This document shows positions 1-28,481 of a DNA stretch of 28,481 bases, piece by piece. Location: IMG/VR virus record IMGVR_UViG_3300039307_000042, positions 1 through 28,481 of that record. One strand, 5' to 3'. The notes below the pieces were generated by a model that saw nothing but the letters and a program-made list of their open reading frames with translations, made no database searches and had not been told where the DNA came from. The stretch comes from a virus. Positions within the stretch are counted from its first letter, which is position 1; the number at the start of each line of letters is the position of its first letter. Made by a program: the position numbers and the translations under genes.

Positions 1-1445
1 CTGGAACTACAACTGATGGATCAGGCCATCTTTCATCCGCTTCAATTACGCTGAGTGGCGAAGTTATATTTGGTACAACTCTAGAAAGTGCTGATGGATT
101 TTATCAAATTGGTACTACTGACGCTTATGGTCGAGCGCAGATCTGGAATTATGCGCCAGGAAATCTAGGTAGTGAAGGCTCCATTCTCCGTTTAGGTTCT
201 GATACTGCTGACGGTGACCCTATAAGTGTAGATTCGGGCGGAATAGTTATTTATCAACCTGTAACGGCTGATTACATGTCTAGAATTAAGGCTAATAGGT
301 TTGCTCTAACTAGGGCAACCGATGAAAGTCTTTATTATTTTTATGTAGATGATTCTTCATTTTATTACCGTGCAAATCCTCCCGGTGGAGCCTATTGTTT
401 TTTTGTAGATCGTATTAATAGTCGTGCAGGGTTTGGAACGGCTATTCCCTCTTATCCTGTTGATGTTGTAGGTGATATAAATACTTCGGGTGTTTATCGT
501 GTTAATGGTATTTCTCTTGCTTCTGCAAATCTCTCAGATTATACCAGTCTAATAACTACTTCTACAACGGCTGGGGGAGATCTGTCAGGAACTTATCCTA
601 ACCTTACTGTACATACTCTAAGCGCTGTAACAGGAGCTTCTTCTCTTGATAATGGAGCTATTACTACGGATGGTAGTGGTAATCTTTCGGCTCTTTCTAT
701 TATTACTTCTTATATAGCGGATGCTAATTTAAATCTTATAGCTGGGGGCTATGCTAACGTTATTACATCTGCAGGTAATAGTGTTATCTCTGGGGGACGT
801 TCTAATAGTATTTTGCTTTCGCCCAATCGTAATAATATTGACGATTTTATTGGTGGTGGAGAAAGTAATCTTATTGACGGAGATACTGGGGGAGGAGGAG
901 GACATTGTGCTATCATAGGCGGTGGAGGTAACCACTGTAGCTCCAATTCAGGAGGGTCTAATGCTATTGTAGCAGGGGGTAGCAATCTATCAAGCGGAGT
1001 TTGGTCTGTCGTAATAGGAGGTAATACTAATATAGCTAGTGGTAGTGCAGCTGTTACTTTGGGGGGAGTTAATAATATTGCTGCAGGCGCTAATTCTGTT
1101 GCTTCGGGAGATACAGCCCAAGCAAATCACGATGGCTCATTTATATGGGCTGATAATTCAGGAGGTGCTTACGCTACTACTGCAGTAAATCAATTTAGAA
1201 TCAGGCCTTCAGGCGGGGCATTCATTAATGGTTCTCTAAACATAATAGATGGTACTCAGGGTTTAGGTAAAGTTCTAACTTCTAATATCTCGGGGCTGGC
1301 TTCTTGGCAAACTCCGGCCCCAGCGTCTTTTTTTAATCTGGTAGCTTCAGATCCTGGAAGTCCTACTACAGGTCAAGTGTGGTTTAATACAACTGATAGT
1401 CAATTTAAGGGGTATAATGGTGTAGCTGTTATAATTTTAGGATAA
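1..1445 (+). CDS. Tail fibre / receptor-binding protein, C-terminal part (runs off left edge)
   Basis: The frame is open from base 3 to the stop at 1443-1445, giving 480 residues in the window. The ATG at 276 is internal, because 91 in-frame codons without a stop precede it, so the true start lies upstream of the window. The first in-window residues (GTTTDGSGHLSSASI) are the end of a linker module that recurs at about 484-700 and again in the next gene. From about 740 to 1165 there are degenerate repeats of the type GGNTNIASG and GANSVASGD, ending HDGSFIWAD. These resemble the head repeats of YadA-type trimeric adhesins, which form left-handed beta-rolls. The C-terminus (about 1326-1442, SDPGSPTTGQVWFNTTDSQF) is a short module common at the ends of phage tail fibres. 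Role as a virion adhesin is inferred from repeat type and context. The next gene follows after 3 nt. Confidence 0.85.
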   Translation, partial: GTTTDGSGHLSSASITLSGEVIFGTTLESADGFYQIGTTDAYGRAQIWNYAPGNLGSEGSILRLGSDTADGDPISVDSGGIVIYQPVTADYMSRIKANRFALTRATDESLYYFYVDDSSFYYRANPPGGAYCFFVDRINSRAGFGTAIPSYPVDVVGDINTSGVYRVNGISLASANLSDYTSLITTSTTAGGDLSGTYPNLTVHTLSAVTGASSLDNGAITTDGSGNLSALSIITSYIADANLNLIAGGYANVITSAGNSVISGGRSNSILLSPNRNNIDDFIGGGESNLIDGDTGGGGGHCAIIGGGGNHCSSNSGGSNAIVAGGSNLSSGVWSVVIGGNTNIASGSAAVTLGGVNNIAAGANSVASGDTAQANHDGSFIWADNSGGAYATTAVNQFRIRPSGGAFINGSLNIIDGTQGLGKVLTSNISGLASWQTPAPASFFNLVASDPGSPTTGQVWFNTTDSQFKGYNGVAVIILG

Positions 1446-1448
1446 TAT

Positions 1449-3101
1449 ATGGGAACAAAATATACAGCTGATAATAGTGGTGATTTAGCTCTTGCGGGCA
1501 ACCTTAATATAGGGGGTCAGTATGAAATTTCGGGAGTACAAATTTCTTCAGCTAATCTATCGGATTCTTCAAATTTAATAAAAACATCAACTATATTGGG
1601 AGGAGCTTTAAGTGGTACCTTTCCTAATCCAGGGCTCGTTCCGGGTTCTTTTACTCTCCCATACGCTGTAGGGACGTCTCCCGTGGATGTTAGTGTTGAT
1701 TCCAACTTTGTTTGGGTAGTTAATATGGGCAGTAATAGTGTAACTAAATTATCTGCTTCTACCGGAACTTTTATAGGAACTTATTCTGTAGGGAGTAATC
1801 CTAGTGGTGTTAGTTCTGATGGAACTTGGATATGGGTAGCAAATCAGAGTTCTAATAATGTTACCAAACTTCTAGCTTCTACAGGAGCTACTATTGGAAC
1901 ATATAATGTAGCTATAGAACCTAAAGGGATTGCGTCTGATGGAACTTATGTGTGGGTAGCAAGTTTTGGTGTTGCTACAATTACTAAATTGTTGGCGGCT
2001 ACAGGAGCTGTGGTATCTACTCATACAGTAGGTTTTTCTTCTCCCAGAGCTCTTAGCTTAGATGGAACTTATGTATGGGTAAGCGATGCAGGTAATAATA
2101 CTGTCGCGCAGTTGTTGGCTTCTACAGGAGCTACTATAAGAACTATAAACGTAGGTAATGATCCTGTAGGTATTTGCTCTGATGGAACTTATACGTGGTT
2201 AGCAGATTATGGTACAGGTAATGTAACAAAGATTTTAGCTTCTACAGGAAGTATTCTAGGAAATTTTGCGATTCCTCATCCTGGGGGAATAACTACTAAT
2301 GGAACTAATGTATGGGTTTCAAGTTATTTTGAAGGTATAGTAACAGAGCTTCTTACTTCTACGGGTGCTATAGTTGCGACCTATACTGTTGGCGCTGGTC
2401 CTCAAGGTGTGAATCTTAATGGAGCCAATATTTGGGTAGCTAATCATGGTGATAATACTGCTACTCACATAGGAACTTATTTAAATGGTCCTATAATAGG
2501 GGGAACAATTGCTGGAGGTAATTTATCTGGAACTTATCCTAGTCCAACTGTTAATACTTTAACAGCTGTTACAGGGGCTTCCTCTCTTGATAGTGGAGCT
2601 ATTACTACTAACGGCTCAGGATCTATTACAGCTGCCTCATTTAATGGTCCTCTAAATGGCAGCGCTACTGCCGTAGGAGGAATAGCAGTTACGGGAACAC
2701 CTTCTGTAGGCCAGGTACTTACTGCTACGGATTCTTCTGATGCAACTTGGCAGGCTCCTATAACCTCTGCAGTAAGAACTGTTAATTCTCAGGGTAGTGC
2801 TACATATACCTTCGCTTTGATTGATGGTAGTAATAGTGGGACTAATCCTTTAGTATTATTTACGGATTCTATAGATCCTTCAGTAACTGTTACGGTGCCT
2901 GAAAATGGATCCATTCCATTTCCTATAGGGACTCAGATCGAATGCATACAGATGGGAACTTCTCCAGTTTCTTTTATACCAGATGGAGGAGTAACAATTA
3001 ATTCTATAAGCGGATATCTTACAATTGACGCTCAGTATGTTGGAGTGACTCTTATACAGGTCTCCATTGATAATTGGGTATTAATGGGTAACTTAAGTTA
3101 A
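1449..3101 (+). CDS. Tail fibre-like protein with seven-bladed beta-propeller
   Basis: 550 aa. Residues 1-70 carry the same linker module as the upstream fibre (NIGGQYEISGVQ, SSANLSD, GALSGTFPNP). Residues about 72-343 are seven tandem repeats of about 40 aa with the pattern VG..P.G...DGT.VWVAN...N.VTKL.ASTGA. This matches YVTN/NHL/streptogramin-lyase-type propeller blades, and seven copies would close one propeller. Residues about 350-400 repeat the linker again (AGGNLSGTYPSPTV, TAVTGASSLDSGAITT). The last 120 residues are a beta-rich tail resembling fibre C-termini. A start 3 nt after the upstream stop, with AGGA a few bases before it, supports co-translation. The likely role is host-surface binding, with the propeller as carbohydrate- or protein-binding head. 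Enzymatic activity is possible but no catalytic motif was recognised. Confidence 0.8.
   Translation: MGTKYTADNSGDLALAGNLNIGGQYEISGVQISSANLSDSSNLIKTSTILGGALSGTFPNPGLVPGSFTLPYAVGTSPVDVSVDSNFVWVVNMGSNSVTKLSASTGTFIGTYSVGSNPSGVSSDGTWIWVANQSSNNVTKLLASTGATIGTYNVAIEPKGIASDGTYVWVASFGVATITKLLAATGAVVSTHTVGFSSPRALSLDGTYVWVSDAGNNTVAQLLASTGATIRTINVGNDPVGICSDGTYTWLADYGTGNVTKILASTGSILGNFAIPHPGGITTNGTNVWVSSYFEGIVTELLTSTGAIVATYTVGAGPQGVNLNGANIWVANHGDNTATHIGTYLNGPIIGGTIAGGNLSGTYPSPTVNTLTAVTGASSLDSGAITTNGSGSITAASFNGPLNGSATAVGGIAVTGTPSVGQVLTATDSSDATWQAPITSAVRTVNSQGSATYTFALIDGSNSGTNPLVLFTDSIDPSVTVTVPENGSIPFPIGTQIECIQMGTSPVSFIPDGGVTINSISGYLTIDAQYVGVTLIQVSIDNWVLMGNLS
1662..2477 (+). repeat. Seven tandem ~120-bp coding repeats (propeller blades, first gene)
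   Basis: Each unit encodes one blade. Related DNA such as GCTTCTACAGGAGCTACTAT recurs at the end of successive units, so the repetition is visible in DNA as well as protein. Such arrays can change copy number by recombination, but seven units are expected for a closed propeller. Confidence 0.75.
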
Positions 3102-3976
3102 TGGCTACTTCTATAGGAATTCTGTCTTATAGCAGTGTACTTCTACCACCTCCTAATAGTGGGACATTTACCGTAGGTAATCAGCCCGACGCAATCGCTT
3201 TTGATGGTATTAATATGTGGATATGTAATAGTATGGACAATACTGTGACTGAGTTAAGTCCTACAGGAACTCCTGTTGGATCTAGCCCATTTTCTGTCGG
3301 TAATGGGCCGACTGGAATTGCTTTTGATCGGACTAATATGTGGGTGACCAATAAATTCGACAACACAGTTACTGAGCTGAACCTTTCTGGAGGCACTCTT
3401 GGAACATTCACTGTTTCCGCGGCAGCTCCAGAGGCTATTGTTTTTGGCGGTGGATATTTGTGGATAGCAAATCAGGATGGATCTGCTACTAAATTAAATA
3501 CATCAGGATCTGTAATATGGAATTCTTCAGCCGGGGGAGGTTATCCTAACGCCCTCACTTTCGATGGAACGAATATTTGGGTTACTAATCCTTATAGTGG
3601 TACCGTTACTGAGTTAGCGCCAGATGGATCTTTTATCGGAACATTTTCTGCGGGTAGTTATCCATGGTCTATAGCTTTTGATGGTACTAATATGTGGATT
3701 GCTAATGTAGGTACAAACTATGTTACTAAAATGAATCTTACAGGTTCTACGCTAGGGACATTTACTGTAGGTAATAATCCTCAGGCTATTATTTATGATG
3801 GTACTAATCTCTGTGTAGCAAACCAAGGAGACAGTTCTCTGACTGTGCTAAGTACTAGCGGATCCACAATCAACACTTACCCTACTGGTAGTAACCCAAC
3901 TGCGATTGCTTTCGATGGAACGAATATTTGGGTAGTTAACCAAGGCGATAACACCGTCACAGAGATAGCGGGCTAG
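3101..3976 (+). CDS. Free-standing seven-bladed beta-propeller protein
   Basis: 291 aa. Its ATG overlaps the upstream stop by one base (TAATG). After about 22 residues the whole protein is seven repeats of about 38-40 aa with the pattern FTVGN.P.AIAFDGTN.W..N..DNTVTEL...G. These are the same YVTN/NHL-like blade type as the preceding gene but with different blade sequences (FDGTNMW here, SDGTYVW there). It has no fibre-type linker and no signal peptide. It therefore looks like a second propeller domain made as its own polypeptide, perhaps a tip subunit on the preceding fibre or a variable adhesin. That partnership is an inference from adjacency. It is the last gene before the lysis region. Confidence 0.75.
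   Translation: MATSIGILSYSSVLLPPPNSGTFTVGNQPDAIAFDGINMWICNSMDNTVTELSPTGTPVGSSPFSVGNGPTGIAFDRTNMWVTNKFDNTVTELNLSGGTLGTFTVSAAAPEAIVFGGGYLWIANQDGSATKLNTSGSVIWNSSAGGGYPNALTFDGTNIWVTNPYSGTVTELAPDGSFIGTFSAGSYPWSIAFDGTNMWIANVGTNYVTKMNLTGSTLGTFTVGNNPQAIIYDGTNLCVANQGDSSLTVLSTSGSTINTYPTGSNPTAIAFDGTNIWVVNQGDNTVTEIAG
3167..3973 (+). repeat. Seven tandem ~115-120-bp coding repeats (propeller blades, second gene)
   Basis: Units share DNA such as TTTGATGGTACTAATATGTGG and TTCGATGGAACGAATATTTGG. The array ends flush with the end of the gene, so the last blade closes the protein. Confidence 0.7.
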
Positions 3977-3987
3977 TGACTTGTTGT

Positions 3988-4016
3988 TTAACATTTTTGA
4001 AAATTTTTTATATCTA
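3988..4016 (+). promoter_or_regulatory. Candidate promoter for the lysis region
   Basis: TTAACATTTTT at 3988 resembles the GAAACATTTT element found upstream of the genes at 8382 and 12269. A TA-rich stretch (TATATC, 4009-4014; TATCTA, 4011-4016) lies 15-17 nt downstream. The match is weaker than at the other two sites. Transcription would start near 4022, inside the loop of the inverted repeat 4006-4046. Confidence 0.35.
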
Positions 4017-4046
4017 AAGTGTATTAGTTATACTGGAGATATAAAA
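4006..4046 (+). promoter_or_regulatory. 10-bp inverted repeat around the start region of the lysis cassette
   Basis: TTTTATATCT (4006-4015) pairs perfectly with AGATATAAAA (4037-4046) across a 21-nt loop. The left arm overlaps the candidate -10 box. The right arm takes up part of the GGAG ribosome-binding site (4035-4038) of the gene at 4048. Read-through RNA could fold and hide that site, whereas RNA starting in the loop could not. Confidence 0.5.
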
Positions 4047-4047
4047 T

Positions 4048-4779
4048 ATGATTGATACTTTAAAACGATACTTAAGAATTGTAGAACATATACTTTTAGT
4101 TGTTGCTTTAATTTGTTCGGGAATATGGTTTCATAGATACAATTCGGAAAAACAGGCTCGCCAGACGGCTGAGATTGCGGCGAAGGGTTTGCCCTCAGGA
4201 ACTTTGGCGGAGTATATTCTTAAAAATAGAGAGCTTCTCGAAGAAGTAAAAAACGCGAAAGGTAAGACTGTTGTAAAGACTGTTTACGTTCCTGATGAAG
4301 GAGGCGTTCAAGTTGTTACTAAAGAAAAAGAAGCTCTTCAAGCAAAATATAATGCCTTGATGGCTCAATTGTTGGCGGCAAAAACTCCTTCTGAGATAAC
4401 GGCTATTCAGAAGGACCTTGCAGGGGTAGCTAATCAAATAGATCAGTCTACCACTGTTTCTGTTAAGACATGGGGCTTTACTAGTAGGTTTGGTTACGGC
4501 ATGATTGTTTCACCCTCAGTTAAAACGACAATTCCTTATAATGGGGGCTCTTTAAGTCTACCCGTCACCCCTTCTTTAGATTGGAAGTGGGGTTATGCGG
4601 GAAGATACTCGGGTATTTTACAGATTAATCCTTATTTTTGGGGACCGGGGCTTACTTATCATATAGATAATTTAATGCCTCAGTTTCTTCACATTAACAA
4701 CTTGGAGTTAGGCATTACAGGTGGACCAGGTTGGTTGGGTGGAAAATTTCTAGGACTTGATTTGAGAAATAACTTCTAA
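4048..4779 (+). CDS. Membrane-anchored coiled-coil protein, possibly spanin-like
   Basis: 243 aa, with GGAG about 9 nt before the ATG. Residues about 13-29 (HILLVVALICSGIWFHR) form one N-terminal membrane segment. A charged helical region follows (about 30-130; KNRELLEEVKNAKGK, KEKEALQAKYNALMAQLL) and looks like a coiled coil. The last 100 residues are rich in Gly, Tyr and Trp with alternating beta-type sequence (WKWGYAGRYSGILQINPYFW). Inner-membrane anchor plus periplasmic coil plus position just before a holin fits a spanin-like role in outer-membrane disruption. No family signature was recognised, however, and the beta-rich C-terminus is unusual for an i-spanin. It could instead be an unrelated envelope protein. 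Confidence 0.6.
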   Translation: MIDTLKRYLRIVEHILLVVALICSGIWFHRYNSEKQARQTAEIAAKGLPSGTLAEYILKNRELLEEVKNAKGKTVVKTVYVPDEGGVQVVTKEKEALQAKYNALMAQLLAAKTPSEITAIQKDLAGVANQIDQSTTVSVKTWGFTSRFGYGMIVSPSVKTTIPYNGGSLSLPVTPSLDWKWGYAGRYSGILQINPYFWGPGLTYHIDNLMPQFLHINNLELGITGGPGWLGGKFLGLDLRNNF

Positions 4780-4798
4780 CTATGTTTGAGCTAATCTC

Positions 4799-5236
4799 AT
4801 GGGTAATTTGTTTAAGGCGTGGCTTAATCCGACGGTAGAGGTACTTTCATCTACATCTGTTTTAACTAAAGTAGGTGCAGCTACAGTCTCTTTTATTTTT
4901 GCTTCAGTTCTTAAAGCTCTTACACCCTCTGTAATAGGGACCGTAGTTTTACTTGTTTTGATAGATACTATCACAGGTCTAGTAGTAGCTGTTAAAAAGA
5001 AAAAAGTTTCTTCAAAGAAGTGGTATAAATCTCTAATTAAACTTAGCAATTACTGTGCTTTGATTATTGTAGGAGGTCTAGCAGGAGACATCTCTCTGTT
5101 ATCTTGGCTTTCTAGCACCTTCCTTCTCTTAATTGTTATCACGGAATTAATATCTATATTAGAGAATATATCTATTATTCAACCAGATTTAATACCTGAA
5201 AATATTATAAGAGTGCTTCATTTGCTGAAGGATTAA
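4799..5236 (+). CDS. Phage holin, toxin-secretion/phage holin (family 4) type
   Basis: 145 aa. Holins form inner-membrane lesions that release endolysin and time lysis. Hydrophobic segments lie at about 28-40, 46-65, 84-96 and 99-118. The second ends in DTITGLVVAVKKKKVSSKK, the D-x-ITG-basic pattern typical of this holin family (TcdE-like). The C-terminal ELISILENISI is also characteristic (family members have ELxSIxEN). It starts 20 nt after the preceding gene with no good Shine-Dalgarno site. An out-of-frame ATG at 4782 opens an 18-codon reading frame across the start, which may allow coupling. The endolysin is not recognisable nearby. Confidence 0.8.
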   Translation: MGNLFKAWLNPTVEVLSSTSVLTKVGAATVSFIFASVLKALTPSVIGTVVLLVLIDTITGLVVAVKKKKVSSKKWYKSLIKLSNYCALIIVGGLAGDISLLSWLSSTFLLLIVITELISILENISIIQPDLIPENIIRVLHLLKD

Positions 5237-5238
5237 AA

Positions 5239-5520
5239 ATGGGTATAATACCTATTTATTTCCACAGAGATTTTGGGGCGGCTTGTCCACATCTTATTGA
5301 TATACGACCCCCTACTCAACTGGTAGCTCAACTTGAGATTAAGGTTATATTAAAGTATTCTCCTTATCTCACTGACAGCAATCTCGGATATATACCAAGC
5401 GTTTACTCAGGCCTCCAACTGCTTACCCTCTTACACGGGACGCCTGAATATCTAAAACTATGCAATCCCTGCGTGGATGTAATCGCGTACACCAACCGAC
5501 GGATCTACCCATTTCTGTAA
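5239..5520 (+). CDS. Hypothetical 93-aa protein after the holin
   Basis: It starts 3 nt after the holin gene with a good ribosome-binding site (GAAGGA, 8 nt upstream). No domain was recognised. It has a short hydrophobic beginning (MGIIPIYF), four Cys and many Pro and aromatic residues, and no obvious transmembrane helix. Codon choice is more GC-rich than in the genes around it. Position suggests a lysis or late function, but no lysozyme, amidase or peptidase motif is visible. It is the last gene before the 466-nt gene-free region. Confidence 0.55.
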   Translation: MGIIPIYFHRDFGAACPHLIDIRPPTQLVAQLEIKVILKYSPYLTDSNLGYIPSVYSGLQLLTLLHGTPEYLKLCNPCVDVIAYTNRRIYPFL

Positions 5521-5536
5521 ATCATTATACTATTCG

Positions 5537-5553
5537 GGAGATGGTACATCTCC
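5537..5553. repeat. Hairpin 1 of three abutting hairpins
   Basis: GGAGATG (5537-5543) pairs with CATCTCC (5547-5553) around GTA, a perfect 7-bp stem. It touches the next hairpin with no spacer. Confidence 0.7.
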
Positions 5554-5587
5554 ACGATTATTAATAACTTTAGTTATTAATAATCGT
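5554..5587. repeat. Hairpin 2: 16-bp perfect inverted repeat with 2-nt centre
   Basis: ACGATTATTAATAACT (5554-5569) is exactly complementary to 5572-5587, with only TT between the arms. As DNA it could extrude a cruciform. As RNA it would form a long A/U-rich hairpin. Confidence 0.85.
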
Positions 5588-5616
5588 AATCTAAATAGCT
5601 AATAGCTATTTAGATT
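5588..5616. terminator. Hairpin 3, possible terminator of the lysis operon
   Basis: AATCTAAATAGCT (5588-5600) pairs perfectly with AGCTATTTAGATT (5604-5616), a 13-bp stem with AAT loop. It is followed by TTTAGCTTTT, which is moderately U-rich. The stem is A/T-rich, so it is an atypical intrinsic terminator. Being symmetric, it could act on both strands. Confidence 0.45.
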
Positions 5617-5746
5617 TAGCTTTTAGAAAAATAATAGAACGGCCAACAAAATCACAAAATAATACCACATATTACACCAAGTCATCTTAAAATAACTCCG
5701 GTATAATTATATTTTTATCCGCAGTAACTAACCCTACCCAGATTAA

Positions 5747-5798
5747 CACCTCCAAACTTCGTTAGCCTCGATACATTCGATGGCGAAAAGCTGAGGTG
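5747..5798. other. Structured element of unknown function
   Basis: CACCTC (5747-5752) can pair with GAGGTG (5793-5798). Inside, TTC/GAA, GCC/GGC and TCGA/TCGA segments can pair around a TACAT loop. The composition is more GC-rich than its surroundings. It may be a small RNA or an mRNA leader element. It is not a tRNA: the 52-nt span is too short and there are no canonical arms. Confidence 0.35.
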
Positions 5799-5919
5799 AG
5801 CCTTTGTATAGAAACTCAAACGAATTACAATGTACTATCCGTCTAGCTTTAAGATATAGCACAAATAACTAGCATTAGCAATCTAGTTAGTCATATAATA
5901 TAGCAATTAATTACTACCC

Positions 5920-5948
5920 GAAATGTTTAGTCAGAGCTTTTGTAAAAT
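5920..5948 (+). promoter_or_regulatory. Promoter of the cold-shock/helicase operon
   Basis: GAAATG (5920-5925) and TAAAAT (5943-5948) are separated by exactly 17 nt. The preceding C and following TTT give CGAAATGTTT, matching CGAAACATTTT upstream of 8382 and 12269 at the same spacing. Transcription would start near 5955, leaving a leader of about 32 nt with AGGAG before the ATG at 5987. Confidence 0.5.
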
Positions 5949-5986
5949 TAACTGAAGTGCGATATCTGGTTTAACAGGAGTAGAAT

Positions 5987-6232
5987 ATGAGTCAGACAGG
6001 AATGGTTAAGTGGTTTGATCCCAAGAAGGGGTATGGTTTTATTGTTGTGGAAGGAGTAGGAGATGTGTTTGTTCACTACTCCGACATAGAACAGGTTAAA
6101 GGGTTTCGTAGTTTGCGAGAGGGACAGCAGGTAAGATTTACGCTAACCAGTTCTGACAAGGGACATAAGGCTTCTAATGTAGTACGAACAGATTCTCTTG
6201 TAGCAGCCAGAGAGACGGTTTCTGCAGCCTAA
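5987..6232 (+). CDS. Cold-shock-domain protein (CspA-like)
   Basis: 81 aa, a single OB-fold cold-shock domain that binds single-stranded RNA or DNA. The nucleic-acid-binding motifs are both present: KGYGFI (residues 14-19, RNP1) and VFVHYSDI (27-34, RNP2), preceded by the usual GxVKWFDPKKGYG opening. It has a normal cold-shock domain plus a short 12-residue tail. The start is fixed by AGGAG 7 nt upstream. It is the first gene of an operon read from the promoter at 5920-5948 and overlaps the next gene by one base (TAATG). It may act as an RNA chaperone or antiterminator early in infection. This role is inferred, since host homologues act this way. Confidence 0.93.
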   Translation: MSQTGMVKWFDPKKGYGFIVVEGVGDVFVHYSDIEQVKGFRSLREGQQVRFTLTSSDKGHKASNVVRTDSLVAARETVSAA

Positions 6233-6645
6233 TGAAAAAGTCCCCTCAAGACCTAGAGCTTCTTAAAAAGCTTTCAGAAAGAAAAACGTCTACGGTAGCG
6301 TTTGATCTTGATGGGACCCTGGCAAAATTCTCCAGCTGGAAGGGATATTCTTCAATAGGGAATCCTGTTCCAAAAATAGCCAAGCTGGCCAGAAAATGTA
6401 AGAAAGCTGGAGCTTATATAGTAATATTCACTTGCAGAATTACTACAGCCGATAATAAGGTATATTTAAAATCAGTAAATACTGTAAGTCAATGGTTAAA
6501 ATCAAACAGAATCCCTTACGACGAGATATGGTTAGGGATAGGAAAACCACACGCCGACTATTACGTAGACGACAGAGCTATTAGAGTTTCCTGCACACAC
6601 TGTATAAACACTTTAACCTCAGAGCTCATATTGGCTAATGAGTGA
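6232..6645 (+). CDS. HAD-superfamily phosphatase
   Basis: 137 aa. The HAD motif I FDLDGTLA (residues about 24-31) supplies the nucleophile Asp and the acid/base Asp. Motif II is the Thr in IVIFTCR (about residue 64). The Lys of GKPHAD and the acidic YYVDDRAI supply motifs III and IV. Length and lack of a large cap domain suggest a small C0-type HAD enzyme, as in phage 3'-phosphatases related to the polynucleotide-kinase phosphatase domain. No kinase domain is attached. The substrate is not deducible; a nucleic-acid end or nucleotide is a reasonable guess from phage context. Translation is probably coupled to the cold-shock gene. Confidence 0.75.
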   Translation: MKKSPQDLELLKKLSERKTSTVAFDLDGTLAKFSSWKGYSSIGNPVPKIAKLARKCKKAGAYIVIFTCRITTADNKVYLKSVNTVSQWLKSNRIPYDEIWLGIGKPHADYYVDDRAIRVSCTHCINTLTSELILANE

Positions 6646-6805
6646 TACTAAGCCTTTAGACGCAGTTCAATTTATTAATCAAATAGCGCCTGAAGACGCT
6701 GATGATGCGTGGAAGGCGCAAGCTATATTTTGGGCAGATTGTTGGGCTTGTGCTATTAAGACATATACTATAAAACACAATGAGCCCTGTTCTAAAAAGA
6801 TTTAA
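6638..6805 (+). CDS. Small hypothetical protein (55 aa)
   Basis: The ORF starts ATGAGTG inside the end of the HAD gene (8-nt overlap), and its TAA shares a base with the helicase ATG at 6805. Perfect fit between two real genes supports translation. The protein is acidic in the first half (APEDADDAWKAQ) with a Trp/Cys segment (FWADCWACAIK). No family was recognised. Confidence 0.7.
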   Translation: MSDTKPLDAVQFINQIAPEDADDAWKAQAIFWADCWACAIKTYTIKHNEPCSKKI

Positions 6806-8346
6806 TGAAAATAAGTCTAACAAAGGTAGACAGACTATCAAAAGCAACCCTTCAATGCCTCTGTGCTGAAAACATACCTTATTCAGGTACAGCAACTGTT
6901 AGCAATGTACTAACTCAAATCACAGGAAACCTACCTACTTGTTTTTGGTCAGATCTATCACATCGTATGTCCTATGAAATACCCGGAGCAAATTTTTCTG
7001 CTTATTTTCAGAACGGATATTGGGATGGTAGAAAAAAGCTTTTTAATAAGAAATTACTAACCTTACCTACAGGCTTAATTTCAATTCTCAGAGAAACCTG
7101 TAAAGATCATTTTATTACCTTAACAATTAAAGACATCAGAATCAAGCCCGCTCTAGGAAATATTATACCTTTAAAAGGACTCGCTTTAAGAGATTATCAG
7201 CTAATTGGAAGCAACACAGCTTTATCAAAGCAAAGAGGAATGATTCAGTTTCCTACGGGTGCAGGTAAGACGGAAATGATAGCTGATCTCATCAGCAAAA
7301 CAAATCTACCCACCTTAGTACTAATTCACAAACAGGACATTTTTTATCAGCTGATAGAGAGACTACACAGTAGACTAGGTATTCCTATAGGCAAAATAGG
7401 TTGTGGTATAGTATACCCTCAGAATGTAACAGTAGCAATGATTCAAACAGTATTCAGGGCCTACGGAGGGGATCTTAAGAAAGTCAAAGATATAGATAGA
7501 GATGATACTATTATTCCTAAGCCTGAGATTATCAGACAGTGTGTAGAAAGATCCGAGTGTGTTATTATAGACGAAGCACATCACACGAGTGCTGACATCT
7601 TTTCTGAAGTATTACCTCGATGCACCAAAGCCTTTTATAGATGGGGATTTTCTGCCACACCCTTTAGAGAAGATGGTGCAGATCTTTTATTAGACGCCCA
7701 TACGGGAGCCGTATGTGCTAAAATATCTGCCTCTGAACTTATAAGAAGAGGCTATTTAGCTAAACCCTCTTTCTACTTATTAAATTTTAATCATGGTAAA
7801 CCCCCTGCAACCCCTTACGCAGGATTTTATACTCAACAAATTGTAAACAATATGGATCGCAACAAGTTAATTGTTCAAGCTACCCTGAAAGCCGTAACGT
7901 CAGGTAAAACATGTTTAATAGCCGTTACTCGAGTAGAACACGGGGAAGTTTTAGAAGCCCTACTGGAAGAAGTTATGCCCGGAAGAGTAAAATTTGCTCA
8001 CGGAAAGCGTGACGCTGATGAACGTAAAAAGATCTTATCAGATCTAGACGCACGCAATCTAGACGTGGTTATATCTACCTCGGTATTCGGAGAGGGAGTA
8101 GACTGTCCCAGTCTAGACGTACTGATCAACACAAAAGCAGGTCAGTCAGGAGTAGATGCCCTACAATTGGCAGGAAGAGCCCTTAGAGTAACCCCTACAA
8201 AGAAGACTGCTACCATCATAGATATATACGATGACCAATGCAAATTTTTCGGTAAACATTCTAAGAGACGTTTCGAAGTATATCAATCTGAACCAGAGTT
8301 TAATCTTAAAAAAGTAAATTCTGTTGAAGATATTACGTTCAATTAG
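6805..8346 (+). CDS. UvsW-like SF2 DNA helicase
   Basis: 513 aa, close to the 503 aa of T4 UvsW. Residues 1-120 form an N-terminal DNA-binding-type region (YFQNGYWDGRKKLF is UvsW/RAD25-like). The RecA-like core has Walker A PTGAGKT (150-156), DEAH box (256-259), motif III SATP (283-286), motif V VVISTSVFGEGVD and motif VI QLAGRALR near residue 450. UvsW remodels forks and D-loops and helps switch from origin to recombination-dependent replication. The same role is likely here given RecA and Mre11/Rad50 downstream. The gene follows the 55-aa ORF with overlapping stop and start. Confidence 0.88.
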   Translation: MKISLTKVDRLSKATLQCLCAENIPYSGTATVSNVLTQITGNLPTCFWSDLSHRMSYEIPGANFSAYFQNGYWDGRKKLFNKKLLTLPTGLISILRETCKDHFITLTIKDIRIKPALGNIIPLKGLALRDYQLIGSNTALSKQRGMIQFPTGAGKTEMIADLISKTNLPTLVLIHKQDIFYQLIERLHSRLGIPIGKIGCGIVYPQNVTVAMIQTVFRAYGGDLKKVKDIDRDDTIIPKPEIIRQCVERSECVIIDEAHHTSADIFSEVLPRCTKAFYRWGFSATPFREDGADLLLDAHTGAVCAKISASELIRRGYLAKPSFYLLNFNHGKPPATPYAGFYTQQIVNNMDRNKLIVQATLKAVTSGKTCLIAVTRVEHGEVLEALLEEVMPGRVKFAHGKRDADERKKILSDLDARNLDVVISTSVFGEGVDCPSLDVLINTKAGQSGVDALQLAGRALRVTPTKKTATIIDIYDDQCKFFGKHSKRRFEVYQSEPEFNLKKVNSVEDITFN

Positions 8347-8347
8347 C

Positions 8348-8376
8348 GAAACATTTTGTCGTATTTATTGTAATAT
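8348..8376 (+). promoter_or_regulatory. Promoter, CGAAACATTTT class
   Basis: GAAACA (8348-8353), 17 nt, TAATAT (8371-8376). The 11-mer CGAAACATTTT at 8347 is identical to the one at 12211. The box ends 5 nt before the ATG at 8382, and there is no Shine-Dalgarno site. The mRNA is therefore predicted to start at or next to the start codon. Confidence 0.55.
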
Positions 8377-8381
8377 GTAAT

Positions 8382-8780
8382 ATGATCATCAAAGCAAGCG
8401 AAGCTATTATCGGAAACAGATATCTAGCCTCGGATGATGTCCCCGTCGAGGTTCTTGAGAAAGAAGCAAATACTATTACAGTACGGTCAGGCAAAACAGG
8501 GAATATTGTAACTTTGCCTTTAGAATATCAGCTGAAAGAAAGTGAAGGAGAAATAATCATGACGACAGAGAACACGGCAGGTGCACCTGCCCAGGTAAAC
8601 TCGCCGAAGCGTGGAGTTAAGTCAGCGCTAATCGACGAGGGTCTAAAGGGCAGTCTCCCTACAGAGGAAATTGTCCGCAAGGTTTTGGAAGCTTTTCCAG
8701 ATCTATCTGAGAAGAACGTCCGCAATCTTGTTAGCGTTCGTAGGTCTAAGCTTAAGAAGCTACCTACACCCACAGCCTAA
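8382..8780 (+). CDS. Small basic protein with internal start, possibly DNA-binding
   Basis: 132 aa, two parts. Residues 1-58 are a beta-rich segment (VPVEVLEKEANTITVRSGK) of SH3/KOW-like look. After a Thr/Ala/Pro linker, residues 80-132 are a helical, basic segment (TEEIVRKVLEAFPDLSEKN, RRSKLKK). In-frame ATG 8559 has a strong AAGGAG 8 nt upstream, so a 73-aa short form made only of linker and helical part is very likely also produced. The C-terminal basic helices suggest nucleic-acid binding. No family was recognised. The long form would start on a leaderless mRNA from the promoter at 8348-8376. Confidence 0.7.
   Translation: MIIKASEAIIGNRYLASDDVPVEVLEKEANTITVRSGKTGNIVTLPLEYQLKESEGEIIMTTENTAGAPAQVNSPKRGVKSALIDEGLKGSLPTEEIVRKVLEAFPDLSEKNVRNLVSVRRSKLKKLPTPTA
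8559..8780 (+). CDS. Nested in-frame short form (73 aa) of the preceding gene
   Basis: ATG 8559-8561 is preceded by AAGGAG (8545-8550), the best ribosome-binding site in this neighbourhood, whereas the upstream start at 8382 has none. Codon choice improves from here on (CTCCCT, ATCGAC, GTCCGC), consistent with high expression. The product would hold only the linker and the basic helical domain. Confidence 0.55.
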   Translation: MTTENTAGAPAQVNSPKRGVKSALIDEGLKGSLPTEEIVRKVLEAFPDLSEKNVRNLVSVRRSKLKKLPTPTA

Positions 8781-8801
8781 GATCACCTTAGAAGTCGCGA
8801 A

Positions 8802-8832
8802 GCTCTCCGCGCGAATAAGAAATACGGAGAGC
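8802..8832 (+). repeat. 8-bp inverted repeat with promoter element in the loop
   Basis: GCTCTCCG (8802-8809) pairs with CGGAGAGC (8825-8832). The 15-nt loop holds CGAATAA, the candidate -35 element for the gene at 8846. It could be an operator, or a weak terminator for the upstream gene. Confidence 0.55.
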
Positions 8833-8841
8833 ACCTATTTA
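8813..8841 (+). promoter_or_regulatory. Candidate promoter, CGAATAA class
   Basis: GAATAA (8813-8818), 17 nt, TATTTA (8836-8841), then 4 nt to the ATG at 8846. The CGAATAA heptamer recurs at 18014 before queE. There is no Shine-Dalgarno site at normal distance (GGAGAG lies 14 nt upstream). Confidence 0.4.
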
Positions 8842-8845
8842 TAAT

Positions 8846-9250
8846 ATGTTAAAAATTAAACGCGATAAGTCTCTTGATCAGACAACATCCACCGAATTTG
8901 TTAAGTACTTTATCAACAAATACCGCCAAGAACTTAAAGTAGACTACCCAGTGAATTACGCTAGAGATTGCGTTATAATGTCTCAAATATTAGATAAATT
9001 TCATAACGCAGATAAATCTCGTAAAGAAGTATTTGTTTTCATAGACGAGATGTTTAAGTCTTATAACGATAGACCTCGATCCTTACCTATAGATGTTAGA
9101 TTTTTATTAGCTGCCGCACCCTCTTATTTTAAAAATGGTGGAGATCTGGCTTCTAAAAAGGTAAAGAATAGTAAGATTGAAATAACTCCCGAGTTAAGAG
9201 AATGGCTTTTGAAAGAAAAAGAGAAGTGGGCAAAGAAATCTAAATGCTAA
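8846..9250 (+). CDS. Hypothetical replication-cluster protein (134 aa)
   Basis: It overlaps the helicase-loader gene by 7 nt, so it belongs to the replication operon. It is mostly helical and basic, with regions KYFINKYRQELKVDYPVNYARD and a C-terminus of many Lys (KEKEKWAKKSK). No Walker motif, zinc site or membrane segment is present. Its place directly before a DnaC-like loader is where many phages encode helicase-loader partners or primosomal adaptors, but nothing in the sequence proves that. The start has a -10-like box (TATTTATAAT) immediately upstream instead of a Shine-Dalgarno site. Confidence 0.7.
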   Translation: MLKIKRDKSLDQTTSTEFVKYFINKYRQELKVDYPVNYARDCVIMSQILDKFHNADKSRKEVFVFIDEMFKSYNDRPRSLPIDVRFLLAAAPSYFKNGGDLASKKVKNSKIEITPELREWLLKEKEKWAKKSKC

Positions 9251-9936
9251 GCGAAAGAGATAAAAAGAAGCTTTTACGGCTAAAAGAGCAGATAATTTTA
9301 GCGTGTCCTAAATGCAAGGGAACCGCAATAGGTTGTTCATGTTTAGATATTTTTAGAGTAGAGTTTAGAAAGGTTAAATCAAATCTGCCTGCTAAATATA
9401 GATCTGCAAAAGTAGAAGATATTACTCACCCTCAAATTTTAGAAGCTAGAAAGATTTTGCAGGACTATGTAACTAAAATAGCTGATCACAAAGCTTCTGG
9501 CATGGGACTAGTACTATATGGATCTCCTGGATTAGCTAAAACACATTTAGCAAGCGCTGTTTTAAACGAAGCTTTTAAATATGGATACACTGGATACTTT
9601 ACAACTTTAGATAGATGTGTTAATGAGTATGCAAGTGGATGGAAAGATCTGGATTTAAAGATGGAATTTACAGGATCAGTATTAGAAAAAGATTTTCTGG
9701 TACTAGATGAGGTAGGAAACGAATCTCGAACAAATGTAGCCTTAGTACGAGGATGTCTTAATGATATTTTAAGACATAGATCTAATAGTTTACTTCCTAC
9801 AATTATAACATCTAATTTAGCTTTTGAAAAGTTCGCATCAGCTTACGGTGACGAGATATATTCACTTTTACATGAGTCAAGCATTCCTGTCCCTTTTGAA
9901 GGAATAGATTTTAGAAAGGGGATGGCCAACGTATGA
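9244..9936 (+). CDS. DnaC/IstB-like helicase loader ATPase
   Basis: 230 aa. An N-terminal zinc-finger-like cluster (C21, C24, C31, C33) is followed by the AAA+ core: Walker A GSPGLAKT (93-100), Walker B FLVLDEV (151-157), sensor 1 in PTIITSN. DnaC-type loaders open the DnaB ring and place it on single-stranded DNA. A DnaB-like helicase lies two genes downstream. The Walker A carries Ala where the glycine before the Lys is nearly invariant (GxxGxGKT to GxxGxAKT), which may alter ATP binding. ATGA overlap with the next gene indicates coupling. Confidence 0.85.
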   Translation: MLSERDKKKLLRLKEQIILACPKCKGTAIGCSCLDIFRVEFRKVKSNLPAKYRSAKVEDITHPQILEARKILQDYVTKIADHKASGMGLVLYGSPGLAKTHLASAVLNEAFKYGYTGYFTTLDRCVNEYASGWKDLDLKMEFTGSVLEKDFLVLDEVGNESRTNVALVRGCLNDILRHRSNSLLPTIITSNLAFEKFASAYGDEIYSLLHESSIPVPFEGIDFRKGMANV

Positions 9937-10856
9937 GCGCAAGATCTAGAGCAGCCGCGATAGCTACAGAAGCTTTTAAGTCAACAGAAGGGCAGTTTAA
10001 TACTCGAAATTATTGTCAGTATAATATTTTAGAAAATGGTCGATTTACTCCAGGACTTTCTACCATATCTAAACTGCCCGCCGGAGCCTATCATATTGAT
10101 TGGGAAAATCCACACGGTCTTGTTTTTAAAAGTAGAAAAATTAAAGGTGATGAGTTTCTTAATCTAGAAGAATCTCTTTCAGGAAATTTATTTAAAGAGA
10201 TCACAGAATTCTGGAAAAAGGGAAGTACTTTTAAGAAATTTGGTTTATTACATCGCAGAGGATATCTTCTTTATGGTCCTCAGGGATCCGGAAAATCTAG
10301 TATTATTTCCCAAACGGCCCATGAATTAGCCGTTAAAGAAAACGGAGTTACTTTTATTTGTGATCAAGTAAGTCTCATGTCGGACGCATTAGTTTCTTTT
10401 AGAAATGTAGAACCCGATAGACCTGTCATTTGTGTATTTGAAGATATTGATGACATCATTGAAAATCAGAGCGAGACAGTACTATTAGCTTTACTCGATG
10501 GAGAAACTCAAATAGATAAAGTAATCAATATAGCTACTACCAATTATCCTGAAAAGCTAGAAGATAGAATCATCGCTCGCCCTAGAAGATTTGATAGGGT
10601 AATCAAAGTAGACATGCCTAATTCTAATCTGAGAAGAGCTTACTTCAAGGAAAAACTTAATCTAGGTCTTGAAGATCTAAACAAGTGGACAATAGACACA
10701 GAAGGTTTGTCTTTTGCGTGCTTAACTGAATTAGTGATTAGTGTAAAATGTCTTGATCATGATTACGACGAAACTTTAAAGACGCTAAGAGGTATCTTAA
10801 AGTCTAAAGTATCAAGCAAGGACGATATAAGCAAACCAGGATTTGCACTTAAATAA
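9933..10856 (+). CDS. AAA+ ATPase (BCS1/FtsH-like core) in replication operon
   Basis: 307 aa. The first 100 residues are unrecognised. The AAA core has Walker A GPQGSGKS (115-122), Walker B VICVFEDIDD (about 165-174), sensor 1 ATTNYPEKL and the arginine-finger/SRH stretch RIIARPRRFDR (second region of homology). This is the layout of classical AAA remodelling ATPases such as BCS1 or 26S/FtsH-type modules, but without membrane segment or protease. It is sandwiched between the DnaC-like loader and the DnaB-like helicase with 4- and 1-nt overlaps. It may remodel the replisome or serve as a clamp-loader-like or loader-assisting motor. Its exact role is unknown. Confidence 0.8.
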   Translation: MSARSRAAAIATEAFKSTEGQFNTRNYCQYNILENGRFTPGLSTISKLPAGAYHIDWENPHGLVFKSRKIKGDEFLNLEESLSGNLFKEITEFWKKGSTFKKFGLLHRRGYLLYGPQGSGKSSIISQTAHELAVKENGVTFICDQVSLMSDALVSFRNVEPDRPVICVFEDIDDIIENQSETVLLALLDGETQIDKVINIATTNYPEKLEDRIIARPRRFDRVIKVDMPNSNLRRAYFKEKLNLGLEDLNKWTIDTEGLSFACLTELVISVKCLDHDYDETLKTLRGILKSKVSSKDDISKPGFALK

Positions 10857-12208
10857 TGAATATTACTTTAGAAAAAACGTTTTTAAAGAAGTCTATTTCT
10901 TCCGTAGTTAGCTTACAAGAGCTGCCGCAGCTGCAATTCACAGAAGATTTACTTCAAGATCAAACGTGTCGTAAATTATACGAAGTAGCTAGCTGGTACT
11001 TTCTAAAGTATCAAAATCTGATATCAGTAGACACTTTAAAACTTCTACTAGATAAATCTACAAAGATAGACGCAGCATCTAGAGACAGGGTATTTTTACT
11101 TTACACAGAACTTCAAAATACTCTAGATCCTTTAGATCAGAACGTTAAATTTGTAGTTGATCAATTAAAAGACGAAAGAAGAAAGGATCTTTTAAAAGAG
11201 ACCCTTTTAATATCGGCCAATAATTTTGAATCAGGTAAAGTAGATCAGGCTCTTCTTGATTTAAAGAAGGGTATTAATAAAATTGAGTTAAACGTTAAAG
11301 AAGATATCAAAGAAGGGTACTTACATGAGTCTTCAGATTTACGCTGGGACAGATATCAAGACATTAAGAACAATCCCGACAAATTTAAAGGTATTCCAAT
11401 TGGATTTCCTTCTTTAGATATCACTACTAATGGAATTAGACCTGGACAGTTAATGGTAGTTATCGCAGGTGTAAAGGAAGGCAAAAGTACATTCCTCTTA
11501 AACGCAGCTTACCACGCATCTATATCGGGATATAATGTTTTGTATGTTTCAGTTGAAATGCCTAAGGAACAGATTGAAAGACGCTATGACGCTAGAGATA
11601 GCGGATTATCTTATAGTCGTATTAGAGATGGTAGACTTTCCCCTGATGAAGAGAGAATATATAAAGAATGTATTGTCAGGCAGAAGAATCGTCCAGGTAA
11701 ATTTTATACTTTAGATGCTCATGACTGCTCAACATCATTCTTAAAGTCTAAGCTATTAAGCTTTCCTTACAAGTTCGATTTGGTAGTCGTGGACTATCTT
11801 ACCTTAGTTAAGTCATCTAAAGCAGGCACTTCAAGTAGAGAGATGTGGCAAACAGTAGGAGATATCACTTACGAGATAAGAGACATTGCGCGAGAACTAA
11901 ATGTTCCTATCATCACTGCAGCGCAGGCAAATCGCGATGGAATGAAAGAATCAAAGTATAAGTATGGTGTAGAAAATATTGGATTATCTCACTTAATTTC
12001 CGCCCACGCCGATACCTTAATATCACTTCGCTTAGTAGATAGAGATGAGCTCGAAATTAATGATGTAGTCGAGATGACTGCAGCTACCATTGCTGTTCGA
12101 GATGATAGAGCTTGCCGGTTCACTCTAGATGCCTGCTTTGATAAGATGTTGCTTTGTGAAAGACAGTTGAGACTAACGGGAGATACTACCCCTAGTCGCG
12201 GTTATTAA
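10856..12208 (+). CDS. DnaB-like replicative DNA helicase
   Basis: 450 aa, the size of DnaB and phage gp41-type helicases. Residues 1-150 form a helical N-terminal domain. The RecA-fold motor follows: GFPSLD (183-188), Walker A GVKEGKST (205-212), the H1a glutamate in SVEMPKEQ, Walker B FDLVVVDYL (about 309-317), and a motif H3 Gln in ITAAQANRDG. The hexameric helicase unwinds the fork 5' to 3'. Its ATG overlaps the stop of the AAA ATPase gene (TAATG). It is the last gene before the promoter region of the sigma factor. Confidence 0.93.
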   Translation: MNITLEKTFLKKSISSVVSLQELPQLQFTEDLLQDQTCRKLYEVASWYFLKYQNLISVDTLKLLLDKSTKIDAASRDRVFLLYTELQNTLDPLDQNVKFVVDQLKDERRKDLLKETLLISANNFESGKVDQALLDLKKGINKIELNVKEDIKEGYLHESSDLRWDRYQDIKNNPDKFKGIPIGFPSLDITTNGIRPGQLMVVIAGVKEGKSTFLLNAAYHASISGYNVLYVSVEMPKEQIERRYDARDSGLSYSRIRDGRLSPDEERIYKECIVRQKNRPGKFYTLDAHDCSTSFLKSKLLSFPYKFDLVVVDYLTLVKSSKAGTSSREMWQTVGDITYEIRDIARELNVPIITAAQANRDGMKESKYKYGVENIGLSHLISAHADTLISLRLVDRDELEINDVVEMTAATIAVRDDRACRFTLDACFDKMLLCERQLRLTGDTTPSRGY

Positions 12209-12211
12209 GCC

Positions 12212-12240
12212 GAAACATTTTCCTAAATTATTCGTATAAG
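12212..12240 (+). promoter_or_regulatory. Promoter of the sigma-factor gene, CGAAACATTTT class
   Basis: GAAACA (12212-12217), 17 nt, TATAAG (12235-12240), with predicted start near 12247. The element CGAAACATTTT (12211-12221) is identical to that at 8347-8357 with the same spacing to its -10 box. It differs from the usual TTGACA -35 sequence. Confidence 0.6.
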
Positions 12241-12263
12241 ATATAAGCCGTAATAATTTAGGA
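12221..12263 (+). promoter_or_regulatory. 12-bp inverted repeat enclosing the -10 box, right arm over the RBS
   Basis: TCCTAAATTATT (12221-12232) pairs perfectly with AATAATTTAGGA (12252-12263). The 19-nt loop contains TATAAG and the predicted start site. The right arm covers most of the AGGAG (12260-12264) of the sigma gene. Read-through RNA from the helicase operon would hide the ribosome-binding site, but RNA from the local promoter lacks the left arm. It could also be a protein operator. Confidence 0.65.
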
Positions 12264-12268
12264 GAAAT

Positions 12269-12964
12269 ATGTCCAAAGCTACCGACGCTCAAAAAGCCCA
12301 TTTAAATCAAGTCAATCAAGATTTGATGCCTTTATTTTTCAAGTATCACGATATTAAGATTAAACTGCAGACTGTAACTGATCCCATTATTAAAGATTCT
12401 CTTGAGTACGATGGAACGCAATTTCGTAATCAGATAATTGAAAAGATGTTGACCGAGTTATCCGATTACATTGATTCTTTAATTTATAGCTGGAATAATC
12501 ATTTTGATTATAGTGAAGGTAAGTCTTACGCTTACGAAAACTTGTTAGAAGCAGTTCAAAGGTATAATCCGCACGTGACACCTTTTTGTAAGTTTACATC
12601 GTTTTTTTATATGTATAATCAAAATATTTTTAAGAATCTCTTAATAGGGACTAGAGCAAAGAAGAGAGATGTGTTTAAGACAGATTCTCTAGATGCTACC
12701 TGGGAAAGTTCTAGCGACGATATTGATACCCCAAAGATAGCCGAAAGCAATTTAAAAGATACTCCTTCCGAAGATCCTTCTTCTCAATTAGAAACCAAGT
12801 TAGTTGTCCAAGAGTTGTACAAGAAAGCTTCTCCTAAACAGAAAAGAATCTTGAAGAGACTATATTTTGGACATAGTCGTGCAGATATTGCACGATCTTT
12901 AAAAATGTCTCAAACAAGAATTAATTCTCTAATCAACCAACTACCCGCGTTATTGGAAAAATAA
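12269..12964 (+). CDS. Phage RNA polymerase sigma factor
   Basis: 231 aa. The region 2-like segment ENLLEAVQRYNPHVTPFCKF (about 91-110), continuing TSFFYMYNQNIF, matches the sigma70 core-binding and -10 recognition layout (LLxAIxKYDPxxGxxFxTYAxxxIR). An acidic linker follows (about 140-180). The C-terminal helix-turn-helix resembles region 4 (SPKQKRILKRLYFGHSRADI, then ARSLKMSQTRINSLI). It has no region 1.1 and is short, like phage sigma factors of the SPO1 gp28 or T4 gp55 kind. AGGAG lies 5 nt before the ATG. Expression seems tightly set by its own promoter and an inverted repeat. It probably redirects host polymerase to later phage promoters. Confidence 0.8.
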   Translation: MSKATDAQKAHLNQVNQDLMPLFFKYHDIKIKLQTVTDPIIKDSLEYDGTQFRNQIIEKMLTELSDYIDSLIYSWNNHFDYSEGKSYAYENLLEAVQRYNPHVTPFCKFTSFFYMYNQNIFKNLLIGTRAKKRDVFKTDSLDATWESSSDDIDTPKIAESNLKDTPSEDPSSQLETKLVVQELYKKASPKQKRILKRLYFGHSRADIARSLKMSQTRINSLINQLPALLEK

Positions 12965-13062
12965 TGCGTAGAGACACAGCTGTAGCAATAATTTTACTTT
13001 TAGCTTTTCTAGCAATAGGAACTTATATAGGTCTTTATATTTATTTAGGGATTTACGAATAA
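12964..13062 (+). CDS. Micro membrane protein (32 aa)
   Basis: The ORF fits exactly between its neighbours, sharing one base with the stop of the sigma gene and one with the start of the next gene. The protein is a short basic N-terminus (MRRDT), one transmembrane helix (AVAIILLLAFLAIGTYIGLY) and a short tail ending YE. Exact interlocking with both neighbours supports it being real. The function is unknown; candidates include a membrane-acting host-takeover or lysis-control peptide. Confidence 0.65.
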   Translation: MRRDTAVAIILLLAFLAIGTYIGLYIYLGIYE

Positions 13063-13544
13063 TGGATATCTTTGACGTTCTAGATAAACATAACGTAGAT
13101 TATCAATCTCAGGGAGATTTATACGTAGCTTATTGCCCTTTTCATAATGACACAGGAAGACCTAACTTTACAATATACCCCAAGACTAATAGCTACTATT
13201 GCTATAGTTGTGCGAAAGGGGGAGGACCTGTAGAGTTTATAATGGCTGCTGAAGGTAAAACTAAGGAAGAAGCTACTCTTATTGTCCATGAAGATTTATC
13301 ATTTTTAATTAAGAAGCTAGAAGAAGAACCTCCTACTCATCCTGTTAATGATGAAGCTAATCTTCAACTAAGCATCCAGATTAGAGATTTCTTAAAAGTT
13401 AATCCAGATAAGATATCAAAGATACTAGGCATATGTAGAAGAATGGATGAAACTTTAAATAAAGGACCTCTTACTCGAGAAGAAGCTGCTGATTTAACTC
13501 AAAGAGTTACTAAAGTTTTAAATTCACTCAATGACAAAATGTAA
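13062..13544 (+). CDS. CHC2-type zinc-finger protein (primase zinc-binding domain only)
   Basis: 160 aa. Residues 1-65 match the DnaG zinc-binding domain: C25 and H28 in YCPFHND, C47 and C50 in YYCYSCAKGG, followed by GPVEFIM. In DnaG this domain recognises the template for primer start. The TOPRIM catalytic core is absent, and the rest (70-160) is helical and acidic/basic with no motif. It may be the template-recognition subunit of a split primase whose catalytic part is elsewhere, or a regulator. It starts one base inside the preceding micro-ORF stop, in the replication block after the sigma gene. Confidence 0.8.
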   Translation: MDIFDVLDKHNVDYQSQGDLYVAYCPFHNDTGRPNFTIYPKTNSYYCYSCAKGGGPVEFIMAAEGKTKEEATLIVHEDLSFLIKKLEEEPPTHPVNDEANLQLSIQIRDFLKVNPDKISKILGICRRMDETLNKGPLTREEAADLTQRVTKVLNSLNDKM

Positions 13545-13552
13545 TATTATAT

Positions 13553-13657
13553 ATGGTTATACTCATAGAAGCACTACTGACTATAATCATAGGCTATACG
13601 TTATTAGCATCTTTCGGATGCTTCTGGACGGCTTATAAAATTTGGAAAATTAATTAA
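13553..13657 (+). CDS. Micro membrane protein (34 aa)
   Basis: The ATG at 13553 is preceded by TAATATTATAT and no Shine-Dalgarno site. The product is one hydrophobic helix (VILIEALLTIIIGYTLLASF) followed by a basic/aromatic tail (WTAYKIWKIN). It ends 12 nt before queC. Similar single-helix micro-ORFs are at 12964 and 22719. Function unknown. Confidence 0.55.
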   Translation: MVILIEALLTIIIGYTLLASFGCFWTAYKIWKIN

Positions 13658-13669
13658 AGGACTATTATA

Positions 13670-14353
13670 ATGAAAACAATTTTAATCTTGAGCGGTGGAC
13701 TTGACTCTACAGTACTTCTTTATAAACTAAAGGCAGAAGGTCGCGACGTCAAGGCCCTGTCGATTAACTACGGTCAACGCCATTCTAAGGAACTAGAGTT
13801 CGCCAAAAAGACCTGCGCCAAACTTGGAGTAGAGCACCAGATTGTAGATTTGTCTTCTCTAAAGCCGCTACTCGGAGGTAGCTCGCAGACGGATGCTAGT
13901 GTTGTAGTTCCCGATGGTCATTATGCTGCTGAAAATATGAAGCTTACAGTGGTACCTAATCGTAACTCAATTATGTTAAATGTAGCAGCAGCTTGGGCCA
14001 TTTCTGAGAAAGCAGACACTATTGCATACGGGGCACATTCGGGGGATCATCAAATTTATCCTGATTGTCGAGAAGAATTTGTTGATGCCTTGAATAAGAC
14101 GCTAGCTCTGGCAGACTGGCATGTAGTTCAGATTGAGAGACCTTTTATCAACATTTCCAAAACAGATGTAGTCAAGCTTGGTAGTCAGCTGAACGTTCCC
14201 TGGTTAGATACCTGGTCATGCTACAAAGGCGGAGAAATAGCTTGCGGAACCTGTGGCACCGACTACGAGCGTCGTGAGAGTTTTATCGAAGCAGGTGTTA
14301 CAGATCCTACGCCTTATCTAGATTCTACCACCAAGTTTGCTTCTCCAGTATAA
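13670..14353 (+). CDS. queC: 7-cyano-7-deazaguanine (preQ0) synthase QueC
   Basis: 227 aa, normal length. QueC converts 7-carboxy-7-deazaguanine to preQ0 using ATP and ammonia. The PP-loop SGGLDST is at residues 8-14, with further family blocks SINYGQRH (31-38), VVPNRNSIML (94-103) and GAHSGDHQIYPDCREEF (121-137). The zinc site has C184, C192 and C195, but the fourth expected Cys (CGxCxxC) is Asp198 (CGTCGTD). Its Shine-Dalgarno site AAGGA lies about 9 nt upstream. It is separated from queE, queD and folE2 by 4-13 kb, all in the same direction. Confidence 0.95.
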   Translation: MKTILILSGGLDSTVLLYKLKAEGRDVKALSINYGQRHSKELEFAKKTCAKLGVEHQIVDLSSLKPLLGGSSQTDASVVVPDGHYAAENMKLTVVPNRNSIMLNVAAAWAISEKADTIAYGAHSGDHQIYPDCREEFVDALNKTLALADWHVVQIERPFINISKTDVVKLGSQLNVPWLDTWSCYKGGEIACGTCGTDYERRESFIEAGVTDPTPYLDSTTKFASPV

Positions 14354-14355
14354 TC

Positions 14356-14541
14356 ATGACTAAAAGATCTCGTTACTACGTGGTAGATCATATGCTTGGC
14401 CCTACTGTTATTAAAACTACGGATAAACGTAAGATTACAGCGTGGCTTAACAAAGTATATGATGACGCTTCTGATGAAGTTCGAAAGACAGAGGTAGAAG
14501 ATTCTAAAGTAGAATTAGTGAACCTAATTGATCTAGATTAA
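14356..14541 (+). CDS. Small hypothetical protein (61 aa)
   Basis: It starts 2 nt after queC and is presumably co-translated. The protein begins basic (MTKRSRYYVVDHML) and ends strongly acidic (DDASDEVRKTEVEDSKVE). No domain was recognised. A candidate promoter-like TA box follows its stop before the next gene. Confidence 0.6.
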   Translation: MTKRSRYYVVDHMLGPTVIKTTDKRKITAWLNKVYDDASDEVRKTEVEDSKVELVNLIDLD

Positions 14542-14568
14542 TTTGGCGACAACTTTTGTATAAATATT

Positions 14569-14814
14569 ATGAAAGAAAAACTAACTAAGCGATACTCAAG
14601 AAAACTATCTTATAAATTTGCTTCAGAAGAGTTCTCTACAGAACTTGTTAGAGAAGTAGAATATTCTTCTAAAGAAGAATTTTTAGCTGCTAGTGATAAA
14701 CTCTCAGCTCAGGTAAAAGCCCTAACAGCTAGAGACTTAGAAAAGCATTCAGAGCTTCTAAAGGAAGCTGTTGAAAACGGTGATGCTGTCAAGTCGCAGG
14801 AGTCTACAGTTTAA
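14569..14814 (+). CDS. Hypothetical protein (81 aa)
   Basis: No Shine-Dalgarno site. TGTATAAATATT directly precedes the ATG, matching the T4-late-type box TATAAATA and nearly identical to the sequence before the gene at 23861. The protein has a beta-like first half (KLSYKFASEEFSTELVREVE) and a helical second half (EEFLAASDKLSAQVKALTAR). No family was recognised. It heads a run of small genes leading to the SSB-like protein and RecA, so a role in recombination or single-strand handling is possible. Confidence 0.65.
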   Translation: MKEKLTKRYSRKLSYKFASEEFSTELVREVEYSSKEEFLAASDKLSAQVKALTARDLEKHSELLKEAVENGDAVKSQESTV

Positions 14815-14817
14815 TTT

Positions 14818-15360
14818 ATGCTAACAGCTGAACAACGTCATAATCTTTACGAAGAGCTAAACTCTATTCATCTAGAGCTTGATGGAGATCCGGCTACTAC
14901 AGGTCTTAGTTTAGTTAATGGTAAGATCGCTGAGATCCACGCTCACAAAGAACGTGTAGGACATATCTTATCTCAAGCCATTGAAAATGAAAGAGAAATC
15001 ACTCGCCTTTTAAACGAAGCTAAATTAGAGCATGAAATTAAGCTTAACAAAATTTTATCTACTGTAGAGACTGTCAGATCTCAAAAGTCCCAGGATATGC
15101 GTGTTGTTGCCGCCAACGCTTTGATTCCAGAAGAGTATCTCAAAGTTCGTCAGCTTGAGATTGAAGCTAATGACGCCGATTGCTTTCACAAGATTGTTCA
15201 ATCTAAGTATAATCATTTAGAAGGAACCAATTCTAGCGTATCTAGACAAATTACTGTAATTCAACTTCAACTAGAGATTGGCGAAATTGAGCGCAGATTT
15301 CCTGGACAATGGCAAGCATCTCCAGGATCTAGTCGTACAATAACTGTAAAGGGAAGCTAA
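14818..15360 (+). CDS. Coiled-coil hypothetical protein (180 aa)
   Basis: Almost entirely helical with heptad-like stretches (residues 30-85, AIENEREITRLLNEAKLEHE and on; 115-160, RQITVIQLQLEIGEIERRF), and a short non-helical tail. No catalytic motif, zinc site or membrane segment. Genes on both sides are 2-4 nt away, so it belongs to the operon that leads to ssb-like and recA genes. It could be a recombination mediator or structural adaptor; neither is shown by sequence. Confidence 0.7.
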   Translation: MLTAEQRHNLYEELNSIHLELDGDPATTGLSLVNGKIAEIHAHKERVGHILSQAIENEREITRLLNEAKLEHEIKLNKILSTVETVRSQKSQDMRVVAANALIPEEYLKVRQLEIEANDADCFHKIVQSKYNHLEGTNSSVSRQITVIQLQLEIGEIERRFPGQWQASPGSSRTITVKGS

Positions 15361-15361
15361 T

Positions 15362-15634
15362 ATGGCTAAATACCTTGAAGATGTAGAGGTTTTAAAAATT
15401 TCCGAAACAGATGGGTATGTTTGGTTAGATAAAGAAACAAACAAAACTTGGGCTGTTCCTTTAGTTTTATCAGGACTTATAGCTCCTACTCTTATGATGC
15501 TACCTCCAAGACCTGAAACTTTAGAAGAAAAAGAACTTCGCAAAGAAAATGTGCGTAAGGCAATAGATTTTGCGAGACAGCGAAATAATCCAGTTGTGGT
15601 ATCAGAACTAGAAAAAGTTCTAGCAAAGTTATAA
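15362..15634 (+). CDS. Hypothetical protein (90 aa)
   Basis: It starts 2 nt after the coiled-coil gene. It has an N-terminal beta-type segment (VEVLKISETDGYVWLDKETN), a short hydrophobic proline-rich segment (LVLSGLIAPTLMMLPP) and a charged C-terminal helix (ETLEEKELRKENVRKAIDFA). The hydrophobic segment is too short and proline-broken to call a membrane helix. Not recognised. Confidence 0.65.
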   Translation: MAKYLEDVEVLKISETDGYVWLDKETNKTWAVPLVLSGLIAPTLMMLPPRPETLEEKELRKENVRKAIDFARQRNNPVVVSELEKVLAKL

Positions 15635-15810
15635 TGCCTCGTATAGGACTTAAAGCTCTTGGGGTTAATTTAGACCCTATTAAACATCTTACAATAGAAG
15701 AAGTATTCGGTTCAGGCGTAATCGCAGTAACTGAATGTAATAAGAAGTGGTGGAAGATTATACGTGATAAAAATCTTAAAATTAAACTAAATGTTACGGG
15801 AGTAAAATAA
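15634..15810 (+). CDS. Small basic hypothetical protein (58 aa)
   Basis: The ORF begins one base inside the preceding stop (TAATG) and ends 3 nt before the SSB-like gene, filling the gap exactly. Mixed alpha/beta sequence, net basic (NKKWWKIIRDKNLKIKLN). No family recognised. Confidence 0.65.
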   Translation: MPRIGLKALGVNLDPIKHLTIEEVFGSGVIAVTECNKKWWKIIRDKNLKIKLNVTGVK

Positions 15811-15813
15811 ATT

Positions 15814-16299
15814 ATGTCATTTAAAATTAAGCGTGAGAAGGATGTAGCTGAGGGAGATTACCTCGCACGGCTATCTGAAGTAACCCCTCAGACGAGCCAG
15901 TATGGTGAATGTATCAGGTTCCAGTTTGAAGTGCTTGACGGAGAATTTGCGACTCAGGAAGTTTCAATGCTACACAACGCGAAGCTACAGATGGGCAACA
16001 AGTTAGATCGCGCTCTTGTAGAGATGGGTATTGATACTTCTACTGTTACAGACGAGCTGGATGTAGATGTATTAAAGGGTAAGCTTTTTAAGATTAAGGT
16101 AGTACACAAGACTAGCACTAAAGGTAAGGTATTTGCCAATGTAGTATCTGCTAGACCTACAACCTCTAATTTCACTCCAACAACTGCCCCTGCAGCTCCA
16201 TTAGCCACACCTGCTCCAACGCCTGCTAGGCAGACAGTTCCTGCAGCTAGACAAGCTCCTGTAGCTAATCAGACCCTAATAGAAGACGTCCCTTTCTAA
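15814..16299 (+). CDS. Single-stranded DNA-binding-like protein with SSB-type acidic tip
   Basis: 161 aa. Residues 1-110 are a beta-rich domain suited to an OB fold (GDYLARLSEVTPQTSQYGEC, FQFEVLDGEF, LFKIKVVHKTSTKGKVFANV), of the kind seen in phage SSB-like/DUF669 proteins. Residues 112-150 are a Pro/Ala/Thr-rich linker. The protein ends EDVPF, the same kind of acidic tip with terminal Pro-Phe that bacterial SSB uses (DDIPF) to recruit repair and replication enzymes. Function as the phage SSB is inferred from this layout and from the recA gene 43 nt downstream. GGAG lies about 12 nt before the ATG. Confidence 0.75.
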   Translation: MSFKIKREKDVAEGDYLARLSEVTPQTSQYGECIRFQFEVLDGEFATQEVSMLHNAKLQMGNKLDRALVEMGIDTSTVTDELDVDVLKGKLFKIKVVHKTSTKGKVFANVVSARPTTSNFTPTTAPAAPLATPAPTPARQTVPAARQAPVANQTLIEDVPF

Positions 16300-16342
16300 A
16301 GTTAGCCGCTCTACAAGAGAAGATATTTCTTAAGAGGAAATA

Positions 16343-17341
16343 ATGGAAACCAAGTCAGCATCATTGAAAAGTATACTAGATCAGATCGAGAAGGATTTAG
16401 GCCTAAAGGTCCAAAAGCTATCAGATGCACCACCTCTAGACATAGAAACTATCCGATCAGGATCATTCCTATTAGATGATGCTCTTGGTGTTCCAGGATA
16501 TCCTCGAGGCCGTATTATCGAAATATTTGGCGCTCCCTCAGGAGGCAAAACCAGCCTAGCTTTAGCAGCTATTGCTTCCGCCCAGAGTCTGGGAGGTACT
16601 GCTGCATTTATTGACGTTGAACATGCTTTTAGCAGACAGTATGCTAAAGATCTGGGAGTAGATGTAGATAATCTATATTTCGTTCAGCCTGATTATGGCG
16701 AGCAAGCTCTAGAAACTATGGAGCGTCTTATTGCTTCTAATTCTTTTGATATCATCGTCTTAGATAGTACCGCAGCTTTAGTACCTAAGGCTGAAATGGA
16801 AGAAGATATGGAGAAACAGTCAATGGGTCTCCAAGCTAAGCTCATGAGCAAAGCATGTAGAAAGATCACACCTATTATTGGTAAGACAAAGACAGTAGCA
16901 ATCTTTATTAACCAGATTAGACAGAGTATGAGCATGTACGGTTCTCCTACGACAACTCCTGGCGGAGAAGCTCTAAAGTTTTATAGCTCAGTTCGCTTAA
17001 GTGTTCGAAAGGTATCTGGCTCTGAGATCAAAGAAGGTACTAATATTCTAGGACATAAAATGGCTATCAATGTGGTTAAGAATAAGGTTGCTCCTCCGAT
17101 GCGCACAACAGAGCTAACTTTCTTATACGGCAAGGGCATTGATAAGGTATCAGATCTAATTGAGTTTGCTTTGGATAAAGGCTTCTTAGAGCACAAAGGA
17201 CATACCTATACCTTTGAAGATCAGAAGTGGGTTGGTAGAGAGAATGCTGCCGAAGGTATTCGCAATAACCCTGAGATCTATAAAGCCATCGCTCAGAAAG
17301 TAATAGATACTACAGGTACAAAATCAGCTGCGAGTAACTAA
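16343..17341 (+). CDS. recA: RecA recombinase
   Basis: 332 aa, bacterial RecA size and clearly RecA rather than the more diverged UvsX type. Walker A GAPSGGKT (63-70), catalytic Glu93 in FIDVEHAF, Walker B IIVLDST, PKAEMEEDM next to loop L1, MEKQSMGLQAKLMSKACRK, FINQIR, and GSPTTTPGGEALKF in the loop L2 area are all present. It makes nucleoprotein filaments on single-stranded DNA for strand exchange and for recombination-dependent replication, working with UvsW-like helicase, SSB and Mre11/Rad50. AGAGGAA lies 5 nt before the ATG. The stop overlaps the next start (TAATG). Confidence 0.96.
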   Translation: METKSASLKSILDQIEKDLGLKVQKLSDAPPLDIETIRSGSFLLDDALGVPGYPRGRIIEIFGAPSGGKTSLALAAIASAQSLGGTAAFIDVEHAFSRQYAKDLGVDVDNLYFVQPDYGEQALETMERLIASNSFDIIVLDSTAALVPKAEMEEDMEKQSMGLQAKLMSKACRKITPIIGKTKTVAIFINQIRQSMSMYGSPTTTPGGEALKFYSSVRLSVRKVSGSEIKEGTNILGHKMAINVVKNKVAPPMRTTELTFLYGKGIDKVSDLIEFALDKGFLEHKGHTYTFEDQKWVGRENAAEGIRNNPEIYKAIAQKVIDTTGTKSAASN

Positions 17342-17826
17342 TGTCTACTTTAGGAACATCTGTCTCTTCGACGGACGGAACTACTTTTACGCTCAGCTCA
17401 GGTAATAACTCAGTTGGAGCTATAACTGCTGCTAGTACTAGCACATCTATTACTAATACCCCTTCATATGGTCCGTGTATACATGGAACATACGGACCAT
17501 GTACTATGTGCTATCCCGGCTATAGCCAAACGTGTACATGTAATATGTATGGGTCTATATGCCCTATGCATGCCAGCTCTATTATTAATATTCCTACAGT
17601 TTCTACGCCTGGATGGACTACCTGGCCTCCTTCTCCCCCTCCTGTAGATCTACACGCTAAAGAAGGACATAGCGTTACTCATGAGATAGTAACAGACGAA
17701 AAAGGCTTGAAGATAGTGTTCAAATGTTCCTTCTGCTCGGAAGTTATATATAAAAAATATATTGTTAGAATTCCCCGAAAGGTTAAGGAAGAAAAGTGCC
17801 TAGTTCGAGTTCTCAACCACAGATAA
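17341..17826 (+). CDS. Cys/His-rich hypothetical protein (161 aa)
   Basis: Coupled to recA by a one-base overlap. The first 42 residues are low-complexity Ser/Thr/Gly. Residues 46-77 hold C46, H48, C54, C57, C65, C67, C74 and H77 (GPCTMCYPG, CTCNMYGSICPMH), a likely metal-binding knot. The middle is proline-rich (WPPSPPPVD), and near residue 133 a CSFC pair sits in a beta segment. The 3' end overlaps the next Cys-rich gene by 31 nt in another frame. No family recognised; zinc binding is inferred from Cys/His spacing. Confidence 0.65.
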   Translation: MSTLGTSVSSTDGTTFTLSSGNNSVGAITAASTSTSITNTPSYGPCIHGTYGPCTMCYPGYSQTCTCNMYGSICPMHASSIINIPTVSTPGWTTWPPSPPPVDLHAKEGHSVTHEIVTDEKGLKIVFKCSFCSEVIYKKYIVRIPRKVKEEKCLVRVLNHR

Positions 17827-18020
17827 AATCCTGGCTTTGTTGCACCCTTAATCCTTTGCTAGAGTGTATGTTATGTGGCTTAAAGTTATGCGATCACCAC
17901 TCTACCCTAAAAGGATTTACTGAAGTATGGAATACTACAGGTTCTTGTACCAAAGTCTCTGTAGGAGAACCTGAGGGATGTCATATTTGGGGAAGTTCAA
18001 TATTCTGCCGCAACGAATAA
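17796..18020 (+). CDS. Cys-rich microprotein (74 aa), paralogue of 24622-24789
   Basis: GTG start with AAGGAAG 7 nt upstream, reading through the end of the preceding gene. Cysteines C15, C16, C24, C27, C32, H35 follow CC-x7-C-x2-C-x4-C-x2-H. The 55-aa protein at 24622 has the same spacing (last ligand Cys) and the shared start LCCxLN. Single later Cys residues (C51, C62, C71) add to the metal-binding look. No family recognised. Confidence 0.65.
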   Translation: MPSSSSQPQIKSWLCCTLNPLLECMLCGLKLCDHHSTLKGFTEVWNTTGSCTKVSVGEPEGCHIWGSSIFCRNE

Positions 18021-18043
18021 CACGAATACTAGTATTATATAAT
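18015..18043 (+). promoter_or_regulatory. Candidate promoter for queE
   Basis: GAATAA (18015-18020, preceded by C as at 8812), 17 nt, TATAAT (18038-18043), which abuts the ATG at 18044. An alternative -10, TATTAT (18033-18038), would place transcription at the start codon. No Shine-Dalgarno site. Confidence 0.35.
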
Positions 18044-18760
18044 ATGAAATTAAAAGTAAACGAAATTTATGGACCTGTTAAGCAGGGAGAAGGCAAATCT
18101 TCAGGACTAGAAGTTCTCTTCCTAAGACTATCAGGATGTAATCTAGCTTGTTCTTGGTGTGATACCCCTTATACGTGGAATTGGCAAGGCACCAAATTTG
18201 TTCATCCAGAAAAGTATGATCCTATGAAAGAAATTGTTTTTATGGATATCGACGAGATCAAGGCTGAATTAGATAAGCTTAATACTAAAGCTGTAGTAAT
18301 CTCTGGAGGAGAACCCCTACTCCAACAGAAGCCTCTTTTCCCTTTAATAGAGGCTCTTAAATTAAATGATTATTGGGTAGAGATTGAAACAAATGGTACA
18401 ATAGTTCCCGACCCCGAATTTCTTGATTTAGTAGATCAGATCAATTGCAGCCCTAAGTTATCTAATTCAGGCCCAGATAATCGACCTACGATGCGTGAGA
18501 GACCTGAAGCATTAACCGCTTTAGCCTCCAGTTCTAAAGTATCTTTTAAATGGGTAGTTACGTCAGATAAGGATTTAGAGGAAATAGAAACGCTTATCTC
18601 TAAATATGGTATGAAAGAGAATTACTTAATGCCTGAAGGTAAGACTCGAGTTGAGCAGTTAGCTCGACAGGACAAGGTTAAAAAGCTTTGTGAAGAAAAA
18701 GGATTCAAGTTTAGCCCCCGACTACATGTATTAGAGAATGACGTTAAAAGGCGGATATAA
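18044..18760 (+). CDS. queE: 7-carboxy-7-deazaguanine synthase QueE (radical SAM)
   Basis: 238 aa from ATG 18044. A longer in-frame start at 17978 would add 22 residues unlike the family, and the known N-terminus (MKLKVNEIYGPVKQGEG) starts here. QueE rearranges 6-carboxytetrahydropterin to 7-carboxy-7-deazaguanine. The iron-sulphur motif CxxxCxxC is C32, C36, C39 (GCNLACSWCD), then GGEP (88-91) for SAM binding and a C-terminal PRLHVLENDVKRR block typical of QueE. It lacks a Shine-Dalgarno site and is preceded by TATTATATAAT. It overlaps the protease gene by one base. Confidence 0.95.
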   Translation: MKLKVNEIYGPVKQGEGKSSGLEVLFLRLSGCNLACSWCDTPYTWNWQGTKFVHPEKYDPMKEIVFMDIDEIKAELDKLNTKAVVISGGEPLLQQKPLFPLIEALKLNDYWVEIETNGTIVPDPEFLDLVDQINCSPKLSNSGPDNRPTMRERPEALTALASSSKVSFKWVVTSDKDLEEIETLISKYGMKENYLMPEGKTRVEQLARQDKVKKLCEEKGFKFSPRLHVLENDVKRRI

Positions 18761-19557
18761 TGACACTTCTTCTTAATGCAGGATATCATTTATTAGTGTA
18801 TCTTTTTATTTTAGCTGTAGTAATATTTATTCACGAGATGGGTCATTACTTAGCTTGTAAGAAGTTAGGTATAGAAGTAGAAAGTTTTGCCTTAGGATTT
18901 GGTCCTGTATTATATAGTTTTAATTATTGGAACACTGAATTTTCTCTTAGAGCCATTCCTTTAGGAGGCTTTATCAAACCTGCCGGAATTGATAAGAGTC
19001 CTTCTGAATCTAGTTCTGATGAATATTTTGGTAAAGCGTGGTATAAACGATTACTGGTAGCCTATGCAGGACCTTTAATGAATTTTGTTTTAGCGTTTGT
19101 TATCTTTGTAGGATTAGTATTTATTAAGGATTCACGACCGCAGACGTTAGCTAACACATCTACAAATATTTCTCATAGCGTTACGCTGAGCTCCAGGATA
19201 TGCTGGTATCAGATCTCACAGACGTATCTTATTATATCTTCTAAACTTGGACAACATCAAAATCCAGGACTAATGGGACCTATAGGTATTTTTCAAGCTG
19301 TATCTCAAGCAGCATCTAGCTGGGTTGAAATCTTTTCAATGATGGCCGCAATTTCCATAGCTATAGGCTTGTTCAATATTCTACCCATCCCTCTACTAGA
19401 CGGAGGATTCGCAGTATTATTTCTGTGGGAAGGACTCACAGGAAAATTTCCTTCAAAGACAGTTGTTTTTGTTTGGCAGGTATTAGGAATAGCTTTTCTA
19501 GGATCGATTCTTTTACTAGCCACAGTCGGAGATCTAGGCAGACTTTTACATCCGTAA
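18760..19557 (+). CDS. Site-2-type membrane metalloprotease (M50, RseP-like), PDZ-less
   Basis: 265 aa, with a zinc site in the first membrane helix, HEMGH (25-29), followed by the family pattern CKKLGIEVESFALGFGP and IPLGGFIKPAG (65-76). The second metal/catalytic block is NILPIPLLDGG (206-216), giving the Asp ligand. Four hydrophobic segments lie at about 8-28, 98-122, 193-214 and 235-258. The PDZ domain(s) found between these in RseP are missing (about 125-165 is short and unrecognised), so this is a minimal core. Host RseP-type enzymes cleave membrane-bound anti-sigma factors and signal-peptide remnants. The phage enzyme may target such proteins or a phage membrane peptide. It overlaps queE by one base. 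Confidence 0.85.
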   Translation: MTLLLNAGYHLLVYLFILAVVIFIHEMGHYLACKKLGIEVESFALGFGPVLYSFNYWNTEFSLRAIPLGGFIKPAGIDKSPSESSSDEYFGKAWYKRLLVAYAGPLMNFVLAFVIFVGLVFIKDSRPQTLANTSTNISHSVTLSSRICWYQISQTYLIISSKLGQHQNPGLMGPIGIFQAVSQAASSWVEIFSMMAAISIAIGLFNILPIPLLDGGFAVLFLWEGLTGKFPSKTVVFVWQVLGIAFLGSILLLATVGDLGRLLHP

Positions 19558-19593
19558 CCCCTCCTAAAGAGATCCACCTTTTGTATTATATAG

Positions 19594-20565
19594 GTGGTTA
19601 CTATAAAATCTCTTCGCCTGCAAAACTTTCAGGCTCATAAAGATAATACTATAGTCTTTGACGACTACTTCAATTGTGTTATTGGAGCAACCAGATCAGG
19701 TAAGTCATCTATGGTACGCGCTCTTAACTTTCTAATATACAATGTATGGCATAGTTCTTATGTAAGGCATGGGTGTACCGAGGTAGTAATCACCGCGACT
19801 TTGTCAAATGGATTCACTATTATTAGGATCAAAGGCGATAAAATTAATCAGATAGATGTAAGAGATTCTCAAGGTAAGGTTAAAACGTACGATAGCTTTG
19901 GTACCAACTTACCTAAAGAAGTATGCGAAGTACTAGGTATCCACCCACTTCAGATAGATGAAGATGAATTCATTACGTCTAACGTAGTGGATCAAGATGA
20001 GCCCATGTTTCTTTTAAAAGAAAGTGGGCCTACTAAAACTAAGATTCTCGCACGCCTCGCGGGACTACACTGGATAGATTTCGCTCTAAAAGATCTTAAC
20101 AAAGATAGGCGGCGACTATCTAGCGAAACAGACAGTGTTAAGTCGTCTAATTTTGAGCTTAATCAGAAATTATCTAAGCTTCCTGATCTTACAGAGGCTA
20201 GGACAAAGATAGTTCAAGTACGCACAAGGTACGAGAGCTTACGTGAGCTAGATACATACTATAACACAGGATTAGCTCTTAAAGGAGATATTGTTTCTTG
20301 GAAGAAGCAATATTTTGAATTTAAGAAACTTAAAGACCTTAACTTTAACAATCTGATTAAACACGCGACAACAGCTCAAGATCTATATCAAGGGTATCAT
20401 AAGTTGAAGGATTTGTCGTATCGATTAGAGAATATATCTGACTCCACTAAAAATTTAGCCTCTGTTAGAATAACTATCCAGAGAGATCGAATAGAGTTGG
20501 AACATCTACTTGAAGAAGCTAGGATAGCTGCACCAATATGCCCTACGTGTAAGAGAGAATTATGA
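19594..20565 (+). CDS. Rad50/SbcC N-terminal half, ending at the zinc hook
   Basis: 323 aa, GTG start, no Shine-Dalgarno site (TATTATATA just upstream). Residues 1-150 are the Rad50 N-lobe: LRLQNFQAHKDN, Walker A GATRSGKS (31-38), and acidic EDEFITSNVVDQDEP. Residues 160-310 are a coiled-coil arm. The protein stops at ICPTCKREL, that is, right after a Rad50-type CxxC zinc hook (C316, C319). The returning arm and C-lobe are missing here but are encoded at 22822-23463. With Mre11 (next gene, 4-nt overlap) it would form the DNA-end processing complex, equivalent to T4 gp46/gp47. Confidence 0.88.
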   Translation: MVTIKSLRLQNFQAHKDNTIVFDDYFNCVIGATRSGKSSMVRALNFLIYNVWHSSYVRHGCTEVVITATLSNGFTIIRIKGDKINQIDVRDSQGKVKTYDSFGTNLPKEVCEVLGIHPLQIDEDEFITSNVVDQDEPMFLLKESGPTKTKILARLAGLHWIDFALKDLNKDRRRLSSETDSVKSSNFELNQKLSKLPDLTEARTKIVQVRTRYESLRELDTYYNTGLALKGDIVSWKKQYFEFKKLKDLNFNNLIKHATTAQDLYQGYHKLKDLSYRLENISDSTKNLASVRITIQRDRIELEHLLEEARIAAPICPTCKREL

Positions 20566-21494
20566 AATCTTTAGTTCTAGGAGATTGCCATTTCTGTGAT
20601 AGAACACCTCTTCGTAGAACAGATGACTTTTTACAAGCGCAGTTTACTAAATTAGCTAATTTAGAGAATTTAATTATAGCTGAAAAGGATATTGACTCTC
20701 TTTTTTTATTAGGAGATGTATTTGATATTCCCAAGCCTTCTTTAGAATTAGTGAATAAAGTAATGGAACACCTAGACCGTATTAACAAGCTTTTACCACT
20801 AGGCATATACTCTATCGTAGGTAATCACGACGTACATGGTAGAGTAGAGAGCATACAAGAGACAGCGTTAGGAACGTTATATGCTTCCAGATTAGTAAAG
20901 CAATTAAAGGGTAGACAAGTAATTAAAAATATTTCTTTTTTAGGGATAGACTATTTAGTTAATCACACCTCTGAAATATATAAAGGGAATAATCAAATTA
21001 TTTTAACTCATAATATGTTACTTCCAGCACCAGCAATTTTTAAACATGTCCTCGCTAAAGAAGTAGAATTGCTAGCCCCTAATACAACAATCTTTGCAGG
21101 GCATTATCATACCCCTTTTCAAGTAGAGTTTTCTAACAACTGTAGGATAATCAATCCGGGGGTATTAGTTCGCACTGATATATCTGAAAGAAAGATAGTC
21201 CCTAGCGTTGTTAAATTTGAAGCTTCTATGAATACTAATTTACAAGTACATTATACTCGAATTCCTTTAGAACAAGATAACGGGAACACAGTATTTAATT
21301 TAGAAGATTATAAAGAAGAGAAAACACAAAAGTTAGATCTAGAAAAGTTTATTAATGGGCTCAAACAAAGCCAATTTGAATCTCAAGATATTGAGAAATT
21401 AATTCAAGAAGTAGGTAAGTTATCTAATGTTAATGAAACAATTTTACAAGAAGCTTTAAAAAGAATTAAAACAGCTCGCATGATAGTGCATTAA
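20562..21494 (+). CDS. Mre11/SbcD-like nuclease (T4 gp47 type)
   Basis: 310 aa. Calcineurin-like metallophosphoesterase motifs are all seen: D8 and H10 (GDCH), GDVFD (51-55), GNHD (87-90), the His of LTHNM and the GHYHT pair. These bind two Mn ions and give 3'-5' exonuclease and single-strand endonuclease activity. Residues about 245-310 are helical and charged (EKFINGLKQSQFESQDIEKL) and would be the Rad50-binding part. It overlaps the Rad50 N-half gene by 4 nt (ATGA), so the two are translated together. The Rad50 C-half lies 1.3 kb further on. Confidence 0.92.
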   Translation: MKSLVLGDCHFCDRTPLRRTDDFLQAQFTKLANLENLIIAEKDIDSLFLLGDVFDIPKPSLELVNKVMEHLDRINKLLPLGIYSIVGNHDVHGRVESIQETALGTLYASRLVKQLKGRQVIKNISFLGIDYLVNHTSEIYKGNNQIILTHNMLLPAPAIFKHVLAKEVELLAPNTTIFAGHYHTPFQVEFSNNCRIINPGVLVRTDISERKIVPSVVKFEASMNTNLQVHYTRIPLEQDNGNTVFNLEDYKEEKTQKLDLEKFINGLKQSQFESQDIEKLIQEVGKLSNVNETILQEALKRIKTARMIVH

Positions 21495-21520
21495 TAGATT
21501 CTTTCTTCTGTATTTATAAT

Positions 21521-21811
21521 ATGAGTTCGCAAATAACACATCTGGTAATTCAAAGAAAATTCAACGAGACTATTAAACATATGGTTACATTAGCAAAGAC
21601 GCCGGTTTTTAACTTACAAGTAGAAATTTTAACTCTACTAGGACGTTCCCCTATGCGCTTTAGAGACCTTAAGTCTCGCCTTAGGATAACTGATGACAAC
21701 GCTTTAGATGCAACTTTACAGACTTTGCGTAAGAATAACCAAATTTATTATACTTCAAAGGTAGGATGGTCTATTGGAAGTAGTCGTAAGAAGAGTAACA
21801 AACCTAGATAA
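21521..21811 (+). CDS. Winged-helix DNA-binding protein
   Basis: 96 aa. Residues about 30-85 read as a winged helix-turn-helix (LQVEILTLLGRSPMRFRDLK, SRLRITDDNALDATLQTLRK, NNQIYYTSKVGWSIG): three helices and a beta wing, with a basic tail SSRKKSNKPR. The start has no Shine-Dalgarno site but the sequence TATTTATAATATG, the same 13-mer as at 8846. It is probably a small transcription regulator or a DNA-binding accessory of the neighbouring recombination genes. The target is unknown. Confidence 0.7.
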   Translation: MSSQITHLVIQRKFNETIKHMVTLAKTPVFNLQVEILTLLGRSPMRFRDLKSRLRITDDNALDATLQTLRKNNQIYYTSKVGWSIGSSRKKSNKPR

Positions 21812-21812
21812 T

Positions 21813-21992
21813 ATGGATCTCTCTAAGGAGAAATTCTTAGAGTGCGTAGATGGATGTACTCATACATCCACGAGTGAAGCTTGTACACAATTTTGTATGC
21901 ATAATATACACTTAAGTAAGTGGTGTATTCGATGTAGAGATATTTGTGGAGTAGTTGTAGTTAGACCTAACGATATTCAGGAGAGATCATGA
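21813..21992 (+). CDS. Cys-rich microprotein (59 aa)
   Basis: ATG 21813 follows the preceding stop by one base. An upstream in-frame non-ATG start at 21774 is less likely. Ligand-like residues are C11, C15, H17, C24, C28, H30, C38, C41, C45 (CTQFCMH, WCIRCRDIC), suggesting one or two zinc sites. It is not clearly the same family as the 17796/24622 pair. Its end overlaps queD by 4 nt. Confidence 0.65.
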   Translation: MDLSKEKFLECVDGCTHTSTSEACTQFCMHNIHLSKWCIRCRDICGVVVVRPNDIQERS

Positions 21993-22462
21993 TTGTATCA
22001 AAGACATTTAAGTTTGAGGCCGGTCACAGATTAGCATTTGGATATCCAGGTAATTGCCAACACGCACACGGACATTCCTATGTAGTTACAGTAGTAATGG
22101 AAGCTAATACTGACGATCTTGATAAGTTTGGCTTTGTAAAAGATTTTAACGATTTCAAATCTCTTAAGCAGTGGATTGACGATAAATGGGATCACTCTTT
22201 TTTGGTCGCGGAGAAAGACACCCCTATGCTTACCTTTTTAAGAGAAAATAAGCAGAGACACTATATTTTTGACAATAATCCTACCGCAGAAAATATTGCC
22301 CGAGAACTATTTATTATTGCGGAAGAACTTTTAAACGATGGCGCAGCTTCTGTTACGGAAGTAAGAGTCAATGAAACGGCTACATCTGAAGCTGTCTATA
22401 GATCTACTTTGGTTCAAGATGCTTTAGACGTTAAGAGACTACTAGCCACAGCTAAGGCTTAA
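21989..22462 (+). CDS. queD: 6-carboxy-5,6,7,8-tetrahydropterin synthase QueD
   Basis: 157 aa. It converts dihydroneopterin triphosphate to 6-carboxytetrahydropterin. The zinc histidines are H13 (FEAGHRL), H27 and H29 (CQHAHGH), and the catalytic Cys23 sits in the QueD-specific CxxxHGH arrangement. FVKDFNDFKSL, WDHSFL and the C-terminal VRVNET with its substrate-binding Glu complete the PTPS/QueD fold. It has a small insert near 75-88 (RENKQRHYIF) compared with short QueD proteins. AGGAGAG lies about 5 nt before the ATG. Confidence 0.93.
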   Translation: MIVSKTFKFEAGHRLAFGYPGNCQHAHGHSYVVTVVMEANTDDLDKFGFVKDFNDFKSLKQWIDDKWDHSFLVAEKDTPMLTFLRENKQRHYIFDNNPTAENIARELFIIAEELLNDGAASVTEVRVNETATSEAVYRSTLVQDALDVKRLLATAKA

Positions 22463-22722
22463 TGAAGACAAATATAGAAGATATTCGAAACAGGTTAGAC
22501 GACCTTAAAAAGAAAGAGGCCGTGGTAGGAACTAGAGAAGAGTATCTAGCTGAAGAAAAGAATAAGCTTCTTTTAGAAGTTAATAATTTGTTTGAATCTC
22601 TTAAAGCTACAGGATATTTTACACCTGAAGAATTAACTTCTCAAAATCTAGAGGGGGTAATGTCTAAGTTATATAAGATCATTGAAGATGAACTTAAACT
22701 AAGCGAATTGCCTACTTTATGA
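22462..22722 (+). CDS. Coiled-coil hypothetical protein (86 aa)
   Basis: It overlaps queD by one base (TAATG) and the next ORF by 4 nt. Residues 1-50 form a highly charged helix (IRNRLDDLKKKEAVVGTREE, LAEEKNKLLLEVNNLFESL). The rest is also helical. No family recognised. Because it sits between the two halves of Rad50, it could be an accessory coil of that complex, but this is only positional. Confidence 0.65.
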   Translation: MKTNIEDIRNRLDDLKKKEAVVGTREEYLAEEKNKLLLEVNNLFESLKATGYFTPEELTSQNLEGVMSKLYKIIEDELKLSELPTL

Positions 22723-22856
22723 TAGTAATAGATGCTGTCACAGATTGGCTACAACAGAATGCTGCAGGAGTGATAGTAGGACTTTTACTATGGGTTATTT
22801 TTCTAGGAACTATTGCTTATCATGTCAAACAACAAAATAATCTCCCTAGGAAGTAA
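22719..22856 (+). CDS. Micro membrane protein (45 aa)
   Basis: Its ATG overlaps the preceding TGA (ATGA), and the ORF runs 35 nt into the Rad50 C-half in another frame. It has one transmembrane helix (AGVIVGLLLWVIFLGTIAYH) flanked by an acidic N-terminus and a basic tail (VKQQNNLPRK). Unknown function; similar in kind to the ORFs at 12964 and 13553. Confidence 0.55.
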   Translation: MIVIDAVTDWLQQNAAGVIVGLLLWVIFLGTIAYHVKQQNNLPRK

Positions 22857-23463
22857 ATTAGTTAGTTTAGAACAGCGCCTACAATATTTAGAAGGCCAAA
22901 AAGAAACTCTTACTACCCAGTTAGAAGAAAATTCCCTTAGATTAAAAGAAATCACTTCTGAAGAAGATACTTTTCTTAAAGCCTCCAGCTTATTACAATC
23001 TGTCTCAGAAAAAACCCGCGAACTGAGTATAACAAAGATCGAAGGTATTGTTACTAGTGCTCTGCAGGAAATTCTAGATAACCCCTCTATTCAATTTGTG
23101 ATTTTATTTGAGAACAAGCGCAACGCTGTTAGCGTAGAATTTAAGATTAGAGACAATTTGATAGGTACTGATATGGATGTTATTAACGGGGAAGCAGGAG
23201 GTCTAAAGAACGTAATTTCTACTATCCTAAGGCTAGTCATTATAGATCTTCACTCACCAAAGATAGAAGGACCAATTATCTTAGACGAGGTAGGGGCCAA
23301 TATTAGCATAGAGTATCAACCACGATTTGGTAAGTTTTTAAAAGATTATAGTCGAATGATGGGTCGTCAAATTATTCTTGTTTCACATTCCACGTCAGTT
23401 ATGATAGAAGCAGACAAAGAAATTAGACTAAGTCAAACAAACGGAGTTTCTAAGGTAGTCTAA
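22822..23463 (+). CDS. Rad50/SbcC C-terminal half
   Basis: 213 aa from ATG 22822 (an in-frame TTG at 22813 is less likely). Residues 8-75 are coiled coil, the descending arm. The C-lobe follows: ABC signature-like GEAGGLKN (123-130, where Rad50 has SGGE/GG), Walker B PIILDEVG (151-158) with catalytic Glu, and H-loop LVSHS (186-190). It has no Walker A. It complements exactly what is missing from the protein at 19594-20565. Two such halves would reconstitute one ABC head. The stop overlaps the next start (TAATG). Confidence 0.85.
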   Translation: MSNNKIISLGSKLVSLEQRLQYLEGQKETLTTQLEENSLRLKEITSEEDTFLKASSLLQSVSEKTRELSITKIEGIVTSALQEILDNPSIQFVILFENKRNAVSVEFKIRDNLIGTDMDVINGEAGGLKNVISTILRLVIIDLHSPKIEGPIILDEVGANISIEYQPRFGKFLKDYSRMMGRQIILVSHSTSVMIEADKEIRLSQTNGVSKVV

Positions 23464-23855
23464 TGGCAAAGAAGAAACGCAAAATTCCTGCTAGAACTAT
23501 ACTACGCAGATTACATAAAAAGGCTGACAAAGCTTTAAGCGACTATATAAGAAAAGAAACTATAGTTAAATATGGTAAGTGCCCTCTCTGTCTCAAAAAG
23601 CCTGTAGAAGTATGTTTTCACTTTGTGAGCCGTCGCAGAAAGATACTTCGATGGGATGCTAGAAACGTGATTGGTTCATGTCGAACGTGTAATTATGTTG
23701 AACAATTTTTGCCTGATTACAGCCGCTGTTGGTACATAAATCAGTTTGGAGTAGATCAGTATTTAGTCCTTGTAGAGGAATCCAGAAAGAGTTTTACTCC
23801 TACTCCTGAATATCTACAAGGTATTATTGATAAGTATACGACAAAATCTGTATAA
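23463..23855 (+). CDS. NinG/Rap-like zinc-finger recombination protein
   Basis: 130 aa. A very basic N-terminus (MAKKKRKIPARTILRRLHKK) leads into two CxxC pairs, C40/C43 (KCPLC) and C73/C76 (CRTC), around CFHFVSRRRKILRWDARNV. This matches the NinG/HNH-like treble-clef layout (CxxC, H-x-x-SR, R-x-D-x-x-N, CxxCN). NinG (Rap) of lambda-like phages acts on branched recombination intermediates, which fits the Rad50, Mre11 and RecA neighbours. It could alternatively be an HNH endonuclease of other use. It is coupled to the Rad50 C-half. Confidence 0.75.
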   Translation: MAKKKRKIPARTILRRLHKKADKALSDYIRKETIVKYGKCPLCLKKPVEVCFHFVSRRRKILRWDARNVIGSCRTCNYVEQFLPDYSRCWYINQFGVDQYLVLVEESRKSFTPTPEYLQGIIDKYTTKSV

Positions 23856-23860
23856 ATAAA

Positions 23861-24112
23861 ATGGATCAGACTGAGACGTTTTGCGTTGAGCAGATACAGC
23901 GACTACTTGCAGGTAAGAAATGTAGTTTTAAGAACAAAATTTTAGCAGATCTTTTTAAGAGGGCTGCTGACGAAGTCATTGAAAAAGCGGGTACTAACGA
24001 AGTTACTGTAAATGGCGTTACCATCTACAAGAAAAAGAGTACTAAGCAGTATATCATCCACATCAGATGGACACCTGAAGATAAACCTAAGAAGCAATCT
24101 AATAAGCCATGA
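23861..24112 (+). CDS. Hypothetical protein (83 aa)
   Basis: TGTATAAATAAA precedes the ATG, again with no Shine-Dalgarno site. The upstream CGACAA and TGTATAAATA match the sequence before 14569. The protein has an N-terminal helical part (FKNKILADLFKRAADEVIEK) and C-terminal beta strands (EVTVNGVTIYKKKSTKQYII) ending in a basic tail. No family recognised. It overlaps the next gene by 4 nt (ATGA). Confidence 0.65.
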   Translation: MDQTETFCVEQIQRLLAGKKCSFKNKILADLFKRAADEVIEKAGTNEVTVNGVTIYKKKSTKQYIIHIRWTPEDKPKKQSNKP

Positions 24113-24609
24113 CCGAAAAAAAGAACGACCTAAGCCCCGAATTTATTAGAAGCCTCCAATCAGCTATGGAAGATCCTACCTCAGGAACAGATTCACCTAT
24201 AGAAGCTATTAATCGACTTCGAAAAGCTGAGAACCCTACTAATCTAGAGGATCTTCGTCGTAAGTTAGACGAGAACGCTGGCCGCTTTTCTCCTAAGGTA
24301 GTATTTCCTGGAGAGCAAGTATCCTCTTCTAATAGTGTTAACATTCCTCCCGGAACATCCTCAGGCCCTATGAAAACTGCCTCTGCCCCTCCTCCTGAAC
24401 CCCGAGTAGAGACTCGTGTTGTTTATAAAGGCCATAGATATAATGGTGACTTCTTCTCATGTATGGCAGTCGCTTTAGTTGAGCTTAACAACCCTAAAGT
24501 AAATGAAGTTATGAATGCCTGGGCTTTTGTTCTTAAAGATCTAGATGGAAATCAAGTCTTTCCCCAAAAAACTGTTTCTCGACCTCGCTCCAAAAAGAAG
24601 AAAAAGTAG
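24109..24609 (+). CDS. Hypothetical protein with disordered middle (166 aa)
   Basis: Residues 1-60 are helical and acidic/basic. About 65-105 are low-complexity Ser/Pro/Gly (PGTSSGPMKTASAPPPEPR). The C-terminal 110-150 is a compact domain (YKGHRYNGDFFSCMAVALVE) followed by a Lys/Arg tail (RPRSKKKKK). The basic tail suggests nucleic-acid or protein binding. No family recognised. Confidence 0.65.
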   Translation: MTEKKNDLSPEFIRSLQSAMEDPTSGTDSPIEAINRLRKAENPTNLEDLRRKLDENAGRFSPKVVFPGEQVSSSNSVNIPPGTSSGPMKTASAPPPEPRVETRVVYKGHRYNGDFFSCMAVALVELNNPKVNEVMNAWAFVLKDLDGNQVFPQKTVSRPRSKKKKK

Positions 24610-24615
24610 TATAAT
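24610..24615 (+). promoter_or_regulatory. TATAAT box before the 55-aa Cys-rich gene
   Basis: Perfect TATAAT ending 6 nt before the ATG at 24622, with no Shine-Dalgarno site. A start of transcription on the A of the ATG is predicted. No clear -35 (CGCTCCA lies at 24586-24592). Confidence 0.35.
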
Positions 24616-24621
24616 TAAGTA

Positions 24622-24789
24622 ATGAACAACCTTTGCTGCTTACTCAACGGAATAAAGTATTGTGAAGTTTGCAGAGCAAGTCACTGTTCAGGATGTTTAT
24701 ACGACCAGTATACAAGTGCACGAGCTGGAAAGTACTTCGCATACGGACCTAATTGTAATCCCTCCCTTCATCAAATACCTAAGAGGTAA
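24622..24789 (+). CDS. Cys-rich microprotein (55 aa), paralogue of 17796-18020
   Basis: The complete ORF between two genes ends 3 nt before the polymerase ATG. C5, C6, C14, C17, C22, C25 follow CC-x7-C-x2-C-x4-C-x2-C, the same spacing as in the 74-aa protein at 17796, and both start LCCxLN. A further Cys (C45) is in YGPNC. Probable zinc-binding microprotein, function unknown. Confidence 0.65.
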   Translation: MNNLCCLLNGIKYCEVCRASHCSGCLYDQYTSARAGKYFAYGPNCNPSLHQIPKR

Positions 24790-24792
24790 AGC

Positions 24793-27243
24793 ATGTCCTT
24801 TGATTTAATTCCCAACCAGAACTGTACTTTATGTGGACTATGTAAGACTCGAAAAACTATCGTTAACGGAGTAGGACCTATTACTTCTAAGATCATGGTT
24901 ATTCGTGAAGGACCTAATTTCGAAGAAGATAAGATGGGATCTCCTATGCTTGGAGATGCTGGCAGATTATGGAAACAGCTATTAAAACAAGCTGGAATAG
25001 ATTATCGAGATATCTTCATGACTAATTTAACTCGATGTCATGGAGGAGTAATAGATGCAAAGAAAGGTCCTAAAGATCCTTCCACTGAAGAAATAGTTGC
25101 TTGCTCCCCTTTCTTAGATGAAGAAATTAAGAGAATTCAGCCTGTAGTAATAGTACCTGTAGGAAATATAGCTCTTAGATATTTCTTAGAAAGTAAAGCT
25201 GCTTCTATTATGTCTCACAGAGGTACTGAATTTTGGTCAGATAAATATAATTGCAAAATTATTCCTACTATACATCCTGCAGCCATCCTAAGAAATCCTC
25301 AGTATACATCTATTACTGTTCAGGATCTAGTAAGAATTAAAGAGTCCTCTAAGTATACTGGATTAACTCCTAAGAGTACAGGTAACTATACTATTGTAGA
25401 CACTCCTGAAAAAGTAGAGATGTTATTTAAAAATCTAACAGAAGCTAGTGAAATAGCTATTGATATTGAGACGACCGATTTAAATCCCCGCAAGGGCGAT
25501 ATTTCTTGTATTGGATTTAGCTGGAAGGACAGAGAAGGATGGTGTCTCCCCTTAATGAAGGCTGGAGGTAGCACCGATTCTTTTTGGGAATATTCAGTTA
25601 CTATTGATTTATGGGAAAGAGTCAGAAAGATTTTAGAAGGCCCTTCTAAGAAGATAGGACATAACTTTAAATTCGACCAGAAGTTTTTTATAATGAAAGG
25701 CATTAAATTAAACAATTTCTGGTTTGATACAATGTTAGCCCATCATCTTATTGATGAGAACGCCGAAAATTTACACGGTCTAAAAGATTGTGCATGGGCT
25801 TATACTGATATGGGAGGCTACGATAAAGATTTAGATGATTGGTTTAAAGCTAATAAACAATTTAAAGGTCAATATATTCAAGTACCTTTCGATATGCTTA
25901 ATCTATATTGCGCAAAGGATGCTGACTGCACCTTTAGACTTTTTAAGATATTCGAGCCTCAGATTAACGCAGCTAATCTCACTAGACTCATGAGACAGGT
26001 AGTTTTACCTGCTAGAGATGTTTTAATGGATGCCGAGTTGTTAGGTATTCAGGCTGATCGAGATTATATAGAAAAACTGAGGGTAGAGTATTCTACAAAG
26101 CGAAGTTCTTTAGAACAGAGCATTTTTGGTTCAGTAGGACAGCCTTTTAATATCAATTCATCAAAGCAGTTACAAGATATTCTATTTACCAAATTAGGTT
26201 TCTCTCCCGCAGGTAAAACCAAGGGAGGGGGACTATCTACAGATAATAAAGCTATAGAAATTATTTCAAAGCAGAATCCTAACCATCCTATACCTAAGCT
26301 TTTATTAGAATATAAGGACTGTCAAAAGATTTTAAGTACTTTTATCGAAGGGCTATCAGAACATATTGATGTAGATGGTAGAGTACATAGCAACTATAAG
26401 CAGCACGGTACTACTACGGGAAGATTATCTTCTAGCGAACCTAACATGCAACAGATTCCTAGAGAGTCTATTGTAAGAGGTATCTTTATATCTCGTCCAG
26501 GATATAAGTTAATTGAAGCCGACTATTCTTCGGCTGAATTTAGATGGTGGGGTGAATATAGTAGAGACCCTCAAATGGTAGAAGATTTAAAAAATAATGT
26601 AGATATTCACAGAATGACATACGCCCTATCTCACGGAGTAGACATTAGCAGTGTTACCGACACTCAGCGGCAGCAGGCTAAGGCGACTGTATTCGGTCTT
26701 ATGTTCGGAAGAGGAACATGGTCTCTTGCCGAAGAGCTAGGTATTCCTGAATCAGACGCTAAAAAAATTGTAAGTATTTTCTTTGGTAGATATCCTCAGG
26801 CACAAGCCTGGTTAAAGCAACAAATCTTTATAGCAAAGAAGACTGGTCAGGTAGTTAATTATTTTGGAAGAATTCGCAGACTTCCAGGAATTAATAGCAA
26901 TCAGGATATGGCTAGATCTGAAGCTGAAAGACAGTGTAAGAATTCTCCTATCCAAGGAGCTGCAGCAGACATGACTATGATAGCCTCTGTACGTATTAAA
27001 AAGGCTTTACTTAATGCAAAATTAACAGGTAGTTTAGTAATGACAGTTCACGATTCTTTAGTGTATGAAGTACCTGAAAATGAAGTAGAGGCTACCTTTA
27101 GTATAGTTAAAGCTGAAGCTGAAAGACCTGTAGCAGGAGCGATAGTTCCTATGTTAGTAGATATCAAAGTAGGAACTCGATTAGGTTCTCTAAAGAAGAT
27201 AAAGAATATATCAGAATTATCTTCTGAATTATGTATTAAATAA
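24793..27243 (+). CDS. Family A DNA polymerase with N-terminal uracil-glycosylase-like domain and 3'-5' exonuclease
   Basis: 816 aa. Residues 1-185 resemble family 4 uracil-DNA glycosylase as in the SPO1-type polymerases: iron-sulphur Cys C11, C14, C82, C104, and HPA motif 161-163. The first active-site motif is changed, EGPN at 39-42 instead of EAPG. The 3'-5' exonuclease has Exo I DIETT (D224, E226), Exo II HNFKFD (290-295) and Exo III YCAKD (372-376). The polymerase has motif A ADYSSAEFR (D577), motif B RQQAKATVFGLMFG (K630, F634, F638, with Phe where Pol I has Tyr766) and motif C VHDS (D754; Ser755 where Pol I has Glu883). AGAGG precedes the ATG. It is the main replicase candidate. Confidence 0.95.
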   Translation: MSFDLIPNQNCTLCGLCKTRKTIVNGVGPITSKIMVIREGPNFEEDKMGSPMLGDAGRLWKQLLKQAGIDYRDIFMTNLTRCHGGVIDAKKGPKDPSTEEIVACSPFLDEEIKRIQPVVIVPVGNIALRYFLESKAASIMSHRGTEFWSDKYNCKIIPTIHPAAILRNPQYTSITVQDLVRIKESSKYTGLTPKSTGNYTIVDTPEKVEMLFKNLTEASEIAIDIETTDLNPRKGDISCIGFSWKDREGWCLPLMKAGGSTDSFWEYSVTIDLWERVRKILEGPSKKIGHNFKFDQKFFIMKGIKLNNFWFDTMLAHHLIDENAENLHGLKDCAWAYTDMGGYDKDLDDWFKANKQFKGQYIQVPFDMLNLYCAKDADCTFRLFKIFEPQINAANLTRLMRQVVLPARDVLMDAELLGIQADRDYIEKLRVEYSTKRSSLEQSIFGSVGQPFNINSSKQLQDILFTKLGFSPAGKTKGGGLSTDNKAIEIISKQNPNHPIPKLLLEYKDCQKILSTFIEGLSEHIDVDGRVHSNYKQHGTTTGRLSSSEPNMQQIPRESIVRGIFISRPGYKLIEADYSSAEFRWWGEYSRDPQMVEDLKNNVDIHRMTYALSHGVDISSVTDTQRQQAKATVFGLMFGRGTWSLAEELGIPESDAKKIVSIFFGRYPQAQAWLKQQIFIAKKTGQVVNYFGRIRRLPGINSNQDMARSEAERQCKNSPIQGAAADMTMIASVRIKKALLNAKLTGSLVMTVHDSLVYEVPENEVEATFSIVKAEAERPVAGAIVPMLVDIKVGTRLGSLKKIKNISELSSELCIK

Positions 27244-27244
27244 T

Positions 27245-27673
27245 ATGAGCACCTCCCTATTAGTTAAGCTAAATAGTCCTGACGCAAAAGTACCTTTTAA
27301 AGCCCATCCAGATGAAGACGCAGGATTTGATTTAGTAGGTACCCATGACGTAACAGTTAAAGCTTTTGAATCTGCTATCGTTGACATTAAGTTAAGTTTA
27401 GGTATTCCTAAAGGTTATTACGGCCAATTAATGACCAGATCATCTATGGGTAAAGCTGGATTACGTATTCACCCAGGAGTAATTGATCAAGGATACAGAG
27501 GAAACATTACCGTAATAGTTGTTAATTTAACTAGCAGAGATTATGAAATTCATACGGGTGACAAGGTAGCCCAGCTATTAATTCTACCTGTACCTAAAAT
27601 AAAAGTAGAAGTTGTGACTGAACTACCTGAATCTAGTAGAGGTGAAGGTGGCTTCGGCAGTAGTGGCAGATAA
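27245..27673 (+). CDS. dut: dUTP diphosphatase (trimeric dUTPase)
   Basis: 142 aa. All five family motifs are present: I DAGFDL (25-30), II RSSMG (65-69), III GVIDQGYRGNI (78-88, catalytic Asp and Tyr), IV GDKVAQ (105-110) and V RGEGGFGSSG (132-141). It hydrolyses dUTP to dUMP and pyrophosphate, which lowers uracil incorporation and supplies dUMP for dTTP. It directly follows the polymerase with its uracil-glycosylase-like domain (1-nt gap), so the two probably act together against uracil in phage DNA. Confidence 0.97.
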   Translation: MSTSLLVKLNSPDAKVPFKAHPDEDAGFDLVGTHDVTVKAFESAIVDIKLSLGIPKGYYGQLMTRSSMGKAGLRIHPGVIDQGYRGNITVIVVNLTSRDYEIHTGDKVAQLLILPVPKIKVEVVTELPESSRGEGGFGSSGR

Positions 27674-27689
27674 ATATATGGAGATTCTA

Positions 27690-28481
27690 ATGGAAACAGT
27701 TAATACGACTGAGACGCGATTGGAAACAATTTCTAGGGCTGGAGGATTTAAGAAAGCAGCTTTGCCCGATGTACATATTACCCCTGATGAAAGAGGGATT
27801 GAGATTAATCGTGTTGGAGTAGAAGGTGTAGCTGTTCCAATTGTCTTAAATCGCAAAGGCGGAGGAGAACCTGTAAAAACTTTAGCCAAGGTTAATATGT
27901 TTGGATCTTTAGAGAAGCGCTTGAAAGGGACCAATATGAGTCGCTTCGCGCAGTTGTTTGTTACGGAGGATAATCACTCAGCACTATCTGGCAATGCCTT
28001 CCCAGCTCTTTTAGAGAAGTTAGCTACCAGTTTAGATACAAAAGATGTATACATCTCTGCAAGCTTTGACTACTGGATGAATAAGACTACTCCTGTAAGT
28101 AAGATTTCAGCTCCTTCAGGATACTCTTGCAGATTCATTGGACAGCTTGTATCAGGTAAACTTAAATTTATTACTGAAGTAACAGTTCCAGTCGCCTCAT
28201 ATTGCCCTTGCAGTAAGGAGATGTGTCTTACTGATAAAAAGACGGGAGTAGGTTTAGGAGCACATGCCCAGCGAGGGATGGTCACATTACAGGTACGTAC
28301 AAATCCTCCAACTCCAGGACTATGGCTAGAAGATATGATTCGCATTGCAGAGACTTCAGGATCAGCAGAATTATACCCTATTCTTAAGAGAGAAGATGAG
28401 AAGTATGTTACTATAGCGGGATACGATAATCCTAAGTTTGTAGAAGATATTTCTAGAGATGTAGGTAATAAGATTCAGCTA
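27690..28481 (+). CDS. folE2: GTP cyclohydrolase FolE2 (type IB), runs off right edge
   Basis: 264 residues to the window edge without a stop, nearly the full family length. Start ATG 27690 has GGAG 6 nt upstream (27680-27683). An in-frame ATG at 27678 would add four residues. FolE2 opens GTP to 7,8-dihydroneopterin triphosphate, the first step to preQ0 and folate. Diagnostic blocks are GTNMSRFAQLF (80-90), CPCSKE (172-177, metal Cys), GAHAQRG (190-196) and YPILKREDEKYVT near 227-239 with NPKFVEDISRDV. Type IB is unrelated in sequence to the usual FolE and can use metals other than zinc. Together with queD, queE and queC it completes the route to preQ0. Confidence 0.95.
   Translation, partial: METVNTTETRLETISRAGGFKKAALPDVHITPDERGIEINRVGVEGVAVPIVLNRKGGGEPVKTLAKVNMFGSLEKRLKGTNMSRFAQLFVTEDNHSALSGNAFPALLEKLATSLDTKDVYISASFDYWMNKTTPVSKISAPSGYSCRFIGQLVSGKLKFITEVTVPVASYCPCSKEMCLTDKKTGVGLGAHAQRGMVTLQVRTNPPTPGLWLEDMIRIAETSGSAELYPILKREDEKYVTIAGYDNPKFVEDISRDVGNKIQL

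What the first reader, a model, noticed from the sequence alone, without database searches (positions are those of the whole stretch)
5537..5616. Three perfect hairpins placed back to back with no spacer
Stems of 7, 16 and 13 bp abut exactly at 5553/5554 and 5587/5588, so all 80 nt are paired or loop. The middle one has only a 2-nt centre. This is far more structure than a normal terminator and lies at the boundary between late and replication modules. Options: a bidirectional terminator, an RNA-stabilising 3' structure, a processed small RNA, a replication origin or protein-binding site, or a target for the Mre11/Rad50 hairpin nuclease.
Basis: seen in the sequence. Interest (0 to 1): 0.6.

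Follow-up and report, generated by a model that had tools for sequence, protein, structure and literature searches.

The report
Triple-hairpin end of phage lysis message
Right after the lysis genes of an uncultured phage, three RNA hairpins sit back to back and are kept by evolution; they most likely form the protected 3' end of the late message at a spot where related phages use an ordinary terminator.

Summary
In detail: three perfect hairpins occupy 5537-5553, 5554-5587 and 5588-5616 with no spacer (RNA MFE -38.8 kcal/mol, z = -10; none of 40 shuffled windows has a triple). They start 16 nt after the last late/lysis gene, in a 466-nt gap before the cold-shock/helicase replication operon.

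The only relative found that covers the locus (IMG/VR 3300028654_000012, ~80% nt identity nearby) has the same three hairpins in the same place. Of 32 aligned base pairs, 7 changed on both sides and none is broken; loops GTA and TTTA are unchanged. The structure is therefore under selection.

At the equivalent holin|helicase junction, SPO1-like phages carry a textbook U-tailed terminator. Here there is no U-tract in the relative and a poor one in the window. Instead the gap downstream is, in both phages, among the strongest C>G (rut-like) tracts of the transcribed strand.

Best reading: the 3'-end element of the late transcript, a hairpin cluster of the 'V-shaped' class that blocks 3' exonucleases and probably works with Rho-dependent termination just downstream. 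DNA-level roles (origin, Mre11/Rad50 target) have no positive support. New variant of a known kind; no transcript data were available.

The parts
4799..5236 (+). holin (Phage_holin_4_1), late/lysis gene upstream of the element
   Evidence: Pfam PF05105 E 8e-15, phrog_199
5239..5520 (+). last late ORF, 93 aa, orphan family, conserved in G001 (about 81% identical); the element follows its stop codon by 16 nt
5537..5553 (+). hairpin 1, 7 bp, loop GTA; in G001 at 49425-49441 with one A-T to G-C compensatory change, loop identical
5554..5587 (+). hairpin 2, 15-16 bp, apical ACTTTAGT conserved; in G001 at 49442-49489, 23 positions long with a symmetric TGGAA/TGGAA internal loop; 4 of 16 alignable pairs changed on both sides
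5588..5616 (+). hairpin 3, 13 bp, loop AAT; in G001 at 49502-49541 (9-bp base, longer apical part, 12-nt spacer after hairpin 2), two compensatory changes
5629..5778 (+). unstructured C-rich, G-poor tract (C39/G12), candidate Rho-utilisation (rut) region; counterpart G001 49697-49846 (C46/G15)
   Evidence: regular C spacing met only in G001
5924..5950 (+). 27-nt conserved block TGTTTARTCRGAGNTTTTGTARAATTA upstream of the CSP gene, probable promoter/leader of the replication operon
   Evidence: function inferred
5987..6232 (+). cold-shock protein gene, first gene of the replication operon
   Evidence: PF00313 E 8e-23

Best explanation
The three hairpins are the 3'-end element of the late (lysis-end) transcript. 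Shown: they are the first thing after the last late stop codon, and all three stems are maintained by compensatory change in the one relative found. Also shown: they stand where SPO1-like phages have a U-tailed terminator, and the spacer behind them is C-rich and G-poor in both phages. Inferred mechanism: RNA polymerase leaving the lysis genes is slowed by or partly released at the hairpin cluster. What reads through exposes about 150 nt of unstructured C-rich RNA, where Rho loads and ends transcription before the cold-shock/helicase operon. 3'-5' exonucleases then trim the end back and stop at the hairpins, which leaves a stable late mRNA.
For: Fold and significance in both phages. 7 two-sided compensatory changes, 0 one-sided and 0 broken of 32 aligned pairs. 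Placement 15-16 nt after the stop codon in both. Homologous holin|gap|helicase junction with an L-shaped terminator in SP8, Goe16 and SPO1L4, and the same late|helicase junction in LysYB1. U-tailed terminators exist elsewhere in this lineage but not here. C>G excess of the gap is rank 1 at 300 nt in both phages, rank 1-2 at 150 nt, and absent from other gaps. The trimming-to-hairpin mechanism is established in E. coli and B. subtilis (PMC11925234, PMC12350095, PMC7815308).
Against: No RNA data. Only two sequences carry the element. The RhoTermPredict-style regular C spacing is met in G001 but essentially not in the window. The host is unknown, so its Rho and exonucleases are not shown. A perfect palindrome array would look the same if selected as DNA.
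Confidence: 0.5

Rival explanations
1. The hairpin cluster alone is a U-tract-independent intrinsic terminator (V-shaped class); Rho plays no part and the C-rich spacer is incidental.
For: V-shaped (no-spacer) hairpins are a described terminator class and hairpin clusters without U-trails correlate with RNA-seq termination within 80 nt of stop codons (PMC8355165); hp3 in the window has a weak T-rich tail TAGCTTTTAG.
Against: Stems 2 and 3 are AT-rich; in G001 hp3 is followed by ACAACAACA, with no U at all; the same lineage uses U-tailed terminators elsewhere; termination by U-less hairpins is contested.
Confidence: 0.25
2. RNA processing site or source of a small RNA: hairpin 2 (or the 2/3 coaxial stack) is cut by RNase III, separating late and replication messages or releasing a small structured RNA.
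For: 15-23-bp near-perfect duplex in both phages; conserved loops GTA and TTTA.
Against: No known RNA family matches; 15 bp is short for RNase III in the window; one-sided location at the operon end is explained without it.
Confidence: 0.12
3. DNA-level element: replication origin, cruciform, binding site of a dimeric protein, or a site acted on by the phage Mre11/Rad50-type nuclease.
For: Stems are pure Watson-Crick with no G-U in either phage; DNA folding is also highly significant; the cumulative AT-skew minimum lies at 5624 in the window and 49447 in G001, on the array.
Against: GC skew keeps its sign and third-codon-position GC skew does not flip, unlike at a bidirectional origin; placement 15-16 nt after a stop codon on the transcribed strand and the SPO1-like terminator at the same junction fit an RNA role; stem length is not conserved, as a protein site would need.
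Confidence: 0.1

Closest known systems
V-shaped (no-spacer tandem hairpin) intrinsic terminators in the I/L/U/V/X classification; hairpin-cluster terminators (PMC8355165)
   Same: Consecutive hairpins without separation, no U-trail needed, within 80 nt of a stop codon
   Different: Three hairpins rather than the usual two; in a phage at the late/replication junction; conserved by compensatory change; followed by a rut-like tract
Rho-terminated mRNAs with a trimmed, hairpin-protected 3' end (E. coli galE/galETKM, PMC11925234; B. subtilis, PMC12350095)
   Same: Stable hairpin just after the stop codon, U-poor, with a C-rich G-poor unstructured region downstream
   Different: Three stems instead of one; Rho dependence and trimming not demonstrated here
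L-shaped terminator between holin and UvsW-like helicase in SPO1-like phages (SP8, Goe16, SPO1L4) and between late genes and helicase in LysYB1
   Same: Same genomic junction and same place after the last late gene
   Different: Single G+C-rich stem with U-run there; three mostly AT-rich stems without U-run here

Membership tests
Canonical (L-shaped) intrinsic terminator | G+C-rich stem immediately followed by a run of U | tested here: not met
   Window tail TAGCTTTTAG after an AT-rich stem passes only a lax scan; G001 tail is ACAACAACA; strict scan finds none here, though it finds three elsewhere in the lineage
V-shaped / hairpin-cluster terminator | two or more hairpins with no (cluster: <15 nt) separation downstream of a stop codon | tested here: met
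   Spacers 0 and 0 in the window; 0 and 12 in G001; start 15-16 nt after stop (definition in PMC8355165)
V-shaped / hairpin-cluster terminator | transcript ends at the cluster | not testable with these tools
   No RNA-seq held
Rho-dependent terminator | unstructured, ribosome-free C>G tract of about 78 nt or more | tested here: met
   Window 5629-5778 C39/G12, G001 49697-49846 C46/G15; top ranks in the transcribed strand; weak folding
Rho-dependent terminator | regularly spaced C residues (every 11-13 nt) in that tract (RhoTermPredict) | tested here: inconclusive
   Met in G001 (best C/G 3.75-4.67), not in the window except C/G 1.27 with a looser spacing
Rho-dependent terminator | termination abolished by bicyclomycin or rho mutation | not testable with these tools
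   Host unknown, no experiment
Known Rfam RNA family | covariance-model match above gathering score | tested here: not met
   0 matches in the window
Bidirectional replication origin | sign change of GC skew at the site | tested here: not met
   GC skew positive on both sides; only AT skew changes

The most novel reading that the evidence does not exclude
A phage-specific, structurally conserved triple-hairpin 3'-end module that replaces the U-tailed terminator of SPO1-like relatives and pairs an exonuclease shield with a downstream rut tract. With its invariant GTA and TTTA loops it may be read by a phage or host protein as a late/early switch.
Probability: 0.2. Interest if true: 0.5.

Novelty: new variant of a known kind. 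Interest (0 to 1): 0.33.

Why it matters
It gives a conserved phage example of a no-spacer hairpin cluster without a U-tract at a defined operon end. It makes testable whether such clusters terminate transcription by themselves or shield Rho-terminated messages from exonucleases, and shows a swap of terminator type at one conserved phage junction.

Tried and rejected
Rfam: no match. blastn of 4-8.4 kb against 50,697 phages: no match. Pattern scan with the hairpin-1 consensus: G001 plus two chance hits inside unrelated DNA. Scans with the 93-aa ORF, holin, HAD, DnaB, PolA, helicase and the 27-mer found only G001, fragments of its kind that do not reach the locus, near-identical contigs of the window phage that do not reach the locus, and distant phages without the local gene order. 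Genome contigs: one weak helicase hit. No second copy of the array in the window, in G001, or in the 38.6-kb contig of the window's phage. Origin idea set aside because GC skew does not flip; bidirectional terminator set aside because no T-run exists on the other strand and no convergent genes do. Assembly artefact rejected because the independent contig G001 has the same structures. A covariance model was not built: two sequences would add nothing beyond the hand count.

Full report
Observation. The three hairpins are real and exactly where stated: 5537-5553, 5554-5587, 5588-5616. The fold of 5527-5626 has MFE -38.8 kcal/mol against -12.9 +/- 2.6 in shuffles, and -27.9 with DNA parameters for 5537-5616, z -12. 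It is the only cluster of abutting perfect hairpins in the window; G001, G002 and G004 (284 kb) have none by the same strict rule, and 40 shuffled windows give no triple. Chance is excluded. Strictly, hairpin 2 as RNA is 15 bp with a UUUA loop.

Setting. Upstream are tail/structural genes, then 4048-4779 (apparent N-terminal hydrophobic stretch, no family match), a Phage_holin_4_1 holin and a 93-aa orphan. Downstream are a cold-shock protein, HAD phosphatase, UvsW-like helicase, IstB/DnaC-like ATPase, DnaB, primase, RecA, Rad50/Mre11-type proteins and a UDG-PolA fusion. All real genes lie on the + strand. The gap 5521-5986 (466 nt) is by far the largest of the window; others are 60-135 nt. The array starts 16 nt after the stop codon.

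Conservation. One relative with the locus was found: G001 (IMGVR_UViG_3300028654_000012, 116.7 kb), about 75-83% nt identity in neighbouring genes. After the orthologous 93-aa gene, G001 has hairpin 1 at 49425-49441, hairpin 2 at 49442-49489 (again abutting) and hairpin 3 at 49502-49541. Its fold is also significant (z -6.1). I aligned the arms by hand (hairpin 2 from the base for the outer pairs and from the loop for the inner pairs): 32 pairs, 25 identical, 7 changed on both sides, 0 changed on one side, 0 broken. Loops GTA and TTTA are unchanged, while hairpin 2 differs in length (16 pairs versus 23 positions with a TGGAA/TGGAA internal loop). Structure, not sequence or length, is kept. Limit: two sequences, and the alignment of the arms is my own choice.

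Comparison at the same junction. In SPO1-like phages (SP8, Goe16, SPO1L4), the lysis genes (annotated endolysin and holin in SP8) are followed by a 230-250-nt gap and then the helicase; directly after the holin stands a textbook terminator, AAAAATCCCTTGG...CCAAGGGATTTTTTATT. Lysinibacillus phage LysYB1 has a U-tailed terminator between its last late gene and the helicase. Enterococcus EFDG1 has a sigma-70-like promoter before the helicase, but no terminator by this scan. So the junction is a natural transcript end. The window lineage itself does use U-tailed terminators elsewhere: G001 3302-3335, and a conserved one at G001 89679-89708 and in G006 at 28070-28099. Here there is none in G001 (tail ACAACAACA) and only a poor one in the window.

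Downstream tract. The spacer after the hairpins is C-rich and G-poor on the transcribed strand: window 5629-5778 has C39/G12 and G001 49697-49846 has C46/G15. At 300 nt it ranks first in both genomes, at 150 nt second and first. Other intergenic gaps have G at or above C when pooled (window 68 C/92 G; G001 208/250), so this is not a general feature of gaps. The tract folds no better than shuffles. Regular C spacing as RhoTermPredict asks (PMC6407284) is met in G001 but not, in any strong form, in the window. This is suggestive of Rho, not proof.

Mechanism. In E. coli and B. subtilis, Rho-terminated messages are trimmed by 3'-5' exonucleases until a stable hairpin blocks them (PMC11925234; PMC12350095; PMC7815308). 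The anatomy here (stop codon, 15-16 nt, hairpin array, C-rich unstructured stretch, conserved 27-mer, next operon) matches that. I commit to a late-transcript 3'-end element: hairpin shield plus probable Rho-dependent termination downstream. That it is a transcript 3'-end element of some kind I hold at about 0.75; the full Rho-plus-shield version at 0.5. The main rival is termination by the hairpin cluster itself, the V-shaped class (PMC8355165), which a survey cited there puts at 0.1% of terminators.

DNA readings. The cumulative AT skew reaches its minimum at 5624 in the window and 49447 in G001, on the array. GC skew keeps its sign. The AT change is carried by codon positions 2 and 3 (late genes p3 -0.26 to -0.31, replication genes -0.03 to -0.05), so it reads as a difference in codon usage and protein composition between gene classes and not as an origin signature. 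All stems are pure Watson-Crick, so a DNA role is not excluded.

Verdict. The function is most likely an ordinary one, ending and protecting the late message, carried out by an unusual three-hairpin form.

Noticed in passing
window 13670-14353, 17978-18760, 21989-22462: QueC, a radical-SAM protein (QueE-like) and a PTPS (QueD-like) protein lie among the replication genes, suggesting 7-deazaguanine synthesis, perhaps for DNA modification.
   Followed up: no
window 24793-27243: DNA polymerase A with an N-terminal uracil-DNA-glycosylase-like domain, as in SPO1-like phages; the gene order of the replication module also resembles that of Herelleviridae.
   Followed up: partly
window 5924-5950; G001 counterpart: 27-nt block TGTTTARTCRGAGNTTTTGTARAATTA upstream of the cold-shock gene conserved between the two phages, single copy; probably a promoter or leader element.
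   Followed up: partly
window about 5624; G001 about 49447: Cumulative AT skew has its minimum exactly at the hairpin array in both phages; third-codon-position AT skew differs sharply between late and replication genes.
   Followed up: partly
G001 49442-49489: Hairpin 2 of the relative contains a symmetric TGGAA/TGGAA internal loop, the sequence that (from memory, not looked up) forms stacked sheared G-A pairs in DNA.
   Followed up: no
G001 89679-89708 and G006 28070-28099: A U-tailed terminator conserved between the relative and the window phage's own downstream contig.
   Followed up: no
window 18760-19557: A site-2-protease-like (Peptidase M50) gene in a phage replication module.
   Followed up: no
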